From positions 1,054,001 to 1,118,000 of the forward strand of contig NZ_JAAQRC020000001.1 in NCBI RefSeq assembly GCF_019216885.1: 64,000 nucleotides of DNA. The letters are read 5' to 3'. The first letter of the stretch is position 1, and each line of letters begins with the position of its first letter. The translations under genes were made by a program, and so were the position numbers. Below, piece after piece: positions 1 through 64,000 of the stretch. Source of the DNA: Methylobacterium sp. SyP6R (GTDB lineage Bacteria > Pseudomonadota > Alphaproteobacteria > Rhizobiales > Beijerinckiaceae). The notes beneath the pieces were generated by a model, which saw only the letters and a list, made by a program, of their open reading frames with translations, was not told the origin of the DNA and searched no databases.

Positions 1-304
1 CGACGAGGGAACGGACGCGAATGCCAGCCGGGCGATCCAGGGCATCGTCACGGGGATCGGCTTCCTGGGCGCCGGCGTGATCGTCAAGCGCGAGGGCCAC
101 GGCCGGGTGCACGGCCTCACCACCGCCGCGGCGATCTGGGTGACGGCGGCGCTCGGCATCGTCTGCGGCCTCGGCGCCTATCGCCCGCTGGCGCTCGGCA
201 CGGGCTTCCTCCTCGCGACCCTGATGGTCGGTGGCTTCGTCGACCGGGCCATCGACGAGAGGCGGAAGAGGGCGGAGGGTGGGAGTGCGGGTCGGGACGG
301 GTGA
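1..304 (+). CDS. MgtC/SapB family membrane protein, C-terminal part (5' end outside window)
   Basis: The reading frame is open from base 2 of the window, so the gene starts to the left. The visible protein has the MgtC-family core motif GIGFLGAGVIVK, followed about 15 residues later by GLTTAAAIWVTAALG, and a further hydrophobic helix. These are the second half of the conserved transmembrane domain. The family has been linked to survival in low magnesium and to membrane potential control; the specific role here is unknown. The tail is short and charged (ERRKRAEGG), so there is no ACT-like C-terminal extension of the kind seen in longer members. It converges on the small gene at 322-558, with only 17 bases between the two stops. 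Confidence 0.85.
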   Translation, partial: DEGTDANASRAIQGIVTGIGFLGAGVIVKREGHGRVHGLTTAAAIWVTAALGIVCGLGAYRPLALGTGFLLATLMVGGFVDRAIDERRKRAEGGSAGRDG

Positions 305-321
305 GAGCGTCAGGGGCGTGT

Positions 322-558
322 CTATCGAGGCTCCGGCGACATCGTCAGGACGAGGGAGGCCTCCAGCACGCGCCGGCCCGATGCATCCCGCACGGAGGCC
401 TGGCAGCGCGATGCCTCGCCGGTGCAGGCCTCGGCGCTCATCATCTCGATCAGTGCAGATCGGACATAGTCGCGCGCCGCCTCCAGACCGGGCAGATCGA
501 CCCCCACGTCGTCAATGACGGCGATGCCATCGAACCTGTCGACGTAGTAGAGGGGCAT
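322..558 (-). CDS. DUF6894-type small protein
   Basis: This is a 78-residue protein of the kind common in Methylobacterium and other Rhizobiales. It starts MPLYYVDRFDG, matching the family pattern MPxYxFDxxDG, followed by a conserved aspartate/leucine stretch (DDVGVDLPGLEAARDY) and a helix. The function of the family is unknown. The ATG at 556-558 is preceded by AAAGGTGACCC, a reasonable ribosome binding site. A second member of the same family lies at 17651-17902. There is no signal peptide, so it is probably cytoplasmic. Confidence 0.75.
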   Translation of the reverse strand: MPLYYVDRFDGIAVIDDVGVDLPGLEAARDYVRSALIEMMSAEACTGEASRCQASVRDASGRRVLEASLVLTMSPEPR

Positions 559-647
559 TGGGTCACCTTTCGTGAATACCGGCGTAGGACATACCGGTCT
601 CTCAGGGAAAGGTTCCCGGCGCCGTGCTCCGGGCCCTGCGCCGACTT

Positions 648-920
648 TCAGCCGCGCGGCTGCATGTTCCGGCTCAGGTCGATCAGCTCGCGCTGCACCT
701 GCCGGTCGAGGTCGCTCGGCGCGTCGCCGGTGACGGCCACCACGATGCGCTGGCGGGCCTCTTCGAGGAAGGCGGTCGCTTCGCGGCGGTCTCCCCGCAG
801 ATACAGCGATCCGAGCTTCTTCTCCCGCCAGAGGACCGAGATGATGAACTCGCCCGGCGCGACTTCCTCCAGCTCGATCTGGAGCGGGGTTCCCTGGGGA
901 GGATGGCCTTCGTGCGCCAT
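648..920 (-). CDS. hypothetical protein
   Basis: The frame encodes about 90 residues from the internal ATG at 918-920 (MAHEGHPPQG), or 109 residues if translation starts at 977. I prefer the inner start because the first 19 residues are low-complexity and no ribosome binding site precedes the outer one, but the inner one also lacks a strong site. The product has an alternating beta-strand pattern (IELEEVAPGEFIISVLWREKKLGSLYL) and then an amphipathic helix. It is probably a small globular cytoplasmic protein. I do not recognise a family. Confidence 0.5.
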   Translation of the reverse strand: MAHEGHPPQGTPLQIELEEVAPGEFIISVLWREKKLGSLYLRGDRREATAFLEEARQRIVVAVTGDAPSDLDRQVQRELIDLSRNMQPRG

Positions 921-1086
921 GATGCCGGGTTGCGCCGTGAGAGAAGCGACCGGGACCGGGCGCCTTGCGCAGCCCATAGCGCGAAATCGGGCGGCGGGGT
1001 ACCGCGATCTCGCGGCCGGATCACCGTAAATCCCGCACCGTCACACCTGCGCTGCCGACCCGACGCGCGCCGGCCGCGCTCCCGCC

Positions 1087-1116
1087 AAAAAAGAAGCCGC
1101 CCTCGCGAGCGGCTTC
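1087..1116 (-). terminator. Rho-independent terminator reading leftwards
   Basis: An 8-bp stem (GAAGCCGC at 1093-1100, GCGGCTTC at 1109-1116) encloses an 8-base loop. On the minus strand it is followed immediately by a run of six T (bases 1087-1092 are A on the plus strand). The orientation implies a minus-strand transcript entering from the right. The only candidate reading frame close enough is the tiny one at 1135-1200. Confidence 0.65.
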
Positions 1117-1134
1117 AGTCAGGGAGGAAACGCC

Positions 1135-1200
1135 CTAGGAGGGCAGCAGCACTACGCGGGAGCGCGATGCTGCATTGCAACAATTCATCTCGCGCCGCAT
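1135..1200 (-). CDS. possible 21-residue peptide ORF upstream of a terminator
   Basis: A short minus-strand frame, MRREMNCCNAASRSRVVLLP plus S, begins at 1200 with AGGGCGGAACG just upstream as a possible Shine-Dalgarno site. It stops 18 bases before the terminator hairpin at 1087-1116. It has two adjacent cysteines and four arginines. Nothing else explains a terminator in this place. It could equally be the end of a small untranslated RNA. There is no homology support. Confidence 0.25.
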   Translation of the reverse strand: MRREMNCCNAASRSRVVLLPS

Positions 1201-1385
1201 CGTTCCGCCCTGCGGCGTGCTTTCGCCGGGGCCCGGACGGCACCGGCCCGATCTCCCGCGAGACATGATCGCCGGCAAGGCATCGGGCGGTCGTCGTGCC
1301 GCAGGGCGCAAGCCGTCGCGCCTTCGAACTTCCCTCCGCGGCGGGCGTAGTCCCGGGACATCCATCCCTCTTGCGAGCCGAGGCC

Positions 1386-1766
1386 ATGAGCGACGACACC
1401 GACGTTCCCCCGCACCTGTCGGCACAACGCGCCGATCCGCCGGCCCCGGTCGACGCCCCGAAGCCCAACACCGCGATGCTCAAGGGCGACATCGATTCCG
1501 GCCGCAGCGGCGACAAGGTCGAGGTGTTCGATCCCGGCATGGCGATGCTCGGAACCTGCGAGGAGGCGGGCGGCAACGCCCTCTCGCCGAAGGACATCGC
1601 CCGGGCCCGCTTCGCCGAGATCAAGGAACGGTGGCGCTTGTCTCCCCGCAAACCGGGCTACGCCCACGACCATGCCGACCCGACGCTGGCCCTGTATGTC
1701 GGCTTCATCGGGGTTGCGGGGGTGGGCCTCTCCGCGGCGATCTGGCTCATGCGCGCCGCCGCGTGA
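1386..1766 (+). CDS. hypothetical protein with C-terminal membrane anchor
   Basis: A 126-residue product from the ATG at 1386 (MSDDTDVPPHLSAQRADPPA). An upstream in-frame start at 1296 would add 30 residues, but the inner start gives a typical hydrophilic N-terminus. The protein is proline- and aspartate-rich for about 100 residues. It ends in one hydrophobic helix (LALYVGFIGVAGVGLSAAIW) followed by a short positive tail, suggesting a tail-anchored membrane protein. The family is not recognised. It converges with the small gene at 1787-1906. Confidence 0.6.
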   Translation: MSDDTDVPPHLSAQRADPPAPVDAPKPNTAMLKGDIDSGRSGDKVEVFDPGMAMLGTCEEAGGNALSPKDIARARFAEIKERWRLSPRKPGYAHDHADPTLALYVGFIGVAGVGLSAAIWLMRAAA

Positions 1767-1786
1767 TCGCCGCGAACCGGCGGGCG

Positions 1787-1906
1787 TCAGGCCCGCCGGA
1801 ACGCCAACGCCGCCCGGACCGGCGCCGCCGCCAGGGTGAACAAGGCGCCGACCGTCAGGACGAGGGCGACGGAGAGGAGAGCGCCGAAGATGCCGATGAA
1901 ACGCAT
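1787..1906 (-). CDS. 39-residue single-pass membrane protein
   Basis: The peptide begins MRFIGIFGALLSVALVLTVG and continues hydrophobic to a basic C-terminus (AALAFRRA). GAGGCGG sits 5 bases before the ATG at 1904-1906, a strong ribosome binding site that decides this start over the longer frame beginning at 2011. It consists of one transmembrane helix and little else. Small inner-membrane proteins of this kind are often missed. The function is unknown. Confidence 0.5.
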   Translation of the reverse strand: MRFIGIFGALLSVALVLTVGALFTLAAAPVRAALAFRRA

Positions 1907-2572
1907 GGTGCCGCCTCGCTGGAACGGTGTCGGGCCGCGTCTCGGCGGCCGGGTCGGATGGCAGGACGCGCCGCAAACAAGGCAGGAGTGAGGACTCGAA
2001 GACACGCTCAAGCTTGAATCGCAAGGGTCGCGACACTCGGCCTCGCTACCGCCGGGCCGCGGGGTGACCGGGGCACGACACGCAGAACGCCCGCCGGAGG
2101 GTTAGGACCTCGGCGGGCGCTCCGTCATCGTGGATTGGGGAATCCGCTACTGTCCCGGAAACGTGCGGCCGGCACACCGGTTCCGGAGGAGGCGGACAGG
2201 CATCCGCAGGTTACCGGCCGATACGGCTTCCGGAAGAGTCCTTCCGGACGCCGTATCACCAGCCCGCGCGGTGAAGCCGTAGGCTTCACACGCCTGAGCG
2301 AAGCCGGTTTCCGCCTCGCGGAGCGATCAATCGGAAACCATATGAGACGCACCGTTCCGGTGCAGCCTCACCCCTGGACACCAAGCAGTCAGGGCCGGAT
2401 CGCCGCCGAGGCGTGCCAGGGCTTGCGGATGTCCCGCCGCCGATGATCCAGCCGGGACGAGCACTGCCCGGACCGGATGCGACGCGGGTCCATGATCCGT
2501 CCGCATCGGCCGATCGACGACATCTCGATCCAAAGAAATTTTTTCAGCCGGCACAACGGCCCGGCCCAAGCG
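1907..2572. other. gene-free stretch with several palindromes
   Basis: No convincing reading frame is seen. The stretch holds nested inverted repeats: GCCCGCCG/CGGCGGGC around 2089-2119, GATACGG/CCGTATC arms at 2220-2257 enclosing TTCCGGA repeats, GTGAAGCC/GGCTTCAC around 2270-2290, and GGTTTCCG/CGGAAACC around 2309-2340. The last two resemble intergenic palindromes typical of methylobacterial genomes. A related GATACGGTTTT...GGAAAACC segment occurs near 9915-9950. Confidence 0.55.
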
Positions 2573-2890
2573 TGGCGTCCCCGGCAGGGCTCGAACCTGC
2601 GACCCCAGGTTTCATACCACTTCGGCTTTCGCCGCCGCCGCGAGGCGTTCGTGGTCTGGACTATCCCTTCACCGTAGGCCCCCCGAGAATCCTCGAAGAG
2701 CCCTTAGGTGCCGCCCGTCTAGTCTCTACACCTTCCCGACCTGGCGGCCGGGCTTGGCTCGGGATCGGCGTGAGGCCGCGAACGGCTCGACGCTTTCCCC
2801 GACTTTGAGCGGATCCGCCGCGCGGTTTCCCGGCGCGACGCCCAATTCGGTTTAGGAAACCTGTGCTCTGTCCAGCTGAGCTACGGAGAC
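2573..2890 (-). tRNA. tRNA-Arg(CCU) split by a group I intron
   Basis: Exon 1 is 2854-2890 and exon 2 is 2573-2612, including an encoded CCA at 2573-2575. Joined, they form a complete cloverleaf: acceptor stem GTCTCCG/CGGGGAC, D stem GCTC/GAGC, anticodon stem CAGGT/ACCTG with loop TTCCTAA (anticodon CCT), and T arm GCAGG-TTCGAGC-CCTGC. The intron interrupts the loop right after the third anticodon base. Neither half alone is a usable tRNA, so arginine AGG decoding depends on splicing unless another gene exists elsewhere. A group I intron in tRNA-Arg(CCU) is known from Agrobacterium and other alphaproteobacteria. Confidence 0.93.
2613..2853 (-). ncRNA. self-splicing group I intron (241 nt) in tRNA-Arg
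   Basis: The intron starts after U36 of the anticodon and ends in G. An internal guide GGGAAACC (plus-strand 2824-2831) pairs with the 5' exon GGTTTCCT, giving the diagnostic U-G pair at the 5' splice site. Core elements are present in the right order: a Q-like GATCCCGAGCCAAGCC (2751-2766), an R-like AGAGACTAGACGG (2715-2727) and an S-like GATAGTCC (2658-2665). GACTA and TAGTC form P7. At 241 nt there is no room for a homing endonuclease gene. The size and site match the compact tRNA introns of alphaproteobacteria (IC3-like by inference). Confidence 0.92.
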
Positions 2891-2978
2891 CCACGGCGAG
2901 CCTCTTACCATCCCGGCCGCTTTCCGCCAACCTCGCCGATGAGGCGGCGGGCAGGCATTCACCACGGGCTTTTCCACC

Positions 2979-3779
2979 ATGAGAGGACGGATCGCGGCAA
3001 GTCTCGGCCTCGGCCTCGCGCTCCTCGCGGGGGCGGCGGCGGCGAGCCCGCGCGGGCGCGAGCCGCCGGCCTGCCGGGGCCGCATCGCCGCAGAGGACCG
3101 GATCGAGGCGGTGGCCGCGCGGGGCGAGCTCGTCCTCGCCTCCGGGCGGCGGGCGCGCCTCGACGGGGTGCGCTGGCCCGACGACCCGGCGGCGGCCGAG
3201 GCCGCGCGGGCCTGGCTCGCCGGGTTCGCGGGCCGGACGCTCGCCACCCGCGAGGCGCCGGAGCCCGACCGCTGGGGCCGAATCGTCCTGGACGCCGCCA
3301 CACAGGGTGGGGAGCCGGCCGACCTCGCCGGCGGGCTGGTGGCGGCCGGGCTGGTCGCGGTCGATGCCGGGGAGGGCGACAGCCTGTGCCGACCCGGCCT
3401 GCTGGCGCTGGAGGACGCGGCCCGCCGCCGGGGGCAGGGGCTCTGGGCGGCGGCACCCCCGGTGCCGACCGAGGAGGTGGCGCGGCTCGCGACGATGGTG
3501 GGCCGATTCGCGGTCGTGGAGGGGAGGGTGCGCAACGTCGGCGAGCGCGAGCGCCGCACCTACCTCAACTTCGCCCCTTTCGGTGCGGAAGGTGTTACGG
3601 TCACGGTGTCGAAACGCACTTGGCGGATCATGCTCGAACGTGGTTTCTCTTCCCCGGCGCTTCGGGGGCGGCGCGTGCGGGCTCGCGGCATCGTCGAGCT
3701 GTGGCGCGGGCCGACCCTGGATATCGGCGCGGCCGAGATGATCGAGATGCTGGACGAGGAGCAGGCGCCGCGGCGCTGA
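2979..3779 (+). CDS. thermonuclease (staphylococcal nuclease-like) family protein
   Basis: A 266-residue exported protein with a clear signal peptide (MRGRIAASLGLGLALLAGAA). Residues about 40-160 resemble an SNase/OB-fold domain: ARLDGVRWPDDP, then EPDRWGRIVLDA, then a LAGGLVAAGLVAV segment and LEDAARRRGQGLW near the end. In the family the catalytic positions are Arg, Glu and Arg. The Arg in DRWGR is kept, but the usual TPE glutamate segment reads WPDD, so activity is uncertain. A C-terminal beta-rich domain (about 165-260) follows. The gene ends 5 bases before the M48 protease gene, suggesting joint transcription of two envelope proteins. Confidence 0.7.
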   Translation: MRGRIAASLGLGLALLAGAAAASPRGREPPACRGRIAAEDRIEAVAARGELVLASGRRARLDGVRWPDDPAAAEAARAWLAGFAGRTLATREAPEPDRWGRIVLDAATQGGEPADLAGGLVAAGLVAVDAGEGDSLCRPGLLALEDAARRRGQGLWAAAPPVPTEEVARLATMVGRFAVVEGRVRNVGERERRTYLNFAPFGAEGVTVTVSKRTWRIMLERGFSSPALRGRRVRARGIVELWRGPTLDIGAAEMIEMLDEEQAPRR

Positions 3780-3784
3780 TCGCC

Positions 3785-5296
3785 ATGGGGTGGTCTTTCA
3801 CGCGAACACGGCCGGCCGGGGGCGCGGCCATCTTGTCAGCGGCAGCCATCGTGCCGGCGGCGGCGATCATGCCGGCGACGGTCTTGGCGCTGCTCGTCGC
3901 CGCCTGCACGTCGGACCAGACCGGCGCGCTGGCGCCGGTGGCGGCCGTCGTGCCGCCCGAGGCGCCGCGCACCACCGGGCGCGACCGGCCGGCCAACGAC
4001 GCCGACCACGCCAAGCTCGTGGCCTCGTTCGGCGGCGAGTACAAGGCGCCGTCGGCGTTGCGCCTCGTCAGCGACGTCACCGACCGCCTGGTCAAGGCGA
4101 CGGAGCGCCCGGACGAGACCTACGCGGTGACGCTGCTCGATTCGCCGGTGGTGAACGCCTTCGCGCTGCCGACCGGCCGGATCTACGTCACCCGCGGCCT
4201 GCTGGCGCTCGCCGACGACACCTCGGAGCTCGCCGCGGTGCTGGCGCACGAGATCGCCCACGTGACCCTGCGCCACGCCAGCGCCCGCACCGAGATGGCG
4301 CTCCGCTCCGAGCTCGTCAGCAAGGTCGTGGCCGACGTGCTCAACGATCCCGCGACCGGCGCCCTCTTGCAGGACCAGTCCCGCTTCGTGCTGGCCCGCT
4401 TCTCGCGCACCCAGGAATTCGAGGCCGACCAGACCGGGGTACGCACGTTGGCCCGCGCCGGCTACGACCCGTTCGGGGCCTCGCGCTTCCTCACCGCGCT
4501 CAACCGTACCACTGCGCTCCGCGCCGGGTCCGGGCTCAATTCCGAGCCCGACATGCTGGCGACCCATCCGAGCACGCCCGAGCGCATCACCCAGGTGACG
4601 CAGGCCGCGCGGCGCATCGGCGCCCCCGGCCTCGGCGTCGACGACCGCAACCGCTACCTCGCGGCGATCGACGGCATCGCCTACGGCGACAACCCGGCCG
4701 ACGGGCTGATCCGCGGCCGCCGCTTCATCCATCCGCGCCTCGGCGTCGCCTTCGAGGCGCCGGAGGGTTTCGGGCTCGACAACACCGCCCGCGCGGTGCT
4801 CGGCACCACCCCGGACGGCAAGAGCCGCCTCTTGTTCGACGCCGTCGAGACCAATGCCGGCCAGGGCCTCGAAGAGGTGCTGAAGGCGACCTGGAACGAC
4901 GCGATCGAGACCGGGAGCTTCGAGAACCGGATGCTGAACGGCTTTCCGGCGGTGACGGCGGTGTCGAAGGGCAAGGAGTGGTTCTTCCGCCTCGCCGCGG
5001 TACGGGTCGGCTCCAACACCTTCCGGATGATCATGGCCGCCAAGGGCGCGACCGATCCGGAGCCCGCCTTCGGCCGCTGGCTCGCCAGCATCGCCCTGGT
5101 GACCCCGGAGGAGGCGCGCAGCCTCAAGCCCCTGCGCATCCAGGTCGTGACCGCCGCCGCCGGCGACACCGTCGAGAGCCTGGCCCAGCGCATGACGGCG
5201 GTCGACCGGCCGCTCGAGCGTTTCCAGGTCCTCAACGGGCTCGACAAGGGCGTGCCGGTGCGCGCCGGCCTGCCCTACAAGCTGGTGGTCGAGTAG
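3785..5296 (+). CDS. M48 family metalloprotease, probable lipoprotein, with LysM-like tail
   Basis: A 503-residue protein. The zinc site is HEIAH at residues 155-159 and the third ligand is likely Glu213 in QEFEADQTG, the M48 (BepA/YfgC-type) arrangement. The N-terminus is hydrophobic and ends in LLVAAC, a lipobox, so the enzyme probably sits in the periplasm attached to a membrane. The last about 50 residues (GDTVESLAQRM...VLNGLDKG) look like a LysM-type peptidoglycan-binding fold. The family acts in outer-membrane protein quality control. The start at 3785 is the first ATG after the preceding gene; one at 3869 is possible but would remove the positive charges of the signal sequence. Confidence 0.85.
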   Translation: MGWSFTRTRPAGGAAILSAAAIVPAAAIMPATVLALLVAACTSDQTGALAPVAAVVPPEAPRTTGRDRPANDADHAKLVASFGGEYKAPSALRLVSDVTDRLVKATERPDETYAVTLLDSPVVNAFALPTGRIYVTRGLLALADDTSELAAVLAHEIAHVTLRHASARTEMALRSELVSKVVADVLNDPATGALLQDQSRFVLARFSRTQEFEADQTGVRTLARAGYDPFGASRFLTALNRTTALRAGSGLNSEPDMLATHPSTPERITQVTQAARRIGAPGLGVDDRNRYLAAIDGIAYGDNPADGLIRGRRFIHPRLGVAFEAPEGFGLDNTARAVLGTTPDGKSRLLFDAVETNAGQGLEEVLKATWNDAIETGSFENRMLNGFPAVTAVSKGKEWFFRLAAVRVGSNTFRMIMAAKGATDPEPAFGRWLASIALVTPEEARSLKPLRIQVVTAAAGDTVESLAQRMTAVDRPLERFQVLNGLDKGVPVRAGLPYKLVVE

Positions 5297-5371
5297 GGCG
5301 CGGAAACGGGGCGATCCGTGCCGTTGCCCCGCTTCTCAACCCGGATCGACCGTGCTATCTGGGCAGCCGCC

Positions 5372-5445
5372 GCGGGTGTAGCTCAATGGTAGAGCAGCAG
5401 CCTTCCAAGCTGAATACGAGGGTTCGATTCCCTTCACCCGCTCCA
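5372..5445 (+). tRNA. tRNA-Gly(UCC)
   Basis: Complete cloverleaf: acceptor GCGGGTG/CACCCGC, D stem GCTC/GAGC, anticodon loop CTTCCAA (anticodon TCC), T loop TTCGATT, and encoded CCA after discriminator T. The 3' half from 5399 onward, together with about 230 bases downstream, is repeated at 7091. Confidence 0.95.
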
Positions 5446-6290
5446 GCTTCTCCCCCCTTGCATCGCAGGGGCGTGGATTGACGTCACGCTGGGCTCGCGT
5501 TCCCGGCGCACCCTAAACCCGCTGCGGGAAGTCGTCCGGCCTCTGGTCCTTCGGGGATTTATGCGTCCTGTCCTGGTGAAGACGCCGTAGCGTCCTCCCG
5601 CCCGACACGACCCTTGGGCCCCGCCGGCAGCGCCGGGCGGGGCGTTTCGGGCCGGGCCTACGCGGCGAGCCAGGCGAAGCGTTCGGCATCGTCCCAGGCG
5701 CAAGCGGCGCCGAGCGACGCCGCGAACACGCCCGACAGGCGCCTGCGCTCGGCCTCGACCACCGGACCGTCCACGGCAACGGGCCGGCAGCGGGCGGCAA
5801 GGCCCGGCACGACGAAGTCCGGATTGTGGAGCGCGTGATCGGAGGCTTCCGTGAAGAACGGACGGTCGCCCCAGTCGAGGTAGCTCTCAGCGGACAGGCC
5901 GTCGGCGAGCAGGATGTCGTGAGCATCGAGCTCGACGTGCCAGTAGGTGACCGAGGAGACCGCCTCGCGGGCGATGCTGGTGCCGTTGATCAGGCACATG
6001 ATCGGCACGAGATGGCCGCCCGCGCCATCCGCATCCGCCCCGACGAGGACCGGATGGCCGGGGGAGAGGCGGAGATCCCGGGCGGGCAGCCCCGGCCCGA
6101 AGGCACCGGCGCGGATGCGGACCGGCTGCTGGTCGTGAGGCAGGGTCCGGCCGCGTCCATCGAGATGGCGATGCCCGATCCAGGTGACGGGTCGCAGGGC
6201 GCCGGAGACGGTGACGGCGAGGTCGCCGACCCATAGATCCTCCACCGCCACGTCGCCGCGCGCCGTGCTGATCCGGCTGCCTGTGACAAA
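5399..6290. repeat. Hint-unit repeat, copy 1
   Basis: It starts inside the tRNA-Gly anticodon stem, runs through about 210 bases of non-coding DNA and then through the whole Hint-coding part of the gene at 5658-6683. It is nearly identical to 7091-7980. Similarity stops abruptly at about the codons just before the Hint cysteine. The non-coding part includes hairpins GACGC/GCGTC near 5580 and a long GCCCCGCC...GGCGGGGC palindrome near 5620-5646 downstream of the Hint stop. Confidence 0.85.
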
Positions 6291-6683
6291 GCATACGGCG
6301 ACAGGGTTTGCTGCAATGTCTGCGGATTGCGCCTGTGTAAAGGTTGAGGTCGGTGGTGAAGTGCTGCCGTCGAAAATTATTCTTGTATATCTAGCATTAT
6401 AAAAGACGCTATCTGATGGCGATTTTATGAATAAATTGAGATAACTATAATCTTCTGAAGGCTGCCCTTGGGTTAAATTAATATTATAGTATGTGGTTCT
6501 ATCGATATTGAATTCCTTAAGGACAGTCCCGCTGGAAATTATTTTGCCGCCCGCTATGATATTTATATCATAAACTCGCATATTGCTGTAATCAATGATT
6601 AACGATCCGCTCGCTGGAATGGTACTTCCGTCGCTCTGGTTTATAAGCTGTGAGCTAAAAGAATAAGAATAAACGGTGGCCAC
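5658..6683 (-). CDS. Hint-domain protein, paralogue 1
   Basis: A 341-residue protein. Residues 1-125 are a beta-rich, AT-coded N-terminal domain containing YSYSF and the pattern GSLIIDYSNMRVYDINIIAG. A Hedgehog/intein (Hint_2-type) domain begins at Cys131 (CFVTGSRISTARGDVAVEDL), with LSPGHPVLV carrying the block-B-like histidine, and runs to the C-terminus. Hint domains cleave themselves at the leading cysteine. No extein follows, so this is not an intein. The GTG at 6681-6683 is chosen because GGGGAGAA precedes it and the resulting N-terminus (MATVYSYSF) matches paralogue 2. No signal peptide is visible. Confidence 0.82.
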   Translation of the reverse strand: MATVYSYSFSSQLINQSDGSTIPASGSLIIDYSNMRVYDINIIAGGKIISSGTVLKEFNIDRTTYYNINLTQGQPSEDYSYLNLFIKSPSDSVFYNARYTRIIFDGSTSPPTSTFTQAQSADIAANPVAVCFVTGSRISTARGDVAVEDLWVGDLAVTVSGALRPVTWIGHRHLDGRGRTLPHDQQPVRIRAGAFGPGLPARDLRLSPGHPVLVGADADGAGGHLVPIMCLINGTSIAREAVSSVTYWHVELDAHDILLADGLSAESYLDWGDRPFFTEASDHALHNPDFVVPGLAARCRPVAVDGPVVEAERRRLSGVFAASLGAACAWDDAERFAWLAA

Positions 6684-7090
6684 GACGTTCTCCCCAGAGC
6701 ACTCAATTTTCATATTATGTATTTTTCAGGTTGCAATCTGTCCCGCAACATCCAATTTAAGAGTTGCAAACAAACAACGAACCGTAGACCAAAAAGAGAA
6801 CATCGCCTGGCCCCACGGATAGTTACTGCTTTCCACCCATCCGGCCATGGCGCATCCTAACAGATGACGAAGTGCAATTATCCTCCAGGGGAAGTCAGGC
6901 CGCCACGCCGCGCGATCGACAGCGGTAGGGCAGGGCGCCTGAACGGGGGGCTTGGCCGGAACGGACATCCGCTCCCACCCGATCAATCGACGGCTTAGCG
7001 GTTCATCATCGCACTCGAAACTCCTCCCCAGGGCATGGTGGTTAGGTTCGCGACGAGGAATGAGGCGCAGCAGGATCAAAGGCTTAGCTG
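6684..7090. other. intergenic region upstream of Hint paralogue 1
   Basis: The first about 100 bases (6684-6790) are AT-rich and probably hold the promoter of the Hint gene; the rest is GC-rich. A minus-strand frame is open across much of it, but it runs on through the duplicated tRNA tail, has no ribosome binding site and matches nothing I know. I therefore do not call a gene. Confidence 0.4.
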
Positions 7091-7136
7091 AGCCTTCCAA
7101 GCTGAATACGAGGGCTCGATTCCCTTCACCCGCTCC
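7091..7136 (+). pseudogene. tRNA-Gly 3'-half fragment
   Basis: A copy of bases 5399-5445 of tRNA-Gly (anticodon loop to CCA) with a T-to-C change in the T arm (GGGCTCGAT for GGGTTCGAT) and a one-base difference in register. The 5' half, with the D arm and 5' acceptor strand, is missing, so it cannot make a tRNA. It marks the left edge of the second copy of the Hint-gene repeat unit. Confidence 0.85.
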
Positions 7137-7980
7137 AGCTTTCCCCCCTTGCAGAGCAAGGGCGTGGATTGACGTCACGCTGGGCTCGCGTTCCCGGCGC
7201 ACCTTAAACCCGCTGCGGGAAGTCGTCCGGCCTCTGGTCCTTCGGGGATTTATGCGTCCTGTCCTGGTGAAGACGCCGTAGCGTCTTCCCGCCCGACACG
7301 ACCCTTGGGCCCCGCCGGCAGCGCCGGGCGGGGCGTTTCGGGCCGGGACTACGCGGCGATCCAGGCGAAGCGCTCGGCCTCGTCCCAGGCGCAGGCCTCT
7401 CCGAGCGACGCGGCGAACACGCCCGACAGACGCTCGCGCTCGGCCTCGACCACCGGACCGTCCACGGCAACGGGCCGGCAGCGGGCGGCAAGGCCCGGCA
7501 CGACGAAGTCGGGATTGTGGAGCGCGTGATCGGAGCCTTCGGTGAAGAACGGGCGATCACCCCAGTCGAGATAGCTCTCGGCGGGCAGGCCCTCGGCGAA
7601 CAGGATATCGTGGGCGTCGAGTTCGATATGCCAGTAGGTGACCGACGAGACCGGCTCGCGGACGATGGTGGTGCCGTTGATCAGGCACATGATCGGCACG
7701 AGGTGGCCGCCCGCGCCATCCGCATCCGCCCCGACGAGCACCGGATGGCCGGGGGAAAGGGAGAGGTTCCGGGCGGGACGACCCGGCCCGAAGGCACCGG
7801 CGCGGACGCGGATCGGTTGCTGGTCATGAGGCACGACGCGGCCCTGCCCGTCGAGACGGCGGTGCCCGATCCAGGTGACAGGCCGAAGGGCACCGGAGGC
7901 GGTCACAGCCCGATCGCCGACCCGCAGGTTCTCGACGGCGACGTCACCGCGCGCCGTGCGGATTTGCGTGCCGGTGCAGA
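7091..7980. repeat. Hint-unit repeat, copy 2
   Basis: A direct repeat of 5399-6290, offset by about 1.69 kb, with scattered substitutions. It contains the tRNA-Gly 3' half, about 210 non-coding bases and the Hint-coding segment of the gene at 7349-8362. The sequence upstream of the Hint cysteine codon is unrelated to copy 1 at the DNA level. Confidence 0.85.
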
Positions 7981-8362
7981 AGCAGACAGGAGTCGTCGCT
8001 ACGGGTACAGATGCAGCCCGCGCATCCGTGATTACGGGTGGCATAGCCACGCTCGATGTGTTGCTAGCGTAATAATTCATATTTAATAATGATGACGGCT
8101 CTCTAGTTTCCCAGCTAAAATTCAGATTATAGCTATTATAAATTGATGTAGCATATGAAAAACCCACATTATAAGCATTGGGTCCGCTTTCAAATATGCT
8201 TCGTGCCGTTGTAGGAGCAAATATTGCGTCTCTTATTCTGATATCTACATTGTATATTTGCATTGTGTCGTAATTTACATAATATGATCCGGCGATGGGT
8301 ATCGATTTGCCGTCCAAGTTGGTCAGCGAGCTATTAAACGTATAGGAATAAACGCTTGCCAC
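7349..8362 (-). CDS. Hint-domain protein, paralogue 2
   Basis: A 337-residue protein with a GTG start at 8360-8362 behind GGAGGATGTC, a strong ribosome binding site. The N-terminal 120 residues are beta-rich and AT-coded (MASVYSYTFN, then GSYYVNYDTMQIYNVDIRI). The Hint domain starts at Cys127 (CFCTGTQIRTARGDVAVENL) and is nearly identical to paralogues 1 and 3 through to the C-terminal AERFAWIAA. Retention of Cys, of LSPGHPVLV and of the downstream aspartates suggests active self-processing. The N-domain shares only a short motif with its neighbours, so the cleaved-off part would differ in each protein. Confidence 0.82.
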   Translation of the reverse strand: MASVYSYTFNSSLTNLDGKSIPIAGSYYVNYDTMQIYNVDIRIRDAIFAPTTARSIFESGPNAYNVGFSYATSIYNSYNLNFSWETREPSSLLNMNYYASNTSSVAMPPVITDARAASVPVATTPVCFCTGTQIRTARGDVAVENLRVGDRAVTASGALRPVTWIGHRRLDGQGRVVPHDQQPIRVRAGAFGPGRPARNLSLSPGHPVLVGADADGAGGHLVPIMCLINGTTIVREPVSSVTYWHIELDAHDILFAEGLPAESYLDWGDRPFFTEGSDHALHNPDFVVPGLAARCRPVAVDGPVVEAERERLSGVFAASLGEACAWDEAERFAWIAA

Positions 8363-8629
8363 GACATCCTCCTCCGAAGCAGGAAATTCTAAATTATAAG
8401 TACCAAAAGTTGCAATTCGGCTCAGGTCATTAAACCAAAATGTCGCAAATATACAACAAAAATCAGGTCAGAAGTAGAACGTGACTCGGGCGCGCACGTC
8501 TTTCCACCTCCCGCCTATCCGTCGCAAGTTCCGGAACGATGGGGCGGAGCCCAGAGGCGGGGGCGGCGAGGGTACCGGCCCCGGTCCGGACGCTCTGCGA
8601 AACCGGACGGGATATCCGCCCCCGTGATC

Positions 8630-8714
8630 TCAGATCGGCATCTCGAACGCCACGCCCACCTGGTCGCGCCGGCGCCACACCACGCGGCAGCGGCGCATCA
8701 CGAACTCGCCGGCA
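8630..8714 (-). pseudogene. duplicated 3' end of the PilZ gene
   Basis: These 85 bases match 10068-10152 (the last about 27 codons and stop of the PilZ gene) at all but about two positions. They still read AGEFVMRRCRVVWRRRDQVG in frame to a TGA at 8630-8632. At 8707-8714 the match switches into Hint-unit sequence through the shared octamer CGCCGGCA. The copy has no start of its own. Confidence 0.85.
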
Positions 8715-9370
8715 GCGCCGGGCGGGGCGTTTCGGGCCGGGACTACGCGGCGAGCCAGTCGAAGCGTTCGGCCTCGTCCCAGGCGCAAGCGGCGCCGAGC
8801 GACGCCGCGAACACGCCCGACAGGCGCCTGCGCTCGGCCTCGACCACCGGGCCGTCCACGGCCACCGGCCGGCAGCGGGCGGAAAGACCCGGCACGACGA
8901 AGTCGGGGTTGTGCAGGGCGTGGTCGGAGGCTTCCGTGAAGAACGGGCGGTCGCCCCAGTCGAGATAGCTCTCGGCGGGCAGGCCCTCGGCGAACAGGAT
9001 GTCGTGGGCATCGAGTTCGATATGCCAGTAGGTGACCGACGAGACCGGCTCGCGGACGATGGTGGTGCCGTTGATCAAGCACATGATCGGCACGAGGTGG
9101 CCGCCCGCGCCATCCGCATCGCCCCCGACGAGCACCGGGTGGCCGGGGGAAAGGGAGAGGTTCCGGGCGGGAAGACCCGGCCCGAAGGCACCGGCGCGGA
9201 CGCGGATCGGTTGCTGGTCATGGGGCACGACGCGGCCCTGCGCGTCAAGACGGCGGTGACCGATCCAGGTGACCGGCCGCAGGGCGCCGGAGGCGGTCAC
9301 CGCCCGGTCGCCGACGCGCAGGTGCTCGACAGCAACGTCGCCACGATCCGTGCGGATGCTCGTGCCGCTC
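8707..9370. repeat. Hint-unit repeat, copy 3 (shorter)
   Basis: The third copy of the Hint-coding repeat. It begins at GCCGGCAGCGCCGGGCGGGG, a point also present in copies 1 and 2 (near 5630 and 7316). It lacks the tRNA tail and non-coding spacer, which are replaced by the PilZ gene remnant at 8630-8714. Confidence 0.8.
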
Positions 9371-9786
9371 GTGAAGCAAACGGCAACCGTGGTGACGGGG
9401 GCATTCGTCGCCTCGGCGCTCGTACGTACCGGCAGGAAATAGCGATCGCTGCCATATATGTTCCTCAAATAACTAACATTAGAAAATGAAGATGTATCTA
9501 CCGACTCATATTTAAAATATAACCCGGCCGAATCTTTTGAAATAGACGCATATTGATTACTTACAGTACCTGAAGAATACGATAAATTGACTCTATATGA
9601 TGAAGTTCCATCGAAATTTTTGCCATATTCGACCGTTCCAGACGTAAATCTTATATCTCCAGACACGACGTTAATGTCGTACACCCGCATAGAATTATAA
9701 TCTACACTGAAAGATCCAATAGCCGACACATAGGAAGGGCGAAAAACTCCCGATTTGTAATCAAATGAATAGGAATAATTGTCCGC
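8743..9786 (-). CDS. Hint-domain protein, paralogue 3
   Basis: A 347-residue protein starting at the ATG 9784-9786 (MADNYSYSFD), preceded by GGAGAGCGCA; an outer start at 9819 has no such site. The N-domain (1-132) carries GSFSVDYNSMRVYDINVVSG, the same short motif as paralogue 1. Hint starts at Cys138 (CFTSGTSIRTDRGDVAVEHL). The region coding the N-domain (about 9,460-9,790) is visibly AT-rich while the Hint part is very GC-rich. The gene lies between a complete PilZ gene and a copy of that gene's tail. Confidence 0.82.
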   Translation of the reverse strand, partial: ADNYSYSFDYKSGVFRPSYVSAIGSFSVDYNSMRVYDINVVSGDIRFTSGTVEYGKNFDGTSSYRVNLSYSSGTVSNQYASISKDSAGLYFKYESVDTSSFSNVSYLRNIYGSDRYFLPVRTSAEATNAPVTTVAVCFTSGTSIRTDRGDVAVEHLRVGDRAVTASGALRPVTWIGHRRLDAQGRVVPHDQQPIRVRAGAFGPGLPARNLSLSPGHPVLVGGDADGAGGHLVPIMCLINGTTIVREPVSSVTYWHIELDAHDILFAEGLPAESYLDWGDRPFFTEASDHALHNPDFVVPGLSARCRPVAVDGPVVEAERRRLSGVFAASLGAACAWDEAERFDWLAA

Positions 9787-10067
9787 CATTGCGCTCTCCG
9801 CGATGCTGCATACGAACAATACATATTATTGGCCGCAAGTCTATTCGTACACTCAGCGATAATGTTGCCAATATGCAACACTCCTCGACCGGGCTGGTCG
9901 TCCCTTCCCCCCGATACGGTTTTCGTGCGGCCCGGTCGGAAAACCACATCAGGCGACGATTCACGGGTCTCGAGGACGACCTGGGCGGCACCGGGGCTCG
10001 CCGACGGAGCTTGTGCTCGATCGCACCGATCCTGGTCGGACACACGGCGATGTCGGCTCCGGTGACC

Positions 10068-10289
10068 TCAGACCGGCATCTCGAACGCCACGCCGACCTG
10101 GTCGCGCCGGCGCCACACCACGCGGCAGCGGCGCATCACGAACTCGCCGGCAATCGCCAGCGTGATCGCATCCGGCACCACGGTTCCGGCAGGGACCGTG
10201 AGCAATGCGCCGACGACCGTAAGGTTCGATACCTGACAATCCACCGCGGGTGACGGTGAATCGAAGATGATCTCGCCGCGTGATGCCAT
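10068..10289 (-). CDS. small PilZ-domain-like protein
   Basis: A 73-residue protein from the ATG at 10287-10289, chosen because GAGGGG lies 7 bases upstream; an outer ATG at 10322 would add 11 residues. The fold pattern is PilZ-like: a central DCQVSNLTVVGALLTV corresponds to the [DN]xSxxG strand, and the end RRCRVVWRRRDQVGVAFE is typical of rhizobial PilZ proteins. The N-terminal RxxxR c-di-GMP-binding motif is not visible and NLTVVG replaces the usual (D/N)LSxxG, so ligand binding is doubtful. Confidence 0.65.
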   Translation of the reverse strand: MASRGEIIFDSPSPAVDCQVSNLTVVGALLTVPAGTVVPDAITLAIAGEFVMRRCRVVWRRRDQVGVAFEMPV

Positions 10290-10642
10290 CGGCTCGCCCC
10301 TCGATGCCGACAATAAGTTCATAGTCAGGTTCCGGACAGCCCCATAGAGCGATTATTGCTCAAGATGGCCGATCGTTCGCGTGTGAAATCGACCGGAGGC
10401 GATAGGCACGAGGGCTTAAGGCGAGTGGCTCCGGCGCTGCCGGTACGGCCTCCCGCCCGCCTTGGCGCGCCCCTTGGTGCACCCCTTGGCGCGAAGCTTG
10501 CTCCCGGGGCGAGCGTGACCGTTGGAAACCCTGCAATCCGCCTTGACCGAGCGATCGGACCGAGGCGAACCTGGCAGGAGAGCCGGCTCTTCAGGGGCCC
10601 GGGCACGGCTCACGACCACAGGCCCCGCAGGCAGGATACGCC
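10290..10642. other. intergenic region, nothing recognised
   Basis: No supported reading frame. The only structure seen is a short imperfect direct repeat of CCCTTGGCGC around 10460-10500. It presumably contains the promoter of the peptide transporter operon that starts at 10643. Confidence 0.4.
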
Positions 10643-12235
10643 ATGGACCGCAGGACGTTTCTGAAAGGCTCGGCCGCCATCGGCGCCGCCGGCATGGCGC
10701 CCCAGTTCGCCGCCCCGGCGCTGGCGCAACCGGCCAAGGTTCTGCGGTTCGTGCCGCAGGCGAACCTGGCGAATTTCGATCCGATCTGGGGGACGCAATA
10801 CGTCGTCCGCAACGCCGCCGCCCTCGTCTGGGACATGCTCTACGGCGTCGACGCGCAGCTGAAGCCCCAGCGCCAGATGGTCGAATCGGAGGAGGTCTCG
10901 GCCGACGGCCTGACCTGGACTTTCCGCCTGCGGCCCGGCCTCAAGTTCCACGACGGCGAGCCGGTCCTGTCGAAGGACGTGGTGGCGAGCCTGACCCGCT
11001 GGTCGGCCCGCGACCCGATGGGCATCATGATCCGGGCGATCCAGGCCGAGCTGGTCCCGGTCGACGACCGCACCTTCCGCTGGCAGCTCAAGAAACCGTT
11101 CCCGAAGCTCCTGCTGGCGCTCGGCAAGAACAACGCTCCTTGCGCCTTCATCATGCCGGAGCGGATCGCCAAGACCGATCCCTTCACCCAGATCACCGAG
11201 TATGTCGGCTCCGGTCCTATGAAGTTCGCCAAGGCCGAATGGGTGCCCGGCGCCCGCGCGGTCTTCGAGAAATTTTCGGACTACAAGCCGCGCGACGAGC
11301 CGTCCTCGTGGCTCGCCGGCGGCAAGCGCATGCTGCTCGACCGGGTCGAGTGGATCATCATGCCCGATCCGGCCACCGCCTCGGCGGCGCTGCAGAACGG
11401 CGAGGTCGATTGGTGGGAGAACCCGATTCCCGACCTCGTCCCCCTCCTGCGCAAGAACGCCAACATCAACGTCGACATCGCCGATCCGCTGGGCAATATC
11501 GGCGCGTTCCGGATGAACCACCTCCATCCGCCCTTCGACAACCCCAAGATCCGCCAGGCCGTGCTCATGGGCATGAACCAGGAGGATTACATGCGGTCGC
11601 TGATCGGCGACGACGACAAGCTGTGGAAGCCGCTGCCGGGCTTCTTCACCCCGGGCACGCCGCTCTACAGCGAAGCGGGTGGTCAAAAAATCGGCAAGGG
11701 CGACATCGCGGCGGCCAAGAAGCTGCTGGCGGAGGCCGGCTACAAGGGCGAGCCGGTGGTCTGCGTGGTGGCGCAGGACCAGTCGATCACCAAGAACATG
11801 GGCGACGTCACCGCCGACCTCCTCAAGCAGATGGGCATGAAGGTCGATTTCGTCGCCACCGACTGGGGCACGGTGGGCACGCGGCGCGCCTCGAAGGCGC
11901 CGCCGTCGCAGGGCGGCTGGAACATGTTCCACACCTGGCATGCCGGCGCCGACTGCATCAACCCGGCGGTCTATCCGGCGATCCGGGCCAATGGCGACAA
12001 GGCCTGGTTCGGCTGGCCCGACCTGCCGCCGGTCGAGGCCGGCATCACCGAGTGGTTCGATGCCGCCGATCCGGCCGCCGAGAAGGCGGCGATCGACAAG
12101 GTGAACGCGGCGGCGGTGGACGGCGTCGTCTACGCGCCGACCGGCTACTTCCTCGGCTACCAGGCCTGGCGCAAGACCGTGACCGGCGTGGGCAAGGGGC
12201 CGCTGCCCTTCACCTGGGGCGTGTCCAAGGCCTGA
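10643..12235 (+). CDS. peptide-type ABC transporter substrate-binding protein (SBP family 5)
   Basis: A 530-residue periplasmic binding protein. The N-terminus MDRRTFLKGSAAIGAAGM is a twin-arginine signal, so it is exported folded. The body follows the DppA/OppA pattern: LVWDMLYGVDAQLKP, then the hallmark DGLTWTFRLRPGLKFHDGEP at residues about 88-108, and later IRQAVLMGMNQEDYM. It captures a di/oligopeptide or similar ligand and hands it to the permeases encoded directly downstream (10-base gap). The amidohydrolase at the end of the cluster hints that the ligand is an amide or peptide-like compound. The ligand cannot be told from sequence. Confidence 0.88.
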   Translation: MDRRTFLKGSAAIGAAGMAPQFAAPALAQPAKVLRFVPQANLANFDPIWGTQYVVRNAAALVWDMLYGVDAQLKPQRQMVESEEVSADGLTWTFRLRPGLKFHDGEPVLSKDVVASLTRWSARDPMGIMIRAIQAELVPVDDRTFRWQLKKPFPKLLLALGKNNAPCAFIMPERIAKTDPFTQITEYVGSGPMKFAKAEWVPGARAVFEKFSDYKPRDEPSSWLAGGKRMLLDRVEWIIMPDPATASAALQNGEVDWWENPIPDLVPLLRKNANINVDIADPLGNIGAFRMNHLHPPFDNPKIRQAVLMGMNQEDYMRSLIGDDDKLWKPLPGFFTPGTPLYSEAGGQKIGKGDIAAAKKLLAEAGYKGEPVVCVVAQDQSITKNMGDVTADLLKQMGMKVDFVATDWGTVGTRRASKAPPSQGGWNMFHTWHAGADCINPAVYPAIRANGDKAWFGWPDLPPVEAGITEWFDAADPAAEKAAIDKVNAAAVDGVVYAPTGYFLGYQAWRKTVTGVGKGPLPFTWGVSKA

Positions 12236-12245
12236 GGAACCCCCC

Positions 12246-13187
12246 GTGTTCGGCTTCCTCGTCAAGCGCGTCCTCGCCGTCATCCCGGTGATGGCGGTCG
12301 TCGGGCTGTTCGTCTTCAGCCTGCTGTTCCTCGCCCCCGGCGACCCGGTGGCGCTCATTGCCGGCGACCAGGCCTCGCCGGCCGATATCGAGCGCATCCG
12401 CGCCTCGCTCGGCCTCGACCGGCCGTTCCTGGTCCGCTTCGGCGAGTGGGCCTGGCGCATCCTGCACGGTGATCTCGGCACCTCGATCTTCACCAACCTG
12501 CCGGTCACCACCATGATCGGCCAACGGGTGCAGCCGACCGTGTCGCTGATGCTGGTGACGCTGATCTTCGCGGTGCTGGTCGCGGTGCCGCTCGGCGTCC
12601 TGGCGGCCTGGAAGGCGGGGCGGCTCGTCGATCGCCTCGTGATGGGCGGGGCGGTGCTCGGCTTCTCGGTGCCGGTCTTCGTCGTCGGCTACCTGCTGGC
12701 CTACGTGTTCGCCCTCGAACTCGGCTGGCTGCCGGCGCAGGGCTACACGCCGATCGAGCAGGGGATCGGCCCGTGGTTCGCGAGCCTGATCCTGCCGGCG
12801 CTGACGCTGGGCCTCGTCTACATCGCGCTGATCGCCCGGGTCACCCGGGCGACGATGCTCGACGTGCTCCAGCAGGATTACGTCCGCACGGCGCGGGCCA
12901 AGGGCGTGGCGCAAGGGCAGGTGCTGTTCGTCCACGCGCTGAAGAACGCCGCGGTGCCGATCGTCACGGTGATCGGCATCGGCATCGCGCTGCTCATCGG
13001 CGGCGCCGTCGTCACCGAGACGGTGTTCGCGATTCCCGGCCTCGGCCGGCTCACCGTCGATGCGATCCTGCGGCGCGACTATCCGGTGATCCAGGGCGTC
13101 GTGCTGCTGTTCAGCTTCACCTACGTGCTGGTGAACCTCGCGATCGACGTCCTCTACACCCTCATCGACCCGAGGATCCGCTATTGA
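12246..13187 (+). CDS. ABC transporter permease, DppB type
   Basis: A 313-residue inner-membrane protein with a GTG start. It begins with a hydrophobic helix (VLAVIPVMAVVGLFVFSLLF) and has the DppB-family signature near residue 30 (PGDPVALIAGDQAS). The EAA cytoplasmic loop that contacts the ATPase is RTARAKGVAQGQVLFVHALK. About six membrane helices are seen. Its stop overlaps the start of the next permease (TTGA), showing translational coupling. Confidence 0.9.
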   Translation: MFGFLVKRVLAVIPVMAVVGLFVFSLLFLAPGDPVALIAGDQASPADIERIRASLGLDRPFLVRFGEWAWRILHGDLGTSIFTNLPVTTMIGQRVQPTVSLMLVTLIFAVLVAVPLGVLAAWKAGRLVDRLVMGGAVLGFSVPVFVVGYLLAYVFALELGWLPAQGYTPIEQGIGPWFASLILPALTLGLVYIALIARVTRATMLDVLQQDYVRTARAKGVAQGQVLFVHALKNAAVPIVTVIGIGIALLIGGAVVTETVFAIPGLGRLTVDAILRRDYPVIQGVVLLFSFTYVLVNLAIDVLYTLIDPRIRY

Positions 13188-14107
13188 GCGCCGCCCAACC
13201 CTTGCAGGGCGAAGCGCCCCCCGGCCTCGCGGTCGCCGCGCCGCTGCCCGATCTCTACCCGCCGCGCAAGGCCTATGGCCGGATCCGCCGGACCTGGCGC
13301 CGCCACCCGACCATCGTGATCGGCGGCGTGATCCTGGTGACCGTCGCCCTGATGGCGGTGCTCGCGCCGTATCTCGGCACCGTCGACCCGACGGCGATCG
13401 CGCCGTCGCGGCGCACGCGGGTGCCCTCCGCCCAACACTGGTTCGGCACCGACATGCTCGGGCGCGACCTCTATTCCCGGGTGATCTACGGCGCCCGGGT
13501 GTCGCTCCTCGTCGGCTTCGCGGTCGCTCTCTTCGCCTCCCTCGCCGGGCTCGTCGTCGGCCTCGTCTCCGGCATGGTGCGCTGGGCCGACGGGATCATC
13601 ATGCGGGTCGTCGACGGGCTGATGTCGATCCCGCCGATCCTGCTGGCCATCGCGCTCATGGCGCTGACAAGAGGTTCGGTCGGGAACGTGATCCTGGCGA
13701 TCACCGTGGCGGAGATTCCCCGCGTGGCGCGGCTGGTGCGCGGCGTGGTGCTGTCGTTGCGCGAGCAACCCTATGTCGAGGCGGCGGTGACCACCGGTAC
13801 CCGGATGCCGATGATCATCTGGCGCCACATCCTGCCCAATACGCTGGCACCGATGACCGTGCAGGCGACCTATATCTGCGCCTCGGCCATGATCGCCGAA
13901 TCGATCCTGTCGTTCATCGGCGCCGGCGTGCCGCCCGCGACGCCGTCCTGGGGCAACATCATGGCCGAGGGCCGGGCGCTCTGGCAGGTGAAGTTCTACA
14001 TCATCCTGTTCCCGGCGATCTTCCTGTCGCTCACCGTGCTCGCCGTGAACCTCGTCGGCGACGGGTTGCGCGATGCCCTCGACCCGCGGATGGCGAAGGA
14101 TGTGTGA
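13184..14107 (+). CDS. ABC transporter permease, DppC type
   Basis: A 307-residue inner-membrane protein. The most likely start is the TTG at 13184, which overlaps the TGA of the previous gene. The frame is open much further upstream, but that part is antisense-like noise inside dppB. The protein has a cytoplasmic N-tail, then a first helix (IVIGGVILVTVALMAVLAPY), the DppC motif HWFGTDMLGRDLYSRVIYGA, and an EAA loop VEAAVTTGTRMPMIIWRHIL. It forms the heterodimeric channel with the DppB-type partner. It is separated from the ATPase genes by a palindromic repeat. Confidence 0.9.
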   Translation: MSAAQPLQGEAPPGLAVAAPLPDLYPPRKAYGRIRRTWRRHPTIVIGGVILVTVALMAVLAPYLGTVDPTAIAPSRRTRVPSAQHWFGTDMLGRDLYSRVIYGARVSLLVGFAVALFASLAGLVVGLVSGMVRWADGIIMRVVDGLMSIPPILLAIALMALTRGSVGNVILAITVAEIPRVARLVRGVVLSLREQPYVEAAVTTGTRMPMIIWRHILPNTLAPMTVQATYICASAMIAESILSFIGAGVPPATPSWGNIMAEGRALWQVKFYIILFPAIFLSLTVLAVNLVGDGLRDALDPRMAKDV

Positions 14108-14162
14108 GGGCCTGCCTGCTGCGGAGAGGCAGCCACCCGGACATCCTCGTCCTCCCACGCGC

Positions 14163-14273
14163 GACCTCATCCTGAGGTGCGACCGCAGGGAGCCTCGAAG
14201 GAGGGCTCCAGCGAGCACCGCGCTTTCTGGAGCCCTCCTTCGAGGCTGCTACGCAGCACCTCAGGATGAGGTC
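14163..14273. repeat. REP-like palindrome, copy 1
   Basis: About 111 bases able to form one long hairpin: outer arms GACCTCATCCTGAGGTGC / GCACCTCAGGATGAGGTC and inner arms AGCCTCGAAGGAGGGCTCCA / TGGAGCCCTCCTTCGAGGCT. Copies are at 23613-23733 and 30942-31064. This one sits inside the transporter operon, between the second permease and first ATPase genes. Confidence 0.9.
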
Positions 14274-14326
14274 GCGGGTGAGATCGTCATATTGAACACC
14301 TCATGCTCATTCCGGAGACGACGCCC

Positions 14327-15319
14327 ATGACGCTCCTCTCCGTCGAGAACCTCCAGGTCCATTTCCGCACGCCCGACGGGGTCAACCGCGCGGTCGACGG
14401 GGTCTCCTTCGCGATTCGAGCCGGCGAGACCCTGGCGATCGTCGGCGAATCCGGCTGCGGCAAGTCGGTGACCTCGATGTCGATCCTGCGGCTCCTGCCC
14501 GAGCCGCCGGCGCGGCTCGCCGGCGCGATCCGGTTCGAGGGGCGCGACCTCCTCGGCCTGCCCGAGCGCGAGATGCGCCGCATCCGCGGCAACGCCATCA
14601 GCGTGATCTTCCAGGAGCCGATGACCTCGCTCAACCCGGTGCTGACGGTCGGGCGCCAGATCGGCGAGACCCTGCGGCTGCATCAGGGCCTGTCGCGCAA
14701 GGACGCCGAGGAGCGGGCGGTGGAGATGCTGACGCTGGTCGGCATCCCCGAGCCGCGGCGGCGCGTCCGGGAATACCCGCACCAGCTCTCCGGCGGCATG
14801 CGCCAGCGGGTGATGATCGCCATCGCGCTCGCCTGCTCGCCCAAGCTCCTGATCGCCGACGAGCCGACCACGGCGCTGGACGTGACGATCCAGGCCCAGA
14901 TCCTCGACCTGATGCGCGACCTCAAGCGCCGGGTCGGGGCCGCCATCATGCTGATCACCCACGATCTCGGCGTGGTGGCGGAGGTCGCCGACCGGGTGGT
15001 GGTGATGTATGCCGGCCGCAAGGTCGAGGAGGCCGCGGTCCGCGACCTGTTTCGCGCGCCCCGCCACCCCTACACGCGCGGCCTGATGGGCGCGGTCCCG
15101 CGCCTCGGCGCCGCCGAACGGCCGGGTGCGCCCCAGCGGCTGGCCGAGATTCCCGGCATGGTGCCGAGCCTGAAGACCCGGATCGAGGGCTGCGTCTTCG
15201 CCGGCCGCTGCCCGTCCGTCACCGATCTCTGCCGCAGCCACGCCCCGGCACTCGAGCCGAAGGCGCCGGGCCATCTCGCCGCCTGCCACCATGCGCCGAA
15301 GGACGCGCTCGCCGCGTGA
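14327..15319 (+). CDS. ABC transporter ATP-binding protein, DppD type
   Basis: A 330-residue ATPase. The start at ATG 14327 ([11 protein letters not shown]) has GGAGACG upstream and fits the family; an ATG 24 bases earlier is possible. Walker A is GESGCGKS at 40-47, the signature is LSGGMRQR, and Walker B is LLIADEP. The C-terminal oligopeptide-transporter extension with a cysteine cluster is present ([20 protein letters not shown]...AACHH), the pattern associated with an iron-sulfur cluster in Dpp/Opp ATPases. It pairs with the next ATPase, whose GTG start overlaps this stop (GTGA). Confidence 0.92.
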
Positions 15320-16311
15320 GCACCCCGCTCCTCGCCGTCAACGACCTGCGCAAGCACTTCCTCCTCGGCGGCGGCTTGCTGGGCCGCCAGGCCCGCAGCC
15401 TCAAGGCGGTGGATGGCGTCTCCTTCACCCTGGAGAAGGGCGAGACCCTGTCCCTCGTCGGCGAATCCGGCTGCGGCAAGTCCACGGTCGCCCGCAGCCT
15501 GATGCGGCTGTTCCCGCCGACCTCCGGCCAAGTGGTGCTTGCAGGGAAACGCATCGACGACCTGTCCGCCGGCGCGCTTCGCCCCCTGCGCCGGCGGATC
15601 CAGATGGTGTTCCAGGACCCGTTCTCCTCGCTCAATCCGCGGATGCGGGTGCGCGACATCCTGGCCGAGCCGATCCGCAATTTCGGTCTCGCCAGGAACC
15701 GCGCCGATCTCGATACGCGGCTCGCCGCCCTGATGGAGCGGGTCGGGCTGCCGCGGGAGGCGCTGACGCGATTCCCGCACGAATTCTCCGGCGGCCAGCG
15801 GCAGCGCATCGGCATCGCCCGGGCGCTCGCCGCCGAGCCGGACCTGATCATCTGCGACGAGGCGGTCTCGGCCCTCGACGTCTCGGTCAAGGCGCAGATC
15901 GTCAACCTGCTGCAGGATTTGCAGAAGGAACTCGACCTGGCCTTGCTGTTCATCTCGCACGACCTCGCCATCGTCGAGCACATGACGCATCGGGTCGCGG
16001 TGATGTATCTCGGCAAGATCGTCGAGATCGGCCCGCGCCGCGAGATCTTCCTGGCGCCGAAACACCCCTACACCCAGGCCCTGCTCTCCGCCGTGCCGGT
16101 GCCCGAGCCCGATGCAGGGCGCACCCGCATCGTCCTGCGCGGCGACGTGCCGAGCCCGATCGACCCGCCGAGCGGCTGCCGCTTCCACACCCGCTGCCCG
16201 CACGCCTTCGACCGCTGCCGCACCGAGGAGCCGCGGCTCGATCCGGTCGGCGGCCATCATTTCGCCGCCTGCCACCTCGACCGCGCCGGCCTGCCGGCGC
16301 AGGCCGCGTGA
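15316..16311 (+). CDS. ABC transporter ATP-binding protein, DppF type
   Basis: A 331-residue ATPase with a GTG start overlapping the previous stop. Walker A is GESGCGKS at about 49-56, the Q-loop is [13 protein letters not shown], the signature is FSGGQRQR and Walker B is LIICDEA. The C-terminal [14 protein letters not shown]...AACH cysteine pattern completes the Dpp/Opp type. Together with the upstream genes it makes a five-subunit importer. Confidence 0.92.
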
Positions 16312-16323
16312 CGGGCCTGCCCT

Positions 16324-16426
16324 GGAGCACGTCACGATCGCATCGCGATCGCGACGTGCTCCAGATTTTTGGTTTAGCCGCATTTTCTGCGACGAACCGG
16401 CATCCACTTCGTCGGAAAATGCTCTT
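16324..16426. repeat. dispersed double-hairpin repeat, copy A
   Basis: Two adjacent hairpins: GGAGCACGTC/GACGTGCTCC, then GCATTTTC...GAAAATGC spanning a GACGAA/TTCGTC stem. A relative with the same layout is at 18275-18380. This copy separates the transporter operon from the amidohydrolase gene. Confidence 0.85.
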
Positions 16427-16450
16427 GTGATCATCGCCAGAGGTAGAGCC

Positions 16451-17590
16451 GTGCAGCACGAGTTGATCCTGCGGGGCGCCCGCATCATCGATCCCTCGCA
16501 GAACCACGATGCGATCGCCGACGTCGCCTTCGCCAACGGCCTCGTCTCGGGCTTCGGCCGCGGCCTGCCGGCGGGGGAGGGGACGGAGGTCCGGGAGATG
16601 AACGGGGCGATCGTCACCCCGGGCCTCATCGACCTGCATACCCACGTCTATTGGGGCGGCACCTCGCTCGGCATCGATGCCGACGCGTTCTGCCGGCTGT
16701 CGGGCGTCACCACCTCGGTCGATACCGGCAGCGCCGGGCCCGGCAACTTTCCGGGCTTCCGCAAGCACGTCATCGAGCGCGCGGAAGCCCGCATCCTCGC
16801 CTACCTGCACGTCTCGTTCGCGGGCATCTACGGTTTCTCCAAGACCATCATGGTCGGCGAGAGCCAGGACATGCGCCTGATGGCGCCCCGCGAGGCCGTG
16901 GCGGTGGCCGAGGCCAACCGCGACGTGATCATCGGCATCAAGGTCCGGGTCGGCGCCCATGCCTCGGGCACGCAAGGCACGGCGCCGCTCGAGATCGCCC
17001 TCCAGGTCGCGGAGGAGACCGGCCTGCCGCTGATGGCCCATATCGACGAGCCGCCGCCGAGCTACGAGGCGGTGCTGGACATGCTCCGCCCCGGCGACGT
17101 GCTCACCCACGCCTTCCGGCCGTTCCCGAACTCACCCGTGACCGCGCAAGGCGCGGTGAAGCCGGCGGTGCGCCAGGCGCGCGAGCGCGGCATCCTGTTC
17201 GATATCGGCCATGGCAAGGGCTCCTTCGCCTTCAAGACCGCCCGCGCCATGCTGGCCGGCGGCTTCCAGCCGGACACGATCTCGTCGGACGTCCACGCCC
17301 TGTGCATCGACGGCCCGGCCTTCGATCAGGTCACCACGATGTCGAAGATGCTCTGCCTCGGCATGAGCCTGAACGAGGTGATCGCCGCCTCGACGGTGAA
17401 TGCCGCGGTAGCGCTGAAGCGCATGGAATACGGCACCCTGAAGGTCGGGGCGCTCGGCGACGCGACGGTGCTGGCGGTCCGGGACGGACAGTTCGACTAC
17501 GTCGATGTCCTGGGCGAGCACATGACCGGGGATAAGCGGATCACCTCGGAGGGTGTGGTTTTGCGCGGGCGGTGGTGGCATCCGGTGTAA
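16451..17590 (+). CDS. amidohydrolase / deacetylase-type metallohydrolase
   Basis: A 379-residue enzyme with a GTG start at 16451 preceded by AGAGG. It follows the dihydroorotase-like amidohydrolase pattern: a PGLIDLHTHVYWGG metal motif with His63 and His65, a lysine in GIKVRVGAHASG that may be carbamylated, further histidines in PLMAHIDEPP and FDIGHGKGSF, and the final aspartate in SSDVHA. It belongs to the group annotated as amidohydrolase/deacetylase family metallohydrolase. Standing 139 bases after a peptide-type importer, it probably hydrolyses the imported compound. There is no signal peptide, so it is cytoplasmic. The exact substrate is unknown. Confidence 0.82.
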   Translation: MQHELILRGARIIDPSQNHDAIADVAFANGLVSGFGRGLPAGEGTEVREMNGAIVTPGLIDLHTHVYWGGTSLGIDADAFCRLSGVTTSVDTGSAGPGNFPGFRKHVIERAEARILAYLHVSFAGIYGFSKTIMVGESQDMRLMAPREAVAVAEANRDVIIGIKVRVGAHASGTQGTAPLEIALQVAEETGLPLMAHIDEPPPSYEAVLDMLRPGDVLTHAFRPFPNSPVTAQGAVKPAVRQARERGILFDIGHGKGSFAFKTARAMLAGGFQPDTISSDVHALCIDGPAFDQVTTMSKMLCLGMSLNEVIAASTVNAAVALKRMEYGTLKVGALGDATVLAVRDGQFDYVDVLGEHMTGDKRITSEGVVLRGRWWHPV

Positions 17591-17607
17591 TGCCAACGGC
17601 CGCGAGA

Positions 17608-17636
17608 CGATGGTCTTTGGCATCATCGGACCATCG
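17608..17636. terminator. possible intrinsic hairpin between convergent genes
   Basis: CGATGGTC (17608-17615) and GACCATCG (17629-17636) form an 8-bp stem with a 13-base loop, 17 bases after the amidohydrolase stop and 15 before the stop of the opposing gene. There is no T-run on either side, so termination is only suggested by position. Confidence 0.35.
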
Positions 17637-17650
17637 ACCTGGCCCATGAC

Positions 17651-17902
17651 TCAGTGCCAGGTCGCTTTGGCCTCGCCCACGGCCATGTCGATGATGGGCA
17701 AGACGATGGGTTGGCTGCCGTCGCTGCATTCGACCACGACCTCGCCTTCCACCCACGGCACTCTCTGATCGGCGACGCTGAGGAGCGCCTGCGCGATCTG
17801 GCGCGCCTTCGCTACCGCAGCGTCTCTGTCAGGCAGCTCCAGCCAATTCCCCGGGTCGAGAAGACTCTCGAAGATGCTCAGCCTGAAACGGTAGCGTGGC
17901 AT
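17651..17902 (-). CDS. DUF6894-type small protein
   Basis: An 83-residue protein beginning MPRYRFRLSIFESLLDPGNW, which fits the MPRYxF start of the family. It then has an LPDRDAAVAKARQIAQALL helix and a beta-rich end (WVEGEVVVECSDGSQPIVLP). I choose the ATG at 17900-17902 over a longer frame because of the family match, although the ribosome binding site is weak. It is longer at the C-terminus than the copy at 322-558. The function is unknown. Confidence 0.65.
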   Translation of the reverse strand: MPRYRFRLSIFESLLDPGNWLELPDRDAAVAKARQIAQALLSVADQRVPWVEGEVVVECSDGSQPIVLPIIDMAVGEAKATWH

Positions 17903-18494
17903 AAGTTGGAATTGTTTCAAAAATCGACAGGCATGCCGCATGCCCCAGCGATGGCGACTGAGCAACAAACGCGCGACCGGGGATACCCCTGATTCCCTTT
18001 GCGGGACGCACCGGATATTTTTTGGGACGCATTGCGCAGACACTGAATCGCAGCGGGCGACCGCGATCGACTGCGCCATGAGCAATCCTGTCGCGACCGA
18101 GGCCTCGCGATGCGGGATGGCCTCAAGCCTGGACCAGCACAGCTGACAAGGTTTGATGTCGGAATGACGCCGGTTTGCGTTAAGTCGTGCGGGCGCAACA
18201 GGTGAGGAGCACGAGTGCCGCGAATAGCATGCCGCCGGTGCTCTGCATCTCAGCGATAGCGCCGGTCACGACCACTAGAGCACTTCACGATCGCACTGCA
18301 ATCGCGAAGCTCTCTAGGTCTTTGATTTTGCCGCATTTTCTGCGACGAACCGGCATCCACTCCGTCGAAAAATGCTCTAGGACAGCCAGCCGTACCGCAT
18401 GGGGGATAGCTACAGCGACTAATCGAAGCCTAACGTTAAAGGCATGACCATCGCATCTAAACAATCAAAGGATTTTTTCAAACTGCCAGAAATC
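17903..18494. other. gene-free stretch
   Basis: No supported gene in 590 bases. It contains the dispersed repeat at 18275-18380. The base composition is somewhat less GC-rich than the surroundings, and several short frames have no ribosome binding sites or recognisable products. Confidence 0.5.
18275..18380. repeat. dispersed double-hairpin repeat, copy B (MITE-like)
   Basis: The same layout as 16324-16426, with the central part around GACGAACCGGCATCCACT conserved in both. The ends are inverted copies of CTAGAGCA / TGCTCTAG, like a miniature inverted-repeat element. No coding capacity. Confidence 0.85.
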
Positions 18495-18584
<90 letters not shown>

Positions 18585-18869
18585 GGGCCAGACCTGCGGG
18601 GCGCCGGGGCGCCCGTGCGGGTCGGTGCCGTGCTCTAGCGGGGCGCGGGCCGCGGCGCAAGCGGCAGATCGCCGATGGGACGAATTCTCGTCGATGCGAC
18701 GGCCTCGGGGCTGCAACCGGGGCAGGGTATCGGCCGTTTCGATCAACGGCCGGTGCGTGGGCGCCGGCCGGCCGGGAGCGGCCGCCCGACAACACGACGA
18801 CGGCCTGTCCGACCGCGCCGCTTTCCGGGCGGGCGTCCCGGACGGGCCCGACCGGCAAGGACAGGCGAC

Positions 18870-19283
18870 GTGAGCAACGACACCGTGAAGGCCGAGAACG
18901 CTGCCGAGGACGAGACCAGGCACGAGCGCCCCGTCATCCTGGTGGTGGAGGACGAGGCGCTGACGATCATGGATCTCAGCGACGTGCTGGATGCGGCCGG
19001 GTTCGAGGCGCTGCAATCGGCCTCCGCCGAGCGGGCGCTCTCCCTGCTCGAGCTGCGCCGGGACATCGTCGCGCTGATCACCGATGTCGAATTGTCCGGC
19101 AGGACCGACGGGTTCGAGCTCGCCCGCGCGGCGGCGCAGATGCGGCCCGATTTGCCGATCGTCGTCGTGTCCGGGCGCAGCAAGCCCGATCCCGACCGGA
19201 TGCCCGCCCATGCCCGCTTCGTCGCCCGTCCCTGCCGCGGCGACGACATCCTGGACGAACTCAGGATCTTGCTGAAAGCCTAG
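18870..19283 (+). CDS. single-domain response regulator (CheY-like receiver)
   Basis: A 137-residue protein with a GTG start at 18870 behind AAGGACAGGC. After a 20-residue charged N-tail comes a receiver fold: the acid pocket is Glu27/Asp28/Glu29 (VVEDE), the phospho-acceptor is Asp72 ([12 protein letters not shown]), and the Thr/Ser switch is Ser101 (VVVSGRSK). The nearly invariant lysine before the cis-proline is arginine here ([10 protein letters not shown], Arg120). There is no output domain and no kinase gene next to it, so it is an orphan regulator. Its 3' end overlaps the opposing small gene by 23 bases. Confidence 0.8.
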
Positions 19284-19497
19284 GGTTGGGCGGAAGCCCC
19301 GGCGGCTCCGGCTCGGCCAGCCACACCTCCACGGGCGCGCAGGCCGGCCCGAAATCGAGGATCAGGTTGCGCAGCCGGCGCGCCGGGCTGCCCGGCGCCT
19401 CCGGCATCTCGACGGAATCGCCCACCGCCCGCAGGACACCCTCGATCCTGCGACCGCCCAGGGTCAGGCTCACGGGCGTTCCGGTGCAGGTGTCCAC
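19261..19497 (-). CDS. hypothetical protein, possible PilZ-like or beta-barrel fold
   Basis: A 78-residue product with a GTG start at 19495-19497, selected because GAGGAGG lies 7 bases upstream. It reads MDTCTGTPVSLTLGGRRIEG and later RRLRNLILDFGPACAPVEVW, an all-beta pattern. It is rich in proline at the C-terminus. The family is not recognised. It is tail-to-tail with, and overlapping, the receiver protein gene. Confidence 0.5.
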   Translation of the reverse strand: MDTCTGTPVSLTLGGRRIEGVLRAVGDSVEMPEAPGSPARRLRNLILDFGPACAPVEVWLAEPEPPGLPPNPRLSARS

Positions 19498-19654
19498 GGC
19501 TGGGCCTCCTCTCGCTGTCAACCGGGTAACGCGGTGCGGCGAGGGGTGGTCCATGCGGAACGGGATCAAGGTTACGGCCCGGTCACCGACGTGCACGACA
19601 GGCGGGCCTGCACCTCGCGGTTGAATACCCGGAGGGAGTGCCCCTGCGCGGGCG

Positions 19655-19870
19655 TCAGACGCTCCCGCCCTTGAGGGCGCGCAGGCGCAGGGCCCCCGTC
19701 TCGGCCGGGCTGCGGGCCGGGGAGAGGCGGCGCTCGATGGCCTCGAACTGGCGGCTCTGCGCGATCAGGAGCCGGCGCAGGGCCGCGATGCTGGCGTGCA
19801 GGTCCCGGGCATCGCCGAGCGGATCCGGGGCCAGATGAGCTGTCAGAGGCTGAGTCGGCATGGCCGGCAT
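19655..19870 (-). CDS. hypothetical small helical protein
   Basis: About 71 residues. The central part (ARDLHASIAALRRLLIAQSRQFEAIERRL) is a good amphipathic or coiled-coil helix. The end is basic. Starts at 19870 or 19861 are both possible and neither has a clear ribosome binding site. A CtrA-like box lies 16-30 bases upstream of the first start. The function is unknown. Confidence 0.45.
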   Translation of the reverse strand: MPAMPTQPLTAHLAPDPLGDARDLHASIAALRRLLIAQSRQFEAIERRLSPARSPAETGALRLRALKGGSV

Positions 19871-19885
19871 CAAGGACCGACATGC

Positions 19886-19900
19886 TTAACCACTGGTAAA
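19886..19900 (-). promoter_or_regulatory. CtrA-like box (one mismatch)
   Basis: On the minus strand it reads TTTA-N7-TTAA against the CtrA consensus TTAA-N7-TTAAC. It lies directly upstream of the small gene at 19655-19870. A site this short can occur by chance, although TTAA is rare in DNA this GC-rich. Confidence 0.35.
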
Positions 19901-19903
19901 CAA

Positions 19904-19930
19904 GCCCCGCCGCGCGGGGCGCGGCGGGGC
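19904..19930 (-). terminator. Rho-independent terminator of the sulfonate-type ABC operon
   Basis: An 11-bp GC stem (GCCCCGCCGCG / CGCGGCGGGGC) with a 5-base loop, followed on the minus strand by TTGTTTACC. It starts 31 bases after the stop of the binding-protein gene at 19961, the last gene of the operon. Confidence 0.6.
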
Positions 19931-19960
19931 CGGTCTCGAGGGTGCGGACCCTCGACCCGA

Positions 19961-20977
19961 TCAGCTGCCGGCGCGGTCGCGCAGGGCCGGGATGAACAGG
20001 TCCTGCCAGGTCGCCGGCTTGGTCTTCATGATGCCGGCCCGGTTCATGAAGGTCACGAACTCCATGATGCCGTGCGGCGTCGCCGAGAACCGGCTGTCCG
20101 GGTCGTCGAGGATCTGGGCGACGTCCTGGGGCGACACCTTCACCTTGGAGGCGCGGGCGAAGATCTCGGCGGTTTCGGCCTTGTTGGCCTTGATGAAGTC
20201 GCAAGACTCGTCGAGGGCGGCCAGGAAGGCCTGGGTCATCTTCGGGTTCGCCTCGGTGAAGCGCTTGAGCGCGAACACCACGTCGAGGGTGATGTCGCCG
20301 AAGACCTGCGAGGCCTTGAGGATCGTGCGGATCTTCGGGTCGGCGCGCTCGACGCCGGTGAAGGGCGGCGAGGCGAAATGGGCGACGATCTCGGTCTTGC
20401 CGGACAGAAGCGCCGCGACCGCCTCCGGATGCGGCAGGCCGACGGTGCTCGAATCGAGCTTGGCGTAGTTCTCCGGCCCGAACTGCTTGGCCACCGCCAT
20501 CTGCAGCACCACCGCGGCCAGCGAGGTCTTGATGCCCGGAATCGCGATCTTGTCCTTCGGGGTGAAGTCGGCGAGCGACTTGATCTCGGGCTTGTTGACG
20601 TTGAGGTCGAGCGCCGTCGTCGACATGCCCGAGATGCCGATCACCTCGGTCTTGGGGCTGCCGCGGCCCTTCGACCACAGGGCGAGGAAGCCCGGCGCCC
20701 CGGTGCCGGCGATGTCGAGCGCGCCGGAGATCATCGCGTCGTTGATGACGTTGCCGCCGTCCAGCGTGAGCCAGCTCACCTTGACGTCGCCGAGGCCCGC
20801 CCTGGCGGCCTGGGCCTCCAGGAACTTCTTCTCCTGCATCACGAAGAGCGGCAGGTAGAGGACGCCGTAGCCCTTCGAGATGCGGACCTCCGACACCTCG
20901 GCGCGGGCAGGGACCAGCCCGAGGGAGAAAGCGAGGGCCGCGCCGGCCGCGAGGCCGAGGAGCTTGCGTGCGAACAT
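19961..20977 (-). CDS. ABC transporter substrate-binding protein (sulfonate/nitrate/taurine class)
   Basis: A 338-residue periplasmic protein with a classical signal peptide ending AARAE-like (LVPARAE, cut near residue 26). It has the NMT1/SsuA pattern: ISKGYGVLYLPLFVMQEKKF, then GGNVINDAMISGALDIAGTG, then KIAIPGIKTSLAAVVLQMA. It binds a small organic ligand. The fold class covers alkanesulfonates, taurine, nitrate and pyrimidine precursors, so the ligand is open. It is the third gene of the minus-strand operon ATPase-permease-SBP. Confidence 0.85.
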   Translation of the reverse strand: MFARKLLGLAAGAALAFSLGLVPARAEVSEVRISKGYGVLYLPLFVMQEKKFLEAQAARAGLGDVKVSWLTLDGGNVINDAMISGALDIAGTGAPGFLALWSKGRGSPKTEVIGISGMSTTALDLNVNKPEIKSLADFTPKDKIAIPGIKTSLAAVVLQMAVAKQFGPENYAKLDSSTVGLPHPEAVAALLSGKTEIVAHFASPPFTGVERADPKIRTILKASQVFGDITLDVVFALKRFTEANPKMTQAFLAALDESCDFIKANKAETAEIFARASKVKVSPQDVAQILDDPDSRFSATPHGIMEFVTFMNRAGIMKTKPATWQDLFIPALRDRAGS

Positions 20978-21050
20978 GGGGGATCCTCCCGTTTTCGTCG
21001 TTCATGCCCCCGGGACCGTGCGCGATCCAGGGGCGCGGGGTCTTTTTTTC

Positions 21051-21938
21051 TTAGTGCTGCATGCCCCAGCGGCGGATCGTCTTCTTCTCGATGTTGGCGA
21101 AGATCACGTTCTCGACGAAGAGGCCGATCATGATGACGGTGAACAGGCCGGCGAAGACGTTGGTGGTCTCGAGCGCGTTGCGGTTCTCGAAGATGTACCA
21201 GCCGAGCCCGCCCGAACCCGAGGAGACGCCGAAGACCAGTTCCGCGGCGATCAGCGTGCGCCAGGCGAAGGCCCAGCCGACCTTGAGGCCGGTGAGGATC
21301 GACGGGAAGGCCGCCGGGATCAGGATCGCCCGCACCAGGCTCAGGTTGCGCAGGCCGTAGTTCAGCCCGACCATCTTGAGGGTGTTCGAGACCGAGCGGA
21401 AGCCCGCATGGGTGTTGAGGGCGATGGCCCACAAGACCGAGTGGACGAGGACGAAGACCACGCTGCCCTGGCCGAGGCCGAACCAGATCAGCGCCAGCGG
21501 CAGGAGCGCGATGGCCGGCAGGGGATTGAACATCGCGGTCAGCGTCTCGAGCAGGTCGGTGCCGATCCGCGAGCCGATGGCGAGCGTGGTCAGCAGGGCC
21601 GCGAGCCCGATGCCGATGCCGTAGCCGATGGCCAGCGTCTGGAGCGAGATCAGCGCCTTGGCGGGGATCTCGCCGCTCAGGACCGAGGAGACGAAGGCCT
21701 CGACGGTCGCCGAGAAGGTCGGGAACAGGAGCGGGTTGTCGAGCCAGCGGCCATAGATTTCCCAGACCACCGCGAGGGCGGCGAGCACGACGGCCTTGCG
21801 CAGCCAGCTCTGGCGATAGGCGAGCTCGGCGAAGGACAGGCGCTGCTCGACGCTGATCGCACCGGCGGCGGAGGTCTCGCGGACGATCTCGGGCCGCGGG
21901 GCCAGAGATGTCGAGAGGGGGGCGAGGGTGGCGGTCAC
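21051..21938 (-). CDS. ABC transporter permease (SsuC/TauC class)
   Basis: A 295-residue inner-membrane protein. The GTG at 21936-21938 follows GGGAGATACGCC, deciding the start. After a hydrophilic 50-residue N-tail there are about six membrane helices. The cytoplasmic EAA-type loop (SNTLKMVGLNYGLRNLSLVRAILIPAAFPSI split over the loop) is typical of the class, and the end FANIEKKTIRRWGM is common in SsuC-type permeases. It lies between the ATPase and the binding protein genes. Confidence 0.87.
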   Translation of the reverse strand: MTATLAPLSTSLAPRPEIVRETSAAGAISVEQRLSFAELAYRQSWLRKAVVLAALAVVWEIYGRWLDNPLLFPTFSATVEAFVSSVLSGEIPAKALISLQTLAIGYGIGIGLAALLTTLAIGSRIGTDLLETLTAMFNPLPAIALLPLALIWFGLGQGSVVFVLVHSVLWAIALNTHAGFRSVSNTLKMVGLNYGLRNLSLVRAILIPAAFPSILTGLKVGWAFAWRTLIAAELVFGVSSGSGGLGWYIFENRNALETTNVFAGLFTVIMIGLFVENVIFANIEKKTIRRWGMQH

Positions 21939-21964
21939 GGCGTATCTCCCGGAATGTCTCGTTG

Positions 21965-22735
21965 TCAGGCGAACAGCATGTCGTTGATGCGGGTCTCCAG
22001 GGCGCCCTGCGCGGCGGTGCCCAGTTCCGAGGCCGGCAGGCTGTTCAGCTCCGCCTTGACCTGGCCCGGATGGGGCGAGAGCAGCAGGATGCGGGTGCCG
22101 ACCTTGATCGCCTCCTCGATCGAGTGGGTGACGAACAGCACCGTGAAGCGGGTGTCCTCCCACAGGCGCAACAGCTCGTCCTGCATCTTGCGGCGGGTGA
22201 GGGCGTCGAGGGCCGCGAAGGGCTCGTCCATCAGCAGGATGTCGGGCTCCATCGCCATGCCGCGGGCGATCGCCACGCGCTGCTTCATGCCGCCCGACAG
22301 CATGTGGGGGAAGGAATCGGCGAACTTCGCGAGGCCCACCTTCTCGATGTACGACATCGCCCGGTCATCGGCTTCCGCGCCGGTCGCGCGGCCGCTCGCG
22401 GTGAGCGCGAAGGCGACGTTCTGCCTGACGGTCTTCCAGGGCAGGAGCTGGTCGAACTCCTGAAACACCATCATCCGGTCGGGGCCGGGCTCGGTGACCT
22501 TGCGGCCCTTGAGCTTGATCTCGCCCTCGACCGGAGTCATGTAGCCGCCGATCGCCTTGAGCAGGGTCGACTTGCCGCAACCCGACGGCCCGAGCAGGAT
22601 GTAGCGGTCGCCCGGCATCACCTCGAAATCGACCCGGTAGGTCGCGGTGACCAGATGATCGGTCGTCTTGTACTGGAGCGTGACACCCTGGACCTGGAGC
22701 AGCGGCTCAGGGATGATGGTCGGGCGTGCGTTCAT
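21965..22735 (-). CDS. ABC transporter ATP-binding protein (SsuB/TauB class)
   Basis: A 256-residue ATPase. The start at ATG 22733-22735 (MNARPTIIPEP) is supported by GGGGAGGAC upstream. Walker A is GPSGCGKST at 49-57, the Q-loop is VFQEFDQLLPW, the signature is LSGGMKQR, Walker B is ILLMDEP and the H-loop is FVTHS. FQEFDQLLPWKTV is characteristic of the sulfonate/nitrate group. It is the first gene of the operon and divergent from the response regulator at 22896. Confidence 0.9.
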   Translation of the reverse strand: MNARPTIIPEPLLQVQGVTLQYKTTDHLVTATYRVDFEVMPGDRYILLGPSGCGKSTLLKAIGGYMTPVEGEIKLKGRKVTEPGPDRMMVFQEFDQLLPWKTVRQNVAFALTASGRATGAEADDRAMSYIEKVGLAKFADSFPHMLSGGMKQRVAIARGMAMEPDILLMDEPFAALDALTRRKMQDELLRLWEDTRFTVLFVTHSIEEAIKVGTRILLLSPHPGQVKAELNSLPASELGTAAQGALETRINDMLFA

Positions 22736-22895
22736 GGCGTGTCCTCCCCGTTTCGTCGTCTGCGGACCGAAGCTCTTGTCCTTGAAGGTGATTCTTTCCT
22801 TGAAGGTGCTTGGCCCGGCGTTGGGGGTTGGGTAGCCTTCGAACCTGTCGCCGACCTGACAGATAATGCCGGGTGATGATCGAAGAGGAATTTTC

Positions 22896-23570
22896 GTGCG
22901 TATCCTGCTCGTCGAGGACACGCGGGACGTGGGCGAGGCCATCGCCGCGCGGCTGCGCGGGCTCGGCCACGCGGTCGATTGGGAAACCGACGGGGCGGCC
23001 GGCGATGCGCTGCTCGCCGTCCAGGCCTACGACCTCGTGGTCCTCGACGTGAACCTGCCGGGGCTCGACGGCTTCGCGATCCTCAAGCGCCTGCGGGCGC
23101 GCCGGGGTCCGGTGCCGGTCCTGGTGCTCACTGCCCGATCGGAGGTCGACGACCGGGTCGGTGCGCTCGATCTCGGAGCCGACGACTACCTGGTGAAGCC
23201 GTTCGACTTCCGCGAACTGGAGGCCAGGGTGCGGGCGCTGCTACGCCGCAACAGCGGGCATGCCGACAACGCGCTGACGCTGGGCAACCTGCGCCTCGAC
23301 CGGGAGGCGCGCAACGCCAGCGTGGCGGGCGAGACCCTGGACCTGACGCGCCGGGAATGGACCCTGATCGAGATCCTGGCGGCGCGGCCGGGGCGCATCT
23401 TCGCCAAGGGGGAGCTCCTGGAGCGGGTCTTCGCCTTCGAGGAGGAATCGAGCGAGAACGCCGTCGAGCAGATCGTGGCGCGCCTGCGCCGCAAGCTCAC
23501 CGCCGCCGGGGCGCAGGCCGAGATCCGCACGCTTCGGGGGCTTGGGTATCAGGTGGTGTGCCAGGAGTGA
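22896..23570 (+). CDS. OmpR-family response regulator (TctD/QseB-like)
   Basis: A 224-residue regulator with a GTG start behind GAGGAA. The receiver has acid pocket Glu/Asp in VEDT, phospho-acceptor Asp51 (VVLDVNLPGLDG), Thr79 and Lys101 (DDYLVKPFD). The C-terminal half is a winged helix: LTRREWTLIEILAARPGRIF, then VEQIVARLRRKL and IRTLRGLGYQV. Its kinase gene is 200 bases downstream, beyond a palindromic repeat. Divergence from the ABC operon at 22735 makes that operon a natural candidate target, as does the cytoplasmic link to the SBP gene at the end of its own operon. Confidence 0.9.
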   Translation: MRILLVEDTRDVGEAIAARLRGLGHAVDWETDGAAGDALLAVQAYDLVVLDVNLPGLDGFAILKRLRARRGPVPVLVLTARSEVDDRVGALDLGADDYLVKPFDFRELEARVRALLRRNSGHADNALTLGNLRLDREARNASVAGETLDLTRREWTLIEILAARPGRIFAKGELLERVFAFEEESSENAVEQIVARLRRKLTAAGAQAEIRTLRGLGYQVVCQE

Positions 23571-23612
23571 TGTCGACGACGATGGAGCCGCCGATGTCGC
23601 CCTCCCATCGGC

Positions 23613-23733
23613 GACCTCATCCTGAGGTGTTGGCGATCGCAGATCGACTGACCTCGAAGGAGGGCTCCAGAAGTCTCCGAGTTCACTGGAGCCCTCCTTC
23701 GAGGCTCGCTTCGCTCGCACCTCAGGATGAGGC
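23613..23733. repeat. REP-like palindrome, copy 2
   Basis: The same family as 14163-14273: CCTCATCCTGAGGT...ACCTCAGGATGAGG outer arms and CCTCGAAGGAGGGCTCCAG / CTGGAGCCCTCCTTCGAGG inner arms. It is placed between the response-regulator stop and the kinase start. Confidence 0.9.
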
Positions 23734-23772
23734 CGGGGGTGGGACGAGACGTAGACTATCGGATCCTCGACC

Positions 23773-25176
23773 GTGATCCCCCGCACCGTCTCGCTGTTCT
23801 CCCGCCTCGTCACGGTGCTGGCCCTGGTCCTCGCCATGGGCGCCGGCCTGCTGCTCGTCGCCGCCTGGGCCTCGGCGCGGCTCGCCGCGGACGAGGCCTA
23901 TGACCGGCTCCTCGTCGGTGCGGCGCTCCAGATCGCGGAATCGATCGCCAGCGACGGGCGGACGATCTCGGTCGATCCGCCGTTCTCGGCCTTCGAGACG
24001 CTGGCGCTCAGCCCCCGCGACCGGATCTTCTACAAGGTCGTCGATCCTGGCGACCGGCTGCTCACCGGCGATGCCGATCTCGCCATCCCGGTCGATCGCC
24101 AGCATCTCGGCGCCGGCCCGATCCTCCTCGACGGGGAGCATCGCGGCCAGGCGGTGCGGGCGGTGGTGGCGGGGCGCTACGTGCCGGACGCGACGCAGGC
24201 GGGCTTCGCCGCCGTGGTGGTGGCCCAGACCCGCGAGGCGCGCAGCCAGCTCACCCGCGCGCTCACCGTCAAGGCGAGCCTGATGGTGCTGGCGATGAGC
24301 GCGCTGGCGCTCGGCGCCGTCGCGGTGGCGGTGCGCGCCGCCTTGCGGCCGCTCGGCGCCATCGAGGGCGTGCTGGCGGCCCGCGGGCCCAACGACCTCC
24401 AGCCGCTCGGGCTCGCCGCGCCGCAGGAAATCCACCTGCTCGTCGCCTCGATCGACCATTTCATGGGGCGCCTCTCGGGCCACGTCGCAGTGATGAAGCG
24501 GTTCATTGCGGACGCCGCGCACCAGATCCGCACGCCGCTGACCGCGCTCGCCGCCCAGCTCGACCTCCTGTCGAGCGAGACCGACGAGGGGCGCCGGCGC
24601 GAGCAGCTCGCCCGCATCCGCCGGCGCACCGCCGAGCTGGGGCATCTGACCAACCAGCTCCTGAACCACGCGATGGTGATCCACCGCGCCCGCACGGCCG
24701 CCTTCGATCCGGTCGACGTGGCGGGGCTCGCCCGCCGTACCCTGATCGACGCGGTGCAGCAGGCCGGCGACCGGGCGGTCGATGTCGGCCGGACAATCGA
24801 TTTCGGCTATGAGGGGCCGGAGGACGCCGTGACGATTCCCGCCGACGCCATCGCGCTGCGCGAGGCCCTGTCGAACCTGATCCACAATGCCCTCAAGCAC
24901 GGCGCGAGGAGCCGGCTCACGGTGCGGGTCGGGCGCGAGCGCGGGCGGGTGGTGCTGGCGGTGGAGGATGACGGGCCGGGCATTCCGGCGATCGACTGGA
25001 CCCGGGTGCGCCAGCCGTTCCAGGCCGCCACCGGCGGCACGGTCGGGTCCGGCCTCGGCCTGTCGATCGCCGCCGAGGTGGCGGCGGCCCATGGCGGCGA
25101 GATGCGCTTCGAGGCGCATTCAGACAAGGGGTTCTGCGTGATCCTGTCTCTGCCGGACGGGGAGGGGCGGGCATGA
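23773..25176 (+). CDS. sensor histidine kinase (TctE/QseC-like)
   Basis: A 467-residue membrane kinase with a GTG start. TM1 covers about residues 12-33, a periplasmic domain about 35-165, and TM2 about 168-190 (ASLMVLAMSALALGAVAVAV). There is a short HAMP-like linker. The phosphorylated histidine is His250 in FIADAAHQIRTPLTAL. The ATP-binding part shows N box NLIHNALKHGA, G1 VEDDGPGIP and G2 GSGLGLSI. It partners with the regulator at 22896. Its last 4 bases (ATGA) overlap the start of a periplasmic binding protein gene, so sensor and binding protein are made together. Confidence 0.9.
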   Translation: MIPRTVSLFSRLVTVLALVLAMGAGLLLVAAWASARLAADEAYDRLLVGAALQIAESIASDGRTISVDPPFSAFETLALSPRDRIFYKVVDPGDRLLTGDADLAIPVDRQHLGAGPILLDGEHRGQAVRAVVAGRYVPDATQAGFAAVVVAQTREARSQLTRALTVKASLMVLAMSALALGAVAVAVRAALRPLGAIEGVLAARGPNDLQPLGLAAPQEIHLLVASIDHFMGRLSGHVAVMKRFIADAAHQIRTPLTALAAQLDLLSSETDEGRRREQLARIRRRTAELGHLTNQLLNHAMVIHRARTAAFDPVDVAGLARRTLIDAVQQAGDRAVDVGRTIDFGYEGPEDAVTIPADAIALREALSNLIHNALKHGARSRLTVRVGRERGRVVLAVEDDGPGIPAIDWTRVRQPFQAATGGTVGSGLGLSIAAEVAAAHGGEMRFEAHSDKGFCVILSLPDGEGRA

Positions 25177-26276
25177 TCCGCCTCGCCCTCGCCCTCGTTA
25201 TCGGCCTCTCGGGCCCGGCCGCCGCCGAGGAGATGACCCGCTTCCCGGCGAGCGAGCACGAGCGCACGACGCTGACGATCCGGTCCGCCGCCGACCTCGA
25301 CGCGATGGCGCCGCTGATCCGCGACTACCAATTGCTCTATCCCGACGTGACCGTCGTCTACCACGAATACATCACGGCGGACCTGTTCGGCGAGGTGGCG
25401 GCGGCCTGCGCCGCCGGGCGGGGCGCGTCCGACTACGCGGCCGACGTGGTGATCTCCTCCTCGGTCGACCACCTGATCAAGCTCGCCAACGATGGCTGCG
25501 CCCGATCCCACCGCTCGATCGAGACCGGCCGCCAGCCCGATTGGGCCGCCTGGCGCGACGAGGTGTTCGGCTTCACCACCGAGCCGGCGGTGATCGCCTA
25601 CCGGCCGGATCTGGTGCCGCGCGAGGATCTTCCCCACAGCCGGGTCGAGCTCGTCGACCTGCTGCGACGCAAGCCCGATGCTTACGCCGGGCGGATCGGC
25701 TCCTACGACATCACATTGTCGGGCATCGGCTACCTGTTCGCGGTCTACGACGCCCGCGCGGCGGCCACCTATGGCCGCCTCGTCGAGGCGTTCGGGCGAG
25801 CGAACCTCCAGGTGCGCTGCTGCACCGGCGACCTGATCGCCGATCTCCAGGCGGGGCGCATCGTCATCGGCTACAACCTCCTCGGCTCCTACGTCTACGG
25901 GGCGATCCGGCGCGGCGCCCGCCTCGGCCTGGTGGTGCCGCGGGACTACACCCTGGTCCTCAGCCGCGCCGTCCTGGTGCCGGTCACCGCCCGGGCTGTG
26001 GGGGACGCCTTCGCCTTCGTCGATTACCTCCTGTCCGAGCGCGGCCAGCGGATCTCGCACGAGCAGGCCTTCTTCTTCCACCGCACCGGCCCGCTGCCGG
26101 AGGGCGTCGACGGCCCGCCGAGCCTCGCCGCCGCCGGCGCCTTCCGGCCGATCACCGTCGGCCCGGTGCTGCTCGCGGTGCAGGACCGGGCCAAGCGCGC
26201 CCGCTTCCTCGCGGAGTGGCGCCAATCGATCGGCGCGGAGGCGCCCAGGGGGGAGAGGCGGGGGGAGGAGCCGTGA
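25173..26276 (+). CDS. periplasmic ABC-type substrate-binding protein coupled to the kinase
   Basis: A 367-residue protein with a signal peptide (MIRLALALVIGLSGPAAAEE). The fold resembles iron(III)/extracellular-solute binding proteins (SBP_bac_11/13-like): LTIRSAADLDAMAPLIRDYQ, ADVVISSSVDHLIKLANDG, then FGFTTEPAVIAYRPDLVP. Two adjacent cysteines (RCCTGDL) are unusual. There are no permease or ATPase genes downstream. With the ATGA overlap to the kinase gene, it may serve as the kinase's periplasmic ligand sensor rather than as part of a transporter. That role is inferred from the arrangement alone. Confidence 0.72.
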   Translation: MIRLALALVIGLSGPAAAEEMTRFPASEHERTTLTIRSAADLDAMAPLIRDYQLLYPDVTVVYHEYITADLFGEVAAACAAGRGASDYAADVVISSSVDHLIKLANDGCARSHRSIETGRQPDWAAWRDEVFGFTTEPAVIAYRPDLVPREDLPHSRVELVDLLRRKPDAYAGRIGSYDITLSGIGYLFAVYDARAAATYGRLVEAFGRANLQVRCCTGDLIADLQAGRIVIGYNLLGSYVYGAIRRGARLGLVVPRDYTLVLSRAVLVPVTARAVGDAFAFVDYLLSERGQRISHEQAFFFHRTGPLPEGVDGPPSLAAAGAFRPITVGPVLLAVQDRAKRARFLAEWRQSIGAEAPRGERRGEEP

Positions 26277-26419
26277 GGGTCCCCGAGGTGACGACCGCTC
26301 CCTATTACACGGCTTCCGCTCGATCTGTTCAATACTTGATCTGTTCAATAGAGGCGTAGCGCATCTCCCCTCTCCCACACGGGAGAGGGGCTCCCGCACT
26401 TCATTGATTTCACAACCGA

Positions 26420-27349
26420 TCAGTCGGAAGTCGTGTCACCCGCCATCAGCCACACGAGATGCCCGTCCGGGTCGCGCAGCAGCGCGTCTAGGCCGCCGCC
26501 GGGCCGCGGGACCGGCCCCCGCGACACGAGCCGCCCGGCATGAGCGGCGCAGGCCGCCGCCACGCCGTCGCCATTGCTCATTGCGATCACCAGCCGGGTC
26601 GCCGCAATATCGCCGGGCGCGAGGTCCGAGGCCGACCGAGAAAAGTCACCGCGGTAGCACAGCAATTCGACATGGGGCGGCCGCCCGTCCGGGAACCCGA
26701 GGCCCGTCACCTCGACCACAGGGTCGGCGACTGCGTCGAGGCGAGCCTGTTCCGGCCCGGTATTGAGCGAGCGCGACACCACCCGCAGCCCGAGGGATTC
26801 GTAGAAGGCGACGCTGCGGGCGGTGTCGGTGACCGAGATCGCCGAATGGTCGAGGCCGAGGCAGGGGTCGCCGGTCTCGCGCCCGCGCCAGGCCTCGGGC
26901 ATGGCCTCCGGCGGAAAGGCGAGCAATTCGAGGGGATGTCCCTCGGGATCGCGGAACTTGAACGCCGTCACGCCGCCGGACGAGACGGGCAGCCGCACCG
27001 GACCGTCGGTCGAGATCGGTCGCCAGCCCGGATGCGCCGACAGGCGACGATGCGCCGCCGCCATGTCGGAGACGATGATGGCGCAGTGCTGGAACAGCGG
27101 GCTGTAACCCGGCACCTCGCCCGGAGAGGGCCGGCCGGAGGGGGTCACCGCCACGAGATCGAGGGGCTGGTCGCCGAGGCGTAACGGGACGGTCTGCGCC
27201 CGCGCCCCAGGCAGGCCGGCCACGGCGGCAAAATCCGCGGCCGGCGGCGCCGCGCCGTCGGTGAAGCCCAGAGCCCCACGGTAGAACGCCGCCAGGCGCC
27301 CCGGATCGACCGAGTTCAGGGCGATGCGGGCGAGGCGGAGCGCGCTCAC
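26420..27349 (-). CDS. two-domain VOC (glyoxalase/bleomycin-resistance fold) protein
   Basis: A 309-residue protein with two VOC modules: residues about 6-148 (LARIALNSVDPGRLAAFYRGALGF ... FKFRDPEGHPLELL) and about 165-305 (LDHSAISVTDTARSVAFYESLGLRV ... ALLRDPDGHLVWLM), each quoted here in parts. A metal-dependent isomerase, lyase or dioxygenase is possible; the His/Glu ligand set is partly kept (DHS and EGHPLEL in module contexts). Its GTG start overlaps the stop of the SMP-30 gene (GTGA), so both are translated together, presumably acting on related metabolites. Confidence 0.75.
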   Translation of the reverse strand: MSALRLARIALNSVDPGRLAAFYRGALGFTDGAAPPAADFAAVAGLPGARAQTVPLRLGDQPLDLVAVTPSGRPSPGEVPGYSPLFQHCAIIVSDMAAAHRRLSAHPGWRPISTDGPVRLPVSSGGVTAFKFRDPEGHPLELLAFPPEAMPEAWRGRETGDPCLGLDHSAISVTDTARSVAFYESLGLRVVSRSLNTGPEQARLDAVADPVVEVTGLGFPDGRPPHVELLCYRGDFSRSASDLAPGDIAATRLVIAMSNGDGVAAACAAHAGRLVSRGPVPRPGGGLDALLRDPDGHLVWLMAGDTTSD

Positions 27350-28248
27350 GGCGTCTGTACCCCGCGCCGGTCGAGGAAGATCGCGTACAGCGTGTGCGAG
27401 CCGCCGATGAACAGCCGGTTCTTGGTCGGGCCCCCGAAGGTGATGTTCGAGACCCGGTGCGGCACCAGGATCTTGCCCATCAGCTTGCCCTCGGGGCTGA
27501 TGCAGTGGACCCCGTCCGCCGCGCTCGACCAGACGTTGCCGTCCTCGTCGACCCGCATCCCGTCACAATAGCCGGGCGAGATCGTGTGGAAGACGTCGCC
27601 GCCCGACAATGCCCCGTCGGGCGCGACGTCGAAGACGCGGATGTACTGGCGCGGGTTCGGCTTCGACTGGTCGCCGGTCTCGGCGACGTAGAGCCGGCGC
27701 TCGTCGGGCGAGAAGGCGAGGCCGTTCGGCCCGTCGAAATCACCCGCCATCACCTGGATCTCGTTCGTCCGCGGATCGAAGCGGTAGAGGGCCGGCGGCT
27801 GCTCCGAGTGTTGGCGCCCGCCCTCGTAGTCGTTCGAGATGCCGTAGACCGGATCGCTGAACCAGATCGTCCCGTCCGACTTCACCACCACGTCGTTCGG
27901 CGAATTCAACCGCTTGCCGGCATGGCGCTCGACCAGCGTGGTGACCGTTCCATCGTACTCGGTGCGATAGAGGCAGCGGCCGCGATGCGAGCAGGCGATC
28001 AGCCTTCCCTCCCGGTCGCGGGTCTGGCCGTTGGCGTAGTTCGACGGCTCCCGGTAGACCGAGAAGCCCGCGCCCTCGATCCACCGCATGGTGCGGTTGC
28101 GCGGCAGGTCCTGGAACAGCAGGCAATCGGCATCGCCCATCCAGACCGGCCCCTCGATCCAGCGGAAGCCGGAGCCGAGTTCTTCCAGCGGCGCGTTGCC
28201 CAGGATGTAGTGCTTGAAGCGCTCGTCGTGGATCTCGAACCCGTCCAT
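27346..28248 (-). CDS. SMP-30/gluconolactonase/LRE family lactonase
   Basis: A 300-residue six-bladed beta-propeller enzyme. Typical segments are LGSGFRWIEGPVW (metal-binding Glu near residue 32), RLNSPNDVVVKSDGTIWFSDP (Asn of the N-D pair), FDGPNGLAFSPDERRLYVAE and YCDGMRVDEDGNVWSS (Asp). The family hydrolyses sugar or other lactones using a divalent metal. No signal peptide is seen. It is four bases from the cupin gene upstream and overlaps the VOC gene downstream, within a five-gene set that includes a GMC oxidoreductase, whose product could be a lactone. Confidence 0.85.
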   Translation of the reverse strand: MDGFEIHDERFKHYILGNAPLEELGSGFRWIEGPVWMGDADCLLFQDLPRNRTMRWIEGAGFSVYREPSNYANGQTRDREGRLIACSHRGRCLYRTEYDGTVTTLVERHAGKRLNSPNDVVVKSDGTIWFSDPVYGISNDYEGGRQHSEQPPALYRFDPRTNEIQVMAGDFDGPNGLAFSPDERRLYVAETGDQSKPNPRQYIRVFDVAPDGALSGGDVFHTISPGYCDGMRVDEDGNVWSSAADGVHCISPEGKLMGKILVPHRVSNITFGGPTKNRLFIGGSHTLYAIFLDRRGVQTP

Positions 28249-28252
28249 GGCG

Positions 28253-28699
28253 TCACCGGAACCGGCAGGCCGCGCCCGTGGTCGGGGGCTTGTCGTACTG
28301 GACGATCATCAGCACGGCGGGCTCGTTCCCGATCGTGCCGGAGCGGTGGCCCTTCTTGCCGTCGACCTCGCGGACGTTCTGGTCCTCGCCGAACGAGATC
28401 TCGCCCGGTCCCATCTCGACCCGCGTGCCGTCCATCGATTCGACGAACCAGCGGCCCGAGAGCGGGATGATCCATTGCGGCTTCGGGTTCGGGTGCCAGT
28501 CGCCGGTCCAGCCGACCGGCTGCACGGTCACGAACACGGTGGCGCCGTCATGGGTCTTCTGGCCCTGCCATTGCGGCGGGGCCGGCGGCGACATCGATTT
28601 CTCCTCGAACTCGGTGAAGGCGCAAAGGGTCTGGTGGCTCACCCCGTCCTCGTCGGCCCAGAGGTGCCAGTAGGGAACGGTCGGCTTCTGATCGCTCAT
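28253..28699 (-). CDS. cupin-domain protein
   Basis: A 148-residue protein from the ATG at 28697-28699 (MSDQKPTVPYWHLWADEDGV). The C-terminal half is a double-stranded beta-helix: PQWIIPLSGRWFVESMDGTRVEMGPGEISFGEDQ, then GHRSGTIGNEPAVLMIVQY. The two cupin motifs are weak in metal-binding histidines (one in GHRSG). The start overlaps the DoxX gene's stop (ATGA), so the two are coupled. Its role in the cluster is unknown; it may be an isomerase or a binding protein. Confidence 0.72.
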   Translation of the reverse strand: MSDQKPTVPYWHLWADEDGVSHQTLCAFTEFEEKSMSPPAPPQWQGQKTHDGATVFVTVQPVGWTGDWHPNPKPQWIIPLSGRWFVESMDGTRVEMGPGEISFGEDQNVREVDGKKGHRSGTIGNEPAVLMIVQYDKPPTTGAACRFR

Positions 28700-29166
28700 C
28701 GGGCGGTCTCGCTGATTCTGTAGGGCTTCGACGAGGCGAAGGGGTGTGAGACGAAGCTCTCCACGGTGCTCGCCCCGGTGCCGAAGGTGACGAGCAGAAA
28801 CCCGCCGGCGAGCGCGAGGTTCTTCCAGAAGTCCCAGAAAAGCTCGCGTCCCTTGCCGCCGGACCAGAAATCGCCCGGCTTCCAGAACTGCTTCCACAGC
28901 AGCGCGGTGACGCCGCAATAGCCGGCGAGGATGAACGCGGCGAGGCGGTCGGCGATGCCCGTGAGGATGCCGAGCGACATCACGATCTCGACGAACAGGC
29001 CGGCGAGGATCAGCGCCGTCGCCGGAGCGGTGGCGTGCACCGCCTGTTTCGCCTGGCCCACCGCCCCGCGGAAGTTCAGGATCTTGTCGAGCGCGCTGAA
29101 CGGCAGGAAGAGCATCACCAGGAGGAGCCTGACCCCGAACGCGACCGCGATGCTGAAACTTGCCAT
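28696..29166 (-). CDS. DoxX family membrane protein
   Basis: A 156-residue inner-membrane protein from ATG 29164-29166; an outer start at 29202 would give a charged extension before the first helix. It has four hydrophobic helices with the DoxX pattern LPFSALDKILNFRGAVGQAK after helix 1 and ALLWKQFWKPGDFWSGG between helices 3 and 4. DoxX proteins are small quinone-linked or redox partner subunits in several oxidoreductase systems. It is the first gene of the minus-strand operon and divergent from the GMC oxidoreductase, which makes it a possible electron-transfer partner. Confidence 0.8.
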   Translation of the reverse strand: MASFSIAVAFGVRLLLVMLFLPFSALDKILNFRGAVGQAKQAVHATAPATALILAGLFVEIVMSLGILTGIADRLAAFILAGYCGVTALLWKQFWKPGDFWSGGKGRELFWDFWKNLALAGGFLLVTFGTGASTVESFVSHPFASSKPYRISETAR

Positions 29167-29314
29167 CCGCCCGTGACCCCGCTGCCCTGTTTCGCGCTGC
29201 AAAAACCTAACTGGAGCGGGTCGACGTTCGCGCCAGCCCCGCCATATCCGCCTCGCACGGGCGAGGCGCCTTACGTCATCCCGCGGCTTTTTCGCAGAGG
29301 AGGGGACCCCGCCG

Positions 29315-30886
29315 ATGAGCGAGAACCGGCACTACGACGTCGTCATCGTCGGCTCGGGGCCCGGCGGCGGCACCATGGCCTGGCGGCTGGCCCAGACCGG
29401 CAAGCGCATCCTGCTGCTCGAGCGCGGCGATTACCTGCCGCGGGAGCGGGAGAACTGGGACAGCCAGGCGGTCTTCGTCGACGCCCGCTACCAGGCGCCG
29501 GAGACCTGGTACGGCGCCGACGGGTCGAGCTTCCATCCCGGCCTGCACTATTTCGTCGGCGGCAACAGCAAGGTCTACGGCTCGGTCCTGTTCCGTCTTC
29601 GTGAAAAGGATTTTTATGAGATCCGCCACCCGGACGGCATCTCGCCGGAATGGCCGGTGAAGTACGACGTATTCGAGCCCTATTACCAGGCGGCGGAGGA
29701 ACTCTATTACGTCCACGGCCTGCGCGGCGAGGACCCGACCGAGCCGCCGTCGAAAAAGCCCTACGCCTACCCGCCGGTCACCCACGAACCGCGGATCCAG
29801 GAGCTGTTCGACGGCCTCAAGCGCGAGGGGCACCACCCGTTCCACCTGCCGGTCGGCGTGCGGCTGGAGGAACGGAACGGCAAGCCGCTCCCGCACTCGG
29901 CCTGCATCCGCTGCGATGCCTTCGACGGCTATCCCTGCATCACCAACGGCAAGGCCGATTCGCAGGTGACCTGCGTCGACCCGGCTTTGGCGGCGCACGA
30001 CAACCTCACGCTGATGACCAACGCTTACGTCGACCGGCTCCTCACCGATCCGGCCGGCCGGACGGTCACCGGCGTCGAGGTGAAACGCGGCGAGGCGACC
30101 GAGGTCTTCACCGGCGACATCGTGGTGGTGGCCTGCGGCGCGCTCTCCTCGGCGCTGCTCCTGTTGCGCTCAAGCAACGATGCCCATCCGCAGGGGCTGG
30201 CCAACCGCTCAGGGCAAGTGGGCCGCAACTACATGCGGCACAACAATTCGACGGTGCTGGCGATCTCCCGCACCCCGAACCCGACCAAATTCCAGAAGAC
30301 GCTCGGCCTCAACGACTTCTATTTCGGCGCCGACGACTGGGAGTTTCCGCTGGGCCACATCCAGATGGTCGGCAAGTCGGACGGGGTGCAGATCCACGGC
30401 GAGGGGCTGCCGGGCTTCCTGCAATGGTTTCCGGAAAAGCCGTTCGACTGGCTCGCCAAGCATTCCCTCGATTTCTGGCTCACCACCGAGGACCTGCCGA
30501 TCCCGCAGAACCGCATCTTCTACGACAGTGGAAAGGTGCGGCTCGACCTGACGCAGACCAACGAGGAGGCCCTGCACCGGTTGAAGGCCAAGCTGCGCGA
30601 CCTCTGCTCCAAGCTCGACATCCACCCGCACCTGTTCGACCGCTCACTCTATCTCGGCAAGGACGTGCCGATCGGCGGCACCGCCCACCAGGCCGGCACG
30701 CTCCGCTTCGGCCCCGATCCCACGACATCGGTCCTCGACCTCGACTGCAAGGCGCACGAGCTCGACAACCTCTACGTCACCGATGCGAGCTTCTTCCCGT
30801 CGATCGGCGCCGTGAACCCGACGCTGACCATCATCGCGAATTCGCTGCGGGTGGCGGATCACATCATCGGGCGGTTGGGGGCGTGA
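29315..30886 (+). CDS. GMC-family FAD-dependent oxidoreductase
   Basis: A 523-residue flavoprotein. The dinucleotide-binding motif VGSGPGGGTMAWRLAQTGK is at residues 12-30. The middle holds GGNSKVYGSVLFRLREKDF and a cysteine-rich segment (ACIRCDAFDGYPC). The C-terminal domain has the catalytic His in GGTAHQAGTLRFGPDP and the partner Asn in SIGAVNPTLTIIANSLRVAD. GMC enzymes oxidise alcohols or sugars to carbonyls or lactones. No signal peptide was seen. The divergent operon encodes DoxX, cupin, lactonase and VOC proteins, consistent with a sugar or alcohol oxidation route; the substrate is unknown. Confidence 0.88.
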   Translation: MSENRHYDVVIVGSGPGGGTMAWRLAQTGKRILLLERGDYLPRERENWDSQAVFVDARYQAPETWYGADGSSFHPGLHYFVGGNSKVYGSVLFRLREKDFYEIRHPDGISPEWPVKYDVFEPYYQAAEELYYVHGLRGEDPTEPPSKKPYAYPPVTHEPRIQELFDGLKREGHHPFHLPVGVRLEERNGKPLPHSACIRCDAFDGYPCITNGKADSQVTCVDPALAAHDNLTLMTNAYVDRLLTDPAGRTVTGVEVKRGEATEVFTGDIVVVACGALSSALLLLRSSNDAHPQGLANRSGQVGRNYMRHNNSTVLAISRTPNPTKFQKTLGLNDFYFGADDWEFPLGHIQMVGKSDGVQIHGEGLPGFLQWFPEKPFDWLAKHSLDFWLTTEDLPIPQNRIFYDSGKVRLDLTQTNEEALHRLKAKLRDLCSKLDIHPHLFDRSLYLGKDVPIGGTAHQAGTLRFGPDPTTSVLDLDCKAHELDNLYVTDASFFPSIGAVNPTLTIIANSLRVADHIIGRLGA

Positions 30887-30941
30887 GGGGAATTTGTTGG
30901 AAGAGGTGCCACTTCTCGTCACGATCCTTCATCCCACCCAC

Positions 30942-31064
30942 GACCTCATCCTGAGGCGTTAGCCGATCGTCGATCGGCTGACCTCGAAGGAGGGCTCCAG
31001 GGATCACACAGACTTCCGGAGCCCTCCTTCGAGGCTCCCTGCGGTCGCACCTCAGGATGAGGTC
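30942..31064. repeat. REP-like palindrome, copy 3
   Basis: GACCTCATCCTGAGG...CCTCAGGATGAGGTC outer arms and the CCTCGAAGGAGGGCTCC / GGAGCCCTCCTTCGAGG inner arms, as in copies 1 and 2. It lies between the convergent GMC and LysR genes. Confidence 0.9.
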
Positions 31065-31157
31065 GAGGGTTGGGATGGTGATACAGGGCAAGTCCCGGAT
31101 CGCCTGCAAAAGAGATCCCGCGCTTGACTGATCTACGAATAGATCAAGAGAACCGGC

Positions 31158-32057
31158 TCACTCCTCACCCCGCACCCGCGCCAGCACCAGATCGGTAAAA
31201 ATCCGCGGATGCGGCATCTCCGGCGCCGGCTGGCGCACCAGGGTCATCGGCGCGACCGGGGCCGGACCGGCGATCTCCCGATAGCGGACGCCCTCGGTCG
31301 CCAGCCGCGCCATCGAGCGCGGCACGATGGCGAGCGCGATGCCGGTGGCGACGAGATTGACCACCGAGGCGAGCTGCGGCGCGTTCTGGGCGATGTGGGG
31401 CGAGAACCCGGCCGCCGCGCAGGCCGCCATGATGCCATCGTAGAGCGCCCGTCCGTTGCGGCGCGGATAGACGATGAAACCTTCGTTGGAGAGGTCCGCC
31501 AGACCGACGGGACCGGTTCCGGCGGCCAGGCGATGCGTCGCCGGGAGCGCCACCACCATCGGCTCGTCGAACAGGTGGCGGGCCCACAGATCGTCGACCT
31601 CGCCCTCGTCCGGGCGCATGAAGGCAACGTCGACCCGGCCGGCCCGGAAGGCGGCGATGAGGCTCGCGGTCGTCTCTTCCAGCAGCTCGACCTGCACGTC
31701 CGGATGGGCGCTGCGGTAGTCGCGGATCGCCCCGGTCACCAGGGGGTGGAACGAGGCCGAGGAGGTGAAGCCGATGCGGATCCGGCCGACATCGCCGGTC
31801 GCGATGCGCCGGGCTCGGGTCGTGGCGGCCTCGACCGCGACGAGCACCGCGCGGGCATCCTCCGCGAAGGCGCGGCCCGGCTCGGTCAGCGCCACCCCGC
31901 GCGACAGGCGCTGGAGCAGGGCGGTGCCGATCTCGGTCTCGAGGCTCTTGATCTGGTGGCTCAACGCCGGCTGCGCGATGTTCAGCCGCTCCGCCGCCCG
32001 GGTGATGCTGAGATCGTCGGCCACGGCGACGAAGTAGCGAAGGTGGCGAAGCTCCAT
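31158..32057 (-). CDS. LysR-family transcriptional regulator
   Basis: A 299-residue regulator. The start is the ATG at 32055-32057 (MELRHLRYFVAVADDLSITR), the usual LysR beginning; the frame is open upstream but that part is out of register with any homology. The HTH covers residues 1-60 (AAERLNIAQPALSHQIKSLE). The effector domain begins near 92 (IRIGFTSSASFHPLVTGAI) with the CbnR/BenM-like pattern FMRPDEGEVDDL and FIVYPRRNG. It probably controls the neighbouring GST and transport genes, 113 bases upstream on the same strand, or an aromatic-type pathway. Confidence 0.88.
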   Translation of the reverse strand: MELRHLRYFVAVADDLSITRAAERLNIAQPALSHQIKSLETEIGTALLQRLSRGVALTEPGRAFAEDARAVLVAVEAATTRARRIATGDVGRIRIGFTSSASFHPLVTGAIRDYRSAHPDVQVELLEETTASLIAAFRAGRVDVAFMRPDEGEVDDLWARHLFDEPMVVALPATHRLAAGTGPVGLADLSNEGFIVYPRRNGRALYDGIMAACAAAGFSPHIAQNAPQLASVVNLVATGIALAIVPRSMARLATEGVRYREIAGPAPVAPMTLVRQPAPEMPHPRIFTDLVLARVRGEE

Positions 32058-32170
32058 CGCGCCGGTATCCCCCCGATCCCCGGCCCTCGCGGCGGCTGCC
32101 GGAACATCGTCCGAGAGCCTAACGATAGCGGAGGTTCGGGGGGACCGCATGGGGCAAGAGAGAAGAGGGC

Positions 32171-32761
32171 TTATCCGCGCGGCACGGTGTCCCGCACCGA
32201 CGGACGATCCGCTTGCGCATCGCGGAAGGCCGCGACGTTCGGGCACAGCTCGCGCCATTCGTGATCGGGGAAGCGGAAGACCAGGTAGTCGAGGGCGGTG
32301 ATCGCGGCGATCGCCGGCAGACCGAACGGCTCCCGGACCCCGTCGAAGACCGCATCGAGGCGCCGCAGGCCCTCCCGCATGGTGCGGAAGCGCTTGGTGC
32401 CGACGAGACCGGCATCGAAATCCGGCGCCGACTTGCGGCCGATGATCACCGCCACCGCGGCATCGAACACCCCGATCGCCAGTCCTGCCGCCGAGAGCGC
32501 CTTCGGCCCGCCCGCCACCACCGCCGGCGTCGTGCCGACCGCGTCGAGATGGGCGAGGATCAGCAGCGCTTCCGTCAGCCGGGCGCCGTCGTCGGTGACC
32601 AAAGTCGGCACGCGGCCGGCCGGGTTGGCGTCGAGGAAGGCCGGGTCGTCGGCCCAGGCATCGACGAAGGTGGTGTCGGTGGCCTCGTTCAGGCCCTTCT
32701 CGATCAGCGCCATGCGGACGATGCGCACGAAGGGCGAGGTCGGGTTGGCGTAGAGCTTCAT
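32171..32761 (-). CDS. glutathione S-transferase family protein
   Basis: A 196-residue protein. The N-terminal thioredoxin-like domain is MKLYANPTSPFVRIVRMALI, followed by the cis-Pro and Glu/Ala contacts NPAGRVPTLVTDDGARLTEA. A helical C-terminal domain runs to the end. The active-site Ser/Thr is likely Thr8 or Ser9. It lies 15 bases downstream of the binding protein gene at 32777 on the same strand, so co-transcription is likely. The substrate is not predictable. Confidence 0.82.
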   Translation of the reverse strand: MKLYANPTSPFVRIVRMALIEKGLNEATDTTFVDAWADDPAFLDANPAGRVPTLVTDDGARLTEALLILAHLDAVGTTPAVVAGGPKALSAAGLAIGVFDAAVAVIIGRKSAPDFDAGLVGTKRFRTMREGLRRLDAVFDGVREPFGLPAIAAITALDYLVFRFPDHEWRELCPNVAAFRDAQADRPSVRDTVPRG

Positions 32762-32776
32762 CGCGAAAGGCTCCGA

Positions 32777-34015
32777 TCAGCCGGCGGTGGTCAGGGGGCA
32801 GCCGCTCTTGTCGGCCGGGGTGAACAGCGTGTCGCCCGGGATCGTCTCGATGACGCGGTAGAGATCGGCCTTGCTCTTCGACTCCTTCGGGCTCTTCACC
32901 TCGACCAGCATCATGTCCATCACCACCCGGCCGTTCGCCTGGATGCGCGGCTTGCCGTAGAAGCCGTCGTCGATCGGCAATTCCTTCATCGCCTTGTTGA
33001 CGGCGGCCGCGTCGTCGGTGCCGGCCTTCTCGACGGCGCGCAGGTAGTGGCGCACCGAGGAATAGGCGGCGGCGTGGCCCATGGTCGGCACCACGTTGCC
33101 GTTGCGGGCCATCAGGCGCCTGGCCCAGGCGCGGCTGGCCTCGTTGGCGTCCCAGTAGAAGTTCACCGCCATGCGGATCCCTTGCGCCGCGTCGAGGCCG
33201 AGCGCCACGGTGTTGTTGGTGAAGACCAGCATCGCCACCACCTTCGAGGTGATGCCGAATTCCCGCGCCTGCTTGATGGTGTTGACGAGGTCCGGCCCGG
33301 CATTGGCGAGCCCGATCACGTCGGCGCCCGATGATTGCGCCTGGATCAGCTGCGAGGAGAGATCGGTGGCCCCGAGCGGATGGCGGATCTCGCCGACCAC
33401 CGTGCCGCCCGCCGCCTTCACCGCCTTGCCGGCATCCGCCGCGAGGCCATGGCCGAACACGTAATCGGCGGTGATGAAAGTCCACTTCTTGCCGCCGCCC
33501 TGCACCACGGCGCCCGCCACCGCGTTGGCGAGCTCGCCCGTCGAGGGCACCCATTGCGTGCCGTAGGGCGAGCAGCCGGGGCCGGAGAATTGCGAGGCGT
33601 AGCCGCCGGTCACCATCGTGGTGATCCTGCGCTCCTTGGCATAGGCCTGGACGCCCAAGCCCACCGAGCTGGCGCCGCCGAGGACGAAGGCGGTGACGCC
33701 GCGCTGGTCGACGAGCTGGCGGGCGAGGCCCGACCCGATATCGGGCTTGTTCTGGTGATCGACGCCGATCACCTCGATCGGTCGGCCCAGCACCTTGCCG
33801 CCGACATCCTCGGCGGCCATCGTGGCGGCGAGTACCATGTTCGGCCCGCCATTGCCGGAATACATCCCCGACAGATCCTCGATCACGCCGATGCGAAGCG
33901 GCGTCTCGGCGGCCAGCGCAGGGGTGATCGATGGGGCCGTGAGCGTCGCGGCGAGCAGGCCGGCGACGGCGAGGCGTCGCGTCGGGGACGTGTGGGACAT
34001 GACCTTGCGGGACAT
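32777..34015 (-). CDS. ABC transporter substrate-binding protein, branched-chain amino acid (LivJ) class
   Basis: A 412-residue periplasmic protein. The start is ATG 34013-34015 (MSRKVMSHTSPTRRL) with GAGGAAACG upstream. The signal peptide ends near residue 36 (PALAAE). It has Peripla_BP_6 features: LRIGVIEDLSGMYSGNGGPN, then FVLGGASSVGLGVQAYAKER, then GKKWTFITADYVFGHGLAAD. Relatives bind amino acids, aromatic acids, urea or amides. No permease or ATPase genes accompany it, so partners must be elsewhere. It is divergent from the alcohol dehydrogenase gene. Confidence 0.85.
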   Translation of the reverse strand: MSRKVMSHTSPTRRLAVAGLLAATLTAPSITPALAAETPLRIGVIEDLSGMYSGNGGPNMVLAATMAAEDVGGKVLGRPIEVIGVDHQNKPDIGSGLARQLVDQRGVTAFVLGGASSVGLGVQAYAKERRITTMVTGGYASQFSGPGCSPYGTQWVPSTGELANAVAGAVVQGGGKKWTFITADYVFGHGLAADAGKAVKAAGGTVVGEIRHPLGATDLSSQLIQAQSSGADVIGLANAGPDLVNTIKQAREFGITSKVVAMLVFTNNTVALGLDAAQGIRMAVNFYWDANEASRAWARRLMARNGNVVPTMGHAAAYSSVRHYLRAVEKAGTDDAAAVNKAMKELPIDDGFYGKPRIQANGRVVMDMMLVEVKSPKESKSKADLYRVIETIPGDTLFTPADKSGCPLTTAG

Positions 34016-34323
34016 GGGGCGTTTCCTCGATGGGCGGCACCGCCCTTCTGGCGCCCGGCGAGGGGCGTCGGAGCGATGTTCGATGATGGTCGTTCTATCG
34101 CGCCCCGATCCCATCGCCGTCCAATAGTTTGCGCATCGCCCCGCCATCGTTTCCCGATATGGCAGGGCGAGGACCCCCGGGCTGCGGCGCCCCGCCATCG
34201 TCGTCGGCTATGGCTCGTGCCCGATCTTTGTATTGGACGGCGCGCCCGCGACCGGGCGACACCGCCGGCACGATCGCGAGGGCCCGACATCACAGGTGCC
34301 CCGCTCCCCGAGGAATTGCGCCC
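34016..34323. other. divergent promoter region
   Basis: 308 bases between the divergent binding-protein and alcohol dehydrogenase genes. No reading frame is supported. A CCAATAGTTTG segment (34121-34131) and the GCGATGGGAT/ATCCCATCGC-like partial symmetry near 34108-34120 may be regulatory, but I find no clear promoter. Confidence 0.35.
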
Positions 34324-35529
34324 ATGATCACCAGCTTCTACATGCCGACCCGGATCGTCGCGGGGAACGGCGCCCTCGCCACCATCGGCACGCTCGCCCG
34401 CGAGCTGAAGATGACCCGGGTGCTGGTCGTGTCCGATCCGGTGATCTCGGCGCAGGGCTTCCATGCCGAGGCGCTGGCGGCCCTCACGGAGGCGGGAATC
34501 GCGGTCTCGCGCTTCGACGAGTGCGGGATCGACGCGCGCTGCTCGCACATCGACGACCAGGGCGAGCGGGTGCGCCGCGATGGGCTCGACGGCGTCGTGT
34601 GCATCGGCGGCGGCTCGGTGATGTGCACCGGCAAGGGCATCGCCATCGTGGCGACGAACCGTAAGCCCATGGCGGAATGCACCGGGGTCGGGCAGTTCGA
34701 CCGCAAGGCGCTGCCGATGATCATGGTGCCGACCACCGCCGGCTCCGGCTCGGAGGTGTCGCAATGGACCATCGTCAAGGACGAGGTGCGCCACCTCAAG
34801 CTCCTGGGCGGCGGGCCGCTCAGCTTCCCCGACGCGGCGATCCTCGATCCCGTGACCTTGCGCTCGCTGCCGATGCACGTGGCGGCGCTGCCCGCCGTCG
34901 ACGCCCTGACCCACGGCGTCGAGGCCTATTTGAGCGGCATTGCCTCGCCGCTCACCGACGCGGTGGCGCTCGCGGCCGTGCGGCTCCAGGCCGCCTCCTT
35001 GCGCGCCTCGATCAACTCGGACGACGACCGCGCCCGCGAGGACAACCTGGTCGCCTCCTGCATGGCCAACATCGCCTGCGGCAATGCCCGCCTCGGCCAC
35101 GGCCACGCCCTGTCGCTGCCGCTCGAGGGCCATCTCGACCTGCCCCACCCCTACGGCGTCGGGGTGCTGCTGCCGCACGTCGTGACGTTCAACCTCGCGG
35201 TGCTGCCGGCCAAGGTGCGTCCGCTGGCCGAGGCCCTGGAGGTCGAGACCGCGGGCCTGTCGCGCCAGGAGATGATCGCATCTTGCGCCGAGGCGATCCG
35301 GGCGCTCTACGCCGATATCGGCTTTCCCACCCGCTTCACCCCCGAGCAGCTGCCCCGCGACCGGGTGCGCGAGATGGCGCTGCGCGCCGTGCCGGGCCTC
35401 TATGCCGGCATCGCCGCCAAGGATTTCGACCCCGCCAGCGCCAACGACCGCACGATCATCGCCAGCCCAGCGGCGCGGAAGATGACAGTGAGGCAGGCGG
35501 AGGAGATTTTCGGGCTTTGCGTGGGGTGA
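34324..35529 (+). CDS. iron-type (group III) alcohol dehydrogenase
   Basis: A 401-residue enzyme starting MITSFYMPTRIVAGNGALAT, with GAGGAATTG before the ATG. The NAD-binding motif is CIGGGSVMCTGKG. MVPTTAGSGSEVSQ is the family's PTTxGTGSE signature. Metal ligands are the Asp and His in PAVDALTHGVEAYL region and the His residues of LGHGHALSLPLEGHLDLPHPYG. Family members reduce or oxidise short aldehydes/alcohols, lactaldehyde or maleylacetate. The context (LysR, GST, amino-acid-type SBP) does not settle the substrate. Confidence 0.87.
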   Translation: MITSFYMPTRIVAGNGALATIGTLARELKMTRVLVVSDPVISAQGFHAEALAALTEAGIAVSRFDECGIDARCSHIDDQGERVRRDGLDGVVCIGGGSVMCTGKGIAIVATNRKPMAECTGVGQFDRKALPMIMVPTTAGSGSEVSQWTIVKDEVRHLKLLGGGPLSFPDAAILDPVTLRSLPMHVAALPAVDALTHGVEAYLSGIASPLTDAVALAAVRLQAASLRASINSDDDRAREDNLVASCMANIACGNARLGHGHALSLPLEGHLDLPHPYGVGVLLPHVVTFNLAVLPAKVRPLAEALEVETAGLSRQEMIASCAEAIRALYADIGFPTRFTPEQLPRDRVREMALRAVPGLYAGIAAKDFDPASANDRTIIASPAARKMTVRQAEEIFGLCVG

Positions 35530-35620
35530 GGCGTCATAAGATCAACCCGCACAAGAAGAGACGCGAGATCTTCCCTTTCCTCGCAGATGCAGGTCTGCTC
35601 AGGACGAAAATGGCGCGGGT

Positions 35621-35828
35621 TTCCCCTCTCCCCGCGGGCGGGGAGAGGGCTGTGTTCCCGTTCAGGGAATACAGCAAGCGGAGGCGCAGCCGCAGCGAGG
35701 GTGAGGGGGGTGTCGACGAGCGAGACTCCTCCGGCATCACCCCCTCACCCTCGCGGCGAACCTGCGGTTCGACGCTCCCTGAGCCCCTTCGGAGCTCAGG
35801 CCTCTCCCCGCCCGCGGGGAGAGGGGAA
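35621..35828. repeat. 28-bp perfect inverted repeat with 152-base spacer
   Basis: The left arm is 35621-35648 and the right arm 35801-35828; each contains CTCTCCCCGC and GCGGGGAGAG and they pair perfectly. The spacer has further small repeats (CCCTCACCCTC / GAGGGTGAGGGG). It lies in the 435-base gap between the alcohol dehydrogenase gene and the short porin-like gene; no coding sequence is supported in that gap. Confidence 0.85.
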
Positions 35829-35964
35829 GCCCGCGCCTTTTCCTTTCCCGAACAGCCGTGCCGACCGTGAGGAGAGGAACGGCGCGCCGCCCCCTGTGCC
35901 CCCCACGCCCTGGCGAACCAGCCCGCACCATGCTTCTCTCCACCTCGAACGGGAGGGCGGGAGC

Positions 35965-36315
35965 ATGCGCACGACATCGATGATCCTGGCGGCGGCCGGT
36001 CTCTTCGCGGCTGCCTTCACGATTTTGCCGGCCCACGCGCTCGACATCCGCGATCTTCCCATCGCCAAGGCGCCCGAGACCTGCCCGCACGAAGGCCCCG
36101 GCTTCCTCCGCTTCACCCCCGGAGGTCCCTGCACGCGGATCAGCGGCCGGGTGCGGGCCGAGGCGGGCACGCCGGTTCCCGCCCGCCCGGGGGCCGGGCT
36201 CGACGGGGCGGCGCGCGGCGTGGTCAGCGGCTCCGGCCGGGTCGCGATCGATACCCGGACGGAGACCGGGTACGGCCCGGCCCGGGCCTATATCCGCCTC
36301 GGCACCAGCCACTGA
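35965..36315 (+). CDS. short porin-like exported protein
   Basis: A 116-residue protein starting at ATG 35965 after GGAGGGCGGGAG. The signal peptide is residues 1-25 (ending PAHALD). The mature part follows the N-terminal module of rhizobial Omp2-type porins: CPHEGPGFLRFTPGGPCTRI, SGRVRAE, and RVAIDTRTETGYGPARAYIR. Full porins of this type have roughly 400-500 residues and 16 strands, so this keeps only the first few strands. It may be a pseudogene remnant that stayed open, or a small periplasmic protein built from the module. Confidence 0.6.
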   Translation: MRTTSMILAAAGLFAAAFTILPAHALDIRDLPIAKAPETCPHEGPGFLRFTPGGPCTRISGRVRAEAGTPVPARPGAGLDGAARGVVSGSGRVAIDTRTETGYGPARAYIRLGTSH

Positions 36316-36319
36316 ACCG

Positions 36320-36805
36320 TCACAGGCTACGCGACAGCACCAGGGGCGCGCTGCGGCGGTGTCCGTAAGGGGAGGGGGCGGGCCGTGTGCCGTAGCCCTT
36401 CGGCTCGGTGCTGCGGGTCAGCTCCGTCGAGAGGTTGCGCAGCAGCCCTTCCGAGACCGACCGGGCGGTGGCCAGCACCGCCTGGTTGGCCGCCACGACC
36501 TCCGAGAACCGGCCATGCGCCTCGCGCAAGCTCGCGATGCCCTCGGGGGCGAAGCGGGCCAGCGCCACGGCATTCGCCTTCACCGCCTGGAGGCCCCGGA
36601 GATAGGCGCCGGCGAGCGCGGTCTTCTGCGGCGCCTCGGCCAGGCCCTCGGCGAGGCGCCCGACCCGGATATGGTCGCTCTCGCGCCCGAGCAGGATCTC
36701 CAGCTCGCGCATCGTGGTCAGCGTCTCGGCGACCAGGCGCTCGGCGGCCGCGGCGTCGGTGACCTGAGTGTTGGTGACCGGGGCGGGACGGGCGGTCTCA
36801 GCCAT
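36320..36805 (-). CDS. flgN: FlgN-like flagellar export chaperone
   Basis: A 161-residue, mostly helical protein: AAAAERLVAETLTTMRELEI, LLGRESDHIRVGRLAEGLAE, then a long helix ending at about residue 125 and a disordered basic tail. Length, helicity and position just downstream of the flgJ-type gene (8-base overlap with it) fit the alphaproteobacterial FlgN family, which escorts hook-associated proteins to the export gate. There is no strict motif, so the name depends on context. Confidence 0.65.
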   Translation of the reverse strand: MAETARPAPVTNTQVTDAAAAERLVAETLTTMRELEILLGRESDHIRVGRLAEGLAEAPQKTALAGAYLRGLQAVKANAVALARFAPEGIASLREAHGRFSEVVAANQAVLATARSVSEGLLRNLSTELTRSTEPKGYGTRPAPSPYGHRRSAPLVLSRSL

Positions 36806-37136
36806 GGGCTCCTCCCTGGAGGCGGATCATCTCGCGCATCACCTGGTCGCCGATGCCGATGCCGCCGCTCTGCACGATCGACTGGGCGTATTCCTTGTTG
36901 AGCATCGAGCGGTAGACGCCGCCGCCGGTGCCGTTCTGGCCGAGCGGCCCGTCGGTGCCCTCCGAGCGGTTGAGCACGTCGAGGCTCTGCTCCAGGAACA
37001 TCGACTCGAAGTCCTTGGCGGTCTTCTGCATCTTGAGCGTGTCGGCCGACGGCGCCGGGCTGGGCGAGACCGCACCGGCCAGGGCCTGGCCGACCGCCAG
37101 GCCGGCGGAGGCCGCGAGGGAAGCGAGGGGGAACAT
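36798..37136 (-). CDS. flgJ: rod-binding protein, FlgJ N-terminal type
   Basis: A 112-residue protein starting MFPLASLAASAGLAVGQALA with GAGGTC before the ATG. The conserved rod-binding segment is KTAKDFESMFLEQSLDVLNR, followed by VYRSMLNKEYAQSIVQSGGI and GIGDQVMREMIRLQ. It lacks the C-terminal muramidase domain of enterobacterial FlgJ, as is usual in alphaproteobacteria. It is the middle gene of flgI-flgJ-flgN; it helps rod assembly in the periplasm. Confidence 0.88.
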   Translation of the reverse strand: MFPLASLAASAGLAVGQALAGAVSPSPAPSADTLKMQKTAKDFESMFLEQSLDVLNRSEGTDGPLGQNGTGGGVYRSMLNKEYAQSIVQSGGIGIGDQVMREMIRLQGGAHG

Positions 37137-37180
37137 CGGACGGACCTCGGGCTGTGAGGAAGGGAAAGAGGTGGCTCGCG

Positions 37181-38299
37181 TCACATCACTTCGATGTCGG
37201 CCTGGAGCGCGCCGGCGGCCTTGATCGCCTGGAGGATCGAGATCAGGTCGCGCGGGCCGATGCCGAGCGCGTTGAGCCCGTCGACCAGTTCGCGCAGGGT
37301 GACGCCCTCCTTGACCAGGGCGAGCTTGTTCTTCTCGCCGGCATCGACCTTCAGCGCGGTGCGCGGCACCACCACGGTCTCGCCGTTGGAGAACGGCGCC
37401 GGCTGGCTCACCTGCGGCTGCTCGGTGATGGTGACGGTGAGGTTGCCCTGCGCCACCGCCACGGTGGAGACCCGCACGTCGCGGCCCATCACGATGATGC
37501 CGGAGCGCTCGTCGACCACCACCCGGGCCGCCTGGTCGGGCTCGACCTTCAGCTGCTCGACCTCGGTCAGCAGCCGGATCATGTTGCCCTGGTAGCGCGG
37601 CGGCACCTGCAGGGTGACGGTAGAGGGGTCGGTCGGCTCGGCGGTGTCGGCGCCCATGAAGTCGTTGATCGCCGCGGCGATCCGCTTCGAGGTGGTGAAG
37701 TCGGGGTTGCGCAGCGACAGGCGCAGGCACTTCTGCTCGTTGAGCTTGAAGGCGATCTCGCGCTCGATCACCGCCCCGTTGGCGATGCGCCCGTTGGTCG
37801 GCACGCCGCGGGTGATCTTGGCCGCGTCGCCCTCGGCCTGGAAGCCCGCGATGGCGAGCGAGCCTTGCGCCACCGCATAGGCCTCGCCGTCGGCGGCGAG
37901 CAGCGTGGTGACGAGCAGCGTGCCGCCCTGGAGCGACTTGGCGTCGCCGAGCGACGACACCGTCACGTCGATCCGCGTCCCTTGCGCCGCGAAGGGGGGG
38001 AGGTTAGCCGTCACCATCACGGCGGCGAGGTTGGCGGTCCGCATGGTGGCGCCGCGGGTATTGACCCCGAGCCGCTCCAGCATCGCCTGCACCGATTGCT
38101 TGGTGAAGGGCGCGTTGTTCAGCGTGTCGCCGGTGCCGTTGAGGCCGACGACGATGCCGTAGCCGACGAGCTGGTTGATCCGCATGCCCTCGACGCTGGC
38201 GAGGTCCTTCACCCGCGACAGGGCGAGGGCGGGCTGCGCGGCCACGAGGGCCAGGGGGAGGAGAGCCAGGAAGGCAAGGACGAGGAGGCGAAGGCGCAT
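37181..38299 (-). CDS. flgI: flagellar P-ring protein FlgI
   Basis: A 372-residue protein with a signal peptide (MRLRLLVLAFLALLPLALVA, mature end near QPALAL). Signature segments are RIKDL-like SRVKDLASVEGMRINQLVGYGIVVGLNGTGD in two adjoining parts, TAMR-like MLERLGVNTRGATMRTANLA, and the C-terminal LRELVDGLNALGIGPRDLIS plus ILQAIKAAGALQADIEVM. It forms the P ring in the peptidoglycan layer around the rod. It is divergent from fliX with a 237-base control region between. Confidence 0.95.
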   Translation of the reverse strand: MRLRLLVLAFLALLPLALVAAQPALALSRVKDLASVEGMRINQLVGYGIVVGLNGTGDTLNNAPFTKQSVQAMLERLGVNTRGATMRTANLAAVMVTANLPPFAAQGTRIDVTVSSLGDAKSLQGGTLLVTTLLAADGEAYAVAQGSLAIAGFQAEGDAAKITRGVPTNGRIANGAVIEREIAFKLNEQKCLRLSLRNPDFTTSKRIAAAINDFMGADTAEPTDPSTVTLQVPPRYQGNMIRLLTEVEQLKVEPDQAARVVVDERSGIIVMGRDVRVSTVAVAQGNLTVTITEQPQVSQPAPFSNGETVVVPRTALKVDAGEKNKLALVKEGVTLRELVDGLNALGIGPRDLISILQAIKAAGALQADIEVM

Positions 38300-38461
38300 G
38301 GCGGGGTCCCGAAACTCGAGGAACCGAATTGCCAGGACCGTGCCAGTGCCCGAGATCGGCGTAAGCCTCTGGTAAGGTTACCGATCCGTTTCCCGCACCC
38401 CGCGCCGGCGGCCGATCCGGACCCGGTCGATTTCGTCCCGGCGGCAAGATCTGCCGCCTCG

Positions 38462-38476
38462 TTTACGGCGCATTCA
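38462..38476 (+). promoter_or_regulatory. degenerate CtrA-like box upstream of fliX
   Basis: TTTA-CGGCGCA-TTCA followed by CC, two mismatches from TTAA-N7-TTAACC, 60 bases before the fliX start and 160 bases from flgI. In Caulobacter the fliX/flgI region is under CtrA control, which is why I record so weak a match. Confidence 0.35.
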
Positions 38477-38536
38477 CCATACCCGGGCGAGGTTTGGGGT
38501 GCGAACAGTGAAACCTGTGACCCGGACCCAGACCTC

Positions 38537-38953
38537 ATGCGCGTCGACACACGCCTCGCGGCCGCTCCCCTGTCGGGAGCCGGTTCGCGCACCCTGCCGG
38601 CAGGCGGCGTGTTCACCCTCGGGCTGGAGGGCGCCCGCGGGCCGGTGAGCGCCGGCAGCGCGATGCCGCTCGCCAGCCTGAGCGCCATCCTGACCCTCCA
38701 GGGCCAGGACGAGATCGCCGCCGACCGCCGCCGCCGGGCGACGAAGCGCGGCCACGACCTCCTCGACGCCCTCGACCGCCTCAAGGCCGCGCTCCTCGGC
38801 GGCCGGGTCGCCGTGAGCGACCTGAAGGCCATCGCCGCCCGCCTCGCGGAGCGCAACGGCAGCACCGGCGATCCCCGCCTCGACGACCTCCTCGCCCATA
38901 TCGAGCTGCGGGCGCAGGTGGAACTGGCAAAGATCGAGATGGCGGGGAAGTGA
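38537..38953 (+). CDS. fliX: flagellar assembly regulator FliX
   Basis: A 138-residue protein starting MRVDTRLAAAPLSGAGSRTL. The C-terminal half has the FliX pattern: SLSAILTLQGQDEIAADRRR, RATKRGHDLLDALDRLKAAL, LLAHIELRAQVELAKIEMAG. In Caulobacter FliX couples basal-body assembly to the sigma-54 activator FlbD. Divergence from flgI is the same arrangement as in Caulobacter. The ribosome binding site is weak. The next gene (MBOAT) starts 123 bases on. Confidence 0.9.
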   Translation: MRVDTRLAAAPLSGAGSRTLPAGGVFTLGLEGARGPVSAGSAMPLASLSAILTLQGQDEIAADRRRRATKRGHDLLDALDRLKAALLGGRVAVSDLKAIAARLAERNGSTGDPRLDDLLAHIELRAQVELAKIEMAGK

Positions 38954-39076
38954 GGGGCGCAGCAGGTCGAGGGGGCTGGCGGCCGTTGACGCCCACACCC
39001 CGATCTCCCACAACGGCGCCCGCTTGAAGACCTGCGGCCTTGATGTGGCCGCACGACCCGCGTCACCCCGGCCGCG

Positions 39077-40453
39077 ATGCTGTTCAACTCCTTCCCGTTC
39101 CTCCTCGGCTTCCTGCCGGTCGCCCTCGTCCTCCACGCGCTCGTGGCCCTGCACCGGCCGGGCTGGCGGCTGCCGCTGCTGGTCTTGCTCTCGCTCGTCT
39201 TCTACGGCTGGTGGGATCCGCGCTTCGTGCCGCTGCTCATGGCCTCGATCGGGCTGAACTGGCTCGTCGCGCGCTGGTTCGGGCAAAGCCGCGCCGCGCT
39301 CCTGGTCCCGCTCGCCATCGCGGCGAACCTCGCGGTGCTGGCCCTGTTCAAGTATGCGGGGTTCCTTGCCGGCCTCGCGGCACTCCTGCCGGGGCTCCAC
39401 GACTTAAGCAGGCCGAGCCTGGCGCTCCCGCTCGGCATCTCGTTCTTCACCTTCCATCACGTGATGTACCTGACCGACCTGCGCGCCGGCCGGGCGCCGC
39501 AGATGAATCTCACGCGCTACGCCCTCTACATCGCGTTCTTCCCGCAGGTGCTCGCCGGGCCGCTGGTGCGCTGGAGCGAGATCCTCCACCAGTTCGACGA
39601 GAAACCCTATGCAAGGCCGGACGCCGCCGAGCGCTTCGGTCGCGGCCTGATGCTGCTGTGCATCGGGTTGGCCAAGAAGGTCTTCCTCGGCGATCCGCTC
39701 GCGGCCTATGCCAACCCGGTCTTCGAGGCGGCCGCCGCCGGCAAGGTGGTGAGCGTCGCGGAGGCCTGGCAGGGCACGCTCGCTTTCACGTTCCAGATCT
39801 ATTTCGACTTCTCGGGCTATACCGACATGGCGCTCGGCCTCGCGCTGCTGTTCGGGATCGTGCTGCCGCAGAACTTCGACGTGCCCTACCGCGCCACCTC
39901 GCTGCGGGACTTCTGGCGGCGCTGGCACATGACCTTGTCGCGCTTCCTGCGCGACTACCTCTACATCCCGTTCGGCGGCAACCGCCGGGGCTTGAGCGTC
40001 CAGGTCGCCGCCTCGTTCGCCACCATGACGCTCGGCGGGTTGTGGCACGGCGCCGGCCTCACCTTCGTCGCCTGGGGGGCGGCGCACGGGGCGGGCCTCG
40101 GAATCGTCACCCTGTGGCGAAGAGCCGGCCTGCGGATGCCGGCTCTCCTCGGCTGGGCGCTGACCTTCGCTTTCGTCGCCCTGACCTGGGTGCTGTTCCG
40201 CGCCACCAGCTTCGAGGCGGCGTTGGCCGTGTTCAAGGGGCTGTTCGGCTTCGCGCCGTCCGGCCACGGCTTCAAGTGGCGGGCCTTCGCGCCCGCCATG
40301 CTGGTGGCGCTCGTCGGCCCGACCGCTTGGGCCGCGGTCCATCGCCTGCCGCCGCGGCCGGCCCTGGCGATCGCCTTCGCGGTGCTCCTCGTGGCGGTGC
40401 TGCTGCGCATCGGCGACGACGCCAATTACGAGTTCATCTATTTCCAGTTCTGA
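39077..40453 (+). CDS. MBOAT family O-acyltransferase (AlgI-like)
   Basis: A 458-residue polytopic inner-membrane protein with about 11-12 helices. AlgI-type segments: LFNSFPFLLGFLPVALVLHA at the start, YALYIAFFPQVLAGPLVRW (the PQL/G loop), IYFDFSGYTDMALGLALLFG, and the catalytic-histidine region TLGGLWHGAGLTFVAWGAAH. It transfers acetyl groups across the membrane to an extracytoplasmic sugar polymer acceptor, normally with an SGNH-type partner, which the next gene appears to encode (13-base gap). Its location within flagellar genes is unusual. Confidence 0.9.
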   Translation: MLFNSFPFLLGFLPVALVLHALVALHRPGWRLPLLVLLSLVFYGWWDPRFVPLLMASIGLNWLVARWFGQSRAALLVPLAIAANLAVLALFKYAGFLAGLAALLPGLHDLSRPSLALPLGISFFTFHHVMYLTDLRAGRAPQMNLTRYALYIAFFPQVLAGPLVRWSEILHQFDEKPYARPDAAERFGRGLMLLCIGLAKKVFLGDPLAAYANPVFEAAAAGKVVSVAEAWQGTLAFTFQIYFDFSGYTDMALGLALLFGIVLPQNFDVPYRATSLRDFWRRWHMTLSRFLRDYLYIPFGGNRRGLSVQVAASFATMTLGGLWHGAGLTFVAWGAAHGAGLGIVTLWRRAGLRMPALLGWALTFAFVALTWVLFRATSFEAALAVFKGLFGFAPSGHGFKWRAFAPAMLVALVGPTAWAAVHRLPPRPALAIAFAVLLVAVLLRIGDDANYEFIYFQF

Positions 40454-40466
40454 GGGGGCCGAACCG

Positions 40467-41495
40467 ATGCGCGCCGACCCTCCCGCCCCGACCGAGGCCG
40501 CCTGGCGCCGTTTCTCGGTCCGCCTCGTCGCCGCGGCTTCCCTGCTGCTCGCCGGGTATCTCGCGCTGGCGCTCGCGGTCGATCCCTACGATACCGGCCG
40601 GCCGCGGCTGCTGGCCCGCGACGGCGTGCGCCCGCAGGGGCCCCGCACCGCCGCGGCGAGCCGGGGGCGCGATCCCGCCTACGAGGCGGCGATCATCGGC
40701 AACTCGCACATCCAGCTGATCTCGCCGGCGAATCTGCGGGCGGCCACCGGGATCCCGTTCGTCCAGCTCTCGGTGCCGGGCACCGGACCGGGCGAGCAGC
40801 TCATCGTCGCCGATTACTTCCTGCGCCACCATCCGCGGCCACGCGCCCTGGTGATCGGGGCCGATTCCTTCTGGTGCACCGGCGATCCCGCCGTGCCGCC
40901 TTTGCGGCCGTTCCCGTCCTGGCTCCTCGCCGAGGACTGGGCGAGCTACCTGCGCGGCCTCCTGCGCATCACCGTCGTCGGGGAGGTCGTCAACCGGATC
41001 GGCTGGGCGATGCGCACGGCCCCGCGCCGGGCCGCGCCGGACGGCTACTGGGATTACGAGCCGGACTACCTCGCGCTCGGCGATCCCGACATGCCCGCCC
41101 GAGTCGCCTCCCGGGCGAAAGCGGCCCCGGACGACCCCGATCCGGGGGAGGGCGGGCCCGGTTTCCCGGCCGCCGCCCGCCTTCGCGCCCTCACCGACCG
41201 GCTGCCGCCGGAGACGGCACTCGTCCTGGTCTTCCCGCCGGTCTTTGCCGCCACGCAGGCCAGGCCCGGCACGCCCCGGGCGACGGCGGAAGCGTCCTGC
41301 CGCGCCGCGCTCGCGGCCGCGGTGGCGCCGCGGGGCCGGATCGTCGACTGGTCCGGCGACCGGCCCGAACTGCACGATTCGCGCCTGTTCTTCGATGCCA
41401 GCCATTACCGCCAGCCCCTCGCCCGGCGTCTGGAATCGGACATCGTGGCGGCGATCGAGGGCCCGGCGCCCGGTGCAGATACCCCAAGACCGTGA
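40467..41495 (+). CDS. SGNH-like (AlgJ/AlgX-like) membrane-anchored partner of the MBOAT protein
   Basis: A 342-residue protein with an N-terminal membrane anchor (residues about 20-37, VAAASLLLAGYLALALAV). The hydrolase-like core begins AAIIGNSHIQLISP, where Asn replaces the Asp of the usual GDSH. A C-terminal LFFDASHYRQPLARRLESDI supplies the Asp-x-x-His pair expected of the fold. GADSFWC marks another block. Proteins of this kind complete O-acetylation of polysaccharides in the periplasm. The GNSH change still keeps the serine nucleophile. The annotation is by motif and neighbour. Confidence 0.68.
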   Translation: MRADPPAPTEAAWRRFSVRLVAAASLLLAGYLALALAVDPYDTGRPRLLARDGVRPQGPRTAAASRGRDPAYEAAIIGNSHIQLISPANLRAATGIPFVQLSVPGTGPGEQLIVADYFLRHHPRPRALVIGADSFWCTGDPAVPPLRPFPSWLLAEDWASYLRGLLRITVVGEVVNRIGWAMRTAPRRAAPDGYWDYEPDYLALGDPDMPARVASRAKAAPDDPDPGEGGPGFPAAARLRALTDRLPPETALVLVFPPVFAATQARPGTPRATAEASCRAALAAAVAPRGRIVDWSGDRPELHDSRLFFDASHYRQPLARRLESDIVAAIEGPAPGADTPRP

Positions 41496-41655
41496 CACGA
41501 TTGCAGCAGGGTGCCGCCGTCCCCTGGTCCGGTCCTTGCGTGTCGCTGCAGGGACATTGTGGTGTCGTGCAGCCTCTATTATAGGGCTGCGCAAAGTGGG
41601 TTGCGGCCATGATGTCGGCTGCGGTCAGGACAACAGCGATTTTCCGAGGGGCGGG

Positions 41656-42075
41656 ATGGCGAAGATCGTGATCGAGGAGGGCTATGCCCCCAGTGACGCC
41701 GAGCCCTTCATGAACGAGCGTCAGCGGGAGTATTTCCGCCGCAAGCTCCAGGGGTGGAAGCAAGACATTCTGCGCGAGGCCCAGGACACGCTGGTGGCGT
41801 TGCAGAGCGAGAACGAGAATCACCCTGACCTGACCGACCGCGCCTCGTCCGAAACCGACCGGGCGATCGAATTGCGGGCTCGCGACCGGCAGCGCAAGCT
41901 GATCGCCAAGATCGATTCGGCCCTCGCCCGGATCGAGGACGGCTCCTACGGCTATTGCGAGGAGACCGGCGAGCCGATCTCCCTCAAGCGCCTGGAGGCC
42001 CGGCCGATCGCGACCCTGTCGCTGGAAGCCCAGGAACGCCACGAGCGCCGGGAGCGGGTGTACCGGGACGATTGA
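41656..42075 (+). CDS. dksA: RNA polymerase-binding transcription factor DksA
   Basis: A 139-residue protein; GAGGGGCGGG precedes the ATG. The coiled-coil region carries FMNERQREYFRRKLQGWKQD and DRASSETDRAIELRARDRQR with the acidic tip DxxDxA-like NHPDLTDRAS. The zinc-finger part is GSYGYCEETGEPISLKRLEA, with one cysteine where E. coli has four. This reduced form is common in alphaproteobacteria. It modulates RNA polymerase together with ppGpp. Confidence 0.93.
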   Translation: MAKIVIEEGYAPSDAEPFMNERQREYFRRKLQGWKQDILREAQDTLVALQSENENHPDLTDRASSETDRAIELRARDRQRKLIAKIDSALARIEDGSYGYCEETGEPISLKRLEARPIATLSLEAQERHERRERVYRDD

Positions 42076-42527
42076 GGGCGGCGCGCCGCCAACCCTCCCC
42101 CCTCTGCGGGCTAGCATGTTCACACATCTCGGTTTGAGCGCTTTTCCCTCAAAGGTAGCGCGCCTCTCCTCCCCAGGCGATCTCGGGCTTGCCCGAGATC
42201 GCTCAAGCTTGTGGGGAGGAGTTGGAGGTGGGGGTGGTGCCGGAGGAGACTCAGCGGTGCCTCCTGCACCACCCCCACCCCTAGCCCCTCCCCACAAGGG
42301 GGAGGGGAAAGCGCGCACCTTTACAGGGGGTTAGCTCTCTGAGGAGAAGTGTGAATCCGCTAGCCTCTACGGGGGAGGGTGGCGAGCGGAGCGAGCCGGG
42401 AGAGGGGCAGCGCGACGCTGTTCCAGGGGGCGCCCGGCAGAACGGTGTCACCATATCCGGAACCGTGGTTCCCCTCTCCCGCCCCGCATCCGCGGGGCAC
42501 CCTCCCCCGCAGAGGGGGGAGGGTTGA

Positions 42528-42557
42528 AGCGCTGCATCCGCAGCGCTTTTTCTTTTT
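42528..42557 (+). terminator. Rho-independent terminator (rightward)
   Basis: 8-bp stem AGCGCTGC/GCAGCGCT with loop ATCC, followed by TTTTTCTTTTT. It would stop transcripts coming from dksA about 450 bases upstream before they enter the opposing flgH gene. Confidence 0.75.
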
Positions 42558-42577
42558 GCCACCGGAATTTCGGCACC

Positions 42578-42616
42578 AAAAACGAGAGCGGCCCCGGCGG
42601 GGAGAGCCGGGGCCGC
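42578..42616 (-). terminator. Rho-independent terminator of the flgFGAH operon
   Basis: On the minus strand an 11-bp stem (GCGGCCCCGGC / GCCGGGGCCGC) with a 7-base loop is followed by TCTCG and five T. It lies 64 bases past the flgH stop. Confidence 0.7.
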
Positions 42617-42679
42617 GCCGCGTCCGGGCGGCTCAGGGGGGAGCGTGCCGCCCGGTGCGGGATCCGTGGCAACCGCTCG

Positions 42680-43417
42680 TCAGAACGGCAGCACGATATC
42701 CAGGAATTGCTGGCCGTAGCGCGGCTGCTGCACGTCGGTGATCTGGCCGCGGCCGCCATAGGCGATGCGGGCCTGGGCGATCTTGCTCGAATCGATGGTG
42801 TTGTCGGACTCGATGTCCTCCGGCCGCACCACGCCGCCGACGATGAGTTCGCGCACCTCGAAGTTGATGCGGATCTCCTGGCGGCCTTCCAGCACCAGGT
42901 TGCCGTTCGGCAGCACCTGCGTGACGATCGCCGCCACGCTGGTGGTCACCGTCTCGGCCCGCTGCACCGAGCCGGCGCCGTCGTTCGAGGTGGTGGCGTC
43001 GGTGGTGAGCATCTTCGCCGGGTCCATGCCGGCGAGCAGCTTGCTCTTCGTCTCGAGGCCGAACGCGTTCGGCATCCCGAACGATTCGCTGTTCGAGCGC
43101 GAGCGCTTGGTCTCGTTGTTGAGGTTCGCCTTGTCGGTGACGTTGATCTTCACTGTCACGAGGTCGCCGACCTTGGCGGCGCGCTGGTCCTTGAAGAAGG
43201 CGCGCGAGCCGGTGCGCCAGAGCGAGTTCGAGGCGTAGGAGACCGGCTGGACGTCCGGCATCGGCAATCGCACCGGGCGGTAGCCGGGCTGCGCGGTCGG
43301 GTCGTCGATCGCCGACAGAGCCGGCGTCGCGCCGATCTGGGTGAGGCGGTCGGCGGTGTTGCAGCCGGCGAGCAGCGCGGCCGTGAGGCCGACCATGGCG
43401 AGGCGAGCGAGGATCAT
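42680..43417 (-). CDS. flgH: flagellar L-ring protein FlgH
   Basis: A 245-residue outer-membrane lipoprotein; the signal ends in the lipobox LLAGC (Cys19). Conserved blocks: SLWRTGSRAFFKDQRAAKVG, DLVTVKINVTDKANLNNETK, and the C-terminal VRELIVGGVVRPEDIESDNT with YGGRGQITDVQQPRYGQQFL. It forms the L ring in the outer membrane. Last gene of flgF-flgG-flgA-flgH, 13 bases after flgA. Confidence 0.95.
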   Translation of the reverse strand: MILARLAMVGLTAALLAGCNTADRLTQIGATPALSAIDDPTAQPGYRPVRLPMPDVQPVSYASNSLWRTGSRAFFKDQRAAKVGDLVTVKINVTDKANLNNETKRSRSNSESFGMPNAFGLETKSKLLAGMDPAKMLTTDATTSNDGAGSVQRAETVTTSVAAIVTQVLPNGNLVLEGRQEIRINFEVRELIVGGVVRPEDIESDNTIDSSKIAQARIAYGGRGQITDVQQPRYGQQFLDIVLPF

Positions 43418-43430
43418 CGTAAAAATCCCC

Positions 43431-44498
43431 TCACGGCCGGGCCGAGGCGAGGCGGGCGGCCGGGGCCGCCGCCGTCACCGGCATGATCGGCGCCACGGTG
43501 ACGCGGCCGGGGCCGATCACGGTGGCCTGGATCACCTTCTTGGAGACCGGGTTGACCACCCCGATCACCGCGCCGAGCGGCCCGCCGTCGCGGGCCTGAC
43601 CGCGCAGCGACAGAGCCACGCCCGGGGTCTCGTACACGATGGTGACCGACTCGCCGCGGGCGACGAGGTCCGGCCGACTCAGCTCGCCGGCGCGGAGCGC
43701 CGTGCCGGCGCCGAGCGGTCGCTGCGCCACCTGGCCGATGAAGGCGGCGGCATCCGCCGCGCTATCGGCCGGCAGGCCCTCGCGCGGGCGGCGCTCGACC
43801 GCGATGTCGGGGGCCGACAGGGTCTCGCCCCGGTTGATCGCCCGGGTCAGCACCGCGACGTCGGCCATCTCGACGATCTGGCCCGACACCCGCAGCGAGG
43901 CCTGGCGCTCGCCCACCACCACCAGGGCGGAGACCCGGCGGCTGCGGGGATCGTAGGTCACTTCCTGGGCGGTGACCGCGGCATTGAGCTCCGGCGGCAC
44001 AGTCAGCACCGGCGGCTCGCCCTCGAAGGCGATCGTGACGGAGCCGGCCTCGAGGCCGCGGACCTTGGCGAGCGCCGCCTTCACCGCGCCCTCGATCTCC
44101 GGGGCGGCGATGCGGCGGGCCGCGCGCTGCACCGAGATCTGGAGCCGGCCGCCGCTCTCCGGCGCGTCGAGCCCGAGCCCGGCCGTCGCCTCGACGATGC
44201 GCCGGACCTGGATCGTGCCGGAGGTGCCGAGCGCCGGCGCCCGGAACAGGGCCTTCTGGGCCAGCGCCGGCGGCGCCCCGGCGACGAGGTCGCCGAGGGT
44301 AATGACGTCGCGCTCGGCGGTGATGTCGCCCTTGAGCGAGAGGCGCTCGCCGGCGAGCACCGGCAGGGTGAGGAGGCCGAAAGCCAAGAGCGTCAGCGCG
44401 GTGCGCGACAGGATGCCGGGCCCGAGCAGCGCGCGGCGGGCCTCGGGAACCGCGGGGACGTGGACGACGGGAGCGAGGTCGATCATCGGGGCGCTCAT
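43431..44498 (-). CDS. flgA: flagellar P-ring assembly chaperone FlgA
   Basis: A 355-residue protein, longer than enterobacterial FlgA (about 220) but usual for Rhizobiales. A hydrophobic export signal lies at residues about 33-50 after an unusually long polar N-tail, so translation may really start later than the ATG that overlaps the flgG stop (ATGA). The C-terminal SAF domain has RGETLSAPDIAVERRPREGL, GTALRAGELSRPDLVARGES and LSLRGQARDGGPLGAVIGVV, then NPVSKKVIQATVIGPGRV. It assists FlgI polymerisation in the periplasm. Confidence 0.92.
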   Translation of the reverse strand: MSAPMIDLAPVVHVPAVPEARRALLGPGILSRTALTLLAFGLLTLPVLAGERLSLKGDITAERDVITLGDLVAGAPPALAQKALFRAPALGTSGTIQVRRIVEATAGLGLDAPESGGRLQISVQRAARRIAAPEIEGAVKAALAKVRGLEAGSVTIAFEGEPPVLTVPPELNAAVTAQEVTYDPRSRRVSALVVVGERQASLRVSGQIVEMADVAVLTRAINRGETLSAPDIAVERRPREGLPADSAADAAAFIGQVAQRPLGAGTALRAGELSRPDLVARGESVTIVYETPGVALSLRGQARDGGPLGAVIGVVNPVSKKVIQATVIGPGRVTVAPIMPVTAAAPAARLASARP

Positions 44499-45286
44499 CC
44501 GCGGAACATCTGCGAGGTGGTGGAGAGCATCTGGTCGGCGGCGGTCACGACCTTCGAGTTCATCTCGTAGGCGCGCTGCGCGGCGATCAGCGAGGAGATC
44601 TCCGAGACCGCGTTGACGTTGGCCTCTTCGAGGTAGCTCTGCTGCAGGTTGCCGAACCCGTCGGTGCCGGGATTGCCGGTGATCGGCGGGCCCGAGGCCA
44701 GGGTCTCGACGAACAGGTTGTCGCCGATCGATTCCAGGCCGACCTTGTTGACGAACCGGGCCATCTGGATCTGGCCGAGATTCTGCGGCGCGGTCTGGCC
44801 GGGGATCGTCGCCTGGACGATGCCCGAGGCGCTTATCGTGACGCTGGTGGCGTTGTTCGGCACCGTGATGTTCGGATTCATCAGGTAGCCTTCGCGGGTG
44901 ACGATCTGCCCCTGCGCATCGAGGTCGAACGAGCCGTCGCGGGTATAGGAGGTCCGCCCGTCCGGCATCGTGACCTGGAAGAAGCCCTCGCCGCGCACCG
45001 CGATGTCGTAGGTCTTCTCGGTCGAGGTGAGGGTGCCCTGCGACATCACCCGGGCGGTCGAGGTGGTCTTGACGCCCGAGCCGATGGCGAGGCCCGCCGG
45101 CAGCTGGTTGTTCTGGTCCGAGGTCGCGGTGCCGGCCCGGCGCAGGTTCTGGTAGAGCAGATCCTGGAAATGCGCCTGCTGGCGCTTGTACCCGGTGGTG
45201 CGCAGGTTCGCGATGTTGTTCGAGATGACCTGGACGTTGAGTTCCTGGGCCGCCATGCCGGTGGCGGCGGCGTAGAGCGCGCGCAT
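44495..45286 (-). CDS. flgG: flagellar distal rod protein FlgG
   Basis: A 263-residue protein. The start MRALYAAATGMAAQELNVQV and NNIANLRTTGYKRQQAHFQD are classical for FlgG, and the C-terminal helix ends in SSLIAAQRAYEMNSKVVTAA. There is no signal peptide (exported by the flagellar type III system). It is 14 bases downstream of flgF and overlaps flgA by four bases. Confidence 0.96.
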   Translation of the reverse strand: MRALYAAATGMAAQELNVQVISNNIANLRTTGYKRQQAHFQDLLYQNLRRAGTATSDQNNQLPAGLAIGSGVKTTSTARVMSQGTLTSTEKTYDIAVRGEGFFQVTMPDGRTSYTRDGSFDLDAQGQIVTREGYLMNPNITVPNNATSVTISASGIVQATIPGQTAPQNLGQIQMARFVNKVGLESIGDNLFVETLASGPPITGNPGTDGFGNLQQSYLEEANVNAVSEISSLIAAQRAYEMNSKVVTAADQMLSTTSQMFRG

Positions 45287-45300
45287 CGATCAGGCTCCCT

Positions 45301-46047
45301 TTACGCGTTGCCGACGTCGGCGAGGCGCTGGATCGCCTGGCCGCGTAAGGAATCGAGCCGCGAGACCGTGTCGGAGACGAGCTGGTAGGTGCGGTTGACC
45401 TCCAGCATCCGGCTCATCGCGAGCACAGGGCGGACGTTCGAGCGCTCGAGCGCGCCGGGCTCGATCCGCCCTTGCGGCCCCGCCGGTTGGGCGGGCGTGT
45501 TCGACGCATAGAGGTTGCCGCCGGCATTCGTCAGGCCTTGCGGGTTGGCGAAGGTGACCAGCCGCAGGCGGCCGCGGGTGCCCTGGTTGGTCGAGACGGT
45601 GCCGTCCGGCCCGAGCGCCAGCCCGGTCTCCTGCTGGCCGATCTGGATCGGGCCGCCGTCGCCGAGCACCGGGTAGCCGTCGCTCGTCACGATCTGGCCT
45701 TGCGGGTTCAGCTCGAAGGCGCCGTTGCGGGTGTAGCGCTCGCCCTGCGGCGTCTGCACCGCGAAGAACGCCTCGCCGCGGATCGCCGCGTTGAGCGGGT
45801 TGCCGGTCGGCTCGATCGGCCCCTGCTGCATGTCGAGGGGGGCTGCCGCGTCGATGACGTAGGAGACCTTGCGGTCGGGGCGCTGGAAGGTCTCCGCGCT
45901 CGCCTTCGGCATCAGGTATTCCTGGAAGCGCGTCGTGCGCGCCTTGAAGCCCGTCGTGGTGACGTTGGCCATGTTGTTGGCGATGACCTCGAGCTCGCGC
46001 CCGAGGGCCATCTGGGACGAGAGCCCGATCAACTGAGCATTCTGCAC
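45301..46047 (-). CDS. flgF: flagellar proximal rod protein FlgF
   Basis: A 248-residue rod protein: MQNAQLIGLSSQMALGRELE, VIANNMANVTTTGFKARTTR, and the C-terminal MLEVNRTYQLVSDTVSRLDS. It is first gene of the minus-strand flagellar operon and divergent from fliL, with a perfect CtrA-type box in the 266-base gap. Confidence 0.95.
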   Translation of the reverse strand: MQNAQLIGLSSQMALGRELEVIANNMANVTTTGFKARTTRFQEYLMPKASAETFQRPDRKVSYVIDAAAPLDMQQGPIEPTGNPLNAAIRGEAFFAVQTPQGERYTRNGAFELNPQGQIVTSDGYPVLGDGGPIQIGQQETGLALGPDGTVSTNQGTRGRLRLVTFANPQGLTNAGGNLYASNTPAQPAGPQGRIEPGALERSNVRPVLAMSRMLEVNRTYQLVSDTVSRLDSLRGQAIQRLADVGNA

Positions 46048-46246
46048 CGGCTACTCCCCGTCGATGCGTGGTGGCGGGCCACCCCGCTCCCCAGCGGCGG
46101 ACCCAGCACTCTGATCGCAGGGGCCGTGCCAGGCGGGCCCGAACCGAATTCTGGTGTTATGGCAAATGCTTGGTTAATCGCGGAGCCTGGCCGGACCGGT
46201 CGTTTCGTGCCGGCCCGGCAAGTTCGACCGGGCAGAAATTGCCGCC

Positions 46247-46261
46247 TTAACGCGCCGTTAA
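46247..46261. promoter_or_regulatory. CtrA-type box TTAA-N7-TTAA between flgF and fliL
   Basis: TTAACGCGCCGTTAAC matches the full CtrA consensus TTAA-N7-TTAAC and is also a near-palindrome (TTAACG/CGTTAA), so it reads well on both strands. It lies 66 bases before fliL and 200 bases before flgF. TTAA is very rare in this GC-rich DNA, which strengthens the match. Confidence 0.65.
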
Positions 46262-46313
46262 CCGTCTTCGCACACAGTTCAGTCACGGATTTCCAGGGTG
46301 TGGACGGCGGGCG

Positions 46314-46832
46314 ATGGCCAAGAAGCCGAAGAAGGCCCCGACGCCGGAGGGCGACGGGGAAGGCGAGGAGGGGGCGGCCCCGGCCGCAGGCGGCGGCAAG
46401 AAGAAGCTCATCATCATCGTCGCGGCTTTTCTGGTGCTGGCGGGTGGCGGGGGCGGCGGCTTCCTGTTCATGCGCAGCCGCGCGGCCCATGCCGAGAAGG
46501 CGGCCTCCGAGCAGAAGGTGCCGGTGGCGTTCATGGATGTCCGCGAGATGACCATGAACCTGATGCCCGAGCCCGGGCAGACGCAGCCGCGCTTCCTGAA
46601 GCTGAAGGTGGCGCTGGAGGTGCGGGATGCGAAGGTGGCCTCCGAGATCCAGCCGCTGATGCCGCGGGTCGAGGACACGTTCCAGGTCTTCGTGCGCGAC
46701 CTGCGCGTCGGCGACTTCGAGGCCGCCGGGGGCACCTATCGCCTGCGCGAGGAGCTGCTGCGGCGCGTCAACGTGGCGGTCTATCCCGCCAAGGTCGACG
46801 CGGTGCTCTTCAAGGACTTCATCATCCAATAA
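46314..46832 (+). CDS. fliL: flagellar basal body-associated protein FliL
   Basis: A 172-residue protein: basic/acidic cytoplasmic N-tail (MAKKPKKAPTPEGDGEGEEG), one membrane helix at about 31-49, then the periplasmic domain with VPVAFMDVREMTMNLMPEPG and LKVALEVRDAKVASEIQPLM. The C-terminus VNVAVYPAKVDAVLFKDFII ends in the usual FxDFIIQ-like tail. It supports stator function. It starts the operon fliL-fliM-DUF6468-motE. Confidence 0.94.
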   Translation: MAKKPKKAPTPEGDGEGEEGAAPAAGGGKKKLIIIVAAFLVLAGGGGGGFLFMRSRAAHAEKAASEQKVPVAFMDVREMTMNLMPEPGQTQPRFLKLKVALEVRDAKVASEIQPLMPRVEDTFQVFVRDLRVGDFEAAGGTYRLREELLRRVNVAVYPAKVDAVLFKDFIIQ

Positions 46833-46859
46833 TATCCTCGAGCGGGATGTGGTGCTTCC

Positions 46860-48074
46860 GTGGCCGGACCTGACGATACCATCGACGACGACGACTGGGC
46901 CTCGGCCCTGATCGAGCAGGGCGGGGGCGGCGACGCCTCCCTGGCGGAGGAATGGGGCGCGGCGCTCGCCGAGCAGGGGACCACCACCCAGTCGAACGAC
47001 ATGGCGGCCGAATGGGCCAACATGATCGACGAGGGCGAGTCGGAGAACCTGCCCGAGCTCGCCGGCAACGACCGCATCCTGAACCAGGAGGAGATCGACC
47101 AGGTCCTCGGCTTCTCGCTGCGGGAACTCTCGGCCTCGGGCGCGGGCGGCATCCGGGCCATCGTCGATTCGGGCGTCGTCTCGTACGAGCGCCTGCCGAT
47201 GCTCGAGATCGTCTTCGACCGGATGATCCGGTTGTTGTCGACCTCGTTGCGCAACTTCTTCCAGGACAACGTCGAGGTCACCCTCGACAACATCACCTCG
47301 GTGCGCTTCGGCGACTACCTGAACGCGATCCCGCTGCCGACCCTGCTCGGCGTGTTCCGGGCCGATGCCTGGGAGAATTCGGGCCTCGTCACGGTCGAGT
47401 CGAACCTCGCCTACTCGACCCTCGACCTGCTGCTCGGCGGCAAGCGCGGCGGCTCCAGCATCCGCCTGGACGGGCGGCCGTTCACGCCGATCGAGATGCA
47501 GCTGGTGCGCCGGATGGTCGAGATCATCCTGACCGACCTCGAGGCCTCGTTCCAGCCGCTCTCGCCGGTGCGCTTCCTCATCGACCGGATCGAGACCAAC
47601 CCGCGCTTCGCCACCATCACCCGGCCGGCCAACGCGGCGATCCTGATCGACCTCAAGCTCGACATGGAAGGCCGCGGCGGCCTGCTCCAGATCCTGTTTC
47701 CCTATGCGGCGATCGAGCCGATCCGCGACCTGCTGCTCCAGAGCTTCATGGGCGAGAAGCTCGGCCGCGACCACATCTGGGAAGGCCATCTCGCCACCGA
47801 GATCTTCCAGGCCGACGTCGCCGTCGAGGCGGTGCTGCACGAGATGTCGCTGCCGTTGCGCCGGGTGATGAAGCTGGAGGTCGGCGACACCATCATGTTC
47901 GACGCCAAGCCCACCGACCTCATCACCCTGCGCTGCGGCGACTGGGCGATGACGCAAGGCCGGATCGGCCGCCTCGACGACAGCATCGCCGTGCAGGTCA
48001 CCCGTCCCCTGCGCCGCGCCCGTACCACCTTCGCGGCCTTCGAGGCCTCGATGCAGAACCGCAAGGACGGTTGA
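46860..48074 (+). CDS. fliM: flagellar motor switch protein FliM with long N-terminal extension
   Basis: A 404-residue protein with a GTG start. The usual N-terminal CheY-binding peptide, EEIDQVLG, appears only at residues 77-84. It is preceded by an acidic extension with three repeats centred on Trp13 (DWASALIEQG), Trp32 (EWGAALAEQG) and Trp52 (EWANMIDEG). The CheC-like middle domain follows (SYERLPMLEIVFDRMIRLLS, FTPIEMQLVRRMVEIILTDL), and a C-terminal FliN-like domain ends it (LEVGDTIMFDAKPTDLITLR). It forms the C ring. Confidence 0.94.
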   Translation: MAGPDDTIDDDDWASALIEQGGGGDASLAEEWGAALAEQGTTTQSNDMAAEWANMIDEGESENLPELAGNDRILNQEEIDQVLGFSLRELSASGAGGIRAIVDSGVVSYERLPMLEIVFDRMIRLLSTSLRNFFQDNVEVTLDNITSVRFGDYLNAIPLPTLLGVFRADAWENSGLVTVESNLAYSTLDLLLGGKRGGSSIRLDGRPFTPIEMQLVRRMVEIILTDLEASFQPLSPVRFLIDRIETNPRFATITRPANAAILIDLKLDMEGRGGLLQILFPYAAIEPIRDLLLQSFMGEKLGRDHIWEGHLATEIFQADVAVEAVLHEMSLPLRRVMKLEVGDTIMFDAKPTDLITLRCGDWAMTQGRIGRLDDSIAVQVTRPLRRARTTFAAFEASMQNRKDG

Positions 48075-48111
48075 GCATGTTCCTGTCCCTCTTCCGGAAC
48101 GAGGCCGCATC

Positions 48112-48708
48112 GTGAGCCTGATCGTCAGCATCCTGGCCGACCTGCTGGTGGCGGTCCTCCTCGTCGCCTGCATCGCGACCTCGGTCAGCCTCGGCCGCCG
48201 CATCACCCGCCTCAAGGGCGACGAATCGGCGATGCGCCAGACCATCGGCGACCTGATGGTGGCGACCGAATCCGCCGAGCGGGCGATCACCGGCCTGCGC
48301 ACCACGCTCTCCGAGTGCGACCGCACGCTCGGCGAGCGCCTGCGCCTGGCCGAGCGCACCAATGCCGACCTCGCCGCCCAGCTCCAGGCCGGCGACGAGG
48401 TGCTGTCGCGCATCGCCCGCATCGTCTCCCAGGCCCGGGCGGCGGTGCCCGGCGAGGCGGCGCAAGCCCCGTTCGCTCAGGCGTTCGCGCAGCAGGCCGA
48501 GGCCGCGCCGTCCCCCGCCGCGCCGGCCTACGCCCCTGCGGCGTCCGCGGCCCCATTCGCGCCCGCGGCGCCCGTCGCAACGGCCCATGCCTCCGCCGTG
48601 CCCGAGCCGCGGCCGGTCTCCACCGGCGAGCGCCTCGGCGCCGCCGCCGCCGCCGCCCGCGCCCTCAGCGAGCGCGCCCTGAGCCGCCTGCAGGCCCAGG
48701 CCGCATGA
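48112..48708 (+). CDS. DUF6468 flagellar-operon protein
   Basis: A 198-residue protein with a GTG start, 37 bases after fliM. It has one N-terminal membrane helix (LIVSILADLLVAVLLVACIA), then a coiled-coil region (LKGDESAMRQTIGDLMVATE, LRLAERTNADLAAQLQAGDE), then an Ala/Pro-rich linker and a basic end. This matches the DUF6468 proteins found between fliM and motE in Rhizobiales. The function is not established; a motor-associated membrane protein is the likely reading. Confidence 0.75.
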   Translation: MSLIVSILADLLVAVLLVACIATSVSLGRRITRLKGDESAMRQTIGDLMVATESAERAITGLRTTLSECDRTLGERLRLAERTNADLAAQLQAGDEVLSRIARIVSQARAAVPGEAAQAPFAQAFAQQAEAAPSPAAPAYAPAASAAPFAPAAPVATAHASAVPEPRPVSTGERLGAAAAAARALSERALSRLQAQAA

Positions 48709-49742
48709 CCCTCGCGCTGCTCCTGCGCCGCTTCGCCGGGCTGCCGCCGAGCGCGGCCCCGGCCGGCGGCCCCGCCGCCGTCGCGGCCGGCACCGCGACG
48801 CCCGCCGCTGCGCCCGGGGCAGCGGCACCCGACGCAGCGGCGGCCCAAGCCGTGGCCGCCAAGGTCGCGGCGGCGAAGCTCGCGGCCGCCAAGGCAGCGG
48901 CGGCGGCCAAGGTCGCGGCGGCGAACCCCGCCGGCACGCTGCCGGCCACGGTCCCGCAGGCCCCCGTCTCCGTCGCCGTGCTGGTGCAGCGCGTGCTGGC
49001 CAACCCCGTCTGGCGCGGGCCGATGATCCGCCTGCGCCTCGTCGATGCCGTGGCGATCGCGGCCGCCGGGCTCCTGCTGCTGAAGGTCCTCGCTCTTCTG
49101 GAAGCCGGGCCGTCCACCGGCACCCGCTTCGCCGAGTTCCTGGTGCATGCCCGCTCGGGCTACGAGCCCCTCGACCCGACGGTCACGGGCTCGGTCTCGC
49201 CGAAGGAAGCCGCGAAGGAGCCGGCGGCCGCTGCCCCGCCGCAGGAGCCGCGGCCTTCCGCCGAGCCGGTCTCCTCCGAGCGGGCGATCCTGGAAAAACT
49301 CGGCGCCCGGCGCGACGCCCTTCAGCAGCGCTCGCGCGACCTCGAGACCCGCGAGCAGCTGATCGAGAATGCCGAGCGCAAGCTCGAGACCCGCATCAAC
49401 GACCTCAAGTCCCTGGAGCAGAAGGGCGACGACGCCGCGGCCAAGCGCGCCGAGGCGGAGGCCGCCGGCCTCAAGTCCCTGGTGACCATGTACGAGACGA
49501 TGAAGCCCAAGGAGGCCGCCCGGGTCTTCGATCGCCTGAAGCTCGACGTGCTGGTGCCGGTGGTGGTGGGCATGAACCCGCGCAAGATGGCCGAGGTGCT
49601 GGCGGTGATGCAGCCCGAGGCGGCCGAGCGCCTGACCGTGGCGCTGGCCCAGCGCGCCCGCGGCGCCGGCGGTCCGAAAGCCGCGGCCGCCGCCCCGGGC
49701 CTGCCGCCCGGCGAGCTGCCGGCGATCGAGGCGTCGCGCTGA
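48705..49742 (+). CDS. motE: MotE-family motility protein
   Basis: A 345-residue protein. The ATG at 48705 overlaps the previous stop (ATGA). Residues 15-90 are an Ala/Lys-rich low-complexity stretch; a membrane helix is at about 119-137 (VDAVAIAAAGLLLLKVLALL). A long coiled coil follows (ILEKLGARRDALQQRSRDLE), then the MgtE-N/MotE-like end YETMKPKEAARVFDRLKLDV and MNPRKMAEVLAVMQPEAAER. In Sinorhizobium MotE is a chaperone for the periplasmic motor protein MotC. Confidence 0.85.
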   Translation: MTLALLLRRFAGLPPSAAPAGGPAAVAAGTATPAAAPGAAAPDAAAAQAVAAKVAAAKLAAAKAAAAAKVAAANPAGTLPATVPQAPVSVAVLVQRVLANPVWRGPMIRLRLVDAVAIAAAGLLLLKVLALLEAGPSTGTRFAEFLVHARSGYEPLDPTVTGSVSPKEAAKEPAAAAPPQEPRPSAEPVSSERAILEKLGARRDALQQRSRDLETREQLIENAERKLETRINDLKSLEQKGDDAAAKRAEAEAAGLKSLVTMYETMKPKEAARVFDRLKLDVLVPVVVGMNPRKMAEVLAVMQPEAAERLTVALAQRARGAGGPKAAAAAPGLPPGELPAIEASR

Positions 49743-49785
49743 AACGGGTCCTCCATAGCCTCGGGGATTCCTGATCCCCCGCCGA

Positions 49786-49800
49786 TTAAGCCCTCATTAG
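49786..49800 (+). promoter_or_regulatory. CtrA-like box upstream of the TPR gene (one mismatch)
   Basis: TTAA-GCCCTCA-TTAG against TTAA-N7-TTAAC, 45 bases before the start at 49845. Together with the perfect box before fliL it suggests a second CtrA-controlled start within this flagellar region. Confidence 0.4.
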
Positions 49801-49844
49801 CCCTGTGCCGGCATGGTGCCGTCTCGGGATGACGGGCGGATGCG

Positions 49845-52800
49845 ATGGGTTCGACGGGCAGGAGCCGCCGCGCTGCGGCGCTGATCGCGCTGGCGGCGTT
49901 GGCTGCCGGAGCGGGCACGGCCGAGGCGGCGCAGCTCGTGGCGATCCAGGGCAGCGAGCAGAAGAATTTCGGGCGCATCGCGCTCATCTTCGACCACGGC
50001 GTGAAGGTGACCGCGAAGGTCACCGGCGGGGTGCTGGTGGTGGGTTTTCGCGAGGCGGTGACCGGGTCGCGCGACCGCCTGGCCGCCGAGATGCCGGCCT
50101 ACGTGGCGCAGGTCCGCCGCGATCCGGACGGGTCCGGCCTGCGGGTCGCGCTGCAATCCTCCTACAAGGTCAACGTGCTGGAGGCCGGCGAGCGGGTCTT
50201 CATCGACCTGTTGCCCGAGGGCTGGACCGGGATGCCGCCGGGCCTGCCGCCGGAGGTGCTGGCCGATCTCAACCGCCGGGCCGAGGAGCTGAGCGAGCGC
50301 CTGCGCCGCGAGGCCGCAAGGGGCGCCCGGCGCACCACGCCTCTGCGCCTCGAAGTCGCGCACCTGCCGACCCTGACCCGGCTCTCGGTCCGCCTGCCGA
50401 GCGACGCGGAGGTGGGGCTGGAACGGGCCGGGTCCGAGATCCGCCTGCGCATCCCGGGCGCCTACACGATCGAATCCACCGAGGCCCGCGCGGGTTTGCC
50501 GCCGGCCGCCAAGGCGCTGACGGCCGAGGCCGGCACGGACGCCGCCCGCCTGACCCTGACGCTGGCCGAGGGCTACGGCGCGGAAGGCTATCGCGAGGAC
50601 GATTCCTACATCCTCGACCTCGTCAAGCCGGCGGCCAAGAAGTCCGACGACAAGAAGCCGGACGAGCGCAAGCCGGATCCGGTCCCGGCGCCCCCGCCCC
50701 GGGCCGATTCCCTGCCGCAGATCGAGGCGCGTCCGCAGGCCGAGGCCCGCGCGCCGGCCGAGCCTCGCCCCGATGCCCCGCCTCGCGCGCAGGCCGAGGC
50801 GCCCGCCCCGGCGGAGCCGCCCGCGGCCTCCGGGCCGGTCCAGGCCCGGATCGCCAAGGCGGCCCAAGGCCTGCGGATCGCCTTCCCGTTCGCGGCTAAG
50901 CCGCCGGCGGCCCTGTTCGAGCGCGGCGGCATCGCCACCCTGGTCTTCGAGACCACCGCCGCGGTCGCCCTGCCGTCCCTGCCCGCGGGGGCGCCGGCGA
51001 GCGTCGTCGAGGGGCCGAAGGCCGAGGGCGCCTTCACGGTGCTGCGGCTACGCCTCGACCAGGGCGTGCTCGCCCAGCTCGCCGCGGGGGAGGGGCAGGG
51101 CTGGGACCTGGCGCTCGGCGACGGCAGCCTGCCGGGGGGCGATCTCCTGGCGCCGCAGCGCAGCGCCGATGCCACCGGCAAGCCGGCGGTGGCGGTGCCG
51201 CTCGCCCGCCCCGGCGGCGCCCTGTGGCTGGAGCGCGACGGCGAGCGCATCGCCGTGGTGACGGCCCGCGGGCCGCGGCTGACCGCGATGCCGAAGCGCG
51301 GCCGCTTCGTCGAGTTCGAGCTGCTGCCGACCCGCCAGGGCGTGGCCGTGCTGGCGGCGGCGGACGACCTCGCGGTGCGCCCCGGCCTCAACGAGGTGAC
51401 GATCACCCGCCCCGGCGGCCTGTCGGTCTCTCCGACGGTGATCGAGGCACCGGAGGCCGGAGCCCAGGCCGCGTCCTTGATGGTGCAGCCCGATCGCTGG
51501 CGCGAGGACCAGCTCGGCGACGTGCGCGCCCGCATCCGCGCCGCGCAAGGAGCCGCCGCCGCGGCCGAGCGGCCGGCCCGCTCCGCCGCGCGCCTCGACC
51601 TCGTCCGGGTGCTGCTGGCCAACGACCTCGCGCCCGAGGCGGCCGGCGTGCTGGCCCTGGCGGTGCGGGAGGATCCGCCGCTCGCCGCCCAGCGGCCGGT
51701 GCGGCTCCTCTCGGCCATCGCCGCGCTCAGCATGGGCCAGAACGCCCGGGCGGGCGGTTTCCTCACTCCCGACGGCAAGCAGGCGCTCGATCCCGAGTTG
51801 CGGCTGTGGCGCGGCGTCGTCGATGCCCGCGGCCGGCGCAGCGCCGCGGCCCTCGCCGCCTTCAAGGCCGGCCTGCCGGTGATCGAGGCCTATCCCGACG
51901 ATCTGCAGGTGCAGCTCTACCTGACCGCCATGGAGGCCGCCCTCGACGCCAAGGACCCGGCCTTCGTCCAGCGGGCGCTCACCGCGGTGACACCGCTGGC
52001 CGAGGCCCCGGCCGCCCGCGACCGGCTGACCTTCCTCAAGGCGCGCTTCGCCGAGGCGATCGGCCAGGAGGGCGAGGCCCGCCGCGCCTACCAGCAGCTC
52101 GCCGAGACCGCCCCACCGGCCACCGCCGCCGACGCGACACTGCGGCTGGTCGATCTCGGGCGGGCCTCCGGCACGATGACGCCGGAGACGGCGATCGACC
52201 GCCTGGAGCGCCTGACCCTCACCTGGCACGGCGACGCGGAGGCCGAGGCCCTGGCACGGCTCGGCCGGCTCTATGCCGGGATCGGCCGCTGGCGCGACGC
52301 CTTCGCGACCGCCCGCAAGGCCAACCGCCTGTTTCCCGATCACCCGGCGACCCGCGGCCTGCACGACGACACGGTGGCGCTGTTCTCCGCCCTGTTCCTG
52401 TCGGACAAGGGCGCGAGCCTCGGGAAGATCGAGGCCCTGGCCTTGTTCTACGACTTCAAGGAATTCACGCCGGTCGGCCGCCAGGGCGACGAGATCGTGC
52501 GGCGGCTGGCCGACCGCCTGGTCGCCCTCGACCTCCTCGATGCCGCCGGCGACCTCCTGCAGCACCAGGTCGACAACCGCCTCACCGGCGCGGCGCGGGC
52601 GAGCGTGGCGGCCAGGCTCGCCACCGTTCGGCTGATGGAGGGCGAGCCGCTCAAGGCCCTGAAGGTTCTGCAGAACACCCGCCTGCCGGAACTGCCGGGG
52701 CAGATCCGCGACGCGCGCCTGCTGCTCGAGGCCCGGGCCCTGTCCGATCTCTCGCGCACCGACCTCGCGCTCGAATTGCTCGACGGCAATGCCAGCCCGG

Positions 52801-53261
52801 AGGCGGCGCATCTGCGCGGCGACATCCTGTGGGGCGCGCGGCGCTGGCGGGAGGCCGGGGAAGCGCACGAGGCCCTGCTCGGCACCCGCTGGCGCGATCC
52901 CGGCCCCCTGACCGACCCCGAGCGCAACGACGTGATGCGGGCGGCGATCGGCTACGCGCTCGCCGAGGATCCCCTGAGCCTCGACCGGCTGCGCACGAAA
53001 TACACCCAGAAGATGGCCGAGAGCCCGGATGCCCGCACCTTCGGCCTCGTCGCCTCGCCGAACGCGCCGGGCACCGCGGCCTTCCGCAGCCTCGTGCGCC
53101 AGGCGACCAGCGCCGAGACCCTGACCGATTTCCTGCGCGCCTACCGCACCCGCTACCCCGAGAGCGCCGCACCCGAGCGGCCGAAGCCGAACCCGGACGG
53201 AACCCCCGGGGCCGCCCCGGCGCCCGAGGCCCGCGGCGCCGGCGGGCCGTCGCCGGGCTGA
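49845..53261 (+). CDS. large exported TPR-type protein at end of flagellar region
   Basis: An 1138-residue protein with signal peptide (MGSTGRSRRAAALIALAALA, cut near 28). Residues about 30-130 look like an AMIN-type beta domain (FGRIALIFDHGVKVTAKVTG). A Lys/Pro/Ala-rich linker spans about 263-330. A second beta region follows to about 540. The C-terminal half (about 560-1090) is helical repeats of TPR/Sel1 character, for example DRLERLTLTWHGDAEAEALA and RLGRLYAGIGRWRDAFATAR. It ends in a disordered tail. It probably acts in the periplasm as a scaffold for motility or envelope parts. Confidence 0.7.
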   Translation: MGSTGRSRRAAALIALAALAAGAGTAEAAQLVAIQGSEQKNFGRIALIFDHGVKVTAKVTGGVLVVGFREAVTGSRDRLAAEMPAYVAQVRRDPDGSGLRVALQSSYKVNVLEAGERVFIDLLPEGWTGMPPGLPPEVLADLNRRAEELSERLRREAARGARRTTPLRLEVAHLPTLTRLSVRLPSDAEVGLERAGSEIRLRIPGAYTIESTEARAGLPPAAKALTAEAGTDAARLTLTLAEGYGAEGYREDDSYILDLVKPAAKKSDDKKPDERKPDPVPAPPPRADSLPQIEARPQAEARAPAEPRPDAPPRAQAEAPAPAEPPAASGPVQARIAKAAQGLRIAFPFAAKPPAALFERGGIATLVFETTAAVALPSLPAGAPASVVEGPKAEGAFTVLRLRLDQGVLAQLAAGEGQGWDLALGDGSLPGGDLLAPQRSADATGKPAVAVPLARPGGALWLERDGERIAVVTARGPRLTAMPKRGRFVEFELLPTRQGVAVLAAADDLAVRPGLNEVTITRPGGLSVSPTVIEAPEAGAQAASLMVQPDRWREDQLGDVRARIRAAQGAAAAAERPARSAARLDLVRVLLANDLAPEAAGVLALAVREDPPLAAQRPVRLLSAIAALSMGQNARAGGFLTPDGKQALDPELRLWRGVVDARGRRSAAALAAFKAGLPVIEAYPDDLQVQLYLTAMEAALDAKDPAFVQRALTAVTPLAEAPAARDRLTFLKARFAEAIGQEGEARRAYQQLAETAPPATAADATLRLVDLGRASGTMTPETAIDRLERLTLTWHGDAEAEALARLGRLYAGIGRWRDAFATARKANRLFPDHPATRGLHDDTVALFSALFLSDKGASLGKIEALALFYDFKEFTPVGRQGDEIVRRLADRLVALDLLDAAGDLLQHQVDNRLTGAARASVAARLATVRLMEGEPLKALKVLQNTRLPELPGQIRDARLLLEARALSDLSRTDLALELLDGNASPEAAHLRGDILWGARRWREAGEAHEALLGTRWRDPGPLTDPERNDVMRAAIGYALAEDPLSLDRLRTKYTQKMAESPDARTFGLVASPNAPGTAAFRSLVRQATSAETLTDFLRAYRTRYPESAAPERPKPNPDGTPGAAPAPEARGAGGPSPG

Positions 53262-53378
53262 CGACCCGCGGCTTTCTCCGAGGTCCCGAACGCGGTCATT
53301 CGACGGCGACAGCCGTCGCTCCCGCGCCGCGCAACCTGCCGTAGCGTTGGACCGTATGCAACGCGATCGGGCGCTGCC

Positions 53379-54497
53379 CTACAGGGCGCGGCGCAAGGCC
53401 GCCACGCAGCGTTCGACGTCGCGCTCGTCGGCCCAGACATGCGGGCTGAGACGCAGCGCCCCGGATCGTTCGCTCACGTAGACGCCGTCCTGCCGCAGGC
53501 GGTCCACCAGGCCGGGGGACAGGCCGCCCGGCGCGCGGAGCCCGAGGATGTTCGGCGCGCGCAGATCCGCCGCAAGCGCGGAGAGGCCGAGGCCGACGAG
53601 GCCATCGGCCAGAAGATCGGTGAGGCGGCGCAGCCGGTCCGCCACCGCGGACACGTCGAAGGACAGGAGCAGTTCCAGTCCGGTCGCCGCCATCGGCAAC
53701 AGGACCGGGTCGTTCAACTCGCCCCGGTCGTAGCGCCTGGCGCCTGTCGCGGGCGGGCGGTTGCCGATATTCTCCTCGATCGCCGCGCCGTCCTGCCGGT
53801 GCGGGGCGGCATACAGGAAGGCGAGCGCGTAGGGCCCGAGCGCCCACTTGTAGGTCGGGAAGGCCAGGAAGTCGGGGCGCCAGCGGCCCACATCCACCGG
53901 CACGGCCCCCGCCGCCTGGGTCGCATCGATCACCAGCGCGGCTCCCGCGGCGTGGACGGCCGGCGCGAGCCGGTCGAGGTCGATCAACCCGCCATCGGTC
54001 CAGTGCGACGGGGTCAGGGTCGCGATCGTCAGGGGTGGCGCCCCGGGGCGCCCGATCGCCGCCAGCAGGGACGCCGTCCAGTCGCCGTCCTCGGGACGGG
54101 GGACCTCCTCGACGATCAGGCCGCTGGCACGGGCGAGCCGGTCGAAGGCGTAGCACAGCGACGGGAACTCGTCGGCGACGCGCAGCACGCGCCCGCCCGG
54201 GGCGACGGCCAGGTTCGCCGCGACGGTGGCCATCGCGTGGCTCACGGACCCCACGATCGCCACGTCGTCGGCCGTTGCACCGATGAGCCGGGCCGCCGCC
54301 GCCCGTGCCCGCTCGGCCTGGGCTTGGACCGCCTCGCGCGGGTGCGCCCAGGGCCGGCTCTTCACCAACAGGCCCGCTTCCCCGGCCGCGCGGACGGAGA
54401 GGGGAAACGGCGACCACGCCGCCGCGTCGAGATAGCTGATCTCGTCGGGCACCTCGAACAGGTGCCTCTGGCAGGGCAGGGGGGCGACGGCATCCAT
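53379..54497 (-). CDS. aminotransferase class V-fold PLP enzyme
   Basis: A 372-residue enzyme from ATG 54495-54497 (MDAVAPLPCQRHLFEVPDEI) with GAGAGGTG upstream; a GTG 24 bases earlier has no such site. The PLP-binding lysine is Lys217 in LAFPTYKWALGPYALA and the ring-nitrogen aspartate is Asp191 in LVIDATQAAGA; SVSHAM near 84-89 holds the phosphate. It resembles cysteine desulfurase/isopenicillin N epimerase-like members, but no conserved catalytic Cys loop is seen near the C-terminus, so a desulfurase role is not supported. It is a single gene, 117 bases after the TPR gene on the opposite strand. Confidence 0.82.
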   Translation of the reverse strand: MDAVAPLPCQRHLFEVPDEISYLDAAAWSPFPLSVRAAGEAGLLVKSRPWAHPREAVQAQAERARAAAARLIGATADDVAIVGSVSHAMATVAANLAVAPGGRVLRVADEFPSLCYAFDRLARASGLIVEEVPRPEDGDWTASLLAAIGRPGAPPLTIATLTPSHWTDGGLIDLDRLAPAVHAAGAALVIDATQAAGAVPVDVGRWRPDFLAFPTYKWALGPYALAFLYAAPHRQDGAAIEENIGNRPPATGARRYDRGELNDPVLLPMAATGLELLLSFDVSAVADRLRRLTDLLADGLVGLGLSALAADLRAPNILGLRAPGGLSPGLVDRLRQDGVYVSERSGALRLSPHVWADERDVERCVAALRRAL

Positions 54498-54639
54498 GCG
54501 GGGCACCTCTCGGCCGTTCACCCGACCGTGCCGGCGGGCGGCCCGAACGGAGGGGGAGGGATCGGCCGGGCTCTACCACGACGCGGCCCGGATCTGGAGG
54601 TCGGGGGACGGCCGATCCCTCCCGCAGGCGTGCCCCGGC

Positions 54640-54879
54640 TCAGACCTCGCCCTCGCCCGCCGGGGCGGAGCGGCGGCGCGGCTCCTCGCCGGTGGTGCTG
54701 GTGCCGGGATCGAGGGCGTCGGGCTTGCGGGCGGCGTCGTGGTCGGCCGGCGTCACCCCGGCCTGGGCCGCCGCCTTGTCCTCGTCGCGACGGGTCAGGT
54801 GGGGGCGGGCGGTGAGCAGGTCGTCGCTGCGCGAAAGGGTATCGTCGCTGCGCGATGGGGTATCGTCGCTGCGCGGCAT
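54640..54879 (-). CDS. hypothetical small protein with RSDD repeats
   Basis: A 79-residue hydrophilic protein; GGAGGAGACG precedes the ATG at 54877-54879. The N-terminus has three seven-residue repeats (RSDDTPS, RSDDTLS, RSDDLLT), encoded by 21-base tandem repeats at about 54828-54878. The rest is charged and proline-rich without a clear fold. The family is not recognised. Confidence 0.5.
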   Translation of the reverse strand: MPRSDDTPSRSDDTLSRSDDLLTARPHLTRRDEDKAAAQAGVTPADHDAARKPDALDPGTSTTGEEPRRRSAPAGEGEV

Positions 54880-55052
54880 GCGCGTCTCCTCCGGTTGGCG
54901 CAGCCCAACGCGGGGCGGCCCGGACCGGTTCGGTACCGCGCGGCGAAACTCGCCGCGGAGCGGTACTCCCGTCGGAGGCCATCGATTTGTGTTGAAGGTC
55001 TGGCCGGCCCGATCCCCCACTCGGGGACGGCATCAACACCACCGATGGGTGT

Positions 55053-55137
55053 TGGTGCCCAGGAGAGGACTCGAACCTCCACGGCTTGCACCACTGGTAC
55101 CTGAAACCAGCGCGTCTACCAATTCCGCCACCTGGGC
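55053..55137 (-). tRNA. tRNA-Leu(CAG), copy 1
   Basis: Class II tRNA: acceptor GCCCAGG/CCTGGGC, anticodon stem-loop CTGGT-TTCAGGT-ACCAG (anticodon CAG), long variable arm, T arm GGAGG-TTCGAGT-CCTCT, discriminator A and encoded CCA (55053-55056). CAACACC and GGTGTTG form a hairpin that includes the CCA end, but there is no T-run after it. Identical to the gene at 60536-60620. Confidence 0.95.
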
Positions 55138-55360
55138 CCGAAAGCGGTGCTGTGCACCGCCCCGGTGACGTTCGTTTAGAGGGCGACGACGGCGACGTCA
55201 ACGGGCTTGAGCGGTGCGGACGCAGGATGGATGCGGAGGGCCCGCGCGGTCCGGTACGGGAGGAGCGGCCGGCCCCGGACGACGTCGGCGGAAATCCACC
55301 GATCCGGGCTCGCGATCGGCGCCGTTCCGCCCAAGAGGCGATGGGGCGCCCTTATAAGCA

Positions 55361-55372
55361 ATTGATATCAAT
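55361..55372. promoter_or_regulatory. perfect 12-bp palindrome upstream of the sigma-54 promoter
   Basis: ATTGATATCAAT, in a short AT-rich patch 22 bases upstream of the -24 element. The position would suit an activator or IHF-assisted bending site. It does not resemble the known DctD operator, so its partner is unknown. Confidence 0.4.
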
Positions 55373-55393
55373 GGATTTTAATTTCTTCTGTCG

Positions 55394-55410
55394 CTGGCAT
55401 CGCGCTTGCC
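55394..55410 (+). promoter_or_regulatory. sigma-54 (-24/-12) promoter of the dicarboxylate-type transporter
   Basis: CTGGCATCGCGCTTGCC has GG at 55396-55397 and GC at 55408-55409, separated by exactly 10 bases as the RpoN consensus TGGCAC-N5-TTGC requires. It lies about 107 bases before the transporter ATG. The adjacent DctD-type regulator is a sigma-54 activator, so site and regulator agree. Confidence 0.7.
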
Positions 55411-55516
55411 ATCGCTCTCCCGCTGCCCTCCGCAAGAGGCCGAAAGGCTCGCGACGGAGGGGATATCCATCGCGCCCGCGTCGACGCGGGGTGGTTCGCA
55501 TTCAGGGAGAACGTCC

Positions 55517-56848
55517 ATGACCACGGCTGCACCGGCGGCGATCGGGGTGAGCCCGGCCCCCGCCGAGACCACGGACCGCCAGAAGATCAAGGCCATCGTC
55601 GCCGCCTCGTCCGGCAACCTGGTCGAGTGGTACGATTTCTACGCCTACGCCTTCACGTCGATCTACTTCGCCTCCGCGTTCTTCCCGAGCAGCAGCCCGA
55701 CCGGCCAGCTCTTGGCGACCGCCGGCATCTTCGCGGTCGGCTTCTTCATGCGCCCGCTCGGCGGCTGGATCTTCGGCCGCATCGCCGACCGGCGCGGCCG
55801 CAAGTCGTCGATGGTGTTCTCGGTGCTGCTGATGTGCGCCGGCTCGCTGATGATCGGCATCCTGCCGACCTACGAGACCATCGGCGTGTTCGCCCCGGCG
55901 CTGCTCCTCGTCGCCCGCCTCGCGCAGGGCCTGTCCGTCGGCGGCGAGTACGGCACCGCGGCGACCTACATGAGCGAGATCGCCGGCAAGGGCCGCCGCG
56001 GCTTCCTGTCGTCGTTCCAGTACGTCACCCTGATCGGCGGCCAGCTCCTCGCGGTGCTGGTGGTGTTCGCGCTCCAGCACATCCTCACCGGCGACGAGAT
56101 GCGCGCCTGGGGTTGGCGCATCCCGTTCCTGCTCGGCGCCGTGGCGGCGATCGTCGCGATGATGCTGCGCGGATCGCTCAAGGAATCGGCCTCGCACGCG
56201 GCCATGAAGAGCAAGGAGGCCGGCTCGCTGCGCGCCCTGATGCAGCACAAGCGGGCGCTGTTGATCACGCTCGCCTTCACCATGGGCGGCTCGCTCTACT
56301 TCTACACCATGACCACCTACATGCAGAAGTTCCTGGTCAACACGGTGAAGCTCGATCTGAAGACGGTCTCGACGGTGATGACCCTGGCGCTCGTGGTGTT
56401 CATGCTGCTCCAGCCGGTCTTCGGCGCGCTCTCCGACAGGATCGGGCGGCGCAACAACATGATCCTGTTCAGCGGGCTCGCCACGCTCGGGGCGGTGCCG
56501 CTGCTCTCCAGCCTGTCGCTGGTGACGAATCCGTGGGCCGCCTTCGGGCTGATCCTGACCGGTCTGGTGATCGCGACCTTCTACACCTCGATCAGCGGCG
56601 TGGTGAAGGCCGAGCTCTTCCCGGCCGAAGTGCGGGCTCTCGGCGTCGGCCTGCCCTACGCCATCGCCAACGCGATCTTCGGCGGCACTGCCGAGTACGT
56701 CGCGCTCTCGTTCAAGACCTGGGGCAACGAGAGCCTGTTCTTCTGGTACGTCGCGGCCATGGCGGCGGTGGCCTTCGCCGCCTCGCTGTGGATGCCCGAC
56801 ACCCGCAAATACGGCTACCTCGACGGCAACGGCCGGATGAGCGGCTGA
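55517..56848 (+). CDS. MFS transporter, metabolite:H+ symporter (KgtP-like)
   Basis: A 443-residue, 12-helix transporter; AGGGAGAACG precedes the ATG. MHS-family marks are [20 protein letters not shown] near residue 32, the MFS loop [14 protein letters not shown] after helix 2, [20 protein letters not shown], and a second GRRNN loop ([14 protein letters not shown]). The family takes up alpha-ketoglutarate and other carboxylates. A DctB/DctD pair follows directly, and a sigma-54 promoter precedes it, so C4-dicarboxylate or similar acid uptake controlled by DctBD is the natural reading. Confidence 0.88.
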
Positions 56849-56959
56849 CGCGCCACACGTTCCCCGGGATCGCCCGCCGGCTTTCGCTTGCGGGCGGTCC
56901 CCATTTCGAGGCACCCCGGTGCGTCACGATCCGCGTTCCCCCGCAGCGAGGCGACCGGC

Positions 56960-58822
56960 ATGAGCCAAGCCCGTCCTGCCGAACTCCCGGCCGCAGTGCC
57001 GCGGCGCGCGCGCCTCGCCGGGATCGGGGGGTGGTGGGGATGGGCGGTCGCGATCCCGGCGCTCACCCTCGCGGCCTTCCTCCTCGCCCTGCGAGCCGGC
57101 CAGGACCAGGTCCGAACGGGCGCGCGCCAGCGCCTCGTGATCGCCGAGGCGGTCCTGCGCACGACGGTGGACCGCTACCGCTCCCTGCCGACCGTGCTCG
57201 CCCTCGACACGCAGGTCCAGGACCTGCTGGCCGCGCCCGGCGCATCCGGGGCCGCCGCCGTCAACGCCAAGTTCGAGGCCATCGCCCGGGCCTCGGGCGT
57301 CGCCGCGATCTACCTCATGGACGCGAGGGGGCTGACGCTGGCTGCGAGCAACTGGAACCAGCCGCTCAGCTTCGTCGGGTCCTCCTACGCCTACCGGCCC
57401 TACTTCCTCGATGCGCTGGCGACCGGCGCCTCGCGCTATTTCGGCATCGGCACCACCACCCAGCAGCCGGGCCTGTTCATCGGCCAGGCGGTGGAGGCCC
57501 GAGGAGACAGGCAAGGCGGCGGCGTCGCGGGCGTCGTGGTGGTCAAGGTCGACCTGGAGGGACTGGAGGGCGAGTGGCGCCGGGCGGGCGAGCAGATCCT
57601 GGTCTCGGACGCGGCCGGCATCGTCTTCCTGGCGAGCGAACCCGGCTGGAAGTACCGCCCGTTCCGGCCCCTCACCGTCCCTGAGACCGACCGCATCCGC
57701 ACCGCCCGGCAATACGGCGACAGCGACCTGCGGCCCCTCCTGGCGGACGGTCCGCCCGATCCCGGCGGGACGATCCGGCTCCCCTCCGCCGGCGGGGCCG
57801 GGCACGGCCTCGTCGAGCCCGTGGCGATGCCGGATCTCGGCTGGACGCTCTGGACCATCGCCCCGACCGGAGCCGCGTGGCGCCAGGGCGTGCTGGTGGC
57901 CGCCGCCACGGGCATCGCCGGCCTGGCGCTGGCCTTCGCGCTCGCCGCCGCGAGCCAGAAGCGGCAGCGCCTGCGGGCCGAGCAGTCGATGCGGCTGTCC
58001 CTCGAGCGGCGGGTGGCGGAGCGCACCCACGACCTCAGCGAGGCCAATGCGCGCCTGCGGGCCGAGATGGCCGAGCGGGAACGCGCGACGACGGCGCTGC
58101 GGGCGACGCAAGACGAGCTGATCCATGCCGGCCGGCTCGCGGCTTTGGGCCAGATCTCCACGGCGATCAACCACGAGATCAACCAGCCCCTCGCGGCGCT
58201 CCGCACCTTCCTGGCCAGTACCGTCCTGTTCCTGGAGCGCGGCGACCAGGCGACGGTGCGCCGCAACCTCCAGCGCATGACCGAGGTGACGCAGCGCATC
58301 GCCGAGATCATCCGCCACCTCAAGGATTTCGCCCGCAAGACCGGCCCCGAGCACCGCGAGCCGGTCCGCCTCGCGAGCGCGGCGGAGGCCGCCCTCGACC
58401 TGCTGCGGGTCCGGCTGCGGGCCGACGGCGTCGCGGTCGATTGCCGGATTCCGCCCGACGCCCTGGTGCGGGCCGAACCGGTGCGCCTCGAACAGGTCAT
58501 CCTCAACCTGATGGTCAACGCCCTCGACGCGATGCGCGACGTCCCCGAGCGCCGGCTCGATCTCTGCGCCACGCGCGAGACCTCCGACGGATCGGCGCCG
58601 TCCTGGCGGCTCGACGTGGCCGATAACGGGAGCGGGATCGCGCCGGAGCATCTGGGGCAGATCTTCGATCCGTTCTTCACCACCAAACCGGCCGGGGAGG
58701 GGCTGGGGCTCGGCCTGTCCCTGTCCTCGCTCATCGTGCGCGACCTCAAGGGCAGTCTCACGGCCGGAAACGGCGCGCAGGGCGCCGTGCTGACCCTCGT
58801 CCTGCCGGCAGCGGAGGCTTGA
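56960..58822 (+). CDS. dctB: C4-dicarboxylate-type sensor histidine kinase DctB
   Basis: A 620-residue membrane kinase. TM1 at about 27-45, then a periplasmic double PAS/PDC sensor with the DctB mark VGSSYAYRPYFLDALATG (140-157) and GLFIGQAVEARG, TM2 at about 311-331. A coiled-coil linker leads to the DHp helix with His405 in ISTAINHEINQPLAALRTFL, and a HATPase domain (NLMVNALDAM, VADNGSGIAP, GLGLGLSLS). NHEINQPL is typical of the DctB group. It precedes dctD by 3 bases. Confidence 0.92.
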   Translation: MSQARPAELPAAVPRRARLAGIGGWWGWAVAIPALTLAAFLLALRAGQDQVRTGARQRLVIAEAVLRTTVDRYRSLPTVLALDTQVQDLLAAPGASGAAAVNAKFEAIARASGVAAIYLMDARGLTLAASNWNQPLSFVGSSYAYRPYFLDALATGASRYFGIGTTTQQPGLFIGQAVEARGDRQGGGVAGVVVVKVDLEGLEGEWRRAGEQILVSDAAGIVFLASEPGWKYRPFRPLTVPETDRIRTARQYGDSDLRPLLADGPPDPGGTIRLPSAGGAGHGLVEPVAMPDLGWTLWTIAPTGAAWRQGVLVAAATGIAGLALAFALAAASQKRQRLRAEQSMRLSLERRVAERTHDLSEANARLRAEMAERERATTALRATQDELIHAGRLAALGQISTAINHEINQPLAALRTFLASTVLFLERGDQATVRRNLQRMTEVTQRIAEIIRHLKDFARKTGPEHREPVRLASAAEAALDLLRVRLRADGVAVDCRIPPDALVRAEPVRLEQVILNLMVNALDAMRDVPERRLDLCATRETSDGSAPSWRLDVADNGSGIAPEHLGQIFDPFFTTKPAGEGLGLGLSLSSLIVRDLKGSLTAGNGAQGAVLTLVLPAAEA

Positions 58823-58825
58823 GAG

Positions 58826-60169
58826 ATGGCGTCACGGGTGGAGCGCGTCCTGTTCGTCGACGACGAGGAGACGGTGCGGGAGGCGCTGGAGCAGTGGCTG
58901 ACGCTCGCCGGGTACGCTGTCTCGACCTTCGAGGCGCCCGACGCCGCACTCGCGGAGATCGATTCGGGGTTTCCCGGCATCCTCGTCACCGATCTGCGCA
59001 TGCCGCGGATGGACGGGCTCGCGGTGCTGGAGCGCGCCCTGGAGCGGGACCCGGACCTGCCGGTCCTCCTCGTCACCGGCCACGGCGACGTGCCGCAGGC
59101 GGTGGAGGCGATGCGGCGCGGCGCCTACGACTTCATCGAGAAACCCTTCGCACCCGAGCGCCTGACCGACGCGATCGGCCGCGCCTGCGAGAAGCGCCAC
59201 CTGACCTTGCGCCTGCGCCGGCTCCACGCGCGCACCGACGCGCACGACATCGAGAATCGCCTGATCGGCACCTCCCGGGCGATGGAGATCCTGCGGCGCG
59301 AGGTGCTCGACCTCGCCGCGACGCCGGTCAACGTGGTGATCAACGGCGAGACCGGCTCCGGCAAGGAGCTGGTGGCGCAGTGCCTGCACGCCTTCTCGAC
59401 AAGGCGCGACGGCCGTTTCGTGCCGGTCAATTGCGGCGCCATCCCCGACACGATGATGGAGAGCGAGCTGTTCGGCTACGAGGCCGGCGCCTTCACGGGC
59501 GCGCTCAAGCGCCGGATCGGCAAGCTCGAATACGCCCATCGCGGCACGCTGTTCCTCGACGAGATCGAGGCGATGCCGCTCTCCGGCCAGGTCAAGCTGC
59601 TGCGGGTGCTGCAGGAGCGCCGGGTGGAGCGGCTCGGGTCCAACGACTCGGTCGCCGCCGACCTGCGCACGCTGTGCGCCAGCAAGGTCGACCTGCGCGA
59701 CGAGGCCGGGGCCGGGCGCTTCCGCCCCGACCTCTATTACCGCCTCGACGTGGCGAGCCTGCGCATCCCTCCCTTGCGTGAGCGGCGCGAGGACATCCCG
59801 CTGCTGTTCGAGCACTTTGCGGCGAAAGCCGCCGAGGCGCATGGACGGGCGATGCGGCCCCTGAGCGTCCGCCACGTCCAGGACCTCGTCGAGCAACCCT
59901 GGCCCGGCAACGTCCGCGAATTGCGCAACGCCGCCGAGCGCTACGCCTTCGGCCTCGACCGCCTCGGCGCCGCGCCGGAGCCGGGTGAAGCGGGGGTGCA
60001 GCCGCTGTCCGCCCGGGTCGAGGCCTATGAGCGGGGCCTGATCCAGCAGGCGTTGCAGCAGGCGCAAGGGAACATCGCCGAGGCGATGCGCCTCCTCGAT
60101 CTTCCCCGGCGCACCCTCAACGAGAAGATGCAGCGCTACGGTTTGAGCCGTGGGGATTTCGTCGGCTAG
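58826..60169 (+). CDS. dctD: sigma-54-dependent response regulator DctD
   Basis: A 447-residue activator. The receiver has Asp56 (ILVTDLRMPRMDG) and Lys106 (YDFIEKPFAP). The AAA+ domain has Walker A GETGSGKE (174-181), the sigma-54 contact loop GAFTGA at 221-226 and Walker B GTLFLDEIE (240-248). The R-finger region and a Fis-type HTH complete it (IQQALQQAQGNIAEAMRLLD, LPRRTLNEKMQRYGL). It is phosphorylated by DctB and should act at the promoter at 55394-55410. Confidence 0.93.
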   Translation: MASRVERVLFVDDEETVREALEQWLTLAGYAVSTFEAPDAALAEIDSGFPGILVTDLRMPRMDGLAVLERALERDPDLPVLLVTGHGDVPQAVEAMRRGAYDFIEKPFAPERLTDAIGRACEKRHLTLRLRRLHARTDAHDIENRLIGTSRAMEILRREVLDLAATPVNVVINGETGSGKELVAQCLHAFSTRRDGRFVPVNCGAIPDTMMESELFGYEAGAFTGALKRRIGKLEYAHRGTLFLDEIEAMPLSGQVKLLRVLQERRVERLGSNDSVAADLRTLCASKVDLRDEAGAGRFRPDLYYRLDVASLRIPPLRERREDIPLLFEHFAAKAAEAHGRAMRPLSVRHVQDLVEQPWPGNVRELRNAAERYAFGLDRLGAAPEPGEAGVQPLSARVEAYERGLIQQALQQAQGNIAEAMRLLDLPRRTLNEKMQRYGLSRGDFVG

Positions 60170-60535
60170 GGGCGGGGCGTGCTCGTCCCGACGGGCCAGG
60201 GCTTGTTCACAGCCTGGTTCGAGTCGGCCGACCGACTTGAAACCCTCGATGTCATCCCGGGGCCGCGCAGCGGAACCCGGGATCCAGAACCGCTGACGAT
60301 GCCGGATGAAGCGGGACGGGTACCGCCCCTTTCTTCGATCTGCGGTTATCGATTTCGGGCTGTCGCCTGCGGCGGGCCCAGGGATGACGCGGAGAGTTGC
60401 CGGCGTGTTGGCTCGTCGAACCGACGCATTCGGTCAACCAGCCCTTAGAAATCGGATCGATGGATTGAAAATCAGGATCAAACCGGATGAGAGCGCATCA
60501 TCATCGCGGTCGGCATCAACACCATTGAAGGGTGT
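60170..60535. other. intergenic region with a degenerate palindromic repeat
   Basis: No gene. GTCATCCCGGGGCCGCGCAG near 60251 to GGGATGAC near 60385 is a decayed relative of the perfect inverted repeat at 62346-62489 (it shares the GGGGCCGCGCAGCGGA segment). Confidence 0.6.
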
Positions 60536-60620
60536 TGGTGCCCAGGAGAGGACTCGAACCTCCACGGCTTGCACCACTGGTACCTGAAACCAGCGCGTCT
60601 ACCAATTCCGCCACCTGGGC
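60536..60620 (-). tRNA. tRNA-Leu(CAG), copy 2
   Basis: Identical in sequence to the tRNA at 55053-55137, in the same orientation 5.48 kb away. It is likewise followed by CAACACC...GGTGTTG. Similarity fades over about 60 bases upstream, where both share GCGCCCCGGTG-like and CGTTTA promoter-region segments with substitutions. Confidence 0.95.
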
Positions 60621-60730
60621 CCTAGAGCGTCGCCTTGGCGGCGCCCCGGTGTCAGTCGTTTAGTCGGCGGCGGAGCCGGCGTCAACGCCGAACTCCGCCG
60701 TGTCGTGAGACGAGATCAGACGGCGAGGTC

Positions 60731-62146
<1,416 letters not shown>

Positions 62147-62345
62147 CGGGGTTTTTGCCTTGTCACGAAGACCTGTCGTGGAAGCCGGGCGCATGGCGTG
62201 CGCGCCCGGCGGACCCGTCATGTAACCGTCTCGACCGCCGACGGGTAGACCCCTTCGCGCCGCAAGGGGATGCGGGGCTCGCAAGGCGGTGGGACCCTCG
62301 TGGCTTCGGAGTCTGCTTGATGAGCCTCCGAAGACTTCATACCCA

Positions 62346-62489
62346 CCGGGTCATTCCGGGGCCGCGCAGCGGAGCCCGGAATCCAGACACTCAGGTGATG
62401 CAGAACGAAGCGGAAGGCCGTCCGATTCTTCCTGAATCATCCGCGATTCTGGATTCCGGGCTCCGCTGCGCGGCCCCGGAATGACCCGG
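62346..62489. repeat. 42-bp perfect inverted repeat element
   Basis: The arms 62346-62387 and 62448-62489 are perfect reverse complements (CCGGGTCATTCCGGGGCCGC at the left end), with a 60-base spacer. It lies between leuC and the IS element. It is a well-formed member of a palindromic repeat class common in Rhizobiales intergenic DNA; a decayed relative is at about 60251-60385. Confidence 0.9.
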
Positions 62490-62560
62490 ATGATATCAGG
62501 ACCGTCGAGCGAGTCGATCGGACCCACTCGGGCGGTGCGCGTCCTAGGCGGTGTGGACAG

Positions 62561-62998
62561 TTACCTGAGCCATAGGACGATGGCGGCGATGGTGACCACT
62601 GCGGCATAGTTGCGGGCTGTTTTCTCGTAGCGTGTGGCGACACGCCGGAACTGCTTGAGCTTGGAGAAGCAGCACTCAATCAGGTGCCTCTCGGTATAGA
62701 GCGCCGTGTCGAGCTCGTACTTCTTGGCGCGTGAGGGATTGTTCGGGATCACAGCCGTGGCGCCCTTGCCGGCAATCGCCTCGCGCAGCCGATTACTGTC
62801 GTAGGCCGCATCGGCCAGGACCACCGCAGCAGGGAGATCCGCCAGGAGCGCCTCGGCCTGGGGCGCATCGCCTTTCTGCCCCGCCGTGAGGGCAAACCGG
62901 ATCGGACAGCCAAGGCCGCGTACGACCAAGTGGATCTTGGTGCTCAGGCCGCCGCGGGACCGGCCCAGTGCCTGATCGGGCGGATCATCAGACCCCCT
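62561..62998 (-). CDS. IS5-family transposase, second frame (orfB)
   Basis: After the slip site this frame reads DQALGRSRGGLSTKIHLVVRG and ends in IAAIVLWLR. It has the second catalytic Asp in VLADAAYDSNRLREAI and the Glu in ERHLIECCFSKLKQFRRVAT (the family's ERxxxxxKxxRR pattern). It is expressed as a fusion with orfA by -1 frameshifting; there is no convincing independent start. Confidence 0.88.
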   Translation of the reverse strand, partial: RGSDDPPDQALGRSRGGLSTKIHLVVRGLGCPIRFALTAGQKGDAPQAEALLADLPAAVVLADAAYDSNRLREAIAGKGATAVIPNNPSRAKKYELDTALYTERHLIECCFSKLKQFRRVATRYEKTARNYAAVVTIAAIVLWLR

Positions 62999-63333
62999 TT
63001 TTTTGCGCCCGCCGCATGTTGGTGAGCGCGCACGATCGTGGAGTCGACGATCAGGTACTCAAAGTCGGGATCGTCAGCCATCGCCTCGAAAATGCGCCAC
63101 CACACGCCCTTCTGGCTCCAGCGACTGAAGCGGCGGAACACGCTGTTCCAGTCGCCGAACGCCTCGGGCAGGTCGCGCCACGGTGCGCCGGTGCGCACGA
63201 TCCAGAGCACGCCCTCCACGAACATGCGGTTGTCGCGTCCGGTCGAGCCGCGTTGATCCGGCCGGCCGATGATCAGGGGGGATAAGCGCTCCCACTGACC
63301 ATCGCTGAGAACGAGACGATCCAGAACTCCCAA
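62944..63333 (-). CDS. IS5-family transposase, first frame (orfA)
   Basis: A 129-residue frame: an N-terminal helix-turn-helix (DUF4096-like) region MGVLDRLVLSDGQWERLSPL, VEGVLWIVRTGAPWRDLPEA, and the first catalytic Asp in FEYLIVDSTIVRAHQHAAGA. At plus-strand 62998-63004 the minus strand has seven A then five G; in frame this is A AAA AAA G, a slippery heptamer that moves ribosomes to the orfB frame. Confidence 0.9.
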   Translation of the reverse strand: MGVLDRLVLSDGQWERLSPLIIGRPDQRGSTGRDNRMFVEGVLWIVRTGAPWRDLPEAFGDWNSVFRRFSRWSQKGVWWRIFEAMADDPDFEYLIVDSTIVRAHQHAAGAKKGGLMIRPIRHWAGPAAA

Positions 63334-63434
63334 GGCGGCCCCCCAAAAAGCAGCCTTGAATCACTCCCCACCCGCAAAGGGAACCCCAAGAGTCCACACC
63401 GCCTAGAACACTCTCACCCGAGAGTGCAGGGTTG

Positions 63435-64000
63435 CTATTCCTTCACCGCCCCGGTCATTGCCGAGACGTAGTGCTCGACGAAGAACGAGTACAGGATTAC
63501 CAGCGGCAGCGAGCCGACCAGCGCACCCGCCATCAGCGAGCCCCAGCGATAGATGTCGCCGTCGACGAACTCGCTCACCACCGCCACCGGCACGGTCTTG
63601 TTCTGGGTCGAGGACAGGAAGGTCAGGGCGTAGATGAACTCGTTCCAGCATAAGGTGAGCGAGAAGATGCCGGCCGAGATCAGCCCCGGCACCGCCAGCG
63701 GCAGGATGATCTTGACGAGGATCTGCCAGCGGCTCGCCCCGTCGATGAGCGCGCATTCCTCCAGCTCGTACGGGATGGTCTTGAAGTACCCCATCAGCAG
63801 CCAGGTCGAGAACGGGATCAGGATGGTGGGATAGACCAGCACCAGGGCGAAGGGCGAATCGTAGAGCCCGTAGGCCTGGATGATGGTGGCGAGCGGGATG
63901 AACAGGATCGAGGGCGGCACCAGGTAGGCGAGGAAGATCGCCGCGCCGACCGCCACCGCGCCCTTGTAGCGGATCCGCACGATCGCGTAGGCCGCGAGCA
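63435..64000 (-). CDS. sugar-type ABC transporter permease (MalG class), N-terminal part outside window
   Basis: The frame is open to the window edge (LAAYAIVRIRYKG before the first internal GTG), so the gene starts beyond 64000. Visible are about five membrane helices and the EAA loop ELEECALIDGASRWQILVKI followed by ILPLAVPGLISAGIFSLTLC. WNEFIYALTF and the C-terminal VEHYVSAMTGAVKE are typical of carbohydrate permeases of the MalG/UgpE class. The other subunits should lie to the right. The stop is 29 bases from the IS target duplication. Confidence 0.9.
   Translation of the reverse strand, partial: LAAYAIVRIRYKGAVAVGAAIFLAYLVPPSILFIPLATIIQAYGLYDSPFALVLVYPTILIPFSTWLLMGYFKTIPYELEECALIDGASRWQILVKIILPLAVPGLISAGIFSLTLCWNEFIYALTFLSSTQNKTVPVAVVSEFVDGDIYRWGSLMAGALVGSLPLVILYSFFVEHYVSAMTGAVKE

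Follow-up and report, generated by a model that had tools for sequence, protein, structure and literature searches.

Three tandem minus-strand genes of Methylobacterium sp. SyP6R share one constant C-terminal cassette, a Hint_2 domain followed by a conserved tail, and differ in the N-terminal domain placed in front of it. They lie in the window, by which we mean the whole stretch of 64,000 nucleotides that was analysed. We hold with slightly better than even confidence that the cassette is a self-processing constant unit behind a variable domain, that the array grew by duplication and that cassettes are overwritten within several genomes. The proteins would be extracellular and would combine a small variable beta domain with an autoprocessing unit of Hint_2 and tail. 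The Hint domain would form a thioester at the bond between the N-domain and its leading cysteine (Cys1), from which the N-domain would be released or passed to another nucleophile. Segmental duplication would have enlarged the array, sweeping in part of a tRNA-Gly and a piece of a PilZ-domain gene. Several Methylobacterium genomes would hold cassettes that were overwritten by other copies of their own genome and whose N-domains are unrelated or diverged; in the clearest pair the overwritten part would begin at Cys1 and end with the stop codon.

The three open reading frames are found at 5658-6713 (gene 1), 7349-8362 (gene 2) and 8743-9789 (gene 3), flanked by tRNA-Gly(TCC) on one side and the PilZ-domain gene on the other. 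They have a 211-residue Hint_2 cassette in common, and the PF13403 profile matches all three proteins with E-values of 9e-45 to 2e-43 and 148.5, 152.6 and 153 bits, the curated cut-off being 28.4 bits. In each protein, an N-domain (about 126-140 residues) precedes a Hint_2 domain (about 145) and a conserved tail (about 70). The Pfam match stops about 70 residues short of the C-terminus, and tail and N-domains, which lie outside it, set the array proteins apart from the Hint_2 family to which they otherwise belong. Pfam match and alignment, joined for gene 3 by the fold match, place the cassettes at 5658..6293 (Cys1 codon 6293-6291), 7349..7984 (7984-7982) and 8743..9378 (9378-9376). The variable N-domains occupy 6294..6713, 7985..8362 and 9379..9789, with 41, 42 and 42% GC, all on the minus strand. 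Gene 2 begins with GTG and gene 3 with an ATG at 9789, which corrects the start at 9786 given in the preliminary description; our gene 3 queries started at 9786 and thus lack the first methionine. For gene 1, Cys1 is residue 131, as stated there, if counted from the GTG at 6683 that aligns with the other starts, while an ATG is also present upstream at 6713.

The near identity of the three Hint parts from the leading cysteine to the end, described before, is confirmed by open reading frames, Pfam and alignment. From Cys1 to the end, cassette DNA is 86.9% identical between genes 1 and 2, 86.4% between 1 and 3 and 91.3% between 2 and 3. The N-domain proteins of the same pairs are 29, 38 and 34% identical, thus the two parts are not equally similar. 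In the three-way alignment most columns are identical from Cys1 on, and the N part retains scattered conserved columns only. These include the previously noted YSY-F and GS....Y..M..Y, whereas the isoleucine said to end the second motif is a valine in gene 3. DNA homology between the genes stops close to the Cys1 codon. GC content drops at the same codon, from 71-72% in the cassettes to 41-42% in the N parts, the window as a whole having 69.4%.

We read the array as the product of segmental duplications, one of which carried the 3' part of the tRNA along. The block 5399-6272 recurs at 7091-7963 (90.5% identical), 7313-7973 at 8707-9367 (92.3%) and 8607-8714 at 10044-10152 (92.7%). The first block, longer than originally stated, includes the 3' part of the intact tRNA-Gly (TCC; 5372..5445, plus strand, ARAGORN). 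Repeat comparison places the copy of this part and the next bases at 7091..7148 (plus strand), at the start of the duplicated block. The third block is the 3' end of the PilZ-domain gene (10068..10322, minus strand; PF07238, 22.8 bits at a cut-off of 22.5), whose duplicate at 8607..8714 (minus strand) meets the cassette 3 block at the common 8-base word CGCCGGCA. A tRNA integration island with attL and attR was considered from the tRNA copy at 7091. Segmental duplication fits better, because homology continues about 800 bases past the tRNA into cassette 2 and because the genome holds few other copies of the tRNA 3' part (only three with up to 3 mismatches, each with 3).

The tRNA-Gly site may be a rearrangement hot spot. 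The gene 5' of the tRNA, presumably an M48-like peptidase, occurs in 99/99 genomes. When the loci of 14 relatives are compared with the window, the match passes the tRNA and stops no more than 64 bases later in 10, and it stops before the tRNA, at the upstream gene, in 4. None of the 14 carries the array at this locus, with a contig end about 1 kb past the tRNA in two of them, and the array therefore has no conserved position. In the M. terrae locus (L020, one of the 10), a 229-base match to the cassette end lies about 5 kb off in the same orientation. The neighbourhood of tRNA-Gly is probably incidental and the tRNA a bystander, since its 3' part appears to be co-duplicated, the array is not at the relatives' loci and the nearest N-domain relatives in two other genomes sit elsewhere.

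The proposed combination of a constant C-terminal cassette with variable N-domains holds in the array and across the genus. The 7.5 Mb source genome has eight Hint_2 genes, six of them, array included, with short N-domains. One Hint_2 gene has collagen repeats in front, and one has a matrixin-type protease and a serralysin C-terminal domain in front of the same cassette type as the array. Hint_2 is present in 64 of 99 congeneric genomes with 1 to 12 copies each. Among the matches listed, copies lie within 3 kb of each other in at least seven Methylobacterium genomes, the source genome being one, and many of the relatives are named 'Hint domain-containing protein' at NCBI. Jiella and Aurantimonas contribute 12 intact genes of the same layout (one truncated gene left out), with N parts of 42-62% GC against cassettes of 64-70%, and Jiella pacifica has three such genes in tandem. 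Hint_2 proteins are common across Alphaproteobacteria, and the annotations and literature searched gave no function. PF13403 is enriched in fast-growing marine bacteria according to a report whose accessible part names no function, and the accessible part of another mentions a point mutation in a 'Hint domain-containing protein' of unknown function.

The N-domains are of several families. Searches of the relatives' loci gave hits in all 55 sources, 67 in total, among which the short N-domains form seven families of at least two genes and four singletons. GC content of the N part is below that of the cassette in 65/65 hits counted (one a spurious fragment), the difference in the first set of 47 being 0.5 to 31 points. 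A search of 111 genomes with the gene 3 N-domain finds matches in three, namely the three array genes of the source and one gene each in two others, and all matches are fused to Hint; the other two array N-domains match that of gene 3 with E-values of 5e-10 and 2e-4. Both relatives from other genomes occupy one common locus away from tRNA-Gly, next to what we take to be a RuvA-like and a radical-SAM-like gene. The corresponding locus of the source genome contains about 3.6-4.4 kb of unmatched DNA instead and zero Hint_2 matches. A word-based search, weak for fast-evolving domains, found no N-domain relatives outside Hint proteins.

The 122 N-domains, a set in which repeats occur since protein list and loci overlap (L011 = P0048, for instance, which affects the architecture counts as well), contain 0.1% Cys, 0.2% His, 0.1% Trp and 1.1% Lys, with an abundance of Thr, Ser, Gly and Asn; Cys is absent from 114/122. 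Extracellular proteins often show such a composition, which suggests that these proteins are extracellular. Near-absence of Cys, His, Trp and Lys would also leave few side chains able to attack a thioester. Secretion of the array proteins is probable, as it fits this composition and the finding that a serralysin-type protease ends in a cassette of this type; by eye the proteins show no obvious signal peptide, and the surroundings of the array genes yielded no recognised secretion system. The structure prediction that had been proposed for the N-domains gave all-beta models for two N families, but no fold could be assigned. For the gene 3 N-domain, predicted to be all-beta, ten-residue mean pLDDT is 67-95 over residues 21-110. 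Hits in fold searches with the models were dominated by the Hint part, a search by sequence among solved structures had no hit below an E-value of 0.017, and an NCBIfam search gave nothing at 0.1.

In the cassette, Cys1, the histidine of SPGHP and both histidines of TYWH.EL..H are invariant in 58/58 aligned sequences, 55 of them hand-picked from 120 listed; C137 and H216 (Cys1 and block B His) are thus without exception in this set. The modelled Hint part matches solved inteins and BIL domains, in most cases from residue 134-137 on, with a BIL (2lwy) as the top hit, tied with inteins. The Hint fold is thereby seen in the model, whose tail is of low confidence (ten-residue mean pLDDT 39-56 over residues 271-320). 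Motif F is followed by ES at the usual position of HN. At the end of the Hint domain, HN followed by C, S or T occurs in 0/163 proteins, a set in which 11 lack the initial Cys and 11 lack SPxH, both ascribed to parsing; 3 of 121 proteins were left out for want of a parsed Cys1.

With intein motifs A, B and F present and the C-terminal motif absent, as assigned by eye, the cassettes likely belong to the B-type BIL domains, which are their closest match in working. In the accessible part of a review covering Amitai 2003 and Dassa 2004 (PMC7765530), B-type BIL domains have all intein motifs except the C-terminal one, cleave on the N-terminal side and sit in hypervariable, nonconserved proteins. 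The array cassettes differ from them in the C-terminal position of their Hint part, in the constant tail that comes with it and in the likeness of same-genome copies in several genomes. They differ from A-type BIL domains and inteins by the absent C-terminal His-Asn. Splicing is not expected because this His-Asn and the following nucleophile are missing. We infer that cleavage at the bond between N-domain and Cys1 is likelier than splicing, as Cys1 and the block B and F histidines are invariant, and that the cassette is probably self-cleaving.

For the cassette tree, 55 cassettes were used; 12 hits were left out because the N part was long or tiny, the cassette of odd length, or the hit a spurious fragment or collagen-like. 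Six well-supported (starred) clades (G092, G024, G041, G046, G067 and G091), found in a 45-row tree too, join genes of the same genome that belong to different N families. The G041 clade also takes in a cassette from an M. aquaticum plasmid (98% identical), and the G084 cassettes likewise group by genome with a support of 88/92. M. terrae (G024) and M. ajmalii (G041) have two N families in common, with N orthologues 83 and 85% identical and flanks that match partly for one family. The cassettes behind these orthologues are 85.5 and 85.0% identical, while the cassette pairs inside each single genome reach 94.8 and 90.4%. Grouping the cassettes by N orthologue is rejected by the AU test for both families (p 7e-6 and 1e-8), and again with the 55-cassette set, the tested groups having been chosen with the first tree already in view. 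The clearest pair is that of M. terrae, where the boundary at Cys1 takes identity from 47 to 100%, with 43% immediately past the stop codon. Such grouping by genome fits gene conversion of the tail.

This grouping is seen in several genomes and is not a rule. With 54 rows and shuffles within the two main clades, genome labels require 31 changes (shuffled mean 41.2, lowest 37) and N-family labels 24 (mean 31.2, lowest 25, 0/500 shuffles as low), so that the cassettes bear the marks of both joint inheritance with the N-domain and overwriting inside genomes. Where two genomes have two N families in common, within-genome similarity wins in 6/12 comparisons, which are not independent of each other; in only 1/12 are both N pairs more than 80% identical. 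Of the six short genes of the source genome, only the array's three have cassettes that form a clade, those of the remaining three falling outside it. Two starred pairs combine cassettes that differ in genome as well as in N family. A tree of the 12 Jiella and Aurantimonas cassettes has zero starred branches and would fit homogenisation in these genera as well as its absence.

The 12 two-genome comparisons, half of which favour inheritance with the N-domain, speak for plain duplication after which the N parts diverged in a relaxed or diversifying manner, as does the fact that the three array N-domains are still one recognisable family. As a full account this explanation, which dispenses with recombination between paralogues, is improbable, because the tree and AU results and the sharp Cys1 boundary require that several genomes have undergone recombination or replacement. 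We regard it as equally improbable that Hint and tail are a spreading cassette copied onto the ends of unrelated genes, with the likeness within genomes due to recent insertion rather than conversion. Homology from Cys1 to the stop codon in the clearest pair and the very different N parts that bear the cassette would suit such spreading. Against it, the two N families are already cassette-bearing in both M. ajmalii and M. terrae, with flanks partly common for one, which points to replacement rather than new insertion there, and the gene 3 N-domain was not found without Hint (one search gave only a short fragment of itself).

The cassette could also be a C-terminal module for export or anchoring that keeps the Hint fold, is inactive as a protease in vivo and owes its constancy to the need for recognition by the export machinery. 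Its final 70 residues are conserved and lie in a position that is usual for type I export signals, and the array-type cassette also terminates the serralysin-type protease. We consider this unlikely, yet worth some weight, as the 58/58 invariance of Cys1 and the block B and F histidines goes beyond the needs of a signal. Very unlikely, in our view, are polymorphic toxins or effectors in which the N-domain is a toxin freed by the Hint domain. Variable low-GC domains in an array would fit, papers on Neisseria MafB toxins reportedly mention Hint domains, and MafB-type toxins have a Hint domain in a variable multi-copy gene family, as here. The order of constant and variable parts is reversed in them, however, and in known polymorphic toxins the variable part is C-terminal. 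Unlike for MafB and other Hint-bearing toxins, no immunity gene was recognised beside or between the array genes by a rough caller that favours GC-rich genes of at least 70 residues and kept no gene there, the 158-residue open reading frame at 6726-7202 being outside that call. A search of a defence library gave no match, and beta-rich N-domains almost without His and Lys offer few catalytic residues.

Within the favoured reading of a self-processing unit, we give a slim chance to a Hedgehog-like display. Hint and tail would move the variable beta domains, which are poor in Cys and Lys, off the Cys1 thioester and onto a lipid or cell-surface acceptor, and gene conversion would keep the processing unit uniform while the displayed domains vary. 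A hopanoid alcohol is a candidate acceptor in Methylobacterium. The array proteins differ from Hedgehog/Hog proteins in that no lipid transfer is known for them; if a cargo is handed to an acceptor, the system would parallel Hedgehog maturation in a bacterium. All parts come from known families, and a variable protein with an intein-like domain is already known from BIL domains. As far as our searches went, it is new that the tail stays constant while the N families are many, that the boundary at Cys1 is sharp and that trees bear signs of overwriting in several genomes. Among the papers listed on Hint domains and gene conversion, none was by its title about the Hint_2 family, and nothing was found on 'intein-like' with concerted evolution or on 'Hint domain' with Methylobacterium, subscription papers being mostly outside the search. 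One processing unit with many cargoes, a sharp Cys1 junction and tails overwritten in several genomes provide a testable frame, in which the array points to the bond to test and supplies natural cargo swaps.

Common terminators for the array genes were considered and rejected. The regions after the stop codons fold little or no better than shuffled sequences (z of -0.64, -1.54 and 0.97), and no terminator-like site was found there. On the 5' side of genes with the array-type N family, AT-rich words that look alike by eye are present.

Cassette 3, the constant Hint_2 and tail part of the third gene of the array, is adjoined by a duplicated 3' end of the PilZ-domain gene. The two copies of this gene end lie at positions 8607-8714 and 10044-10152 of the window, and the junction is a shared word of 8 bases. 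The 3' portion of tRNA-Gly recurs at positions 7091-7148, where it opens a duplicated block of 874 columns, and over the 30 bases tested it shows one mismatch to the original. This tRNA fragment is overlapped by an ORF of 158 residues on the minus strand (6726-7202), which sits between genes 1 and 2.

In the cassette tree, the gene at locus L044 of the congeneric genome G052 carries an N-domain of family f1, and its cassette clusters with the cassettes of family f0 genes. This gene is a possible case of exchange between N-domain families.

Other front parts are also found joined to Hint_2. Locus L063 holds four Hint_2 genes in tandem with long N parts, and the one N part checked matches PD40 beta-propeller repeats. 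In the SyP6R genome itself, collagen triple-helix repeats (PF01391) precede a Hint_2 tail at L009 2570-5689.

At the RuvA-like locus, two relatives retain a gene of the N family found in the array, and SyP6R has some 4 kb of mostly unmatched DNA there (L151, approximately 3693-8081). In the relative M. terrae, a remnant of a Hint cassette lies about 5 kb from tRNA-Gly (L020, 4446-4669), close to what we take from its sequence to be an IS3-type transposase.

Beyond the genus, Jiella pacifica (L099) has a tandem of three genes with the layout of the array. The GC content is 48-53% in its N parts and 65-68% in its cassettes. In the viral structure library the best matches come from giant viruses, the one infecting Cafeteria roenbergensis among them; the matched proteins carry Hint domains, and several of them belong to one virus.
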